Source of the DNA: Ectocarpus siliculosus
Taxonomy: Eukaryota > Sar > Phaeophyceae > Ectocarpales > Ectocarpaceae
NCBI GenBank assembly: GCA_000310025.1
Contig: FN649732.1
Coordinates: forward strand, 1,569,770 to 1,633,769
Reading direction: 5' to 3'
DNA: 64,000 bases
Both the position numbers and the translations under genes were made by a program. Below are positions 1 through 64,000 of this stretch, in pieces (position 1 is the stretch's first letter; every line of letters begins with the position of its first letter). The notes under the pieces are model-generated. The model did no database searches. It was not told where the DNA came from and saw only the letters and a list, made by a program, of their open reading frames with translations.

Positions 1-1019
1 GAGTGGAAGCACCCGTGCTGCATATGTGATGTCAGCCTCAGCACGGGACGCGCCAATGAGTGGAAGCACTCGTGCTGTTGGCGAGTAGAGTTAACCGATC
101 TCAAAAAGAAAGAACAAAACGCCGTACACGTATCAGCACGGGACGCGCCAATGAGTGGAAGCACCCGTGCTGTTGGCGAGTAGAGTTAACCGAATTCAAC
201 GCAGCGGTACAAAAATACCACAAATCACGCATCAGTACGGGACGCGCCAATGAGTGGAAGCACCCGTGCTGCATATGTGTTGTCAGCCTCAGCAAGGGAC
301 GCGCCAACGAGTGGAAGCACTCGTGCTGTTGGCGAGTAGAGTTAACCGATCTCAAAAAGAAAGAACAAAACGCCGTACACGTATCAGCACGGGACGCGCC
401 AATGAGTGGACGCACCCGTGCTGTCGGCGAGTAGAGTTAACCGAATTCAACGCATCGAAAACGAAGTCGTACACGTATCAGTACGGGACGCGCCAATGAG
501 TGGAAGCACCCGTGCTGCATATGTGTTGTCAGTTTCAGCAAGGGACGCGCCAATGAGTGCTGTTGGCGAGTAGAGTTAACCGATCTCAAAAAGAAAGAAC
601 GAAACGCCGTACACGTATCAGCACGGGACGCGCCAATGAGTGGACGCACCCGTGCTGTTGGCGACTATAATTAACCGATCTCCACGCATCGAAACACAAA
701 GTCATACACGTATCAGTACGGGACGCGCCAATGAGTGGAAGCACCCGTGCTCATATGTGTTGTCAGTTTCAGCAAGGGGCGCGCCAATGAGTGGAAGCAC
801 CCGCGGTGTGTACATGTATCAGTACAGTCGCGCCAATGAGTGGAAGCACCCGTGCTGCATATGTGTTGTTAGTTTCAGCGAGGGACGCACCAATGAGTGG
901 AAGCACCCGCGCTGTTGGCAAGTAGAGTTCACCGTATCCAACGCATCGATGAAAAAAAAACACGTATCATCACGGGACGCGCCAATGAGTGGAAGCACCC
1001 GTGCCGATGGCGAACCGGG
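1..1019. repeat. Tandem hairpin repeat array
   Basis: About 13 copies of a core containing CGCGCCAATGAGTGG, spaced roughly 50-100 bases apart. Most copies are bounded by AGCACGGG and CCCGTGCT, an 8-bp perfect inverted repeat around a 21-base loop (for example 135-142 and 164-171). Spacers alternate between two types, one starting GCATATGTGTTG and one starting GTTGGCGAGTAGAG, giving a higher-order period near 240 bp (the AAAGAAAGAAC spacer recurs near 107, 357 and 592). The array runs off the left edge. Open frames exist on both strands only because the unit lacks stops; I do not regard them as genes. Confidence 0.9.
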
Positions 1020-1411
1020 GTTCACCGAATCCAAGAAAATATATATATATATAAAAAAAAAAGAGAGAAACCATCGCTAGTGTTCCAAAGAGAGAAAAAT
1101 ATTCGGGATTGGTCGACGTCCGGTGACCGTAGCGTCAGCAGCAAAAAATCACTCCATTCAATCCACAGGCGTCGAGAACGAACTAACGCGAGCTCGCGAT
1201 ATAACAACGCGTCGTTCTGGGCCCGACGAAAACCCACGTCAGATAGTTTCGCCCGAAGATAGGATTTGTAGACCATTCTAACTGCAGATCCAGGCGCGCG
1301 ATCGACTACGCCCACGATGAAGAGGAAAAGAAGTGTTCCCGCAACGCCGCCCTGACGCTCGCCCGCCGCCTGCCGCCGGTCCGCTGCTTATACGACTCCA
1401 ACCGCGACCAG
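1020..1411. other. Spacer, no gene seen
   Basis: Begins with a short (AT)n and A-rich stretch at about 1038-1062, then unremarkable sequence leading into the transposon remnant. It may include the 5' untranslated or terminal region of that element, but I could not define a terminal repeat. Confidence 0.4.
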
Positions 1412-2281
1412 ATGCCGACACGGGCCTCCACGCGGAGCGGCAGGGCAGCGGCTGGGCAAGCAGGGCGAGGTCGGGCGCCGACACCTTCGACACCACGCAC
1501 GAGGAGGTCTACCGCGCGATCGGTGGCGAGCTCGACGGCTCGCCCCTCGACGCGCAGCGGATCACGTACTCCCGCGAGGCGTCGAGCGGTATCCTCCTCG
1601 CGAGCGCCAGGGACAGGCACCCGCGGCGACCCCCCCGCTGATGAGACTGAGCTCGCTTCTCTCCGCGGGCTGGTGGACGGCCTGAGGGAGGAGCTGCAGC
1701 GGAAGCGCGATGAGGCTGCCGGCGATCGCCAGCAGCTTCAAGCAACGATCGACGACCTGATCGCCACCCAAGCAGCAGGACCTGGCCTTCCGGGGGGGGG
1801 TGCAACTGGTGGGCACAACCGCCCCACCATCGGCCTCTCGGGCCCCCGCTACACCCAGCGCCGAGGCGGCTAAGGCTACGGCAAAGGATAGAGCGCGGAT
1901 GCGGGGGGACCTCCGCCGGGTAAAAGCGTGGCTCATCCTGGGGCGGCCTCCGGCAGTTTCAAAACTGTCTCAGATGGAGTGGCAATCCTTGCTTCGCAAA
2001 GGCGTTCTGGTGACAGAGAAAGTGGCGGCATCGCTCGACACGCTCGTGGTTACTGCCTCGCCTTCAACTCGTCGTCCGGTTGCCATGATCGTAACTGCCC
2101 ACACATCCACGCCCAGAACCCTTCCCACGCTAGGCGCGGAGCGTCCGAAACTCCGGCAACCGGCGCGCGCGGCGTTGGCCACGGCAACGGGGGAGGGCGC
2201 GGAGGAGAGGCGCGCGCCGCTGGCGAGGGCGGCGCGAGACCCAAGGCCGCTGACTTCTTCACCCACGGGAAAGACAAATAG
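1412..2281 (+). pseudogene. Gag-like region of a tyrosine-recombinase element, frameshifted
   Basis: An ATG at 1412 opens a frame rich in Arg, Ser and Pro, followed by a Leu/Glu/Arg coiled coil (about 1640-1770). The frame is lost at a run of nine G at 1792-1800, and the likely continuation (motif WQSLLRKGVLVTEK, about 1980-2020) is in the next frame. A third segment, back in the first frame, has a CCCH-like knuckle: C-x8-C-x4-C-x-H around 2060-2105, followed by a Gly/Arg-rich tail and a stop at 2281. Coiled coil plus CCCH/CCHC knuckle is typical of gag-like proteins of DIRS-type elements; the assignment is inferred from that layout and from the recombinase immediately downstream. Two frame changes imply it is broken. 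Confidence 0.55.
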
Positions 2282-2374
2282 GGGTGCGGGCTCTCCCGCG
2301 TAGCGGGGGGGCCTACCTCGGATGGCAGCGCACCTGCGGCTAAATCGAACGGCAGCACGCCGGTCTACACGAGG

Positions 2375-3530
2375 TTGGCTCCAGGGCTATCAGCAGGTTC
2401 AGGACCTGGGACAGGCAGGACGGGACTTTGTTACCGACGTCTTGGCATGCAGCTCGTCGAGCACTCAGTTGCGTCTTCGTCTAGAAGGACTTACACGTCA
2501 GGCTTCAACTCTTGGGGCACGTTTCGCAGGCTGACGGAGAAGCCAAAGTTCCTAGGGCAACGTGCCGGGGACCTTCATGTGTGGGAGTTGATAGACTTCG
2601 TAGCCTGGTGTTTCGAGTCTGAGGGTAATCTAGCGAGTACAATATCCGGAAAACTCACGGCTGTACAACATCTTCATAGGCTGGAAGCTTCTGTCGAGCT
2701 AGATTTGTCGTCTCCGATGTTGAAATGTGCGCTAAGGGGGATTGCGAGAAACCACGTGGCTGTGGGGACGGTACGCCGTGTGCGCCTGCCTGTGTCTTGG
2801 CGTATGCTGCTGGACGGGGAAAGCGCAAACCAGAACTGGGGGGGAAGGGGGCAGAGTGATGTGGCTGTGTCTGTGCTTGTCCTATCTCTTTATCACACGG
2901 TCTGATGAGGTGTTCGCGAATGATGCGGGCAGGGTGCATGAGGCACACTGTCTTACGAGGGCGGACGTAGCATTGTTTGCTGGCGAGACGCAATTAGTCT
3001 TTAGTCACTATCGTAGAGCAGACCGTGTCGAAATGCGGTTTAGAGGGCACAAGGCCGATCAAGAGCAGAAAGGAAACATACGGGTTCGTACGCGAGACGA
3101 AGTCGCCGGACCGCAGTCAGGTGTGAGAGCACGCGGCGGCGCGGTGGCTCTTGTGGTGGAGCTGTTATCGTGTCATGCGACGTTGCCTGACTCCGCACCG
3201 TTGGCTTCGTACCGTAGTGGAAGAGCAGTGAGAGTAGTGAGGTATACTGCTGCCCTCCGTGTAGTCAGAGAAGTGGTAGCGAAGTCGGGGCGTAACCCCC
3301 AGGAGTACGCGTTGCACTCGTTGCGAATTGGAGGCGCGACGGCTCTTGCATCGGGCGGAGACATCGCAGAACGAGTGATTCAGAGAGAAGGGAAGTGGAG
3401 GTCGGATGCATACAAGCCGTACGCGCGAAACAATGTAGAGGATTCGCGGCGAGTGTCACGGAAACTTACAGACGGCAGTAGGATCGTATCGAGACAGCCG
3501 GGGGAGGGGACCGTCTGGGGGAACGGATAG
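2375..3530 (+). pseudogene. Tyrosine recombinase (DIRS/Crypton-like), frameshifted
   Basis: The N-terminal part has a SAM-like core-binding domain (SRRTYTSGFNSW near 2480; DFVAWCF near 2600). The catalytic part is in another frame: first Arg in YLFITRSDEVFA (about 2885-2920), a Lys strand motif GHKADQE (about 3047), HSLRIGGATALASGG with the H-x-x-R pair (about 3315-3357), then GKWRSDAYKPYAR with the Trp and candidate tyrosine nucleophile (about 3391-3427). The two frames meet at G runs of 7 and 5 at 2838-2851, so a one-base change there, real or a sequencing error, breaks the gene. No ATG is seen at the frame opening. The gag-like region lies directly upstream and no reverse transcriptase lies between them, so this is either a Crypton-type element or an internally deleted DIRS-type retroelement. 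Confidence 0.8.
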
Positions 3531-4193
3531 TTGACTTATTCGGTAGTCGTCCAGAAACTGACCTCGATGTGGGTGTTGTAGAATGGTGTGTACCATTTGA
3601 GGACTTAGTCAGTTTTGGGACTCCTGCGTTTGCAGTCGTAGTCCCTCGGCTAGTATTTGTGGGGAGAGAGATGGATTTGTAAGAGTTGACGCCGGCCTTT
3701 GCAGCTAACGCGGCCGGAGAGACGATGAGCGTTTCGTGCGTCTCTCTCCCCAACACGTAGCCTAGAAACCGAAGAAATAATGAAGCAATTCGAAAGAAAA
3801 CAAAATAAAAGGAAGGTTTGTTCGTCGAAGCAGATAGAATAAACTGGTGTTTATTTTGTAACAGTCGAATTAGAATTTGGCTTCATTTTCTACCGGAAAC
3901 CCAGGGTCACGGTGTTTGGAATTATTAGTCTATAGTTGGGGGTGTCATTCCGTGATCGAGTCCATGCAGGGGCTGTAGCAAAGTCGGGTAACGTGTGACA
4001 GCTACAGAGCGCGTGAAGCAACGGAAGGACAGCAGCAGCCGCCTAACGCAGTAGCGGCGGCAGTTTAGAAAATCCCGCCCTCCCATGTACAGTACATCCA
4101 TAGCATTACTTGATTCCGACACACTTTGACGTCATCACCGCGGAATAACCTGCAACCTAGAAGCATCCTCCGCTGTCCCACATAGTCAGGACT
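3531..4193. other. Transposon 3' flank and haloperoxidase upstream region
   Basis: AT-rich after 3770. No terminal inverted repeat or gene recognised. It should contain the haloperoxidase promoter and possibly a first exon, but no ATG followed by a signal-peptide-like hydrophobic stretch was found. Confidence 0.4.
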
Positions 4194-4304
4194 ATGTACA
4201 GCAGTGGCCTACATATAGACCGATCGACATGGAAATCTAGAAAAGGCAACGGCGTCATACGGTGCTGTAGTCCTCCTCTTTGTTTATCGTTCCTCGTTCT
4301 GCAG

Positions 4305-7300
4305 CCGACCGAACGTGCCAAGGTCACCCTCCAGAAGCGGGTTGACACGGCGAAGGAAGAGTTCCAGGTCGGACCCACCTGCCACATCACCAACGGAGAC
4401 GAGACCAATGTTCCGGACTTCATCGGGCAGTTCCACAAGTCGCTCCCTCATGACAAGTTCGGGACGGTGAGCAAGACGTCCTACCAGAAGCTCCTCGACT
4501 GCGTCTTCTCGGCAGATGTGAACGTTTGCGACCAGGTGCCCTCGGGGGCCAGCGCCAGGGGGGCCAAGATGATAAACCCGCTCGGTGGCACCGCACACCA
4601 GGTCGACGGCGCTGACAGGTATGGATGGGATGCGAGCGTGTTCCGCCCGGTGCCTTCGTGCGGCAAACGTGTTGTTCTTGGCGTTTATTTGTGGTGGTGA
4701 TGGCGATGACGTTGTTGTTGTTGTTGTTGTTGTTGGTTTTGTTGTAGTTGTGCTGTCTTCTTTTTCTTGTCGTTGTTCATGCCGTTATTACCATGGGAGC
4801 TGTGGTACTCATGCGGGGTCATGTTGTTCGAGATGCCCATATTTCCCCCGATCACCCTCAGAAGTATGTACGTCAAGTGTAGTACCCTGATTTCCCATAT
4901 TGATCTCGACTCAACACTTGACGAAATCACCCGTGAACCTCGCCTGCCGCTCCGTTCGACGACGAATTTGCAGCGACAACGTCTTCATCACCACGCCCGA
5001 CGGCGTGTTGTCCGAAGAACTGGTGAGTTCCCCTCGAGGTATATTTTATTGTCGAGGCCCTCGTCAGAGTGTCGAACACGTGTCGTCCATCTGGTAATGT
5101 TTGCCCACGTGTTTGTGATTCGTTCAAGTCTATTTGGGCTACCGTAGTTATCAGGTTGGCAAGCACAAAGGTGTTGCCCAATAGTAGTCGATCGTTTTCG
5201 CCTGTTTTCCGTAAAACTCCCACATTCGCTTGGTTCCTTCCTTTCCGCAATAGTTCCTTGTTGATCATCTGTTGACGGGACACGATGATGACGAAACTAG
5301 CCCCCCAAGCACTGCTGTCAATGAGTTCTCATCCTTCGCGACACATGTACGCAACCCCAACGACCTCGGTGATCCAGGCCGCGCAAATGGCCGAGGTGTA
5401 CTGGATGGCCCTCACTCGAGACATCCCTTTCAGCGAATTCGCGACGAACTCCCTCGTCCGCGCCGCCGCAGGTGAACTGCATTGCAACTTGAGGAAGTAG
5501 ACTCACGTAGAACGTATTTATTTCGACACCTCTGTCGATGTTCATGCCTCACACGGCTGCTGCAAATGACTACTTTTACAGTTGGTTGCGGCAGCGGTGG
5601 TTTCTCCAAAGCCAGCACTTCCCCTCGCTGGTAAATGTGACGTGTCTCGTGGCTGTTGCGGGAGTGACTTTCGTGCCCAAAAGCGAAACCTCAGTTGAAC
5701 GTTTCGACGAAGCACGCCTGTCTGCTTCCGTCAGCCCACCAATGATCACCCCCATCGGGCGAAAGCGTCCACGACTAGCAGCCTGACAAGCCCTCTCTCA
5801 ATGTATTTTCCACGCCTCCACACACCGAACACGCCTTTTTCACGACAGAAAATCTCGAGAGGCTCCCGGCGTTCAAAGGCCTCAACATCCCCAAGAGCGC
5901 GGGTGGAAAGATCGATCCGGTGCAGGACCTGTTCCGAACGGACTGGCCTGGCGTGACGGCCGGCCCCGTGGTCTCGCAACTCCTTCTCTCGGACTTCGCG
6001 ATCGACAACATTGTCGTACCGCCGAAGCAGGTCACCCTGGTCAAGGAGATGGACTATATGACTACCTTCCAGGACTGGCTTGATGTTCAGGTGTGGGAAA
6101 TTGTTATTGTTGTTGTTGTTGTTGCTGTTGAGGATGATGTTGTTTTGGTCGTGGTCGTCGTCGCCAATGTTCGGTCTGGCGTTGTTGCGATTGTGGCGGC
6201 TGTCCTCGCGTTCGGCTTCAATTCGCCGCCGTTGTCGGTACAAGTTAAGTTTCGTTACCGTTGTAGTTGGGGCTGCTGAGTGTGGCTATGGTATTGTTGA
6301 TGTCGTCTTGATCCAGGGGTCGGGGTTTACTGTGCCACACGATTAACAACGAATAGCCACGAAATACACTCTCATTAGAGCGCCAACTGCGTGTTCAGAT
6401 CCCCGAACCGGCCTGGTTTGTTTCGTTCGGAACGCCATACTTGTCTTATCGCTGGCTAAACGTGTAAGGCGCATATCGTTGGTGTGCGTGATTTTTTAGT
6501 CGTTGTTTCCAAACCCAGCTAAATCCGCGGTTCTGAAAACCATGAATATCTGCGACATTAATTCTACGTCCCTGGGAGCAAGACAACATGTTTGTTCCCT
6601 CCACCACCCACATATCCCCCGCCGGGCCCATGTCCTCCTTCATGCTTACCCGGACTGCGCGCGCAGAACGGCGCCTCCAAGGTCAAGACCGAGTTCGTCG
6701 ACGAGGACAAGCCGCTCTTCATCCGGAACGGCCGCGACCTGGCCGCGCTCGCCTTCACCGACCTCCTCTACACCGAGGCGTTCCGCGCCGCCTTGGTCAT
6801 GTTCCGCCAGGGCATCCTCTCCAGCGCCGAGGGCCCGTACTCCACCTCCGAGCGGCAGGTCGGCTTCGCCACCTTCGGGGAGCCGCACATCCTCACCTCC
6901 CTCGCGGCCTCCAGCTCCTCCACTCGGCACGCGTGGTACGCCAAGGTGCGGAGAACCTTTTGGCCTTCCTCGCAGAGAGGCGAAAAGCCCTCAGTGGTTG
7001 GTCTCCTCCTGGAAATTTTCAAAGGTTTTGTACCCGACTTGTTTCGCACAAGTGATCTGTGTTTCTGAAAGGAAGGCTGTTTCCATGGTCTATTTCCCCA
7101 CCAAGGGACCGATGTCCCTTCCCGTGCCTGTGTCGGCGTGCCTAACGCCCTTCCCATCTCTGCTCCCGACCCTTCGTTCTCTCAACCTCGTTGGTGTGGC
7201 AACGCAACAACAGTGGCAAGTGCACCGCGTGCTAAGGCCCGAGGCGTACGGGGGCCTGGTACACAACACGCTCACCGGTCGACTGCACACACCCCTGCCC

Positions 7301-9431
7301 AAGGCTATCCTCCAGAACACGGTCAGTTCATCCCGCACGCATAGTCTTGGTTGCTCAGAGTAGAGGGGCCTGAAATTCCATCTCATCAGTTTCGACTTTC
7401 CCCCAAAACACATACACGAGTATGTTGTAAGGCACTCATGCTGTCACTCTTTGGTCTTCCATTGCAGGAGCTGCTGAACCGAGTCAGGACGCATAACGCC
7501 AAATGCAACGGCGACGGCAAGGGGGGGCACGGAGACGGGACCTACCTGCTCCCCATGGCCGTCGCCGAGGGGTCACCCGTTCACCCGGCCTACCCAAGCG
7601 GACACGCGATCAACCTTGGTGCCTACATCACCACGCTCAAGGTGAGGTGACAAATTTCAATGTGTAGGTAGACGGAGATGGAGAGGGAACAACTATGTCG
7701 CTGCATCCTAAGGCAAGGCAAGATATCATGCAGTAGATCTAAAGGCTCCTTGAGCGCACGTCCAGCTACGCCCTCAGCGGCAGCTGGATCGGGGCCTGCG
7801 GTGTCGACAATATCTCGTTCCGGCTACCACCTTCCATGCAACACCCCATGTCAAACACAACCTTGTGCACATTGCCCATGAAGCCGGTTAACAGACACGC
7901 ACATCAGAAGCTTGAGATGATAAAACGATAGGTGCTTCAGCCGTTTCGAGCGATTCTGCCCGATTCGCCTTGCCAAGTTGATTTCCTCCTACCCGTGCCT
8001 CCTCCCTCCCCCACCCTCCTCCCATTAATACGAAAACCCTCTCTTAGGCGTTCCTCGGCTTCGAGCTCGGACAGAGGTGCTACCTTGGGGACTTGGTGGT
8101 CTCCAACGACGAAGGCACCAAGCGGATCGAATACGTCCCGCGCAAGGGAGAAACGTGCATCGATCAGAACGGGAGGGAGGTCCAGGGACTCACGTACGAA
8201 GGCGAGCTAAACAAGGTGAGAGGTCGATGCGGTGGGCGTACAGTTGCTTCTACGAGGTGTACTGGGCTGGTATGCCAATGTGGAATCGTGGTTTCCGCCA
8301 AGATGTGACGCATGTCGTTCGGTCTGTGTGGCAGGTATGACTTCAGACTCAGACACATTGGAGGTTCTGTTTCCGTGTGACATCAAGCGCTTCCCAATTC
8401 ACAACTACTTGCCGTTCGATATGTCGCACTTTCCTTTTCTTCCTCTCGGTGAACGTTTGCCTATGTCAACAGCTGCGGCATGCTATCACGATCCATCCGT
8501 CGATGGGCCGCTAGTGTTCCGTTTACTTCAACGTCGCCTTGCACGGTGCTCTAAATCCGGAGCACGATTTGTCTGACATATGTGTGTGTTGAGCTCAACC
8601 CTCTCTCGTGCGAACGTTTGCATCTATTGTACATCACCGCCGACGGGGTGGCCGTTTCAGGTGGCGTCCAACGTCATCATCGGCAGGTCTCACATCGGCG
8701 TACACTACCGGATGGACGGCGTGTACGGCGCCCTGATGGGCGAGACTAGTGCTGTCCGCCGGCTGCAGCAGGTAGGAAGTCTTACGTTGAAATGAAACGC
8801 TGTGAATGTGTTCCATCGCGCTGACCAGGTCCAAGTGCACGAGCAAGTCAAAACAGTGTGTGACACCGGGTACATAAAAAAATCCTCTTCGACTACGAAT
8901 GTCTGTCTCCTCAATTTTCTCCAATGAAACTTTTGTGTGCGTATTGTCGATTTAAGCTTCTCCCGAGCACGCTCACCTCCCGTCTTTCTGCTACGCACAT
9001 TTTGTTCTAGGAACTGCCCAACCTTTCGGAGGCCCGCGACACCAAGGGCAGCATCCCGCCGGCCTCGTACAAGTTCCGCCTGTACAGCGGGAAGGTTCTG
9101 GAGCTGCTCGCGAAGGACATCTTCAAGCTAGACGGACGGACGTGCAAGGGTCTCTACACAGGAGACGACTTCTGTGACGTAAGTGGATATGAGTTACACA
9201 GCCAGCCCTGGTCGTTGATCGATGCCATCGACGTGAATGACCCTCGACACCACCTTACTACCAGATATTTCGACGACTCAGTAGACTTGATCATTTTCTC
9301 GCTCTGAGAGCCTCCCCGCTACTCCATCACTGGCATGCTTCGTATTTCCCCAGGAGCACCAGGACGGCGGCCATTATCTGGAACACCTCGTGAACAAGGG
9401 TGGTGACTTCGCTTTCCACGTCGAGCTCTGA
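4305..9431 (+). CDS. Vanadium-dependent haloperoxidase (bromoperoxidase type), 11 exons
   Basis: Exons: 4305-4618, 4974-5022, 5378-5471, 5849-6090, 6667-6945, 7214-7321, 7468-7641, 8048-8215, 8661-8771, 9011-9178, 9354-9431; they join in frame to 594 residues. Similarity to brown-algal vanadium bromoperoxidase runs end to end (FHKSLPHD, MAEVYWMAL, RTDWPGV, RNGRDLA). Active-site motifs are present: Lys 326 before WQVHRVLRPE with its Arg, HPAYPSGHA (Ser/Gly/His, acid-base His about 408), and GRSHIGVHYRMDG with the vanadate Arg (about 485) and the His that binds vanadium (about 491). The family oxidises halides with hydrogen peroxide, usually in the cell wall or apoplast. Most introns are phase 0. 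The 5' end is unresolved: the frame stays open back to an ATG at 4194, but no signal-peptide exon is visible. Bromo versus iodo preference cannot be read from sequence. Confidence 0.93.
4711..4745. repeat. (GTT)n microsatellite in intron 1 of the haloperoxidase
   Basis: A run of GTT units lies between exons 4305-4618 and 4974-5022. It encodes nothing in the spliced message. Confidence 0.9.
6097..6130. repeat. (TTG)n microsatellite in a haloperoxidase intron
   Basis: Lies just after the donor at 6091. It is similar in sequence to the repeat at 4711. Confidence 0.85.
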
Positions 9432-11733
9432 GCTACAATGAATGAAGACGGGTTGACGCGACCCCGAAAATGATAAAATACTGATTCAGGGTGCTACAGA
9501 GATTTGCTTGTGAATATTCTGTACGTAGTGAACACTGGGTTAGCACCGAGACAGTGGCCCAGAAAAAGAGTACGAATGCCATGTCTGCATCACTACGCAC
9601 ATACGGCCAACATTTGACCGTGCGGTTGGATCAGGTGCACCTCTGCCTTGACTGTCGGATTATTCATCGAGGACATAGTTGTGTTGCGCTACACATCCTG
9701 TTGTAGTCTTGGGAGGGAATGGGATGGCTAAATATCTATGTTGGAGCTTGGGTCAAGCTCGGGCACTAAGCGTACGTATCATAGCAAGTACGGTGTCATC
9801 ACCGAGGTATTACGTATTGGCGTCACGATGGTCGTTGTAGTAATGTCGGCAGACCGAGAATCCGGCAAACATGTCAAACTTGAGGGCACATATTTGTGAC
9901 GACATATATTTCGAACCTCATAGTGCGTACGTTTTCTCGTGCAGGCTTCTTGGTAGTGCGTCGCCGGCGTGCCGATGCATTGCAAGGAATCAACCCTTGG
10001 ATGAATAGAAAACAACAGTATCTGCATTGGTTATGGTCGTCGCCGTTCTTGTCTTCATCATGAATCTGGCGAATCAATCTTGGTGTGGTAATGTGGAAAT
10101 TTTGGTTTGGAATGAATGTAGAGTGAAAATGGGGTCACCGGGATGGGAGCTGGCTCTGGTTGCTATCATTGTACAGTAGGAAAAAGGTAAAACTGATTCA
10201 ACCGTTCCGCGAGTGAAGTGAACGATTCTGGAGTGGGAAAAGTCTCGAGTGAAAATGGAATCACGCTTGGAGTGGGGTTGGCTTGCTATGGTTGTCGAAA
10301 TCTCGTCGAAATCTTGATAAAAAAATGATTCAGACGGCTTGTTCAGGTAGGGAAATGATTCTAGTGTGGCATGGATCTCGAGTGGAAATAGAGTCGCTTA
10401 GACAAACGAGTAAAAATGTCTTCGAAAAATGTGATCAGGGCCGACCATGAAATCCATTGCTGCTTCACTCGAGGCGAGCAGCTTTGCCGAACTAGTGACA
10501 CCGCCGACAAGACGTGGCCACGACAGGTGCGTGGGTGCACACCATAGATGTCGGATCACAAGGCATTAGGTGTTGACATACGTAGTGTACCTTTTTGATA
10601 TTGCAGCTTCAACATTGCTTATCTCGTTGAAGTCTGGGTACATGTTTCATTCTCCTACACCCATCAACGAACCGACGTACATCGTAGGGCCTTGGGGTAG
10701 TTGTGTACTGTAGAAGTAGGGCGTGGACTCTGCTCGTTCATTTTTGTGAATCTTGACACGAGGATGGGTGGCGGAATGTTGAGACGCTGATGGAGAGATG
10801 ATGCTCGTTGCTCTTGTAATCTTTGTTGTCGTGGTCCTTTGAGTATCAGAAACAGTTTTTTCTGCAATACCTGGGCTTTCCACGGGACCCCATTCACCAC
10901 GCGTAGTAAAAAGAACAAAAGAACGTGGCCGTTCAGCATTGTAGTGTCGACTACTTTGGCTTGAGAAAGCGCTGCCTCTCCTTGGCTACAAGATTTTTCA
11001 GCATTCGAATGGGCCGCAGAACCCGACGCCGTGCGTTTCACACCCCCTCGCGGCCGAGAGGAAGCGCACGGTACGAACTGGGGTGCGTGCCCCGTTGTCC
11101 TTGATCCATCAAATTCATATATTTAATGAAATGCGATTTATTCTTGCACAAATGCTCCACATATGATACCGAAAATCGAGAAAAACCCCACATGGGGATG
11201 CTTAACAGTCCCCCCCCCCCCGACGACCTTCATTCATGAAACCCTTGGTCAGGGGACAGGGCATACCCTCTTGCTCACCAGAGGCATCAATAGTTGGACT
11301 TGGTCCCATGGTTGAACACTCCGCGGGAGATTATTGCTCGCACTCACTATGTATAGGTCTCCATGAATCCTGCCCAAAACGGAATTCTTTGCTGCAGTCA
11401 CTTCACGCACTCTTCAACTCCTGATGCTTTGAGCTCCGCGTGATTTCACACAACCGTTCTCTCACCAACGTCAATCTGCGGTGCACAAAGGTTGGAATTT
11501 ATGTTTGTCTTCCTCTGTTATCTACAATCCAAGTGTATATCCAAGAACGCCCGCCGGATGCAAGGGTCTTTCTTCCTCCTGAAGAGTCCTGTGAAAAAAA
11601 AGACTTGGAGGAACGGGACCGTTTCATTACTCCTCTCCCTAGATCCGAACCGCCTTCTCCGGGGCAAGAAATCCCATAATTGCAACCATCGCAGGCCTTT
11701 CCGTATGTGCTGTGGAATATACGTGGTGGAATT
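9432..11733. other. Intergenic, no supported gene
   Basis: Lies between the convergent haloperoxidase (+) and the At4g14100-like gene (-). Around 10110-10400 a loose motif related to GAGTGAAAATGGAATCAC recurs at least three times. A C-run is present at 11210-11220. Short open frames on both strands show no recognisable domain. Confidence 0.5.
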
Positions 11734-14700
11734 TCACTCGTTTCGGTCCTCCTCGAAGCAGTAGTCAGGGATCTTGAACGCGTGGTCGGGCATGGTAGCC
11801 CCTTCGTCAAACCGGATAACCTACACAAGAGTCGAACGTCAAAACAATATTAGGTGTGGCGAGGGAACAGCCGAGAAAATATGAGAGAGGATGATCGACG
11901 CTATTAGCGGGGCGAAAAAGATCCGTTCGATTGCTAGAACCTTGACGCCATTCTCACACAACACTGTGCCCAAACCTTACCGCAACTCGGCATGTTCTTT
12001 GCCTGCGCCGAATCTCGTCATTTCAAAACCTTTCGCGCGGTTCTGCCAAATGACTTCCCTATTCGCACGGCGCTGTCCTCAATATTCACAGTGCACTACA
12101 CGACTCTTCACAAACCGTCAAACGCGGGTTCTCGAATTTGCATTTGAGTATTTATCAACATTTAACGCGTTGAGGTCTGCAACTACGTCCGAATACTGTG
12201 CGCGTTGTTGCGTTTTCCTGGCCGAAGATCACCGTCACCATCGCCGACCCAACAACCGAAAACATCAACACAATAAAAAAACGGCAGCAGCAGCAGCAGC
12301 AACAACAACAAGAGGAACGCTGCCAGGACATCCTAGCTACATGCCTGGAAGAGCGCATCGTTGAAGAACAGCCACTTCACGGGTCGGTCGGTGCCCTTCT
12401 CGCTCCAGTAGGTGATGAATCGGTCGCCTTCCCCCCCCCTCGAACCCCCTGCATCTGCGTCACCCCCCCTCAGCGACACCCCTCCTTCTTCGCGTGATAC
12501 CCCTCGCCCCAACACCCCCGCCTCTTCCGAAGCGGCAGATAAGAACGACTGCATTTGGCCGGGAATATTCCTGGAATTTTCTTGAGCCAGGTCCGCGACG
12601 GCTGTTTTGGAGGGGCGGACGTCTTCGTCAGGGGTGCGCAGGCCTAGAAATCTGGCGTGAGCTTCCGGGATCTCGCCCTGCTCCCACTTGTGGCACCTGA
12701 ACGAAAAAAACCGAGACGGCGCCTTGTTAACGATTGGTAGCCGAGTGACGCATGTTGTGGATGATTCCGATGGGCGATGACGGCGATGTGACGGCCTAGT
12801 CAGTGGATTGCAGGGACGCTGATTCGGTAGTCTTTGGATGCCGCCGTGCAAAGGCGAACGAGGTGAAGTGAGGGAAGGCCGTCTGGTGCAGCATCGGAAT
12901 GGGCCGGAGGTTCTTTGTTGGCGCAAGGCTCAGCCCTAGGTCCACTGATAGCTATTCTTCGAAACTACCACCGTTGCACGCAAGCTTCACTCAGATAACA
13001 AAGAGTCTGGGGTATCCTCAGACAACAGCATTCTGGGGTCCGTACGTGACGAAGACCGTGGGCCTGAAGCGGTTCAATCTCTCAGCATCGACCCACACCA
13101 ACAATGCACCCAATCATTGTTGAGCTTGTCAGCTCGTATACTTCAAACGAGAGAGCTCAGCGTGGGCACATTAGCGCCCAAGCCACACGTCAACAAAGTC
13201 GTCCGGCTTTCATCATCACTCAGTGTGAGATACACGGGCAATCAAGTCATACACTGTTGCCACTTGAACGCGACCCTGGCTTCCCGCAAGAAAGGCACGT
13301 ACACTCACTGGTAGATGCCGCACTCCTCCTCCCCAAGGTAGGTGGCGCCTTCCAGCCAATCAGGTCTGATGATGCCCACCCCGAAGTCGATCACCTGTAT
13401 CGTGGACATCCAAGAGAGCGCACACGTCCCCCGCAGAGTCAATGCTGAAGTTGCTCTCGTCGTTCAGGGAAAAAGTGAAGCACTTCAGCGATACCGGTAG
13501 AACGTCTTGCGTTTTGATCTTGTGGACTAGCCCGCGGTGCAATCACGCAATCTTCGGGTTTGTTTACCGCTGTTGCCACTCTGTGGTGTTTGCTCCTGCC
13601 TCCGGTTTGGGTCTCTGCCCAACACAACAGACGTCAAAGGAGACCGGCCTTGTCTAGCAGGTTGCTACTTTAAGGAAGTTGGTATACCAACCACGCCGGT
13701 CTGACTGTCGCCCCAGTCTCGTAGATTGGAATATGAACGTGCCCGACCTCATGTCTCTGCACACCGGTGCCACAAAACACAAGAAAAAAAAGGGAAAATC
13801 TTCGTCATCAGAATTCAGCTCGGGAGAAACGCCCCAACCCGGGCTCCGCGGACCATAAAAGCATGCAGACGGCTGACTACGAGCGAGTTCATGGGCGAAA
13901 GAACTTCGCGCCCCATGATCAGCACCAGCCACTACCGAACCAACGGCCAACAACAAGGAAAAGTCTTTCCTCTCACGTTGCAGTATTTGGACTTGGCCTT
14001 GGCGGGATGGTAGTAGTAGGTTGTCCCGTTAGCGCGCTCGTTGTCGAACAAGGGTCCGTCTTCCTCGCCGCTCTGGGTCTGGATGATGTTCAGGTTGCGC
14101 CCCGCGGAATAGTCGTACCTTGGGGCCGACAGACGACACAGAGGCATTGAGAGGTTTGAACAACTCACCGCCACAAATGGTTTTGGGAATTTCCTGTAGA
14201 CATGGTTTCACAGGGTGGACAAGAGCAGACGCGACTGGGGAATGTTGAAAACGGAAGTGGCTCCAAGCAGAAGATGCTGTTCGGGAAAGTTACACGAAGG
14301 TTAGGAACGTTTCCGTAGTCTAAAAGCTGTAGGAATTAATCAGAAGATATGCGAGTACATGCGTAGGTGGATAGGCGTTGGGTAGAACGTTTCACGAGAC
14401 CCTCATGACGCCAGAAAAAAAAAACCGATGTTTAGACGACGTCGAGACGAGAGCATTCGAGTAGAGAAAGGACGACAACCCCAGCAGTAGATTTCTGGTC
14501 GACCGTGGATCGGGAGAATCACGCAACGCTGAATCGTCGCCAGCTCAGCCCTGGCAGAGAACTGCGGGGGATGCAGCTATCCGTCGGGCGCGTCGTCTAA
14601 CCGACTCAACAGCGCGAAGAACGCCCACTCTTCAAGCGTCAAAAGCGAGCGAGATATATCTATCCCCTCGCATTTTCCCGAGGCTGTTGCCACCGACGCG

Positions 14701-15006
14701 ACTCAAGAGCCACGATTGCAAACCCAAAACGACGCCACTTCTTGCCACTCCATGGGGCGCTCTCTGCTTAGTCGATCAAACTACGCGTGGTTCGTAACTC
14801 TTTTGCAGCACGCATACCGCAGCTTCGAACAACGGCATCGCACGTTTCGGGCTGCAGAGCAACACGCCGTAAATTACCACAAGTCGACGACACCGTAGTC
14901 GCCGTTCCTGACTTGCGACATCATCGCGTGGAACCTCCCGGGCCAGACAGGCGGAGACGGGGCGTCATCTGCTCCAACTGTTGCTGCTACTGCGGCGGCT
15001 GCTACC

Positions 15007-15074
<68 letters not shown>

Positions 15075-15119
15075 AAGGACGCGGAATGCTTGTGGGAGCG
15101 ATCCGAAGCTACTCGGCAT
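11734..15119 (-). CDS. Secreted At4g14100-like protein, 5 exons
   Basis: Coding order: 15119-14878, 14118-13977, 13394-13309, 12696-12345, 11820-11734; total 302 residues. Homology is to the plant At4g14100 family (annotated as putative glycosyl transferase; function not established). Matching motifs: WPGRFHAMM, DLWYDYSAGRNLNIIQTQ (spliced across exons 1-2), VGIIRPDWLEGATYLGEE (exon 3), CHKWEQG, GTDRPVKWLFF, and PDYCFEE near the C terminus. The N terminus is a signal peptide whose hydrophobic core is an (LS)n run encoded by the CT/GA microsatellite, ending TLVAAAAVAATVGA. Exon 4 carries about 80 extra Gly/Glu/Ser-rich residues not expected for the family, so it is either an insertion or an intron I failed to remove. 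Intron 4 uses a GC donor (CAG|GCATGT) and gives a perfect family-consistent join. The start Met at 15119 is a choice among several. Confidence 0.82.
12281..12312. repeat. (CAG/CAA)n microsatellite in intron 4 of the At4g14100-like gene
   Basis: A run of CAG then CAA units within the intron 11821-12344. It is not translated in the proposed model. Confidence 0.85.
15012..15071. repeat. (GA)n microsatellite, coding on the minus strand
   Basis: About 60 bases of uninterrupted GA. Read on the minus strand it is (CT)n and encodes alternating Leu-Ser, in frame with the downstream At4g14100-like protein, in the position of the signal-peptide core. Confidence 0.85.
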
Positions 15120-16823
15120 GGAACATCCCGGAATGGCATCAAGGGCGATATCGGTCATGTCAGTAGTGTGGGCAGCACGCGTTCTTGGTGAGTCGGCGGT
15201 GGGAGCTAGCATACGCGCCGTACGAATAACACGAGTGACCATAGAAAGTCGCGTCATTGACTACCCAAGTTACGTTGACTAACCCAAAACCTGCTACTCG
15301 CTAGAGGGTAGGAAGGTTGTCTATCTTGTTCGATACGAAAAAACCCGGACGCGTGGGTCTGCTGCAGAACGTTTTTTGAAGGACATGCCCTTGAGGGCGA
15401 TGTCATGCACACATGCGCACTCGATGTGTAGAGCAAGCCCCGGCATTTAGCAATCCAAACGGTAACAGATATCAATATTGCGGGTGAACACTGATGACGC
15501 CAGAAGGTAGGTAATGCAGCAGGCTGTACAATGCTGTACACGTGCTGTACATGCAGTATTGCTGTACGCAGCAACGTTTGCTCTTTGTTCCCTCTCGAGA
15601 GGCAAGTGCGGGAAGAAACTGACTGCTGTAGCTCGATTGACCCGATGCAGCAACAGCGTGAAAGCACGTATTATCGACGAAACCAGGTAGATAAACGCCA
15701 GCAAAGAGTCAAAAACAACAGCGGTTCCGCTGCACTCGTTAGGTCTGATGCTCCTGTGCTGCTGACAAGGATGACCGTGTCCCAGGCCGTTCTGCTGCCA
15801 GCATGTTCAACTCTGGGCGCGCGGGTGAAATTCACCACAATTCCTGAAGCATACATAACATTTTCTCACCTCTCACCACCGAGAGAGTGGTGCACAGGAT
15901 TGCCGTAGTTCCGCGTACCATCGTGTGTGGGTGCACACGTGTGTCGGACAAGGCACAGCAGTGCTGGTCTGAGTTGCTGAGCACAATGCAAAGCAAGGCA
16001 TCAAGCATGTACTGGGGGTCCCGCGGAATGGTACGATATATTGCACGGTACCCGCGGGAACTTGTTGGTGCGGATCTTCGATCTTTCTGCGAGAGCTGCT
16101 GCAGATGCGCTTTGATGAGGGCCAGTAGGTCGGGATAGCTGCAAAGGCCCTTGATCGGCGATGCCAGCGGCAGCAGTTGCATCGACAGCACATTTTAGAG
16201 ATGCGGTCGCCCTGTACTCACAACATCTTGCGAGGTATGCGTGCGTGCTTCGACTACTCTTGCTGGAACATACATGTAGATAGACGTGGGTACGTTGTCT
16301 AGAACACACAGCTCGAGGTGCTTGAAAACGAGTACTTGTACCTGTGTCATCACGCAATCAAGTTTTCGCCATCATGAACAGTAGCACTATAGTCCTTCGC
16401 CTGAACCCACAACACTATATAAATCCCTATCGTGCGGCAAAATGTGCTTCAATATGTGCTGTTGGCTCCGCCTTGCTTGCCACAGCACCAAACACCACAA
16501 CCGTATGTGGTACGCGTATGCATACATCAAGCAGACCACCAATATTGCGTGAGGCAAACCAACCACTGCTGTGTCTGCACAGTTGCTGGCTTCCTGCACT
16601 ACTTGTGCAAACACAGCGGGTTCCATGTTACCTACAATCGATGGTAAGAGCACGTGGAGGGTACCGAAGCAGAAGAACGTGCCCTCGAGGGTTTTCAACC
16701 CCAACAGTCTCCCGTAATTCACGACACATGAGTTTCTGTAGTCCTATGCGCGGAGCCTACAGTAGTACATCTGTGGTAGAATATGCGCCATCAGCCAGAT
16801 AACTACGGTTGCCCGAGAAAGGG
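15120..16823. other. Intergenic between divergent genes
   Basis: Should hold promoters for the minus-strand gene at 15119 and the plus-strand gene at 16824. A GCTGTAC motif is repeated about four times in 15525-15575. No exon with recognisable homology found. Confidence 0.45.
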
Positions 16824-19800
16824 ATGACGGTTTTGCCGTTCCTGCCTTCTCGAACCACCACTTGTCCGTTGCCCTGCAGGCCGCCATCAGTCTCCCATCC
16901 AGCACCAGAAAGTGGCCGTCGAGGCCGACGGCGCCCCAAAAGCGCTTCCGCCGCGATACGACGAGGAGAGACGCGGACCCTTGGACTATCGGCCACTCCC
17001 GCAGGGACCTGTGAGGAGAACTCGAAGCGCAACACGCAGTCAGGGCAAGCAGGACCATCTCCCCTCATGGCTGCTCGCCCAGCAAGCGCGGCAGCCGTGA
17101 GCCATGTACGAGCACCTCCAACACCCAAAAGGCCATCACGCCCTCGTCCGGTCACCGCTACAGGCACGCCATCATGCCCTGAGAGGACCTATTACCACCA
17201 CCAACATTTTGAAGGCAACTCTACTCACGGGCGGGAAATCTCGTTGGCGCAGAAAAACCGACGGTGCCGCAGTGCGCAAGAACGAAGCTTGCTTTCATCA
17301 ACCGCGTGTCCGAGCCCCTCCGCCAGGTACCCCCGGGCGTCCAACAAAGCCAGTGCTACCAAACAAGCAGGTAGCACGTTTACCCGTGGTGCCCAGCCGA
17401 GGAGATACGACCAGAAGAGCGGCGATGCAACCACGGCCATAAATCCTCGCTGGGAGGGCCCGAAAACGGAGGGTACGGGCAACGCTACCGCCGCAGCTGA
17501 TACTGGTTTCTGGCATGAGCACGACTACCTTGGGACTGATTCTGCCACCATGCAGAGTGTCACGGAATTCGTGACGAAAATTTTGGGCACAAGGGCAAAG
17601 GAGGAGCGTAACAATGACCCATTGTCTCCTCAGTCCAAAGCCGGGCCTCATGCACCGGCCTCCCCGGTACCAGCTCCGTGTACAGAAAACGGGAAGATAG
17701 GCAACGGCGCCACGAGAATTGACTCAGACAGCAAACGAAATCGTCCAGGGTGGCGTCAAGGAAGCACGGATTATAAGAAAGCAAAACCATCAACAGTAAC
17801 ACCAAGAAACCGAAAAGGGTCATCACCCCCAAAGAAATCCTCCACAGGAGCAAGAAAGCAGAGCGGCGTTCACACGCGAAGAAGAAAGACGATCGGTCAG
17901 TCTGAATCGACGGCCCTCGTGCCAAACATCAATAGTCCCAAGTTCCTGTCGGGCCCCACGGAACCCGATCTCGACGGTGACGTTGTCGGTGACACGGAGA
18001 GGAGCGACGGCAGCTTCAAGGATCGGCCCGCACAGCCCGCACGAGTTTGCGAACGTGTCACCGAAGACTACGAGGCAAGTAGTGGCAACAAAGAGGACGT
18101 ATCAACAACAGAAAAACGAAGCCCCTCGTTGCCGATGACCCCGCTAACGTTCGATGTCTTCTGTTCCATGCGGCCAACACTCCGGAATAAGAGCCGTGGG
18201 CCGCAGAACCGGTCGGCTTCAGCAAAGGGCACCAGCTTGCCCAACAGCGCCCACGAAGGCAGCAGCAGCCAACGGAGCCGTCCAGCGTGCCAAAGAGGAC
18301 CTCCGTTGGGCGACAACAACTTCTCTTATTCGGCTTCATCAACCCTTCCCGTCGGAGATAGAGGGAAGGGGTGCACGTGGACATCTGTTTTCGGAGCAGT
18401 TTGCGCGGGCGCAGAGCGAGGTCGTGCGCGGGCGGAGGTCCTCAAGGCGGCGCGCCGAGAGTCGTTCCGGCTAAGACAAAGGCGAAAACGCGCCTCTTCT
18501 CCATTCGCACAACTTGTGCCCGGCGCGCCGGCCTCCGCTCCAACGGTTGGGGAGTACAAGAACACCGCCGAGTTTCTTGGCGATGCCATGGACGAGAAGA
18601 ACGACGAGAAGGCCTCAGAAGTGCCATCCGTGTCATACACAACGGAAGAGGTGAAGGCGGAAGCTGGAAAGGATGTCGCGGGCGATGAAGCACCGCGCGG
18701 AGGGTCGTGTGAGGAGACAAATCGCGATGCGGCCGATCCTTTACGGCTGCTTAACCCGATGGCAAGAGGTACTGTCGTGGACGACGGGCACGAACTAAAA
18801 GAAATTCGCCTTCTCTGCGACATCAGCGATGCCCGGCAAATGCCTGCCGCAGGGTCCATGGAAACTGGGGAGTTATCAGAAGGATGCCGGGAACAGACAG
18901 CGGATGACACATCGGCAAGGGCACACACGAAGATCCTTACACAGCACTCCGCGGGTACGGTGGCGACGTCTCCGCTGTTCCGGCGTCCGTTCGGGGGTGG
19001 TGCCACTCTCATCGGCGTCAACATGCCTCGAAGCATACAGGTGTGCCCTGGGGAACGCGGGTTCAGCGGTGCTACATTGGCAACGTCCAGGTCTTTCTTT
19101 TACTCCGCACAGCGGCGGCTGGGTGGCGAAGGGCGGTCGTGCACATCGCTTTCGGGCTGGTCATCGCCACGGCGCCCGTCAACTGCTGGCTGTATCGCAA
19201 GCCCCAGCGTAGCCAGTAGTGGTGGTGCCGGCAACGGTGATAACGACGACGGGAGGCAAGCTCTAGCTGGAGGGGGGGTAGGGCGGAGGCCAGACACGGC
19301 GAGGAGCTTCTTCTCCTCGAGGAAGCAGGGCAAGGCGTGGTGTTTCGAACACGAGAACAGGTGAGTGGTGCATGCCAAACACCATGTGGTAAGCGACATG
19401 AAAAGATCAAACCGCTCTCCACGTCCGATATGCTGTCTACATCCTAACGAGCCGTTCGCCTCGTTCTGAAGGCCTGGATGCCATGATACCTCTCTGCTGT
19501 CTAGGCTCCCAGAGTCGTGTAGACAAGTGCATATAGCTACGGACTGAGCGACGTGTTTCGAAACTTGGCCTCTTGATCCTCTACTATACCTCTGAAATAA
19601 CCCCAAACATTTCTTTCAACAGCGACCGAGGCTCTCGAAGGCTACAAGTGGATGGGGAGAGCCTTCGTCAAAGAGTCGACCAAATTGCCGACTCTATCGC
19701 AAAGAGCTTACAGTCTCGTCAGAGTACCAGGCCCAGTGGTGATTCATGGCACTGGCAACAGCAGCCGCAGCTTGAGGAGGGGGGGGGGGAGGAGGAGGGG

Positions 19801-20862
19801 GAGGAGGAGAAGAAGGAGGTGGAGGAATGCACTGCTACTCACAACGCGAACGAAGCGGCGAGTGCTGCGGCCCATTCGACGCGGACAAGCTCAAGACCCA
19901 AGCCGGAGGAGGAGGTGCAGCAGGAGCCAACCGAGCGTTCTACAGTCATCACTGCCGACGATGCGCGAGAGAGTCAGCCGCCAGACCTCGCTTCCCGGCC
20001 TGCTCCGGTTGCCGTTGATCCCGACCCTGGCACAGTCGATGTCTTAGGCTCGACGTTCGACTCCAGGGTAGCGCCGCCTATTGAACCTGGAGACCTCGCG
20101 ACAGCCATGAGGCCGGAGTCGGGTGCCGGCAACGCCACCGCCTTCGTTGATGTCGATCATGAAGCTGTGTCGATGGGACGGGATGAGCGGTTGCGACCCA
20201 GACCGTCTTCCGCCCCGCCGGAGCGTGCCACATTCCACGGGGCGAGGGCATTTGATGGTCGACAGACAGTCAGCAGTCCTGGTCTCATAGAAAATGCCCA
20301 CAAGATCAAGAGAGGAGTTATTCCCGGCGTGGTTGAGAGTGCAGCATCTCGGGCATTTCAAGGTTGTCTGGATCCTGACATGCCTCCTGCAGGCATGCCT
20401 GACGTCGTTGCGGGAGGTGGTGACGACCTGTCGAGCCACGTTAGGTACCCTTGTGCGAATCGCGGTGCCCCCTCGAGGACCGCTGGCCGGGATGGCGGTG
20501 GCGACGATGTTCATGTTGACGGTCGGCAAAATGATGCCTTCGGAGGGGGAGGTGGGGACGGAGCAGGAGGAAGAGGAGGAGGAGTGGTAAAAGCAGAAGA
20601 GCTCTGTGGCGGCAACGCCGACTCAAAACACGAGGCTGAACCTAGCAGTGGCGAGAGAGGAGAATTCGGGATACTTGTTGCACCGGAAAACTGCGTCGTG
20701 GGCAATAGGAGGTTTGTTTCTGGTACCGAACCCGAGCCTGGTGCGCTAGCAACGCCCGAGGCCGCGGAGATACACGAAAGGGCTGCTGCTATACCCAGGG
20801 TGGAAACTCCTCTAGACTTTCGGAATGCCACGGTGAAGCTGAAGGTGCACAACGAATACTGA
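16824..20862 (+). CDS. Large low-complexity protein of unknown function, 2 exons
   Basis: Exon 1 is 16824-19360 (donor CAG|GTGAGT); exon 2 is 19623-20862 (acceptor CAACAG); both sides are phase 2 and join in frame to about 1258 residues. The first ATG in the open frame is at 16824, since an in-frame stop lies at 16800. The protein is rich in Ser, Arg, Pro, Thr and Gly and appears mostly disordered. It contains several short RPxSA/RPxTA-type motifs (RPKSASAA, RPASAAA, RPVTATG, RRPSTAG, RRPDTA), some near both ends of exon 1. Exon 2 begins with a short amphipathic helix (SLRQRVDQIADSIAKSLQ), then a Glu-rich run. No enzymatic domain was recognised. An uninterrupted 2.5-kb frame in this context is unlikely by chance, which is the main support. 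Confidence 0.65.
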
Positions 20863-21160
20863 AGTTTTTGAGCGTTTGGATCTTATGCATGCTTCGTGCA
20901 CAGATACCGTAGACTTAGAAATTCGAAGACAAAATATGCAGAATGTCACGGTGCGTAAGATGCTGCGGGATGCATGCATCGAAATATTGCATTTTCAGTA
21001 TTGAAACATCCGCCACCGAACGGTGTCTTGGCATTCCTATAGTACAACGATGTTTCATGCATAAGCTGTGGGTTGAAGACGAGAGGCACTAATATTCACC
21101 GCCATTCTCGCGTGCAACACTGGGACCGCCGGGTATCGCTTCCCCGCATGACAAAAGGCC

Positions 21161-24100
21161 ATGGCGGCTGAGGCAAGCGTTGCCGTCGACGGACACGAGA
21201 AAGCTTGGTGCGTGTCAAAAGAGAGAGCGGAGATCCTGTTCAATGACCTCCGTTTCGCCGCGGAGGAAGACGCTCAGCAATCAGGACATGGCGCGGCATC
21301 GGAAACACGGCATCGTCTGCAACGCATCGTGATCGAGGTGGGTGCGGCCAGGTCTCGATCAGGGGCATATGTCGTCTACAAATACCATTGTAGAGGAAAT
21401 CGCAACACGCAAACCGTCAATAGGGTCCAACAGTCCAGCGGCACTGCCCGCTGCAAGCACAACAACTGCTAGCCACACACTGTTCGTTTTTAGTATTTAA
21501 TATTTCACAAGGCACACCCTATCGAACTGCTGCCCAACTCCAAATCGCGAAACGGCCGATGTCAAAGACGGGCACCCAAAACATGTAGGCCGACCACATC
21601 ACCTCGACCTCCATGTTGTGCAACGAAACGACACGGGAGCAGTCCGGCTTAGCGAATAGCAGGCGGGTCGAAAAAGAAGCCGCTCTGGAGGAGGTTCGGC
21701 GGGTGCTGAGGCAGGACACAAACATGTACGCGGCGAGGGCATCCGCCTCCGATCGCATGCTCGAGGCAATGAGGGCCCTGGAAAATGGTAAGGAAGGAGA
21801 GCACTCAGGTTGGAATTCTTTGAACAGGCGCCGTGACATCCCCTTTCGAAGGCGGTTTTCGCTGACCGTCGAGGTAGACCCACGCTTCGGGACCACAGAT
21901 CGAAAGTGGGCATAGATGGGGGCTTCATGTTCTTGGAAAGACGCGTGTGTGAGGGAGTGTGGTTGGGAAAGTGATGGGGACGGATGCTTTTGGGATGCAT
22001 GCGGCTGGAACCAACGTTTGGGTCTAAGAGGGTGTCATGCTCTCATTAAACATGCCCGCGTTGCGTCTCGCTGATGTTCAGTACGGTGTGTTTCGAAGGG
22101 GTCGTCCCCTGTCCCATAATTTCGTGCCACGCTGCGCTTGAAACCTGCTGCCTCAGAAAACGACCAGTGCGACCTGCTTCAGCTCCTTGAGTGCCGTCAG
22201 AGCAGGAGCCTATTGATGCTACAAAATCGGACAGAGAGGGAAAGAGACGAGCTGCGAGCATCTTGTCGCCGGCGGAGAGAAGAGGCGGCGGTGAGACAGA
22301 TGGAGAGATTGCGAAGATTTTTAATGCCTTTTGCGCCGTGCAGGCGACGCGATAGCGGCACACCCCACGCGGAAGAACGGTGGTTTTCAACCAGTTCGAT
22401 AGGCACTCGAGAACTGCTAAGGGAACAGTCGATCTCGGCTGAAGACGGTGGACTGTACGACAAAGACCAGCCTTGTTTCAGGACGAGTAGGCGTTGGGAA
22501 AACATTGTAGCTTCCGTCCGAGTAATTGGCGATTTAAACGACCATGCCTAAGTAGGTACCGTGGGATTTGAGGCACCGCCTGGGGGAGACTACGCCTGGG
22601 GACGACGCGGTAACCTTCGCCGTTCATTCGTTTTGTCATATCTTTCCAAGTGCTGTTTCAGTCGGAACTGTGGGTTCGAACGATGTAAAGAGGGGTTCTC
22701 AGCGTGCCAGCCAGGGCGTCCGCGTGTTCCAGCTTGAATGAATCGGACCTTTTTGAATCGGCCCCATACCTTCTCAAGACCAGTTCGGTTGTGGTGCACA
22801 AGACGGCATGGGGACGAGGTCAGGCCTGGTTCTAGACAAGAGAAGCAGGGGGTTGACCGACTCTAACAAGCAGATACAGAAAAAATCGCTAGCTGGCGAC
22901 CAACAACACTCGTTAACAAACACGTCAATATGCATTCTAATGGTGCATTCCAATGGTGCTCAGGGAATGAAACACGACGACCAACATGTCACCGCGTCGT
23001 GTAGATGCTGAGAGCAACAAGTATGTGATGGGAGAGGATGAGGAGGGCATTGCAGCGATGTCAATGGAAACGACTCGAGTTTCCATCTGCCGAGGTTGCG
23101 TCATGAAATCGATGAAGTTCATGAAACGAGCCTACAAGCGTGCTTTCCTGAAAAAACTTCCGGTGAAAAATCACGTGGACCTCCCGTCTTGTGCCTTGTC
23201 GGTTCATTCAGGTGATGGATGCTTCGCTAGCAGAAGCAAGGCATGCCCGGGGGCGGTTGTTAGGACATACCAAGCACACCGTCGAACGGGTGAGCTTGCA
23301 GGAGAGAGAGCGCTCGATTCGCAAAGAAGACTTTGCAGACGAAAATGTATTCAATCTTGGCCCACTCGCGTTGTTCGCATGTACTGCATAGTTGGTGATG
23401 GTGCTGGTTCTCGCTCGTGTTCCCTCGTCCCGTTGTTCCTTCTCTGCTTGAACCAAATAACGATATCCTCTCAACCCCCCCTCACCCCCCCCCCGCCCCC
23501 CCTGCGTGGCCCCGCTCCCCGTTGGGTTACCCCTTCCCGTTGGCCGGCAAAGTTCCAACATAACCGGTGAAATATCCCTGGGGGTATTAGGATCACTGCA
23601 CCTGCCTTCCTTTTGAGGCCGTCGTTTCCGATATATTTGCTTGGCAGATGGCTTGCCTGGCGGAATACGTGAGTGTCGTGAGGCGGTGGTCTCAGGCGCA
23701 GCTGTCGTCCAAGCGCCATGCAAGGACAACATCGATGACTATCAACCACGAGTTTGAAAAGAAGAGCAAGGCAAGTTCGCTAACCCATGTCAGTCCACAT
23801 GCAGCGTGGAAAGCACGCTGTTCATGCCACGGACGAGCCAACACGTTGCTTTAGGGCGCCGAGGAGGACACGAGATTCAACACGACGTGCATGGAGTATT
23901 TCATTATCCTTGGTAGTCGCCCAAACGATTCTCGACCTCTTGTGTTTGTCAAGTTGGGGCTCCGCCATTACGAAAAGATGTGGGACATCGGCATGGGATG
24001 GATCGGGGATTGTCCTTCGGATGACATAGGAGAAGTAAGGTCTCATCTAAGTCTGAATGAACAATCCAGTCTTGAGCAATTAAAACTGAAAAATAATGAT

Positions 24101-24400
24101 GCCTAGAACCTACTTGCTGTGTACGATCTCGTCGGCAACAACTACTCCGCGACAGCAGCACTCCTGCTAGACTAAGAACATCTTGATATTGCAGGAACTG
24201 GACGCTCTCCTGAAGAAACCAGTCGCCTCGCCCATCTCCGCGCCAGCAAGGGTGGCTTCTCGGACAAGAATCTGCCCGGTCCGAGGAAAATGCGGGAACG
24301 TGCTCGCGCCCACCGCAACCCGACAGGATTATGGCGACAGCAACGCAAAAACCGCTCACAACCCGACCAGCACCACCATCATCGCCGACACCACCAGTAG
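21161..24400 (+). CDS. Basic coiled-coil protein of unknown function, 7 exons
   Basis: Proposed exons: 21161-21337, 21640-21787 (start could be 21643), 22157-22290, 23212-23346, 23648-23770, 23855-23912, 24195-24400. All junction phases agree and give about 326 residues. The protein is helical and charged (LEEVRRVLRQDTNMY; NRTERERDELRASCRRRREE; QERERSIRKEDFADEN; YVSVVRRWSQAQLSSKRHAR). It ends in a His-rich tail (QPDQHHHHRRHHQ) before a TAG at 24398. Intron 5 uses a GC donor with a perfect consensus, AAG|GCAAGT. I do not recognise the family; a cytoskeletal or ciliary role would be a guess from composition. The 920-base gap between exons 3 and 4 could hide another exon. Confidence 0.55.
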
Positions 24401-24856
24401 TACGATCGCCAACGCCACCACCATCGTCGCCGACAAAGATACTAAACACACGCTCGGTGCCGACCTCAAAACGATACCGTCGTCAATCGAGACGCTACTC
24501 GACGCGACATCGCAATTACACCGGTTGCTTACGATGATACCACCGTTGACAGTACCTAATCACTCTTCCGTGGAAGATGAGAACGGCTGCTTCGAGCTAG
24601 GGGAAACCTGATGTAAGTTGCCAGGAGCAGCAATAAGTTGTGTAACTAAGTGCTGAGGTTGCCCCCCGGAGAAGGGGTGCGTGCTGTGTGAGCTGCTTCG
24701 GTATTCCCTACCCGTTACATGAGAAACAAGGTGTCGCTGTTAGTGAGGCGTTGGTACCGTTATGCCACATTGACTGTCTGCACCGCGCGTAATATAGGCA
24801 AAGATCGTGCCCCATCCGTAGCGCCACAAAACTGTTTAAGGTTTAAAAATAAGTAA

Positions 24857-25258
24857 ATGTGTGATTGCGAGTCCGGGCGTGTAGGCGATTATTCATCCGC
24901 CCTGCAGCATTTCCCAGTTGTCACCCGCACAGACGGAAAAAATATTCCAATTGCGTCCGAATTCGTTTTGAATCTCCAAGCCGCGCTCGAAATCGTGTTT
25001 ACGGGGGAGTACACCTGCGGAAAGCATTGTTCGCTGTCCTTGAGAACTACCATTTCAAGGCAGGAAAGCACAGCGCTCCAGCCCCAGAAACAGGGAGCGC
25101 CCACCCCAAAAGTAGGCGGAGTGGAGCGAAGAATGGACGATACGATGGACCGGATAGAAGGAATGTTGGCTGGCGTGGGCGATAGACTGGAAGAGCTCTC
25201 GGCTCCCTTGCCACACGCAGCAAGTGATGTGGTGGAAACGAGGGGAGCCCATGGATGA
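24857..25258 (+). CDS. Doubtful small frame, 133 aa
   Basis: ATG to TGA with no introns. The only feature is a short amphipathic helix near the C terminus (MDRIEGMLAGVGDRLEEL). The opposite strand is also open here. I cannot tell a gene from chance. Confidence 0.15.
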   Translation: MCDCESGRVGDYSSALQHFPVVTRTDGKNIPIASEFVLNLQAALEIVFTGEYTCGKHCSLSLRTTISRQESTALQPQKQGAPTPKVGGVERRMDDTMDRIEGMLAGVGDRLEELSAPLPHAASDVVETRGAHG

Positions 25259-25488
25259 GTCGAGGGCATAGCGCGCCAAACTACGTGCTTGTTGATGCTG
25301 TTTCCCCATCGCTCGCCCTCCTCGTGGTTAAGAATTAAACCGTTCTCGAAGGCCATTAGTGGTATGGTGTTATATAGCCGCTCTTCTTAGACTAGCCATC
25401 GATTGGTTAGACAAACAAGTGATGGGTTGAGCTTTTGCTTCAAGGGAAAAAAGCTCTTTTCGGCTGCCTGTTTGTTATATACCGTATT

Positions 25489-25692
25489 CGACACAAGATA
25501 ACATACCCCCTGGACTGATTTTCAGAGCTCGATTACTCGACGACGAAGAGGATGCATGAACGAAACGATACGTTTTCGGAAAGCTTTTGACGAGACGGCT
25601 TCAACGCCACTGTTTTCGGCGCTGTGACTCCTTTTGCTGTTAAGAAGTCTAACTTTGATAATCGGTCCAGGGGGTGTGTTATCTTGTGTTCG
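25489..25692. repeat. Imperfect inverted repeat (foldback, MITE-like)
   Basis: The left arm 25489-25524 and the right arm 25656-25692 are reverse complements over about 36 bases with a few mismatches; both contain ACACAAGATAACA and CCCCCTGGA. The loop is about 130 bases with no coding sign. Confidence 0.75.
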
Positions 25693-26744
25693 ATGTACAT
25701 GATGACCAGACTACCTTTGGTATTCCCCGAACCTCCGCTGCCTCTACTTGTACCTGCCCGGTGGGTTTCCGTTCTAGCAAGAGGAGTCGCACGCACGCCC
25801 TTGCCCGCCCGGGCACTTAGCGTATGGATTATCTGTTGTCGGTTGTTGCTTCTGTTGCGGTCGAAGCAGTTGTGGAAGAAGCGGAGGTACTTGCTTCGGA
25901 ATTCTGTTCTCCATGCCGTTCGCGTTGTTGGAGGTCTCCACATGCGGGGTGTTTACCCGCACGCCGGTGTTGTGTGTGGTGTGTGCGATGCCCACGGGGC
26001 AGATGCCGTATCACCCCGGTGATAGAAGGAGGGCCCCCGTGAATATATGCGGCGCAACCTCAAAGGGGCGTGTTATCTAATGTAGCCCGGGTGAAAAATC
26101 GATGGTTTGTCAGAAACGCCTAAAATTATCATCGGGGGGTCGTATTCTGTGAGGTGTGTGGTTTCTTATGTGGGTGTGTTATCTTTTATCATCTACGGTA
26201 GTTGCGGGGGGGGGTGTACTCATAGTCGTCGTCCATGCCGTAGTCGTTAGACCATTGACCTCGCATCCCTACAAAGCCCGGGCGGAGCACGCCGAGTTCT
26301 CACCGGATCAGGCTCTCACATCACCAAGCGCGAAGCACCGTGAGGTATTCGGCGAGTTGCATGAAGGGTGCGCTGCATCCTGCTAATGGTATTCGGCATC
26401 CTGTGCTCACTTCCTTGCGGGTGACAGTGACTCAATTCATTTTCTTGGTGCGTTCACTTCCAGAGACAGTTGTGTAACTGCCTCGAGGGTGCTTGACCAT
26501 TTTAACACCACGTGGTGCGATCATCCCCTTTTCGCGGAGTGAGGGTTCTCGACCCCGCACAACATAATCTACTCGGCCACCGTTATGGTTACCGCAAAAA
26601 AAGTAAATAATATGAGGTATAAAAAAAGCGGTAATTTGGTTGCCGAGCGCACGAAGTGATCGGCTTGTTCTACAACGTCGTTGCCAAGCGACGAAAACCG
26701 AACCACGATGGCAAACACCGAGGGGGGGGTAATGGGGGGTAATC

Positions 26745-27143
26745 GATAAAATTAGGGTCTAATTTTATCTAATAAAAGATATGCTCAGAGCTCGTTAGCA
26801 CCCGGCTGGAACACGTGGGCTTGGGAATGAGTAGAGATCTCCGGGGCCATGTCAGTGTGAGTCAGTGACTCAGTGGTCTAATGGTCAAAGCGATCTTACA
26901 CAAGATTCCACGCACGGGTTCGAATCCCAGTGGTCCACTTACTTACCCAAGAATCGCCAATTGCTTACCAAACAGCGGCGGCGTCTGGCGAGGGGTCCGG
27001 CCCCGGAGATCTCTACTCATTCCCAAGCCCACGTGTTCCAGCCGGGTGCTAACAACGAGCTCTGAGCATATCTTTTATTAGATAAAATTAGACCATCTGA
27101 CCAGTCAACGCTTACTGGTCAGATGGTCTAATTTTATCTAATA
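26745..27143. mobile_element. Foldback element with nested palindromes and a tRNA-like core
   Basis: The left arm 26756-26848 and right arm 26999-27094 are reverse complements with no mismatch except three extra bases (AAC) in the right arm. The loop (26849-26998, 150 bases) contains a tRNA-like sequence. Both outer ends carry a further palindrome of the same terminal motif: GATAAAATTAG-ggt-CTAATTTTATC at 26745-26769, and a 30-bp perfect inverted repeat at 27076-27105/27114-27143 with an 8-base loop. Near-identity of the arms suggests a recent origin or ongoing correction. No transposase lies inside. Confidence 0.85.
26866..26937 (+). pseudogene. Decayed tRNA-like sequence with pol III A and B boxes
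   Basis: A 72-base stretch with an A-box-like TGGTCTAATGG (26874-26884) and a near-perfect B box GGTTCGAATCC (26917-26927). The acceptor stem pairs in about five of seven positions, the T stem in three of five, and no proper anticodon stem with a seven-base loop forms. I therefore call it tRNA-derived rather than a working tRNA. Confidence 0.6.
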
Positions 27144-29471
27144 GGGGGGAGGTGAAAGAGTTCGTATGGCACTGCGACATTATCTTGGGTTTGCCTTTCT
27201 CCGACCGAATGTCTCGCAGACATACATGCGTAGCGTACACTCTCACGGCTGCATATATATGAAAATATTGCATGGTTGCAGACGTTCCCAAGCTGCCGGG
27301 AGATTTTGTTTGGTGGCCACGATGAACACTCTTGTGGCACGGTCCAATCGTTACCATCATGGTATGGCACATCGTATGACGATACTGTAGAACACAATCC
27401 ACGGCAGAGAGATAGCCCGCTCACGCCCCTCACCATTCACCGTTCACGCCCCAACTACGCTGGGGCCGTCCGCCGTTACTCGGATAGTCGGGAGGTTGAC
27501 TTGATTGCTGAAAGTCCCAAGGCTCGGTTCAAGCGAAGGGGTTCGTCCAACGGTTCACCCGTCGGTTCCACTCCTTGGTCTAGAAAGAAAGATCCAACCT
27601 CCAGCCGTTCCCAGTCGTCCCTCTCGCTCTCCCCCCCCACACACAATGATGATCATGAACCCCAACATAACTCTGGACAACATACATACCGCTACCCGAC
27701 TTCACCATCGAGTCAAGAACAGCCGCTACTACTGCGGTACATTCGTAGACTACATACATTACAGCTGACACGACGAACGGTCCAGAGAATGGTAGCGTGT
27801 ATGTATCATGAATGCGCTGTCTGCAGTGGTGCTTCCCAAGGGCAGTAGCTCTCCCCGTTCATACCGAGGGCTGTAAAAGCAGTCTCTGGCCGAGAACGTG
27901 CTGCTGCAAGGAGCTACACGTCACGGTGGTGCTCAATCGTCCGTAGTCAAGAGGGAGATGCGCCGGAAACAAAAGTGAGAAGTGCTCGCCCTTACTACGG
28001 TATTGGCAAGAACGTCACCGCCGCCAGCCGTCGCCAGCACGCCCTCATCCCCCAGTGTGTTTCCGTTGCGTTGTGGTCGGTCATCATGATGATGATGATG
28101 CCAATACACAACCAACCGTCGCTCGGTTGGTGATGAGGTTATTTGCTTGAAGCAGGAGGTTCACCCCCCCGCATTGGCAGCCCATCCCGAGGTGGCTTGA
28201 TGTGGGGCATTGCTTGGTATCTCACCACGTCGCGGCATCTGTCCACACGGCACATGCCGGGAACAAAGCAACGTCATCGTGTGTGCGTGCTGCCGGCGCG
28301 GGCGTTGGTTCTCAGCACAATGCAGGCGCGCGCCGTCGTTACAACTCCTCCCGTACTTTGTCCCAGTCAGTGTCGCAAGCAAAAGTCGCAATCAAACTCC
28401 CAATCAGATTCTTTCAAATGGAGAGGATTCGGCCAATCAGAAGCGTCGCATTCAAACATTTTAGCCCCACCCATGGTCCGAGTCCCGCCTCATCGGCTAG
28501 AAGGCCCATGTAGTGGTAAAATATGATACCGTAGTCTAAGGGACTCCTCGGCAAGACGCAAGGCATGCCTCATCGGCTAAGGCCCATGTTGCGGTCAAAA
28601 CTATCACGTCATCTTCAGCGGGGGTTAATTTCAGGAAACGACTGTTTTTTCTCCGACACGATATTATTTCCAAGGCGACCGCAACTGAGGAAAAATATAT
28701 ATCCTGGACACACCATACGACCAACGTTTCAATATTTTCCGGAACAACGCACGGGATTCGAATTTCACATGCAACACTTGCAAACAATGGATTAGCCCAT
28801 TGCGAAAGACGTCAACTGCCACGCACGGAAAACCTTTCTAGTGACTACACGACTCCCTAACTGGTCAATGAACAAACAACGACCGGCAATCATTGGGACG
28901 ACAAGCCATTAGATACGAGGAAACACATGTTGGCCCGAGCGTATCAGTTTCACGCCAAAGCGGAACGACGGTGACATCGAGCAACCCGCGGGCAACACAA
29001 CATTTACATATGCACACTCACTCAGCATGGACGCTGGAATTTTGTTGGCAGTCCCCCGTGGCCTAACCGTACCCCTCTCATTGAACCCTCCCCCCGAAAC
29101 GCATCCCTGTCCCTGCTTGCAACCCCTACCCAACCCCAAAACCCATTTTGAATAAAAGAAATGTGGATTGATGGGCGGACCGCCGAGATTCATTAGGAAA
29201 ACGCCTCCGTAAGCGAGGACGGCCAATAGGAACCCGATTCTCGTTGAGGTAGTCAGGCTAAGCTACCTCCATCGCTCCAAGTGACATGATGCCCATGACC
29301 GCTCTAATACCGACGGCCACATCCAGTGAACGGCGAATGGGTATCTTCCGGACGTTCTGTTGTATACACGGAGAGCCTATATCTGACCCGATTCAGGGCG
29401 CTGTTTTCGAATGAAAAAATACAATCCTACTCTAAACATACATTTGTTCCTCGTGAACATATTCCTACTGC
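27144..29471. other. Intergenic, no supported gene
   Basis: Has a short (ATG)n run at 28085-28101. An imperfect duplication of about 25-30 bases containing GCCTCATCGGCTA starts near 28487 and again near 28565. Open frames on both strands carry no recognisable motifs. Confidence 0.5.
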
Positions 29472-29515
29472 TCAGGAGCTCTGCGGGGCTTTGTTGTCGT
29501 TGTTGTTGCCGCCGC

Positions 29516-29561
<46 letters not shown>

Positions 29562-32500
29562 GCTGCTCGTGATGCTGATGCTGATGCTACTGGTGTCGCT
29601 TTCGTTGTTGGTTGAATCTAGAGTGAAGTCAGCCAGTACCTTCTTGAACGTGGGCCGAGCGGCCGGATCATGAACCCAGCATGCTTCTGCCAGGGCAGCG
29701 ATGTCGTGGGGGGCGTTTTCGGGGATGGGTGGTCTTTCTCCGGCAGTTACGGCCAGCACAAGCTTGTCCACCCCGGCGACCCCCTTCCACGGAACCTCGC
29801 GGGACAGGCACTCCCACACCACCACGCCAAAGCTGTACACATCGCCCTCGAAGCTGGAACCTCGTCTGTTCAAAACCTGTAAGAGGGAGATACGGAACGG
29901 GGGAGGACATAGGACAGCGGTGACAATTCGTGGAACACCTTGCGAAACGGTCGACCAAGCCATTCCCGTGAAACTTTTTTTCATGGTTCGTTTTCGGCTC
30001 TCCACATGGCGGAAGACGCACATCGCGGAACGTGCTTGCGCTTGATGGAAAACATCGGTTTCTCGCGAATTGCCACCGTCGGCTGGACGGCTGGAACGAT
30101 CCTAGGCCTGCAAACAGGGGTAGTTGAAGCTGAGGTAAGGATAAGGGCGCCCCCCGAGCCACAACCACCACGATCAATAAGGCATAACGCAAGGGTGTCA
30201 AAACGGACATCAAACAACGTCGTAAGCAATTTTCCAAGAGGCCTTCTTGACGCCTATGATAACTTAGTTTGGACCACGCGAACAAATCATGCTACCCAAT
30301 TGGACATCCACCGAGCCGTTTGTGCACATCGTCGCTTCTGGTGGTTGCTGGCCAAGACATTGGCCGGGAATTATAAATTTGCCGCCAAAAACGTCGTTAC
30401 GCCTGTAACACACGTGAGTTTAGGCTATGGCGGCCGTCTGCATACCATCAGCGTGTTTGTGCAATGGCCTACCTCAGGGGCAGCCCATGGGAGACTCATT
30501 CCGACCATTTCCCTCGGCTTGGTCGTATACGTCGCCAGGCGCGTCGAATGCTGCGTCCAAAGCGACGTTCCGAAGTCGGCAATCTGCGTAGTGCAATGGT
30601 AGTGAGACGCAATGGAAGGTATAAGAATCGTGAGCATTCAAAGGACTGCGCAACCTCATGCTGCCGACAAAATTAAACAGTGTTATCACCGCATAATTCG
30701 CGCAGAAAAACTCACGTTTGAGCTATACATCAAGCAAAATACTTGCCCAAAGTAGCCTCTGCATAGGAATGAAGGTTACACCGTCCACGCCGGAACACAA
30801 AAATAACTACCGGCGGGGCACAAGCGGACCGTAACCCTATTCTCGACCAGCCCCTTGGGAAACACGATGCCAAAAGGAATGCTGAAGCTGCTCAAGCAAC
30901 GGGGCGAATGAATACGCGAACAAGTATATCAGAACTAGAGAGAACGACCGACAGCAACTCCCACCGCCCGCAAGAATGGTTTCTACCTTGCACGACAAGT
31001 GGTCTGAACAGAAAGCATGCCAGGCCCAGGAACCCCTCCCCGCCAAAAATGAACTAGATTGTGGACCTCATTCCATCCATTCAGAAACGGGTTCCATTCC
31101 AAGTTGCATACGTTACCAGAACAAGTGAATACGAAGACGCGACCGTTCCATAACTCGCAAATACACAAACCTTATGAATTCGGAAATGGAAAATAATGAA
31201 ATAGAGCAAAGAAGAACTGCTGTTGTAGGAGGACATCAGATTGAGAACGAATCAACGAATGAATGCAGTGGAGCTCGTAGGAAATGAATACCTGCTTTCG
31301 TGGATTCAACGATCACAAGGGTTCACACCGTTATGGAGCGATGCCGTTTCTATCAGTGCTGGGTCCCACCGCTCCAAAACACTCAGGGACCTTCGCGCTC
31401 AGCCCGCAAGAATGATAGGTGAGTAAGCTGACTTGGATCGACTTGGTCGCTTGTTCGAATAGTGTGCAACATCCATCGGCGTCGACAAAAGGCGGACATA
31501 TCAACAGCGTACGAAAGCATCTGTCGTGGTTGATTGTTCGAGGCAAGCACGTGCATATTCAGAGTACGAAGGTACAAATCAATGAAGGGCAGAAAATACG
31601 AGCACACATCTCGCACCTTGGCCCTCCCCGTGGCGTCGAACAGAACGTTCGCCGACTTCAAGTCGCCGTGGACGGTCGCCTTGGCGTGCAAGAAGGCCAT
31701 CCCGCAGCAAACGTCCCTCACGATCTTCCTCAACACCTTCTCTTCCAGCGGCTCTTTCGCCTTCTTCAGGCGATGGCGTAGATCTCCGCCCTGCAGGAGC
31801 TCCATTACCTGATTTGATTTGCGATAATGCGGAGGCAAGCACCACGATAATCATTGTCAAAGACTTGCATGTATGTGACAGGAGGTCAATGCAGCTATGA
31901 CAGTGACGGTATACTTATACTCGGTGTACTTATACTCGCCGGCTTCGCGAGAGGGCACCAGTCAGCACCAAGCTCACCCACTGGAGCCTGGTCTGGTGGT
32001 TCGGTTCAATTATTTTCTGTGTTTCACGATACGCGATGAGTGAATTGCGCAACGCCAACTGCTGGGGGGCGGTTCACCTCTCATTCTGACGCTACCTTCA
32101 ATATCCATGACAGCATCCAAACGTGCGTCATCCATACATGTTCGATGTCGACGCTATGACGAACGTCCGCCAAATCGACCGTCTCATTACGAGGGGGGCA
32201 CTCCCGCTTACCAGGACGAGGCGATCAGGAAGGCTGGTCACGGCACCGTAGATCGTGACCGTGTGAGGTCCCCTCAGGCGCTTCATGGCCTCGAGCTCGC
32301 GCATGAACATCCTCCGCTGCCGCTGGTGTTCCCGCGACTGTTGTGACGCACGTGATAGCCCTTGCTGCTGTGAGTCGGTGGGCAATGTGGTGCTCTCCGT
32401 CTGACTCTGTCCCATCGCCGCGGCCTCCGCGTTCGGTCGGGGCTGTGACCTGCTTTGTGCTTCTCCATCGCCGGTACTGTCGAGAACACCACGACTGCCG

Positions 32501-34607
32501 TCGAGGACACCGTCGGTGCCATTGGAAACTGAGTCAGAGCCATCGTAATCATCATCGTCTTCCTCCTCATCTTCGAAGACCACCACCTTGGCCGCGGCGT
32601 TGAGGCCATGTAGGTCGGCCAGATAAACCGTGCCGAATCCACCCCTGCCCAGCACTTCGTTCGTGACTTCCACGTCCGACGCGGGGATTTCCAGCTGATC
32701 CAGGCGATGCTGCCTGCGTTTCTTCTTCGTCACCATCTCCGACTCCTGTTGCGGCAGAAGCGGTAGCGGGTATGGGGTACGGCTAGCGCTGGGGGGCCAA
32801 ACATTGTGCCTTGTCGCGACCTTCTCGAACTCACTGATGCTGCATACATGAGGTATTTTCAACTTCACAAAGGTGGAGACGGTAGGAGTGCCTGCACGTC
32901 CTCCCCGAAGATGAAATATACGATATGTCCATGCCTCTTTGATGCTACGATGTTGCGATAGTTGAGTGTAGACCGATACGCTACAGTAGCCTCTGCCACA
33001 AAACTCCGATACCTTTTACGATTTTATCGTCGCTCAATGTTTCCACCTCCCCAGATGGCCTGTCATTTCCGTCTGCTGTCCGATACCGAACCCTTCAAAT
33101 TAGCTCGCCACGATACAGTAGTTCGCGACCGGACCGTTATGAACATTGGTATATGTAGGCGTGCGCGTACAACTTTACAGGACGAATGTGCTTGATTGGG
33201 TGCTTCGGCCCGTCGGAGGGGAGACAATTATTGTGCTCTGCTGGGAAGCCCGCCCATAGCCCAGACGTTTGACCCCCGAGCAACACAGCCTATAAAACCC
33301 GACGAAGCAGTGCATGCAACACTCGGCGGCAAAGGCGAGGAGAGCAGAGGCAAGTTTGCAGCCCGTATGATACGTTGGTGGATGAGCTCCATACCCGAGG
33401 GCACTTGCCTGAGAAGCACGTCGGTGTAAGTCGAGGCCTTCCTGTACTGCCTCTCCCACGGACGCCAGGTTCTGACCCACGCGGACTTGCAGACCGAGCT
33501 GGACAACAATGCCATGTGTGCGCAAGTCCGCGCGAAGGGAACAAGGATACGTTATTGATGGCTTTTTTCAAGTTCTTCCCGAACTCTAGTGCCCGCCAAA
33601 AAATGGGGCAAATGATAACCATCCCGGAACTGACCCATGGGATACTCTCAGAGAGCAATACATGCCCTGCAAGCAGTCTACCTCAGCAACAACAAACGTT
33701 GAGGACGAACATAGCGGTACACTACCCAAATGTAAGTGTCTGTCTGAAACCGTGGACTGCCCGGGTCTCGGAAAGTGCATGCTGGCGACGGTGGCGTACG
33801 GTCGTGATTCGTGAGCCTCCGCTGACGATGAGCCCAAGAAAGACTGGGTCAAAGGAAACCTTTCACCCAGCACTGGGCTGCATTGAACAACCAACGGTGT
33901 GAAACAACACAACGATAGCAATATATACCAAATGCAAAAATACCAAAAGAAAATACAAACGTCTTCTCCTACACATCGCACCTGAAGCCGCTGCACGGCA
34001 GCGTTAATGGCGACCTCCGCCTCCTCCTGGCGTTTCTTGCACAGAGTGGACACGAATACCTTGGACAGGGCGTTCTTGCTCTTGTAGGACTCGATGATCT
34101 GCAGCAAGTCGGCGATGGAGTCCTGGACGTCGTCGAGGAGAACATGTACAGCCTGACTGTCTCCCTTTCCTGCCTTCGCCTCCTGAAACGGACGACGCGA
34201 GAGAACCAGGGACGAACGGGACAATGCGGTATACCGTGGATCGCGGGGACGCTCAATGCCTCGCCGTGGCGTTTGGCGTTCGCACCAGGTCTCACAGCAA
34301 TAAATCGGGAGTAATTTTACAATGACGATCGAATCGACGAGAGGGTTACGTCGACCCGACGACGGAACGGATCGGGAAAATGGAGCCCACCACGTCACAC
34401 TTCCTCTCCTTCGCGGCTTTCACTAAAGCGGGGAGCGTGCATGCTGCCTTGAATGAGGCACGGCGCGCAACATCACCGCGGCCTTCGTTCAGATTTTCGG
34501 GGAAGGCGGAGAGAAACGTCGAGTCAGTCAATCCGGGAGAGTGAAACATGTGGAGTCTATCAAGGAGACACTGCGAACAATGTTGGTCAAGTACAACAAA
34601 GAGAATA

Positions 34608-34671
<64 letters not shown>

Positions 34672-35155
34672 CACAGTAAGCACGATGAAACGAGAAAGAA
34701 CTGAGGCAAAGGCATGGGGTACTACAGGGGATACGGTAGAATGGAGATAGAGCACGATACAACAAAAACAAATACCTGAGGTCTCAATGAAAGGGATAAA
34801 GCCCGACACGTACCTTTCCCAGCACCTCCGCGGCTCGCTCCAGCGTATGCACGATAGATCGGCACCACCTTGCCCTTTTCTCCGACTCCTTGCCGTTATT
34901 TTTGTGATCCGACGCGAGTCCCACCAGCCCGGCCACAACGGAAGCCGCCTCCCTCACCTTCACAGCGGGAGACCAACACACCACCAACGAACCAACGGTT
35001 GACGATCAACACGTCCGAGGAATAAATCAGAGGATCAGGAATTGCTGCGTTGCTCTCGGTATTTCAAACCCACCCAGCGTGCAGTAGGGTATCAGCAGGA
35101 TGGCGCTGAAGACAACTACTGATCGGTCACTGACATAGCAATCAGCAAGAGCAGC

Positions 35156-35195
<40 letters not shown>

Positions 35196-38100
35196 CAACG
35201 AACAAACAACACATTGCGGCAGTTTCCCGTGCTTCTCACCCCCGGGAAGAACGACTGCTGCGCCAACGCCTCCGCGCCCGCCAAGGCCGCTGTGGCAATA
35301 TCTAGCACGGTCGTGCCGACCCCCTCCGCAACAGTACCCGAGGCAGACTGTTGTGCTGTAGACTCGGCCAAGGAGAGGCCGTTGTTTGCCTTGGCGGCGG
35401 TGGTCGTAGCGGACGCCGGTGGCAAAGGATCGGCGTTGTCATCATCGGTGTTGATGCTCTTGAGGGCTGAGAAGGAGGAGGCGGACGCGCGTAGGCGTGC
35501 GGTAGCCTCTGTCGTCAAGAGCGGTCCTGGTGACGAGGAAGAGCCGCCTCCGCCGTCCCCATTCATGTCGGTTTTCCCTCTCGTCCACGAGTAAGAAGCT
35601 TGCTCTTCGTCTCCGTAGGTGTCGCTGAGCGCGCCGGACAGAGGCAAGAATACCTTCCCCGCAGCAGCCGACGACGACGCCGGCCGGACGTCGTGCTCGC
35701 TAGGCGCCGACGCACCACGGCTGACGTCCTTCCTGAGCTTCCTCCTGCGCATGCAGCAGAAGATGAGCACCCCGGCTAGGATCGCCACGCCCCCGACCAC
35801 CCCCCCCGTGATCGCCGCTATCACTGTCGTCGACGAAGATGACGACGACGTCGCCGCAACAACTACGTCGTCAACTCCAGATGAGGAAGGCGACATTGAT
35901 GGTGATGGTGATGGCAGAGCGCCACTGCTGCTTCCCACGCTACCGCCGGTGTCGTCATCGTCATCACCTTCATCGCCGTCGTCCTCGTCATCACCTTCAT
36001 CGCCGTCGTCCTCGTCATCACCTTCGTCGTCGCCGTCATCGCTGGTGGTACTGCCGTCCAAGTCTCCCTCGCTGCCGCTGTAGCTGCCGCTGCTTGTGCC
36101 CACGGATCGTGCCGCCGTGGATGACGTCAGTGGCGGCGCTGTCGCACCCTCTACAGCAGACGGGGGAAAGAGACAAGAGATGCCACCACATTTGTTTGGG
36201 CGGTCGGCCGGGTGGGTGGGAAATACTCGAGAGAGAGAGAGAGTTCTTCAAGAGGGTATGGGAACGGTGTTGTCTGAAGTCATTCTCAGTTGGGGGACTG
36301 ATTGGGTATGCCGACGTCCGTGGCGATGTTAACAGACAGCCCGTCGTTGTCGGGCTGTTGCGAGAGACAAACCCCTCAACGTTCCTCACCGTCTCTCTGG
36401 TCCGGCCAGTTCGTGAGCAGGTTTCCGGTTAAATCCGCGTATAGGATGAAGGAGTTTGTAGACAGCGTGGTCGGAGTGTAGTACGGGATGTCGTCAGGCA
36501 CTTCTCCTGCAAAGTTTCATGCAGCAAAATCACGGCCAATACAAAAGCACGGCGGGTAACGGAGGGCACGGTCGTGCGCAATCAAAAGCGCGTTCATTCG
36601 TTTTCGTGAAGATGGCATCGAACCGAGAGAGAGAAAGGTTGAGGCAAACGTAGCGACGATATGTGTTCAGATTTTCTCTTGCATCACGAGAGGCGAGGTG
36701 CCATGAGCGAAAGGCTCCACATGGGCTTCTACAAGGCCCTATATCGATCGAACACGCCACCGCCAAGAGGTGTCGAGTGCAACGGACCTAATAAATGCTC
36801 CAGCCCTTTGATCTCCTCTCGCACCAAAATCTAGGGAATACTCCCACCCGCGAATCTGAGTACATTCTGACACGGACGTGCTTGAGCGGTGACACATCAA
36901 ATGCAGAGATGTATGACGGCCCTGTTCAGATGCAATTGCCATCAAGAAGAAATCTTGAAGCGAAAGAACTGCTGCCACGTAAAAAACGGCGAGGTCATTA
37001 TTTTTAACTCTCGGTGCATCCACAGACTCTAGGCAATACCTGAGAAGTAGTTGTTCTGGAGCCAAAGAACCCAAGAGAGGCTTCCACGGACAACCAGCTG
37101 GCCGATCTCCTCTGGGATTTCTCCTGTGTTCGAAGCGGGTACGGTGGCAGCGAAACGGCCACCATCAACATCCCACACAACAAGGAAAACCCCAGTAGCA
37201 AGAACACATGTGCAACACGCAGCGACAACCAACAACAACAGCAAACGACATCAGAAAAAAGGGAAAACGAGTGCCCGGGTGCCCTTGTGTGTCCCCTTCT
37301 GCTACAGCACCTCCCACATTCGAACACTCGCCCGTCCCGTGGCCCTTCCACGACAGGCACTTCCAACGGTAGTATAGATCTTGAGGTAGAACGCTATGGC
37401 TTCGCCCCACACAGAGATATCGAGTGTGCGTAGCACATGAGAGGTCAAGCCGTGGATTGATGCTAGTTTCATCTATACGTTGCGCTCCACAACGAAAGGG
37501 GGGAGAGACAATGGCGCGGGGGCGGTGGGCGTCGTCGTCGTCTTCTGTTGCAAGGTACTACAAGGTACTACAAGGTATTACAAGGTACTACAATGTACTA
37601 CAATGTACTACAATGTACTACAATGTATTACAATGTACTGAGTATTCATATTGGGTTTCCATCTACCCGTGATACGACCAAACCTACCGCTGAGACGGTT
37701 GTCCGCCAAGTTAAGGGCTGTCATCCATGTAAGGTTACCCAGGGAGGTAGGGATTTCCCCTGTACAGGCAGCAGCGAGAGCAGATATTGTCAAGAGCGCG
37801 CAGGGGAGGGAGGGGCGAGAGCGGGGGGGGTTGTGAGTATCGTCATCGCGCACGTCGCATCGAAGAGTGGTATGAAATGCTGCCGTTCGGCGAGTTTCAC
37901 GCTGGAATCAGCTGCAGCTTTCCTCACGATTGGCTTGCGACTCTACCCGTAGGGGTGGTTTTCCGCAATTGGTGGCATTCCTTCCTACCTGTGCAAATCC
38001 TCGTGGTTGGGGACTGCGAAGGAAAACAAGCAAATCAAAGAGTCGAAGCAAACATCAGAATCACGACACGTAAAGACCAAGATTCTTTAATGGGCGTATT

Positions 38101-41100
38101 GCTGTCACGTTATGACAATAACAACCCCACCAAATCAACAATAACAACAACAACAACGACGACGATGTGACGACACAACAACAAGCACCACACGAAGCAA
38201 CAAACCTGTGAGACGGTTGTCGTGAAGCAGGAGATTCTCCATCTGCTCCAGATTCCCGAGCTGCGGAGGTATCTCGCCTGCGAACCACCGAAAACATTGC
38301 ATTTCCGGTTGGAACATGACGTCGCCACGGGTTGCCCCGGGGGTAGGGGCAACCGACATCACGGCATCTAGATGCCAAGAGCAAAACCGCGTAGTCGCCT
38401 GCGTAGTGCGTTCCGTATGTCCTGGGTTGCACCAATGGCTCAGAAGCAGATCTGGCGCGTGTTTGCTGCACCGTGTTATTCTGGAGTGGCAATTCGGAGG
38501 TACTGGTTGGGTATGTAGCTGAGCCCCGTCGGCACTTCCTATTGTGGACTGGACCGCGCATCGGCGTGCCCCAATATCGTTTGGATGTCCCGTGCGGCCG
38601 AATAGGCCTCTATGAACATTGACTCGAACCACAGTATCGAATGTTGTAGCTTTGGATGGGGCAGCCGAAGGGGTAGGACCAAGTATGTGCCACATGCGCC
38701 GCAACGTCATCTTGCGCCGAACGCTACGACCGGGATATATTACCACCCGCAAGCGTGGTGACAGAGTGAAACTCAAGCTGCGACCGACGTACTTTGGATT
38801 GTCAATCCCTCGTCTACGCTCGCGGGTCGACACCTTGCCCAGCTAGGTAGTTGCATCTGCGGATTTTCATATTCCGTCTGCAACACAACCGTCGCTCGAT
38901 CGAGTGGCATGATCTCATGTTCTCTTACCGTCGAGGTCGTTGCCGAAGAGATACAACTCCTCGAGGACCGCCAGGTCGCCCAACTCCTTGGGGATAGAAC
39001 CTGTCATTTTCAACAGATATCACCATCAGTCGGAAGAGCTTTCATCGTGACCAGGCCAACTAACCGCTCGAACGTGTTGTGCTGCGAGTTCCAGGCGACA
39101 TGTCTTCCCCAAACCGACAAACGTATACAAGTACATGGTAAAACAAAGGCAATGCCAACAAAACAAAGGCTCATATTTCCCGCTATTGGCTGACCTCTTT
39201 TTCTTGGCCAGCTGGTTGTAGTGGCCGACGTAAAAATCTAAACACGCACACACTGGATATGGCAGTGACCCTACGCTGAAGGCTTCCGTCGGGACGCCAA
39301 GGAAGATGTCGTACGCGCAATAGCAATCTCTGCCTGGGAAACGCGGGGTATGGAGATGGCCACACTGCCTCGACTTGCACACGGATGGCGCCAGCGAACA
39401 GCCAGCGCCATGAATGTGTGGGTGGTATTAAACTCAAAACCATATCAAACTTTCGCCATGCTAGGTATATTGCAGAAACGTTTTGCCTTATCTCTAACGC
39501 ATACCTCGGGTAGCAACACCGGCACACAGGATGCGGCAGCGGGTGGAAAACTTACCGGTTAAGAAGTTCGTGTTCAGGTCAAGGACCTCCAGATTCTGCA
39601 GCTTCCCCAGCTCGGGAGGGATGGGACCTGCGGGATAAAGCAACCAAGACCAAGCGCAAACAAACAACACACGGGCGCCGTTACATGGAAATAGCTACCA
39701 ACAACCAACGATAACGCCGACTAGGTGTGAGAAAAGCTGCGAGAGAATACCGGACGAAATACTTCGATAATGGCGTCCACAGAAGCGCGCAAGGGCAGAT
39801 GGTACAGTTGGGAATCTGTGAGCATGAAGGCACTCAGCCCGGGCTACTCGCGGCCAGAAAACATCCACCCCACTCTCTCACAGAAAGAAATGATATTGGC
39901 ATTGAATTTTCTACTCAACGCCTGCGGTATACCGCGGTCGGTACCCGCTGGCGAGCTCTTGCTTTCGTTTGACATTGTGCCTTTGCCAGAATAACGCTTT
40001 TAACTCCAAACTCACGATATCAGTGTGCGCAATCAAACGTCAGCAACAACACCTACACCACGATGGCGATGACCATCACGCAAAGCGAAACAAACCATCT
40101 GGTGACATCGCCAACCACGCCAGTACCAGCAGCCCGAAACCCAGACCGATAAACAAACTACCTACAACGGCGACCGACATCAGTAGCAAAACCATTGCAA
40201 CCCCATCATAAGACAAAGGGCAGAAGCCCATCGCTGAGCTTGAACAAAACCGACCGTTGTTACCCTTGCTCTTCTGAGTAACATGCACAGCGGATGAAAG
40301 CATGGCCACTACCACAACATGTTCACACCCTACCCTACCCCGTATGAATGAGATTCAAATCCGGGAAAACGATGGACATTCCGCCTGACGCCTGACGTTC
40401 GCGACCAGCCAAGAGCACTATCCAGAATGCACGAGTATGCAATTCCTGATTGTCTCATTGGCGGGATGGGTGGCCCATATTACGCGTTCCTTATCATGAG
40501 AGTGCTGCCGGTCGCATACACGCACACCACACACCTGTGAGAGAATTGATTCCCAGGTACATGTCTTCCACCGCGGTCAGGTTGCCGATTTCTGGCGGAA
40601 GGTCACCTTGCGGGGCAGCAAAAACGAGGAGCAGTTCAATGCGGTCGAATCATCCATCGCCCGGTCGGTGGTGCCGCCACGGAGAAGTCACATAACAAGA
40701 CCCGTTGGGGTGCGAGGTGGAAAGAGGATCGACGACTGGATGTTACCATAGGGACATCTACGGTACAGCAGCCAGCTCGACTGTTACCAGCGAGAGAGGA
40801 AGCTCCCGGTCCGAAGGGGGTTCGTAACATGTGCTGCACAACTGTCAGAGCAACAACGTTCTAAGGTTCAAATGCAGGGCAGACACAACCCCAACCCCAC
40901 CAGCGGGGTACACTTTGCCCAGATTCGGAGACTGGATAGGTAGGGGGCGGGTGGCATGGGTGGATTGGTCACTTTGTCGGTTGCGAAATCAAAATTGAGG
41001 CATGTTGGAGTAGCAGCACGCCGCCCGGGTACAATACGGGAGGCGAGTCAGGCAACCTTGTTGAATCGCAAAAATAGCGAGTCTCCATGTAGGGTCTTCA

Positions 41101-43080
41101 GGGATTGATACGAATGTAACCCTCACAACACATGTCCGAATCCATAAAAAGGTACGTTTTCCGCACGTACAAGAATCACGCGCTCGACGAGGAGCCAGAA
41201 CGGGAAGCCGCGAAAGCTTCGCCATTCACCACAAGCCCGTGGTATAATCTTCGGATGAATCTTCAAGCAATGCAAGTCGTAACCGTTTTCAACCCCGTGC
41301 TTACATCGAGCCCAATAGCAATTTAGTGTCATGAAGGTAGTAACCGAAGGAGACTGAATTTAGGTACAGGACCGCGTCGAAATCTGCTGCCTGAAACTAG
41401 TTAAGGCATGAGCCCGTAGGTTAATTCTTACCTCACCATATTGTGCTCATCTCACCACGATTGTGCCAACTGAGTGTAGGGGCGGCACCTCATACCTTCT
41501 ATCATAAACACCCACGTAAAACCGGTAAGGGCTGACATGCACAGTCCCGGTCGAACCCTCAAGCACTAGTCCCATCTCTCAAAAACATTTCTAAAACGCA
41601 GTTACCCCTTGCTGCGATCAATTATCCATCCCCAATCTCGCAAAATGCTCTTCTCGAACTCAAACAAGTATACAAAAGCATAAAATTAAGTGCAAAGGTC
41701 TGCCTTCCCAAACAATGACGCCACATCCCCTAGCCTCGAGAACAACACGCTGGAGCGTGGCAGGCACACGCGAGTCTCTCGACGTAAGAACGTCTCTCTC
41801 GCCTTTGGCTCAAATCTTCGTCAAAGGCCAATGGTACCTACCTTGCAGGTTGTTCTTTCCCAGCGAGACCCTCGAGACATACGACCCGGTCTCGTTGATG
41901 GAGAGCCCGTACCAGGAGCTCATGTCACTGCTGTTCGTGGCCCAACCGTCGTTATCTGTCCACTCTGAACCGCCAGTCGCGTTGTACAGCGTGAGGAGAG
42001 CCTCGCGGTCCTGTTCAAGATCGCCTGCCAACACCGTCAGAGGTTGTTTGTCGTTCAACGCAGAAAATGCTTGGGACTGCTGCACAGATCTGTGTCGCGA
42101 ACGTTGGAAGTTGGACAAACTTCGAATCATGGCCCATTCACTTCATGGACCAGCCGAGAATTCCAGAATTCCTTGAGAGAGCAGGGACGGCGTGGCAAGC
42201 CTCGTGACACTGTTGGCTCTTTGAAAAAAATAAATGGAAAATTTCGTTGCCCATACCCTCGGTGTGAACTGCTAGCCCTCGCGGGGTCAACATCAAATAA
42301 ATGCCATGGTTCAACATGCAAGGCTCCCCTTCGGGAGTTAGGTGGCTTGCCTCCCGGGGGCGACGAAAGAGGACATGCCATATGTCACCGTGGCCGCATC
42401 GTTGCATCTCAACGACCATGGCGTTCGGTAGGGGGTGTCGGTTTTGCGTACAAGTATAACCTGCAGAATTTGCCTGGAACTTGCATCATGTGCGGGGTAT
42501 TTTTTGTTTCGCTGCGACTTGTGCGTGGGTGTGTGATATGAGGCTAAATAGTGACGTCTTTGCGCAGGAATCGAAACAAAAGTCTCCCTGTTAATGCCAA
42601 GCAATTGGTTTTGTATTTCTTGCGAAGGCTTTCTTCGCGCGCAACACGTCCCCGAGAATAGAGCCAGTGTTTTCAACTTTGGGCGCCAAGCACAAGTGCC
42701 ACGGGTGGCTGGCGGTCCTCGGGCGTGCGCGGTAATATACCGACGATCCGCCTGCGTGCCCCTGAGAAGGAAGCGTGAGGAAGTACCCCCCTCCGCCAGC
42801 GACATAGACTATGTCCCGAAGCACGAAAACAGGCGAACAGGTACATATTGAGATACACCATATCACACAGCACCATCACGTTGCTGGTTGGGGGCGGGGC
42901 GTCGAGCGTCTCGACAAAAACGACCCAAGCGTAGGAGACTACCGCCTTCCGCCCGGCTGCCAAACACTAAGTCATTGGAAGCCTGAGAAGGAATGAACAC
43001 GTGTGACACCCACCTTGGCAGACAGGCGCAAGCAGAACCATCACTATCGGCACCACCAGGCACCATGGATGATGCGTCAT
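29472..43080 (-). CDS. LRR receptor-like TKL kinase with MLKL-NTD-like helical region, 17 exons
   Basis: Exons in coding order: 43080-43014, 42024-41842, 40606-40535, 39627-39556, 39000-38929, 38277-38206, 37759-37688, 37123-37040, 36506-36390, 36150-35240, 34957-34814, 34182-33982, 33498-33409, 32862-32212, 31808-31617, 30583-30473, 29876-29472. They splice in frame to 1171 residues. Order: signal peptide 1-22 (WCLVVPIVMVLLA); LRR cap (DREALLTLYNATGG, WYGLSIN); LRR exons such as GDLPPEIGNLTAVEDMYL; acidic DDGDEGDD stalk; membrane span about 379-403 followed by MRRRK; a helical region 575-719 resembling the MLKL N-terminal bundle (LLDDVQDSIADLLQIIESYK); kinase with GRGGFGTVY (about 791), AAAK (811), an acidic insert, HGDLKSANVL (983), DFG (1003), APE (1035). 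The kinase is non-RD. Intron 13 uses GC-AG. The C-terminal tail is poly-Ser. Inferred to be a plasma-membrane receptor kinase; the ligand is unknown. Confidence 0.88.
29518..29560. repeat. (CTG)n trinucleotide run encoding poly-Ser
   Basis: On the minus strand this is (AGC)n and encodes the Ser tract near the C terminus of the receptor kinase, followed by Gly and Asn residues and the stop at 29472-29474. Confidence 0.9.
34613..34669. repeat. (GA)n microsatellite in a receptor-kinase intron
   Basis: About 57 bases between exons 34814-34957 and 33982-34182. It is not coding in the model. Confidence 0.9.
35156..35194. repeat. (CAG)n microsatellite in a receptor-kinase intron
   Basis: Lies in the intron 34958-35239, just downstream of the donor of the membrane-span exon. 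Confidence 0.85.
35961..36041. repeat. Coding 27-bp minisatellite
   Basis: Two exact copies and a third imperfect copy of a 27-base unit containing TCATCACCTTCATCGCC. On the minus strand each unit encodes nine residues of the type DDGDEGDDE, forming the acidic extracellular stalk just outside the membrane span of the receptor kinase. Confidence 0.85.
37553..37640. repeat. 10-bp tandem repeat in an LRR intron
   Basis: About eight to nine copies of TACAAKGTAC with T/C variants. The unit shifts from the AAGGTA to the AATGTA version midway, as expected from stepwise expansion. Lies between the 37040-37123 and 37688-37759 LRR exons. Confidence 0.9.
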
Positions 43081-43508
43081 GTCAGAGCGAGGACGACCTG
43101 ATCACGCACCACCGCTTCTGCAACGGCAGCAAATCTCGGATGTTGCTTGAGTCAACTGGAAGAACTTGCCTCGAGATTAGGCGCCGTCCGCTGAGAATAA
43201 AACAACACAAAGGGCGGGGGGGGGCGTAAGAAAAATTGAAAATGCTCCAAGTCGTGAAGGCGACTGGTCTTGGTATAAACAAGGAGGACGGAGCACCGGA
43301 ACTTCTGTCACTTCGCCTAGAACGATCACAGGAACGTTCATGAAGAAACCTATGCTTTTACACCGGGATGGTGTTTGTTGATGAGAAATTCTGCCAACTT
43401 TTTGAAACAAAAACCGATTTCAGGCTAATGACCTTATCGCCGTACCTAACGGATGGTTCAAGGTGCTTATTTTGTACTTCGTACTTCTATATTTATGCTA
43501 CGTACTAT

Positions 43509-43850
43509 TTACATTGACCGTCTAGGGACTTGCACATCATCGTTCTTTGTGAACCTTCGCATCCCACGGATTGGGGGACCGTGTTGCACATCGTATTCCA
43601 ATTTTCGAATTTGAATCTTCGGAATAATGTACCAAGGATTGAGGTCACTTGATGGTGAATGAACGCGATCTTTGTGAATGTCAAAAAACAAATGTCGAAG
43701 GTGTACATACGCACATGGTAAATCTTCCCCATCACTAGCCATCTGTGGTACAGAAAAATTGGCACGCCTCTCTTTCGTGAGTGCACACGCTTCATCCATT
43801 GACTTGTCAATGACGCGTCGGAGGTCTTGATACCTTCGGGGTGTTGCCAC
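43509..43850 (-). CDS. Doubtful frame, 113 aa
   Basis: Composition is protein-like (RRVIDKSMDEACALTKERR; DLPCAYVHLRHLFFDIHKDR), unlike most chance frames in this window, but I recognise no domain and found no convincing splice partners. It could be a fragment of a transposon protein. Confidence 0.2.
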   Translation of the reverse strand: MATPRRYQDLRRVIDKSMDEACALTKERRANFSVPQMASDGEDLPCAYVHLRHLFFDIHKDRVHSPSSDLNPWYIIPKIQIRKLEYDVQHGPPIRGMRRFTKNDDVQVPRRSM

Positions 43851-45253
43851 AGACTCCGTAGAGCCAGTCGCTCACGTTGAACCTGCATTGTACCCTTGGG
43901 CCTATGGAGATGACTGCTGTACGGAGTACGGAGCCAGCGGGACACGCTGAACCTACGTACGCTACGGCCTGTGGGTATTGCCACAGACTTGTAGAGGCCC
44001 TCAACCCAATTATTTCCCGAGTCGTACCGCCCCCTCCCAGTCTCACGAGAGCATGAGTCTGGTGTGTATCCACGCCACGCATAGTCTACACAATAAAACC
44101 ATGCGCGAGCCTATCGACAGAACCGGAACCGACTATTGTAGGGAACCGACCGTTTCGAACGTTCGTCAAGCAGTGTACGCATACGTACCACACGAAACAC
44201 TGTAGTGGTGCCTCAAGTGTTTTTTTTGCCGCCATGGCGACGTCTTGTTATTGCAATCCCCGTTGTCGTTGAGTCGACGGGTGTAGGCCGCGCTATTATT
44301 CTTTTAATACACCGAGACCATAATCATCCCTTTCTCCTTCGGGTCTGGGTGTCTTGTGACGAGTACAGCAGTACAGATGTGGAACGCAAGGCTTGGTGTG
44401 TTTAAAAAAGGGCGGGAAGGGCAGAAACCGCCACCAAGAGGGAGGAAGGTTTTACTCTGGAAAGTCAAACCTTAAAGTAGGCTTTCGTGGATGGTTGCTG
44501 GAGAGAGGGAAGAACATGGAAGGTTCACCGTGTGCGCTTGGGAGTGAAACGAACTAACCATTCTCGGCTGACAAATAAGAAGGTGAGCTGAGGAGTTTGC
44601 GGTGGTCTATGGCGTGGAAATCAGAAATCAGATCAGCGGTTGCGAGCGACTGACAGATTGCTGTCTACAACGTGCTGCGGGACCAGGACCGTTCGTACAA
44701 ACCGCGCGGGTTAATCGACATCCCAACTCCGCTGTTGTACGTGATTGTTGTCCTGACATCCACGCAGCAGATACACGGTGTACGCCGTGAATACTATTAT
44801 CCAGACCAGCACAATCTGGCATTTGATCCCCTATAGAGAAGATAGGGCGGCAGCACACAGATTCAACTCGGGCGTATTCAAAGACAACAAGACGTACGCG
44901 CAGTGCAAGTTGGCAACGAATCCAAAATTGCACCCGTTCGAATTTGAAAAGGAATCAACAGATCGACAGCGCAGCACTTATGTAGCGGCGAATAGCATCT
45001 GTACAGCGGCCTAGTTTTCGAACTCTCCCACTGCAGGCGATACGCGCATCGAGGGTCATTACGCTTTACGTTTCAAGGGCGACACGGTGTACTTGGAGGA
45101 ATCCACGCTGAGCGGGCTGAAAATCCTTTGAGGGAGGCGCATTCACGGAGACAACATGTCCATGCCACGATGTTGCTGCGGCACTCATTCGCTGCCTGCG
45201 CGAGCATCCTGCAGTCAGCGCGTACTGCCAGATGCAACAAATAGAGCACACCT

Positions 45254-45347
45254 GTAGCAGCCACACCTGGATCTAGGAGGCAAGTGTCCGACAGCGCACT
45301 GTAGCAGCCACACCTGGATCTAGGGGGCAAGTGTCCGACAGCACACC
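45254..45347. repeat. 47-bp tandem duplication
   Basis: Two head-to-tail copies (45254-45300 and 45301-45347), each starting GTAGCAGCCACACC, differing at only a few positions. Confidence 0.9.
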
Positions 45348-46538
45348 TTCCTGCTTGGTGCTCTCTCGTCCTGGTCCTGTTATTGTGCCGTTGGGCTCTT
45401 CGTGCCCCCTGCTTCGGGCGATGAACAGCCAGCCTCTTCTCGTCGGGTCGCGCACGTCCCCGCCGCCTTTCAATTCGTACGGGTGTTTTCTGGGGGGCAC
45501 CACACCCAATGATTAACAAGTCTGATGACCTCAAGCTAGTTGCAAGACTTCAAAGTTCCCCACGCGTTGTCCTGCTGATCGAGCAGATCGAGGGAGCTCG
45601 GTGACACCTGTCGTGCCCTCAGCAAGCTGGGACGTTGCCTATTTTCGGAATATAACGTTGCGGAAAAAAAATTCCGCTCCGCTCATGATACTTTGCACAC
45701 ACTGCAAGTGGCCCAGCATGCATCTGCATGTGGTGCATCTGGTTTTCTTGTTCTACATGTGGGAAATGTCCGTCATGCAGCCAGTTGCACACGGGCAGCA
45801 GTTCATGCCGGTGCCTCTCCAACGCATTTTCTGCAGGGCAGGCGTTTGTGCAGGGTAGTCCGATCTGTCAGCCGGTGTCACATACATCGAGCGCTTCTTT
45901 GAACAGAGTTCAGCCGCAACAGCTCTGGGTTCTCCTCGAGTACGACTAAGTCAGGTGCACATCACCGGCGGGGAAAGGAGGGGGCATCTGCAATCGAGCA
46001 TATGCACACCAGCTGATGCACACAGCGCCTCATCCAACTCTTGGTGGCAGTAGTGTTTACACATTGATAGATCTTTAGGACTAACCCATTCTGATTGGTC
46101 GGGCGTTGTCGCAGCCGCGTGCCGCCCAGTTCGCGGCCGCTAGGCCGTGCTTTGGCCGTGGGTGAGGGATAGGGTTAGGGTAGATGTGGGGTGAGCAACC
46201 TAGCCTTGCTCGCGTGAAGAACCTAGCCTTGATAAGCTCCACATTGGTTAGTCCTAAAAGTTACTATCAAAGTGTAACCAAGGAGGTCCCAACCCTCAAC
46301 TACGTTGTGAGTTCGACAGGGACTGTGACTTTCCGTGACCAATCAGCAGCGGCCAGGTACAGAATATTGGAGTTCTTCGTCGGACGCCAAGAACGTTCTC
46401 TGTTCTTCGAATTCCTCGGCAGCGGTGAAGCCAACAGCCCAGCAACCAGCAACCTTGCGCAACCTCTGCCATTGCTCTCTCTCTCTCCCTCTCTCTCTAC
46501 CTTTGCAAGCGACACACCAACACTAGCCAAAGAGAACC

Positions 46539-49306
46539 ATGTGCAAGTCCAGCCAACCACAGGGAAGTAGCGAGGCGGCCCCGGTAGCGATGGAGGTCCC
46601 GACGAACGACTCATACGACCTCGCCAAACCGTGTGCGATATCGGACAACGAGCAACCGCACCAAGAAGTTATCGCACACGACGAGGCCAGCGGGATCATC
46701 GTGTTCGGCTCGTTCATTGCAGGTGCATTGGTGGGGGTAGTGATCTGCGCACCTGCTTTTGTGGTGCTACTCTTCGGGGCGGGTGCGGCGGCCTTGACCA
46801 AGTCAGACAGCAAGGTGGGAAAGTTGAGCTTACAGCATTATGTGTACAGCACTGCAGCAGACTTCAAGTCTGCGTCTGCGCGGTTGTGTGTGTCTGCTGA
46901 CAATTTCGAAGCTACTGGCAGCGGGTATCCCCTTTTGGAAACGTGCTGCCACAGCAGTCTATGGCAGTCACAGGACTTCTCCGTCTCGGTTTCGGAAGGT
47001 TGGCTTCTTGCACAGCCCCACAGCAGATTTGCTGGTGGCGGGAAGTTCCACCAAGCTTCAGAGTGTAGGCGGATCCGGCCCTGTAGGCAGGCAGTGCAGC
47101 ACGCGTGTACTATGACCCGTGGGCGTCGTTTTTGCAAGCAGGGCAACCTCCCGAGAGTGTCATTTGCTCTCAAACGCGCACGAAGAGATCTGAAACCGGA
47201 CGCCCATGCAAACCTCAATCACTTCCAGGCATGACACACCCGCTATTTGCCCCACCGGCCGGGAAAATATTGGCTGCATTCCTCACCCTCTCCCGCTGCA
47301 TGTAGCCGCAACACACGGAGGAGGTGTTAGCGTGTGTTTCAGGGCTACAGTATCGCGGGACGTATCATGAAAGCCCAAACGACCCTCCAGTGTAGGTGGT
47401 ATATTTGTAGGTGCTCCGCCTCAAAACAGGCAAAAAGTCCGTACATGGCGTTGGCAGTACTCCCCCGGAGCGGTGGCTGGCCCGCGCCAGACACGATATA
47501 TGCCACCCGCATATACAAAGACGGAAGGGTTTCGTGGTGCACCGTTTCCCGTGGAACCCATCTCTTACCTTTTTCTAAGTCTCGCCATCGGGGGTAGAGG
47601 TACTTCACGTTGAAGGCCTCTTCGCGGCTTCCGGTCATGCGATGGGGGTCCGCCTTACAGTGGATGTCGTCGTCGCTCCCTTCCTTGATGCACACAGGAT
47701 GGCGATGTCCTCAAAGCGAAGAAGGAATCACTTTGCTGCTCTCTGAAACAATTGACCCCCCTCTTGCCAACGCTACTCGGTTTTGCTTCGTTCCTTTTTA
47801 CCGCCGCAGGTCGGCAAGTTTTCCCGCAAAGTGGGCAAGGTGTCCTCCGACATTCTTCTTGCAGTGTTCAGGTTGGCCAGGGAGTACAACCACAAGCACA
47901 AGTTGACGGACAAGGTGAGCACCGCGTCTCTACCCTGTCCATCTGTAGAGTCCGCTCTGCGTAGTTCCGAGGAATGTTCTGTAGAGCTACTCTGCGTAGT
48001 TCCGAGGAAAGTTGCGTTTTTTCTTCAGATTCGTCAGTTATCCTTTGTTGATGTGTCCTCTGCGGTTCAGAGGAACTCCAATATGGAGAACAAAGGCGCA
48101 CTCCCCTACGAACGGCGGCTACGGGTGCGCGATCTGTTTTTTTTTTAATGCTCCCGTTGCTGTTGGGTTTTTGTTCGCCCTGTACCGGCAAAGGAGCACT
48201 TTGCAAGCTTGTCTTAACGACAACATTCTTTGCCCTACCCAAGTCCACCGTTGTTCTGATATTCACCTATGTAATTTGTTTGCCAGGCGAAGGTAGGCGC
48301 GAAAGAAGCGGCGGGGAAGGTGACCGACAAAATGCGGAAGCTCGGCATCGTCGACAACGTTAAGGCCAGGGCAAGCTCCCTTTGGGATCAAGTCGACAAG
48401 GTTAGTGGTAGGGGACGTTGTGTGACTCTGGGGGTGATTTCAGAGCTTTCGCTCTGCTATTTTCTCCCCCCTAACAGCTCTGAACGCTCAAGGCTAGACT
48501 GTTGGAAACAATCGACTCTTTGACCAACAACCGTCTTCGTATGTTCGAGCTAGACCGCCTGTGGGCCAGGCTTCTCTGCTCGCGAAACTATTCGGGGAAC
48601 TTCGTAGGAGACCAAAACACATAGTATTTCAAGTAAGGGTAAATCAAATGATGCAATTATCTCCCAGGTTTCGCCCGCCATGCGATTCCGGAGCCACGGT
48701 TTTCACAAGGCAATGCTGTCCATTTAGTTAGGCGAACATGTACTGCTGTAGTTTTGGTTCACAAGAATACCACGGAATGCGACTCTGTTATCATCACCTC
48801 TTGGCAGCGGCAGCGGCTTGGCCCTTCTCCCTTTGGCGGTTTGTTTGTAGTGGTTCAATCGGCGATCGGCCTGGACTTGAGCACCGCTCTCGAAAACATG
48901 TCGAAACACGGGATGCAAAAATGAGTTCGTAGACAGAGTCATGGAAGATGGAAACTTAAACTTGTGACCAGGGCGACGAGGTGTTGACATGCGCGAACGT
49001 GACTTCCATCACCCTTTAGTTTTTTCCTCGATATACTCTCCTATCTCAACCGCCACTTTACCCTCGCATCTCAGACGAATCACCTACTCCCTCCCCCTGT
49101 TTCCGTGTCGCAAAATCTAATCCGTTTTGCAGCGGACTGCTCCTGCTGGTCAGGCTTCTATTCAGGCAGCACAAGGACAAGACCTGAGCCAGGTTACCGA
49201 CGGCACCCAGATCCCTTTCGATGGTGCCGTGGATGCCTACGTAACAGACTCATCTTCGTCGTCGTCGTATTCCAAAGGCAGGAAGCCCAAGTCCTTCGAT
49301 GCCTGA
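46539..49306 (+). CDS. Tandem membrane-protein family, copy 1 (4 exons, 222 aa)
   Basis: Exons 46539-46814, 47810-47914, 48287-48400, 49133-49306, all phase 0. Exon 1 has a polar N terminus, then a Gly/Ala-rich hydrophobic segment (GSFIAGALVGVVICAP, VVLLFGAGAAALTKSDSK) that could be one long span or a tight hairpin. Exon 2 encodes an amphipathic helix (SDILLAVFRLAREYN, LTDK end). Exon 3 encodes another (EAAGKVTDKMRKLGI, SLWDQVDK end). Exon 4 is a disordered tail starting RTAPAGQ and ending in a Ser run and SKGRKPKSFDA. Exon sizes of 105 and 114 bases match copies 2 and 3 exactly. The layout recalls small stramenopile membrane proteins with helical repeats, but I cannot name the family. A CCAAT box lies at 46339. 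Confidence 0.8.
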
Positions 49307-50984
49307 GCTTCATCGTGCCACGGCTTCCACCAAGCACCGGACATGTTCCCCGACCGAAGTGCGGTGTTAGAGTAGACTGTACGCTGTCACCCCATTTGCA
49401 ACGGCCGACGCTCTTGGCTATCGCTGTGCGTCTCGCGCTATCGCTTTGAGCGTTCCGTTTTGTACATAAGACTATGCAGCGTTCTGGGGCGGTCAAGCCC
49501 TTTGGGGGCCTCCTATTTCAGTAGGAAGGACTGATTTTGTACGCACAAAACGCGTGGATGGGGGAAATTGCCTCTGATAGGCGGAATGCATTTCCTGCTT
49601 TCCTCGAAATGGGTGCAGAGTGCCGCGAATCGTTGTTCGATTCCCTTTCCAGTGCATGTTGAAGTGCGGTATGGCTTCCCTACCCAAGCTGATGTGTGTG
49701 TTTCTGCTGTGCGTGTCGTCCCTAGCTCTGGAGAGCCTTTTCCAGAATGACAGGCATAGGTAGTGCTCAGTCGCATTCGATATTTATTGCGGTTCCGGCC
49801 TTGCTACTGGTTGCACGGGTGTATAAGACGTGTGTCGATTCCCATTCATGTGATATCTTTCGCATGGGCCAAACCCTGCCTGGCTTGTGTAGCTCGTTGA
49901 ACTTGCGGGATAGAAAGTTAAGGCTGTGGATTTGTTGCGCGTTGTGAGCGAGGCTTTGTTGAGAATTTCCCTCATCTTGGTTTGGGGTGTGACTTTCTTG
50001 TTTTTGTGATTTCGAGGTAATGGTTGAGTTCTGTTAGAGGAGAATGAACCCTCCGCGTCTTTGGCGTGGCGTATAATGCTCAGCTCTCTCTGTTGATGGG
50101 GGTCGAAGCGTAGATTTGACTCAACATAGGCGTCTAAGATTTGGTAATTGTTATTTACATAAAAAAACATGAATCATCATCGCACTTTGCACTTCCACGA
50201 TGATACCTGAGCATTATGAATGTTCAAAGCCCAAAAAAGTCGACCGTGGACACCGTATGCCGCAGCTTCGTTCTTGCAACGAACGCGGAAGCATTTACGG
50301 CAGTAGTAGCGAATGCGCACGTCAAGTACAAACATCAATCCTTAGGAGCAAGACGCAAATGTTGAGAAGCACGATGACTTCCAAACCATGTCGTCGTGTT
50401 CGTAGAATTTCTGGCGGGTCGAGTAGCTTGAAACAAGGCTTTCCCCCAAACCTCCTCAGCGCTCCGAAACGCCATGCACACGCTTGTTCCGGAAAATCGA
50501 GCCAGCATATTGCCGAGAGGTTGTCGCGCTCCGAAAATCTGGGTAGGAGATTGAAAACTAGTAGATTATTTTCAGGTTGGGAAGAGTTCTGAGAGGTGTG
50601 GACATTTTTACATGAGAAACCCACGAACTATCACCTGCTTGCTGTTGTGGAGGGTACCGCGGGAAAGTCCTCCATACACATTTGTCGCCGCATCAATTGG
50701 AATTCATTTATTGGGAGATACAGCGTAGGTTTTTCAAGGCTATGAAAAAAGCGTATCCAAGGAGATCAACGGAAAGAAGCAGCAACCTGCATCTACGGTC
50801 GGATTACATAGTTCCACACAGCCCTGAGGCGATTGTAGTGAAGAGTGCCTGTTCCAAAACGCCGAAATCAAGATCTTCATACGCGAAGGTGCCTCGGGAT
50901 AATATTAGTATTGTTTGGAAAGTTGTCGTTGTTGTCCACGGGAGGCTAAGGAGGAGAGATTAATGTTGCACGGGGCTCGGTTCT

Positions 50985-51346
50985 TGCACGGAGCTCAGTG
51001 CACCACAGTGCACCACAGTGCACCACACCCGCATGAATATTCATTTACACACGGACTCATCTACGCACCCAATTGTGTGAGATTGGCAGATTAAGGGGAA
51101 GAGCGAGACTGTCGGCGCCCGAAAGTTGACCAATCAACAGTCCCGCCGTCTGTATGTCTTGTTCCAACAAATGCTCGGCCAATCAGAATGCGACACCGCG
51201 GATCATCATCCCAGCTGGATCGCCAGGGAGGAGACTCCCTGCTCCCTGCCACCCACGCCCCTACACAACCCCGCAACCCACGAAGCTTTGGTTTCCTGTC
51301 CTCCCCGTCAAAGGAAGCACAGCAATACCACTAGCCGAAAATAACC
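50985..51346. repeat. Duplicated promoter region (copy 2 side)
   Basis: Aligns with 56812-57163: shared GCACGGAGCTCAGTGCACCAC, GGCAGATT, GACTGTCGG, CCCGCCGTCTGTA, GGCCAATCAGAATGCGACAC, GGGAGGAGA, in the same order up to the ATG. Confidence 0.8.
51130..51190 (+). promoter_or_regulatory. CCAAT-box pair upstream of copy 2
   Basis: CCAAT at 51130-51134 and 51179-51183, about 215 and 165 bases before the ATG. Both are conserved upstream of copy 3. CCAAT followed by CA/CAG is a typical NF-Y site; the role here is inferred. Confidence 0.5.
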
Positions 51347-53726
51347 ATGCAGAGTGACCCACGACACCAAGGCAGCGCGCCCGGTTCTGAGGCAGCCGCG
51401 AATCGGGACGATTCACATCGCCATGCCAAATCTTTCGAAGTGGACAACGGCACCGAGCAACAGCATCATCGTGATGGATCTATTCTCGTACATGATGAGT
51501 CCAGCGCTATCACCATGCTCGGTTCCTTCGTTGCGGGTGCATCGGTGGGGACGATGATCTGCGTACGGTTGTTCATGTTCGCGCCCATTGTGTTCTTGCT
51601 TCTCTGCGGAGCTTGTGTGGCGGTCATGGTCGTGCTTCTCTGCGGGGCCGGGGCAGCGGTCGTCACCAAGTCAGACAGCAAGGTGGAACGTTTCTCGTGA
51701 GGCTACGTACGATACATTCATTCCCTGCCTGTCTACCGTACATGTATCTAGGATGCGTATATGAGGTCGTTGGTAGCTGATATCCTGTGCACTTTGACTG
51801 ACCTACACTACTTTTGTCTAGTCGCACGTGGGCTGTAATGCGAGGGAGTATGGGACTTCCAGATTCAAGGAGACGGTGCAAGTCCAATTGTTGCAATTAG
51901 TGCCGAGCTCATCCATCGAGGTGCTACATTGCGGATGGCGCGTGAGTCGTCGCGGTGATTGGACTGACTAGGGCAGTTTTGCCGTATAGACTCTCAAACG
52001 AATCTAATCCCCGCTCAAACTGGAGGATGTGTGTAGACTATGCTACAAACGGGGCGGTGGTAGTCCTACCTTGCCAGAATATACGCGACCGACCAATATT
52101 GGGGTCGTGGCGTCTTGTCTCAGGGGCCTCTATGCTGATCAACGTCCAACGATTTTTTCGCCGATACAGCGGGGGATATTTTGCACGTTGAGGGCTGCCA
52201 GAAACTCCTTCATCTGGATTCGATCTCGTATTTCGACTCGTCAATAATCCTTCCTTGTACCTGTAACTGAATGTTCTCTATTTTCAACTGTAGAGGAGAT
52301 AACGTACCCGTCTTGCTGGAGTCATACGCACTCATTTCTTTAATTCAAATCATTTGCCCGTCTCAGGCCGGCACAATTTCCCGCCGAGCGGGCAATTTCA
52401 TCTCCGACGTTCTCCTAGCCTTGTTCAGGGGCGTTCGAGAGTTCAACCGCACGTACCAGTTAACGGACAAGGTGAGAAACATCACTTAATGAAATGGTTG
52501 TCCTGCTCTCACCTCTTCGGGGACCTTACAGCGATACGAGTAGTGTGGTAAAACTGGGACACTACATCATTGTTTTTTTCCGTGTCCTTTGCGCTTTTTC
52601 CCAAGCATTCCATAGACCATATTAGCTTAAAAGTCGGTACAGCAGGCTTTGACACGAACGATCGCTTCGGGCGTGCCCGACCTGACCTTTTTCGAACGGT
52701 CTCTTCATTTGTGGTTTGTTGGGCTCGGTCTCGCATTGTATGCGGGTGGGGAGACACGCTTATTGAGCAATTCTACCCCGATGTTTGCAATTTGGCACCG
52801 ATAGTAGCGTACTTTGCCGGTAACACTCCTGGACTGTTTTTGTATTTCCCTGCAAGGTGAAGGCTACCGTGCAAGAAGCGGCCGGGAAGGTGCAAGTCGA
52901 GATGCAGAAGGTCGGCATCTGTGACCATGTCATGACCAGGGCATGCTCCCTGTGGGACCAAGTCGACAAGGTTCGACAGGCTCCAGCCACGTTACTATTT
53001 TTGTTCTGTTGTCGAATCCGAAAGCATTGCGGCAGAGTCGGAAGAGAGACAACTCGCGTTGCCATTCTTCTCCAGCCACTGCGAGTGACCGTCAAGTTCT
53101 TGACACATGGAAACCTTGAAAGTTCACGGCAAGACTCGGTAGAACCCATAGGCAAACCTTCGCGTACGAGGTTAACCGCGGTGGGTCGAGGTTCGTTGCT
53201 CGCACTACAGTACACGGGGAAACTCTCAGAGACGACGTTAACACGTTAACACATATCGCTGCAGTTGGGAAAGTGGAGAGTGCAGAGCTTGCCTCCCCGC
53301 CCTTGTTTTTTCACTCCTCTGGCCCTCTTCTGTCCCTTTCGCTACCGTCTGACCTTCTTCTTCCTTACTTCTTGATTACTTGTGGTCAAGCAGCTTCTGG
53401 CAACTAAGTTTCCACAAGCGCGAACATTTGGTCATACTCCCCTCGAAGTGTTTTCCCAACCCCGTCTTGTCTGCAGCGAAACATGTCTTCTCCCTTCTGT
53501 TCCGTGTGTGTCGCATTTCCCCCCGCCACGCTCGCAGCGGACTGCGCCAGCTGCTCAACCTTCTAAATTTGTCCATGGTGCACAAGGGCAAGACACGATA
53601 AGTCTGTTTCGGGAAGAACCCCAGCCTGGTTTCGACAACGCGGGAGATGCGCCCAAATCAGCGCCTTGTTCCCCGTCGTCTTCCGAAAACGAGAAGACCG
53701 CCCCAGTAAAGTTGTCCGACGCTTAA
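51347..53726 (+). CDS. Tandem membrane-protein family, copy 2 (4 exons, 247 aa)
   Basis: Exons 51347-51682, 52367-52471, 52857-52970, 53538-53726, phase 0 throughout. Same plan as copy 1, with an N-terminal His/Asp-rich polar region. The hydrophobic segment is longer than in the other copies because about 12 residues are duplicated inside it: LLLCGACVAVMV is followed by VLLCGAGAAVV. Exon 2 ends YQLTDK, exon 3 reads EAAGKVQVEMQKVGI and ends SLWDQVDK, exon 4 starts RTAPAAQ, carries GQDTISLFREEPQPGFD and ends KLSDA. Like copy 3, exon 4 has an acidic/Ser patch (SSSENEK). All exons are intact, so it is likely expressed. Confidence 0.8.
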
Positions 53727-55640
53727 TCCAGCGCCATCGCATCGACCACGCTCAAGACAATTCCCTGGGCGAAACTCGTACTTACTCGAGAAGATGTGGT
53801 GGGAAGTTAGCTTTGCGTTGTCACCACGATTGCGACTACCCATTAGGGCATGGACAATCGTTCCCGCGTTGTTCATGTAGGTCGAGTGCCAAGGGTTTCA
53901 TATGTAGGTAACAACGAACGTAGTGCAGCCACAGGCAAGCCCTTCGAGGCTCCCCTTCGGGGGTACACGTCGTGGTACCGCAGTCTGCGCAAGCCCTTCG
54001 AGGCTCCCCTTCGGGGGTACACGTCGTGGTACCGCAGTCTGCGCGAAGCTTGCTCGAGTACGCGCGTTGAACGTGTGATTGCGCGGTCCGGTGGACTGCG
54101 CAGGAATATCGAAGAGGAAACTTTGCACTGTAGTCTTCCTGACAGATTTTTGGAGTATTGTTGTTGGCACGTAGGTTAGACGTTCTGCTTCCAACTGACG
54201 TGTCGTTCCTGTAGCGCGACGGGGAGAACGCTTCAGAGCCATGTCACAGATGAAGCCAATCGCAGCCGCCTCTTTGGGCTCCCCACGGCCAATGTACTTG
54301 TTGGTCGAGGTGTTCTCATATAGACTAGACCTTGGGTCTTGGAGTAGGTGACACGAGGAACCCGGAACGTTTGTCGAGTTTCCTCTGATTCTTCTTTACT
54401 GCGATATAAGTAGGTGCGTCCAATCTCGCTTGGCTTGTTCGTGATTCCTCAGGTTAGTACCTTCTGAGATGTTCAGCGTCTGACTACTCGCGACGGTTGC
54501 TAAGACGAGGAACCCCGAGTACGCATGAAGGTTCTGGGTCACAACGTGCTACCCCTACCGTTGTATGAGTCGCGAGCAGTATGCAGAATAGAAAACGTTG
54601 AAGAAACGTGCGGCGTTATTTGTGAGCGCGGGTGTCGCTTAGTGTCATTCTGTTTGGTGGTCACGTCTCGGGTGGCCTCGATCCCATGGTCGAGTCCGGA
54701 CAAGCAGGAATCGAGTGTCTCCGGCAAAGTGACGACTTGATGTTGGCATCGATTCTCCAGGTGTGCACACACAGCCAGGTGTCCGTGAAACCGGCATTCA
54801 TTCACTATCGATAGAAGCGTCCGTCTTAGGGTGTGCACCATAAAGAAGGGTGTTGAAACAACAGCAATGATATCCAAGCGCTCTGTATTCACTATACTCG
54901 ACGAAGCCGACACGTGAAGGTGGACTTAAAAAGGCTTTGTTCGCGCAAACATGGGCAGAAACACTTCCGCATGCCGTGTCCTAGTTTTTGTTTAGGCCCG
55001 ACATGGAGGCGGGTTGCCACGGCCCAACAGGAAGAAAGAGATTAACACCCTGGCGACTTCACCCCGAATATATTGTGGCTGTCGATTGTTGCGCCCACTC
55101 ACCTTTGGGTGCACCCCACGGTGCTTGGATCAAGCAACACTGTTCATGAGTACCCCGGGGCGTTCTCCAAGGGTCGTCTTGCGGTACTTCGTTCGAAGTT
55201 CTTTCAGTCCCGATATATTCCGTTTTGTTCGCACGTTGATCATGCCACATCCTTCCTGGGTCCATCTTGAATCAACGAATGCATACGACCACCCTATGCC
55301 ACGTGAAAACACTACAACCATCTGCTCGGTCACCTTGAGGCTTCCCTTCTGGTGGAATAAGTCATAAGTCATCGTGGCCAAGGAACAAAGGGGTTGGACT
55401 CTGTCCATTCAATGTCTGAATCCTAAAAATGCATAATCTTGGACTGGGCAACATGGACCGTCTCCCGCTGCTGAGCCGAGTTCAACCATCCCCGCTCCTA
55501 AAACAATGTTACACAAGCTCTAGTTCCTGCATTGAGTCAACGTGACCAGCAACCCCTATCATTCGATCGGCGACATGATCCAACCCCCGCTCACAGACGT
55601 TTGTTTTTCATACTCCCGGGTTCTTCGAGGCCAGCCTTTT
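53727..55640. repeat. Segmental duplication, 3' flank of copy 2
   Basis: Shares ordered blocks with 61151-62850, for example CACAGATGAAGCCAATC (54246 and 61615), the ACATGGAGG..GGTTGCCACG block (55003 and 62212), and CATTCGATC.GCGACATGA (55559 and 62767). Frames in it are broken differently in the two copies, so it does not look protein-coding. Confidence 0.75.
53936..54043. repeat. 54-bp tandem duplication
   Basis: Two essentially identical head-to-tail copies starting CAAGCCCTTCGAGGC (53936-53989 and 53990-54043). Absent from the matching part of the duplication near 61390, so it arose after the segmental duplication. Confidence 0.9.
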
Positions 55641-56811
55641 GAGATACCACAGGAGAGGAGTCGGGTTCAAGTGGGGTGCGGGAGACTGAGCCCAACGTCT
55701 TCCGCCATTGTGAGCAAGCCTCGATTTTTGTGAAAATGTTTATCAGCTGGCCCGGCCACGTAGACAACCGTGGTACTTCTAAAAGACGGTCATCGAAAAA
55801 GAACAATGCCGATGAAGCCGTTGTTGTGGACACATTCGGTCAAGAGTTTCTCTTTGCATCGATCTATCCTGCCTCGTGTGTGGTAATAGCTGTGGGTGAT
55901 CTGCTTCGTTCAGTCAGGGTTTTCTTGGAATCAGTCAAAATCGTTATGGTATTCGGAGCTAGCCGTGTGATGACGCGCTACCATGGTTATTTCACCCGTT
56001 CACACGTTGTATCACGTTGCAAGATTCACGAGTCATTCCGAGCAATGCCCTAATGGTGCGTGTGCGCGTGTGCGCTTGGGTCTGGTTTGTGTTGGATTCT
56101 GGCTGCATGACGGTCGCATGCTAGGCGATAGGAAACAGTTTAACCAAGGAAACAAAGGAAAGCAGCAACAGCCTGGACTAAAGCAGAAGTTCCACGTAAC
56201 CCCAAGGTGGTTTTGTAGTGAAGAGAGAGGTGGCCAGACACATTTTTTTCAAAACTCGATCAAGGTCTTCATGTCGGTCAGGGTGGCGAGGGAGGATATA
56301 TATACATTTATGTATATGTAGATTCAACGTTGCACGAGGCTCGGTGTAATGGAAATATTGGCTTATGTCCTGTACTAGTCAATGCTCAGTAGCAGTGCTC
56401 TCTATCGTAGATCATGCATCGTAAATACTGTATGTTTCGGTTCATACGTCACGCATCAGTATGCGGAGGAATTACTGCTGTAGCATTCTCTGCTCGAGGG
56501 ATCGCGTGTCTCACTCTCGCATGAATCTCTCGCATGGACTTCTCTGGGTAGTCATGGCTCTTAGCTTTCCTGGTCATCTCTAGGACTGCCGTCATCTGAA
56601 TTCTGCGTTCTCTGTGGATATCTGCGTGTGTTCGCCAACTAAGCGTCAGTGTTCAACATATCTTCACGTCTCTACACAGCACAAGAACTCTCCTACAAGA
56701 AGCCTCCTACTCTGCTCTTCAACCGCTCGCGGTGCCAACCATCTCGAGTAACTTCGAGAGGCACAGCCTTGCCCACGTGTCAAGGGTATCTCAGACGATA
56801 TCCACAACACT

Positions 56812-57163
56812 CGGTTCTTGCACGGAGCTCAGTGCACCACAACCGTATGGATGTACATCATGGACGCAGCTACACGACCGTTGTGTGAGCTTGGCAGATT
56901 TAGGCGAGGAGCGGGACTGTCGGATGAGGGACCAATCAAACAGTAACCCCGCCGAATCCCGCCGTCTGTACTGTGGAAAATGATTGGCCAATCAGAATGC
57001 GACACCGCGAATCATCTTCATTCCCACGACCTACATTGAAAGATCTCAAGGGAGGAGATTCCCTGCCAACCCCGCCCGCACGCCACCCCATAACCCACAA
57101 AGCTTTCGTTTCCTGCTCTCTCTGCCAAAGTACGCACAGCAACACCGCTCGCTCAAAACAACC
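56812..57163. repeat. Duplicated promoter region (copy 3 side)
   Basis: Mate of 50985-51346, with the same conserved blocks in the same order before the ATG at 57164. Confidence 0.8.
56932..56992 (+). promoter_or_regulatory. CCAAT-box pair upstream of copy 3
   Basis: CCAAT at 56932-56936 and 56988-56992. The second lies in the palindrome ATTGGCCAAT, so sites occur on both strands. Spacing to the ATG is similar to copy 2. Confidence 0.5.
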
Positions 57164-59135
57164 ATGCGCAGTTACCCACGACACCAAGTCAGCGCACCCG
57201 GTCATGAGGCAGCCGCGGTTCGGAATGATTCATACCTCGATACCGAGCAAGAACATCATCATGATGAATCTACTCTCGCACATGATGAGTCCAGCGCTAT
57301 CATCGTGCTCGGCTCCTTCGTGGCGGGTGCATTGGTGGGGGCGATACTCTGCGTACGGGTGTTCATGTTCGCGCCTACTGTGGTCGTGCTTCTCTGCGGG
57401 GCCGGGGCGGCGGTGTTCACCAAGTCAGACAGCAAGGTGGGGAAGTCGGTCGTGAGGCTGCGGTGCGTACATTGCATTCCCTACCTTTCCACCACAGATG
57501 CATAATAGCCTACATTAACTAAGGGGATATCCTTTGAACGTGTGCTGACCTACTGCTGCTGTTGACACACATGAACCCTAGACGAATAATGCGAGGGAGT
57601 TTTGGACTCCTACATACCATGTAGATTCACGCAGACGGGAAAGTTCATTTACTGCGGTGCATAGCGCATCCATCGAGGTAGGAGAGCGCGTGAGTAGTCG
57701 CGATCATTGAACTGACAGAAGGACAGTCACCCGCCTGTAGTACAGATTATTCTAACGAATCAAACCTCGCTCAAACCGGAGGCCGCACGAAAAATGTTGT
57801 CGTCCATCGTGACTTGGTCGGCAAGAGCAGCGGAGGGTAGGTAGACTGTGAAAGACGCGGGGTAACCCTCTGAGTGACGGCCTTACCCTGCCACCAGAAT
57901 ACTGAGAATAAACGCGATATTCAGCATACGAAAAGGTTTACGAGACCGAATGCTATTGTGGTGGCTGTCTCAGGTGGCCGCATGCCCAACGTTTTCGTCG
58001 ACGTTAGGGGGGGGAGACATTCAACACGTTGAGAGCCGCCGGATTCTCCTTCATCTGGGTACGAGCTCGCCTGTCGACCTGTCAAACATCCTTCCTTGAA
58101 TCTACAACTGAAGACTCTCACTTTCTTGCACACCCAAGAAGAGAACATGTATCTGCCCTTTTTCGTTCACACGCCCTCTATCTGTTTTCTTCTAAACCAT
58201 CTGCCCGTCGCAGGCCGGCCAGATTTCCCGTGAAGTGGGCAAGTGGACCTGCGACGTTTTCCTGGCCTTGTTTAGGGTCGTTCGAGAGTTCAACTACAAG
58301 TACCAGCTGACGGTCAAGGTAATAACCATCACTTCCCCGATACAACGTCTGTCGTGCTCCCGTCGCTTCGGGAAACTTGTAGAGAGATACGCAGGTAATG
58401 TTTGCGGTACAACATCTGGACACAAAAAACGCATTATTATTGATCATCGCCCTGTCATCCGTGCTTTCCAAGCATTACATGGACCAATCATTAGCGAACT
58501 TCAGGCTAGGCTTTCGACACGAATGGTCGCCTCGAGCTAGCCCGAGCTGGCCCTTTTCGAACCGTCTCTTCGGTTGTGATAGTTTGGGTTCGGTCTCGTG
58601 TGGGGGTGGAGAAACGCTTTGCGAAAGTTCTATCCCGTGCCTGTAGTTTTATACCACCAAAGAGTACAGAAAGCGCCACCACTTAAGAGCTTAGCAGTTA
58701 AGAACGTGAGCCCCAAAATATCCAAAATCCAAGAACTTGGTCCATTTAGATGCCTATTATTTCTTTCAACGTTCCGCACATATCTAGACCCTCCATATCC
58801 TTGGATTCGTTTTTTAGGTTTTGTTCTCTCTCGGGAAAAGCAGCAGATTTGTAGTTCTTGAACCCCTGCAAACCTGCAATGCGTTTCCAATGATGAACCT
58901 TTACCTACGGTTCGTTTCCAATGTATCAACCTCATCGATTTCGAACTCTTCCATACGTCATCTACAACCTTAAATCCGCACCCTTGGTTGTTACCTCTAT
59001 TCTTCTTGCTGTTCGCCTCCCAAGCTTCTATCGGCAACCTCTCCTCTATATTGTACGTTTCTTACGGTACTACGTGCCATGTTAGCTTCCTTCCGTCTCT
59101 TCCCAATTGCAGGTGTTGGATCCGAAGGGGGGGCG

Positions 59136-59232
<97 letters not shown>

Positions 59233-61150
59233 GTTTTGCATGCCTTAGCGGTTGGACCATTGACCACGCGTCCTCGCTCGACAGGACGGAGCATTGTTCC
59301 CACAGGACCGATCACGGTGGTCAATCGCTCCTTCCTACGTTGCCCAAAACGTGGCTCAAAGATGTTTTCCCTAACCTATATATCCTATCGATATCACTTC
59401 CTACCTTTCAACCCACTTCCAATGCCCCAGCACAGCTACCGTCTTCTCCTAGCTATTCCATGCCTCAAACATCTCTCTGCACGTTTTCCTTCTACGTTTT
59501 CCCAGCTCAACCATGTACATTTCCCTCCCCTTCTTGTACAACGGACATTCCGCAAGTACATGGACATGGCTTTCGCACTCGGAGCCGCATTTGTTCACAT
59601 CTGAATTTGGTCGTCTTAGTCGTCTACCTTCCTACATAAATCTTCGTCTACATTCTCGAAGGCCAATGTCCGCTGTCGTAAAGTTAACCTCCAGCTTTGT
59701 TCAGGTAGGTACTCCTTGAAATCTATTCATTTTTTCAACATCCTGTACACATCCAGACCCTCCGTGTCCTTGGTTTCTTCGCTTAGATTCTGCCCTTCTC
59801 TCTTGGCAAAAACAAGATATATATTTTTCTTGAAACTCTCTATGTAGACCTCCCGATTCCGGTGGATCGATTTCGAACATCTTCCATGCGTCATCTACAA
59901 CATCAACCAACTCCGTAGGTTGGTACACCAATTCTTCTTGTTTGCCCGATTCGCCTCCCAAGTTATTGTCGGCAACCTCTCCTCTCCTATACAGTACATG
60001 CGGTACTGCCATCTAGGGGGTGACTATTCGAGGGTCTCGTGATGAAATCCACCCAGGAAGACCTTTGTCCTCTGCATAGGCCAATCGGTTTAAAAATAAG
60101 AACAAGGACCCCGGATATCATAGGTGGATGCCTGCTCCAATAAAAAACTTGACAAATACGAACATGTGCTTGATTGGAGGCAACCAATAAGCGTCGAGCC
60201 CCAAGCTAAATAAGCGGTTCTCAAGTCGCGCTTTCTGTAGCTTATCTTGCCGGTAAACTTCGGGACTGATTCTTTGTGTTTTTCCTTGCCAGGTGAGGAT
60301 TACGGCGCAAGAAGCGGCGGGGAAGGTAAAAGCCGAGGTGCAGAGGCTCGGCATCTGTGACGGTGTCAAGACCAGGGCACGCTCCCTGTGGGAACAAGTC
60401 GACAAGGTTAGACTCTGGCTACGTTATTTGATCCCATATGTTAATAGTGGTGTTGAATTGCATTGATTACTGCAGAGTCGGAAAGAGAGAAAAATTACGG
60501 TGCCGTTCGTCTCCTGCCGCTACGAGTGACCATCATGTCTTCGACACATGAAAACTTTGAACATTCACAGCAAGACTCCGTAGACCTATAGGTGAACCTT
60601 AGCAAATGAGCTGAGCTTGACCGCGATGGGTCGAGCTGCCTTGCTCCCTCTACCGTACACGGGAAACATACGCCAGCGACACTACCACGTATCGCAGCAG
60701 TTGGGAAAATATGGAATGTGCAATCCCCCTGCTTTTTCAAGTCTTCTAGCCCTCTTCTGACCCTTCCCCTACCGCCCGACTGCTTCGTCCTTCTGCTTCA
60801 AGAACTTAAGTAGCTGTTGGCAATGAGTATCCACAAGCGCGAACATAAGTGAAATACCACGTCGTACTCCCCTTCAATTATTCTCCCCATTTCACCTGCC
60901 GCTCCGTCGGCGAAATTACTTTTTCTCATATGTTCCGTTCGTCGCAATCTCCTCATCGTGCTCGCAGCGGACCGCCCCAGCCGGTCAACCTCCCATCCGT
61001 GCTGCACAAGGGCAAGACACGATAAGCCTGATGATGGAAGAACCTCAACTTGGTTTCGATGACGCCGCGGATGCGCTTGAATCAAAGTCTTGTTCCTCAT
61101 CGTCCTCCGAAGACGAGAAGACTGTTCGACTAAGGTTGTTCGACGCTTGA
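57164..61150 (+). CDS. Tandem membrane-protein family, copy 3 (4 exons, 224 aa)
   Basis: Exons 57164-57436, 58214-58318, 60293-60406, 60968-61150, phase 0. Motifs: GSFVAGALVGAILCVRVFMF and VVLLCGAGAAVFTKSDSK in exon 1; SREVGKWTCDVFLALF in exon 2 (LTVK end, where the others have LTDK); EAAGKVKAEVQRLGI and SLWEQVDK in exon 3; RTAPAGQ, GQDTISLMMEEPQLGFD and SSSSSEDEK in exon 4. Closer to copy 2 than to copy 1. Intron 2 is about 2.0 kb against 370-390 bases in the other copies; the extra sequence contains a CT microsatellite and an internal duplication. Function unknown; an integral membrane protein with a soluble helical part is inferred. Confidence 0.8.
58737..60000. repeat. Diverged direct duplication inside intron 2 of copy 3
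   Basis: 58737-59057 and about 59718-59996 are similar: both run through AGACCCTCC, CTTGGTTT/CTTGGATT, GATTTCGAAC, CTTCCAT.CGTCATCTACAAC, TTCTTCTTG, CGCCTCCCAAG and GGCAACCTCTCCTCT. On the minus strand both carry a related frame (VVDDVWK and VVDDAWK; QGYGGSRYV and QGHGGSGCV). The CT microsatellite lies between them. Confidence 0.75.
59138..59230. repeat. (CT)n microsatellite
   Basis: About 93 bases of CT within intron 2 of copy 3. Leu-Ser frames across it are not coding in the model. Confidence 0.95.
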
Positions 61151-62850
61151 CCCAGCGCCACAGCATCGACCACGCTCCAGACAACTACCCGTGGGCGAAC
61201 CCGTTTGCATTCGAATGATTGTGGTGCGGAAGTATACTCTGCGTTGTCGCAACAATTGTAGCTTTTCCAACCCATGTGGTAAAGCCCGGATAAACTTTGC
61301 CGCGTTGTTGATGTACGTAGATCGTTCGCGTGGGCGCTCGTCTTGCTGCCGAGGTCACATCCTCTGAGGGCCCACCCATAGGCAATTCGTTGTCTTACCG
61401 CAGAGCCCGTACGAAGCGTGCTCGAGAGTGCGCGTCGCACATGCGATTGAGTGGTGCGGTTGGGGTTTGCAGGAAATATGAAAGGAGACTGCATTTGTTT
61501 CTTCCTGAAATATTTTCTTCTTTATTTTAATTGCTACTGTAGGACCAAGGTTGGACTCGTTGTTTCCAATAAACGTGTCGGTACTGTAGCATGGGGGAGA
61601 AGAGTTTCAGGGCGACACAGATGAAGCCAATCATGTCGCCTCTTTGGCTCCATGCTGGATAGGTGATGGAGTACTCTAGGGGACACCAGGAACCTGGAAC
61701 CATTTCCTCCTACTATTTCGTGCGATATTTTTTGGTGCGCCCAATCTTGACTTGCTTGTGCTCCCGTGCCTTCCCATTGTCTGATGAAAAACAAGCGGCA
61801 CTTGCGGGATGAAATGTGAACGTTGTAAAAGTGTTTTCCTGTTTGGTAGCCATGTCTCGGGTGGCTTCGAGCCCATGGCCGAGCGTGGATAAGCAGGAGT
61901 CGATTGGCCTACGGTACTGTAGCGACTTGATCTTGGCGTCGATGACACCGGTGTGCGCCAAGGTAGGTGTCCGTGAAATCGGCATTCATTCACTATCGAT
62001 GGGTTCGCATCATCAAGGAAGGAGGGTGTTGAAAAAAATAAAAGTAGTATCTACAAGCGCTCTGGCTTCCTTGTCTTCGGCGAAGTTGACGCGGGAACGC
62101 GGATCAAAAAGCTGTGATCAGATCACGCAAACATGGGCAGAACAAAGAGTTTAGTGGCCCGAGGAAAAAAAAACGTTCACATGCCGTGTCCTAGGATATA
62201 TGTTTAGGCCTGACATGGAGGGGGGTTGCCACGACACAACAAAAGGAAAGAGACCAACACCCCGGCGACTTCACCCCAACCGTTCGATTGTTGCGCACAC
62301 CTGCCTTTGGGTGCACTCCAGGGTGCTTGGTTCAAGCAAACCTGTTCATGCGCGCCCCAGGGCATTCTCAAAGGGTCGTCCTGCGGTAAATCCGTTCGAA
62401 GTCCGTTCAGCCCCCGCAAGTTCCGTATCGTTCGTACATTGATCAAGTCACAACCATCCTCGGCCCATCTTGGACCGACCAATGCATGCGACTACCCTAT
62501 GCCAGGGAAAGCACTACAACAATCCGTAGTTTGGTCGCGTTGAGGCCCTACTGGTGGATAAACTCCTAAACTCCACCTGATCAATGAACACGAGGATTGT
62601 TCTTTGTCCGTCGAACGTCAAGACCCTCTGCATGTATACATAACCGTACCAGGCAACATGGACGTCTCCCGCTGTTGGGCCATGTTAAACTTTTCCCTGT
62701 TATTACAACGAAGATACGCAAGCCCTGGTTCCTACACTGAGTCAACGTGGCCATCAAGCCCTCTCATTCGATCAGCGACATGACCCACCACCCGCTCGCA
62801 GACACGCGTTTGTCGTTGTCCCGGGATCTTCGATGCCAAGATTCCGCCAC
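61151..62850. repeat. Segmental duplication, 3' flank of copy 3
   Basis: Mate of 53727-55640 at moderate identity, with insertions and deletions. No conserved reading frame across the pair was found. Confidence 0.75.
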
Positions 62851-64000
62851 TCTCATATCAAGTCAACGCGGCCGCCGAGCACTAGAGTCCTGATCGGACG
62901 ATATCGCACGATGAACATGTCGCCCTGCCGGAGATCCATTGAGCTTTCTTCCCGCCCGGCCGCCTATGTTCCGCCGCGAAAAAAAAACGGGCGCAAGAGG
63001 GCACAGAGCACCGAGGGATAGCTTCAGCGTCGGTGCCTGATCACGGAAGCGTTGTATACGATGTGTGGCACGCATACGAAGGATGAACACGCACTTTTAG
63101 TGTGGTGCTGGCTGCAAGGTGTTCGGTGTTGTATATACCATGACCGAAGTTCTGAACCTAGGTGCTAATCCGAACCTGTCTTGCTGACGCAAGTGGATAG
63201 CTGCACGCGGCGGCTTGTCAGGAATCGCATAAAAAAACTGGCAAATACTGAATACACACGCCACTATCCGGCAAACAAATCGACCGGGACACGCAGAGTA
63301 GGTCACCTGACATGCATGGCACACCAGCAAACGTATAATCTCTCACGCAGGAAGAACTAAGACTTCCTACGTAGCACTGTTCACACATATCTGGCGGAAG
63401 CACGCAACACACTGGTTGAGAGGGTAGGAAATGGCGTTGCGATGAGTGAAACCAGGCGACCTTGGGCCCAAGACCAAGTACGACGCGGCTGCCTGATCTG
63501 TCAATTGGACACCTTCTCTCGACAAAACAATGAAGACTGCGAACCAATGGAGGCGACTCCAATGTCGGAGTACAAAAAAAAAACACTGAAAAGCTCCAGG
63601 GAGTGGCACAATCGCCGTTCATGCGCACCTCTCCGATCTGCACCAAGCCCACATCGTCCCGCGCGCGACAAACCACGAAGGTGTCTAAGTTAGGCTCCTG
63701 CACCATATTCTCCTCCTGGCTTGTGTTCGTCAAGGACCGGAAGTTGGAAGGCATCTGGTCGGATCATCAACAACAAGGCGGGAAGGGTCGGCACGAAAAA
63801 ATGGTGTCAAAATCAAGAGATTTTACCCCAGCAGCAGCTTCATAGGTAATGCTGTTGGTCTGTTGAGTGGTAGGGGTCTCCCGTTGCGTTCTTTCTGCTC
63901 TGGCGTGTGTGCATGGAACACAGCAGTAGTTGGAAAGTCGATCGAAACGACGAAAGCATCCTATGGGCGAACCATGCGTCGGGGCTACCTACGGGGTGAG
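62851..64000. other. Right edge, mostly unassigned
   Basis: Nothing recognised except a possible minus-strand exon at 63600-63707. A poly-A tract lies at 63574-63583. Confidence 0.4.
63600..63707 (-). CDS. Possible single exon of an unknown gene
   Basis: On the minus strand an acceptor-like CCAG precedes an open stretch encoding EENMVQEPNLDTFVV and DDVGLVQIGEVRMNGD. The composition looks like globular protein, but no neighbouring exon or family was recognised. It may belong to a gene that extends beyond the right edge. Confidence 0.25.

What the first reader, a model, noticed from the sequence alone, without database searches (positions are those of the whole stretch)
29472..43080. Receptor kinase joining an LRR ectodomain, an MLKL-like helical region and a TKL kinase
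Seventeen exons splice with consistent phase into one 1171-residue protein. Between the membrane span (about 379-403) and the kinase, residues 575-719 are predicted helical and resemble the N-terminal bundle of MLKL-type kinases, a fold used elsewhere for membrane disruption in cell death. A bundle of this type fixed to a transmembrane LRR receptor would put recognition, signalling and a possible executor module in one chain. The similarity is judged by eye.
Basis: partly seen in the sequence, partly recalled or inferred. Interest (0 to 1): 0.85.

Follow-up and report, generated by a model that had tools for sequence, protein, structure and literature searches.

The report
Seaweed surface receptors carrying MLKL-like bundle
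A probable brown-algal cell-surface receptor carries, inside the cell, a helix bundle that weakly but consistently resembles the one used by the cell-death protein MLKL, followed by a probably active kinase, and the same inner part is shared by about twenty related genes with different outer parts.

Summary
Seventeen minus-strand exons join in phase into one protein, 1132 aa in my model (reader: 1171): signal peptide, LRRs, stalk, membrane span 380-400, linker, helical region, TKL kinase.

The MLKL likeness is supported, below Pfam's cut-off: MLKL_N E 2.3e-5, 24.4 bits against 27. Twelve of 19 family domains match at E <= 10; 0 of 10 pattern-preserving shuffles do. Two sequence tests failed. 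The spliced domain was not folded.

The gene is not alone: 20 loci carry this bundle with kinase exons, one clade against seven other kinases tried. By position, two have LRRs upstream, four propeller-like repeats, ten a third module. In eight paralogues membrane span and bundle start share one open frame, against a two-gene split. Bundle exons show purifying selection (dN/dS 0.16).

The kinase looks active and non-RD. The bundle is internal, near-neutral and lacks a hydrophobic lead helix, so a regulatory or oligomerising role is likelier than membrane disruption. Ectocarpus LRR receptor kinases are known (two genes, PMC3268121); my searches listed no report of the bundle.

The parts
43014..43080 (-). 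exon 1, signal peptide (aa 1-22)
41842..42024 (-). exon 2, N-terminal cap of the LRR ectodomain (aa 23-83)
   Evidence: many similar exons elsewhere in the genome (list cut)
37688..40606 (-). exons 3-7, one 24-residue LRR each, all 72 nt with the same phase (40535-40606, 39556-39627, 38929-39000, 38206-38277, 37688-37759)
36390..37123 (-). exons 8-9, last LRR-like segments and end of the ectodomain (37040-37123, 36390-36506)
35240..36150 (-). exon 10: acidic Ser/Asp stalk, membrane span, basic stop-transfer and linker
35762..35824 (-). membrane span, aa 380-400
   Evidence: Kyte-Doolittle 2.43 over 21 residues
35240..35320 (-). conserved segment aa 548-574 ending in (I/V/F)PG, ahead of the bundle; read here as an extra helix
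   Evidence: alignment A1; that it is a helix is inference
33982..34957 (-). exons 11-12 (34814-34957, 33982-34182): MLKL_N-like four-helix bundle, aa 575-689
   Evidence: exon 12 alone is predicted as two helices, pLDDT 77.6
33409..33498 (-). exon 13, aa 690-719, end of the MLKL_N match plus a brace-like segment of variable length in paralogues
   Evidence: brace role is inference
29628..32676 (-). TKL kinase domain, exons 14-17 (aa about 743-1081); Gly loop, AAK, RELE, HGD, DFG and APE present
32335..32574 (-). acidic low-complexity insert of about 80 residues inside the kinase N lobe, where most paralogues appear to have an intron
29472..29627 (-). Ser-rich C-terminal tail and stop codon

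Best explanation
This is one of two LRR members of a family of single-pass receptor kinases in a probable brown alga. The conserved inner module is an MLKL_N/HeLo-like helix bundle, a brace-like segment and a non-RD TKL kinase with its catalytic motifs; the outer part differs between members (LRR, propeller-like or a third small module). Shown from sequence: gene structure, membrane span, family, shared inner module, different outer parts lying upstream, purifying selection. Probable: the bundle belongs to the MLKL_N/HeLo superfamily. Inferred mechanism: ligand binding outside clusters the receptors; the bundle and brace pack against the kinase as the MLKL bundle packs against its pseudokinase, hold it off at rest and self-associate on clustering; the kinases then trans-phosphorylate and signal, plausibly in defence or stress. 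The bundle serves as switch and oligomerisation scaffold rather than as a pore.
For: 20 loci with the bundle and kinase exons, one kinase clade at 99/96 against seven other kinases tried. Eleven columns invariant in 19 of 19 aligned domains. Span and bundle start share one open frame in 8 paralogues. Upstream parts by position: LRR 2, propeller-like 4, third module 10 of 20; the last propeller-like repeat lies in the same open frame as span and bundle in all four. Third-module hits: 9 of 9 and 10 of 11 at family loci. MLKL_N 2.3e-5, 12 of 19 domains at E <= 10, 0 of 10 control shuffles. dN/dS 0.164 in the bundle, 0.178 in the kinase. HGDLKS(A/S)N in 19 of 20 family kinases, the exception (C12_144000) having lost the frame there. 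Bundle near-neutral, net -4 to +7 over 19, and no hydrophobic lead helix in the window protein.
Against: No domain that I scanned singly reaches the MLKL_N cut-off; 7 of 19 show no match at E <= 10, among them C28 and both C11 domains. PDB profile search and HMMER cross-searches were negative; Foldseek with exon 12 was uninformative. The whole bundle was not folded. No ligand, expression or activity data. The span was seen in 11 of 20 loci: window and 8 paralogues by hydropathy, the C7 copy and C33:4463188 by eye; in the others it was not reached or not found. For the third module the splicing to the kinase was not traced, only order and strand.
Confidence: 0.55

Rival explanations
1. Receptor with built-in executor: on ligand binding the tethered MLKL-like bundle is released from the kinase, oligomerises and disrupts the plasma membrane, killing the cell.
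For: MLKL_N similarity; HeLo/MLKL bundles are reported to kill in animals, plants and fungi (PMC10951266 and PMC10197012, passages seen); the membrane span already holds the bundle at the membrane; a conserved basic cluster (KKR/KRR) in the fourth helix; the same genome has MLKL_N next to kinases and next to NB-ARC domains.
Against: The bundle is internal, with no free N terminus; N-terminal tags are said to compromise MLKL killing (PMC7305131). Highest 21-residue hydropathy around the start of the bundle is 1.27 and the net charge is near zero. The kinase looks active, whereas in MLKL a pseudokinase controls the bundle.
Confidence: 0.17
2. The helical region is an unrelated juxtamembrane helical domain of this receptor family; the MLKL_N match is a chance or convergent likeness between amphipathic bundles.
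For: Sub-threshold score, negative PDB profile and HMMER cross-searches; 7 of 19 domains without a match; hhalign probability only 3%; Foldseek with exon 12 found only generic helical matches, none at E <= 0.001.
Against: MLKL_N is the commonest family over the 19 domains, with members 42% identical to each other at 2.3e-5 and 8.6e-5 over the same profile stretch; 0 of 10 pattern-preserving shuffles hit it; hhalign score above all 100 column shuffles; the order bundle, brace-like segment, kinase matches MLKL.
Confidence: 0.22
3. Two adjacent genes (an LRR membrane protein and a bundle-kinase) wrongly joined.
For: No transcript data here.
Against: The near-copy keeps the order; 8 paralogues have span and bundle start in one open frame; phases and splice sites agree.
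Confidence: 0.03

Closest known systems
Ectocarpus LRR receptor kinases (Dievart et al. 2011, PMC3268121; passages and section 5 read)
   Same: Signal peptide, LRRs, one membrane span, kinase; that paper counts 2 such genes in Ectocarpus and I find 2 family loci with such LRRs in this genome
   Different: The passages and section I saw mention no helical MLKL-like domain ('MLKL' occurs 0 times in its main text); identity with those two genes was not tested
Vertebrate MLKL (PMC7305131; passages read)
   Same: Four-helix bundle, brace, kinase fold in that order
   Different: MLKL is cytoplasmic at rest with an N-terminal bundle and a pseudokinase; here membrane span, internal bundle, catalytic motifs present
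Plant MLKL_NTD-kinase Pm13 (PMC10951266; passages read)
   Same: MLKL_NTD-type bundle joined to a kinase described there as unlike the MLKL pseudokinases
   Different: Pm13-GFP is reported in nucleus and cytoplasm; here a receptor with ectodomain
Fungal HeLo/HELL domains of NLRs and HET-S (PMC10197012; passages read)
   Same: Helical bundle coupled to a receptor
   Different: Fungal domains are described as N-terminal with a membrane-prone helix; here internal without one
Brown-algal LRR-ROCO genes with shuffled 72-bp LRR exons (PMC11378527; passages read)
   Same: One LRR per 72-nt exon with equal phase
   Different: Here ectodomain of a receptor kinase; Pfam lists no ROC-COR match at E <= 1

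Membership tests
LRR receptor kinase (as defined in PMC3268121) | signal peptide, LRRs in the ectodomain, membrane span, kinase domain | tested here: met
LRR receptor kinase (as defined in PMC3268121) | only LRRs in the ectodomain | tested here: met
   Pfam lists no other family in the ectodomain at E <= 1
MLKL_N / HeLo superfamily | match to the curated profile above its cut-off | tested here: inconclusive
   24.4 bits against 27, E 2.3e-5; 12 of 19 domains match at E <= 10
MLKL_N / HeLo superfamily | four-helix bundle fold | tested here: inconclusive
   exon 12 alone gives two helices; spliced domain not submitted, see Tried and rejected
MLKL (the necroptosis executor) | pseudokinase | tested here: not met
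   Gly loop, K, HGD, DFG and APE motifs present in the window gene
MLKL (the necroptosis executor) | N-terminal bundle in a cytosolic protein | tested here: not met
   signal peptide, ectodomain and span precede the bundle
MLKL (the necroptosis executor) | membrane permeabilisation on phosphorylation | not testable with these tools
   needs cell assay
Fungal HeLo/HELL effector domain | N-terminal membrane-prone first helix | tested here: not met
   highest 21-residue hydropathy 1.27 at aa 547-567, and the domain is internal

The most novel reading that the evidence does not exclude
Brown algae evolved cell-surface receptors that each carry their own necroptosis-type bundle, so that recognition, switch and killing sit in one chain, with the same bundle class also found next to kinases of MLKL-like order and next to NB-ARC domains of the same genome: a fourth lineage, after animals, plants and fungi, built on HeLo-type signalling.
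Probability: 0.15. Interest if true: 0.9.

Novelty: new variant of a known kind. Interest (0 to 1): 0.6.

Why it matters
Little is known of how brown algae sense partners and pathogens. About twenty genes that keep one inner receptor module and differ in the outer one would be a candidate receptor system of that lineage. If the inner bundle is confirmed as MLKL/HeLo type, membrane receptors and a cell-death domain class would be joined in one protein, a combination my searches did not list, and whether it regulates the kinase or kills becomes a direct test.

Tried and rejected
Two-gene split: rejected. Chance exon joining: rejected by the conserved copy. PDB search with one sequence and with the 19-member profile: no MLKL. 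HMMER cross-search of the two profiles: not above shuffles. hhalign with the two C21 domains alone: E 0.38, nothing. Foldseek with the exon 12 model: no match at E <= 0.001. Paper searches (10 of 10 used): none of the papers listed joins brown-algal receptor kinases with MLKL or HeLo, judged from titles and abstract starts; several listings were cut, the library is open-access only, and papers I wanted were not held. Other brown algae were not searched: metagenome scans were capped at 0, and the other whole-genome collections hold bacteria and archaea or viruses. A mini-exon at about 38014 was looked at by eye and dropped because its length breaks the phase.

Rows dropped or marked: C33_4461279 left out of alignment A1 (stop in its exon 12 match). 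In the kinase tree stop signs in typed or extended exons were written X, none mended; two loci, C33_4461279 and C15_1593750, have stops inside kinase exons. C12_144000 loses the frame in exon 15. C28 gave no acceptable match for exons 13, 16 and 17. The tree holds only seven kinases from outside the family, four of them fragments; the 134 Pfam kinase matches were not all included.
Full report
Gene. The 17 exons join on the minus strand from 43080 to 29472 with consistent phases into 1132 residues. Five consecutive LRR exons (3-7) are each 72 nt with equal phase; 72-bp LRR exons are reported as the unit of exon shuffling in brown-algal ROCO genes (PMC11378527, passages seen). The protein has a signal-peptide-like stretch at 5-25 and a span at 380-400 followed by RRRKLRK, a linker, the helical region and a TKL kinase (Pfam 2.3e-52).

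Family. A protein search with residues 575-719 gives 40 exon-wise matches at 20 loci, the window gene included. More DNA on the kinase side was fetched for the 19 others; kinase exons follow in order, in C28 only as far as exon 15. The kinase tree puts the 20 in one clade (99/96) against seven other kinases of the genome that I put in (three MLKL-like, four others as fragments); long branches make the deeper joins unsure. The window gene and its inverted copy at C7:1544613-1556709 group with C28 (100/98).

Outer parts. In the search with exons 2-9 (162 matches, 150 of 349 candidates scored, list cut) the listed LRR matches lie at two family loci only, the window gene and its copy; the rest lie elsewhere. 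That agrees with the two LRR receptor kinases counted in Ectocarpus (PMC3268121, section 5 read). Repeats of about 50 residues resembling a propeller (best Pfam DUF5122, E 0.0088, below cut-off) lie upstream in C1, C13 and two C472 genes, the last repeat in one open frame with span and bundle; similar repeats also occur elsewhere. A third module (a short Asp/Tyr/Cys segment) gave 9 hits, all 9 upstream of family kinases on the same strand; a neighbouring segment gave 11 hits, 10 of them at family loci, adding C15:1602747 weakly (E 0.045). Assignment is by position, up to about 9 kb; splicing was not traced. Four loci stay unassigned (C28, two on C11, C12:153008).

One gene, not two. In 8 paralogues the span and the start of the bundle lie in one open frame, 174-262 residues from the end of the span to the (I/V)PG motif; in the window protein the same distance is about 170. 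Between window and copy dN/dS is 0.164 for exons 11-13 (142 codons), 0.178 for exons 14-17 (380 codons) and 0.496 for the aligned part of exon 10. Where the alignment reaches the exon end, the copy has AG acceptors (6 of 6: exons 11, 13-17) and GT donors (6 of 6: exons 10-12, 14-16).

The bundle. Alignment A1 holds 19 domains, 31-89% identical to the first, with 11 invariant columns. Pfam MLKL_N matches 12 of 19 at E <= 10, best 2.3e-5. Values seen singly: window 2.3e-5, C16:7980967 8.6e-5, C55 2.6e-4, C7 copy 3.0e-4, C1 0.035, C472:113609 0.057, C15:5229501 0.024. No match: C16:6734692, C12:153008, C13, C11:338221 (E <= 10), C28 and C11:314468 (E <= 1). Ten shuffles that keep the hydrophobic/polar pattern give no MLKL_N match; their best match to any family has E 0.0061. 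Other families match fewer members and more weakly, GIT1_C in 9 of 19 (best 0.009), DAHL in 2 (best 0.0018). Against: none of the values seen reaches 27 bits, the PDB profile search shows no MLKL, and HMMER cross-searches between A1 and six MLKL_N domains of the genome do not beat shuffles. hhalign aligns them colinearly over 92 columns, score 21.45 against a maximum of 19.57 in 100 column shuffles and 16.93 reversed. Exon 12 alone is predicted as two helices (7-32, 38-66; mean pLDDT 77.6), compatible but not specific. I put superfamily membership at about 0.75-0.8.

Kinase. The window gene has Gly loop, AAK, RELE, HGD, DFG and APE. HGDLKS(A/S)N is read in 19 of 20 (not C12:153008), DFG in 18 of 20 (not C28, whose exon 16 was not found, nor C33:4463188). 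HGD in place of HRD makes it non-RD; non-RD kinases in plants are often immune receptors (recalled). The window gene, its copy and apparently C28 read through an acidic insert where most others seem to have an intron.

Mechanism. Vertebrate MLKL couples a killer bundle to a pseudokinase through a brace (PMC7305131, passages seen). Here order and probable fold agree, but the kinase looks active, the bundle is internal and near-neutral (net -4 to +7 over 19), and no hydrophobic helix leads it. I therefore favour a switch or clustering module (0.55) over an executor (0.17). Unrelated bundle: 0.22.

Wider setting. The genome also has MLKL_N matches over the cut-off at C10:3221557 and C29:552094, each followed by a kinase match, and at C485:50478 and C21:3137075. 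The C21 match lies about 0.8 kb upstream of an NB-ARC match on the same strand; a second, sub-threshold pair is at C21:3142917 and 3144002. So MLKL_N-type domains occur in this genome beside kinases and perhaps on NLR-like proteins.

Verdict. The receptor is known in kind; the shared MLKL-like inner module with differing outer parts is not in the papers my searches listed. New variant of a known kind, interest 0.6.

Noticed in passing
own genome C21:3135681-3137386 (-) and C21:3142917-3144589 (+); loci L059, L061, L067, L068: Pfam MLKL_N matches (28.7 and 20.7 bits, cut-off 27) sit about 0.8 kb upstream, on the same strand, of NB-ARC matches in two similar places, suggesting NLR-like proteins with a MLKL_N/HeLo N terminus as in fungi; the joining exons were not fetched whole. 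A third, very weak pair is at C21:2955352 (16.4 bits) and 2956016.
   Followed up: partly
own genome C10:3221557-3222966, C29:552094-553422, C25:272712-274087 (L001-L003): MLKL_N match followed by a kinase with HRD: order as in MLKL. The C25 match is weak (18 bits, one stop). Membrane spans were not tested there.
   Followed up: partly
window 32335-32574: Acidic insert of about 80 residues in the kinase N lobe, open in the window gene and its copy and apparently in C28, where most paralogues seem to have an intron: perhaps a retained intron turned coding.
   Followed up: partly
own genome C7:1544613-1556709: Near-copy of the window gene in inverted orientation about 43 kb away, dS 0.24 over exons 10-17.
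   Followed up: yes
C15:1593750-1604429 and C33:4461279-4472199 (L031, L055, L034, L035, L057): Two family members carry in-frame stops in bundle or kinase exons and may be decaying copies.
   Followed up: no
window 16803-19364 (+) and 19537-20862 (+): Long open frames of 853 and 441 codons without any Pfam match at E <= 0.001.
   Followed up: partly
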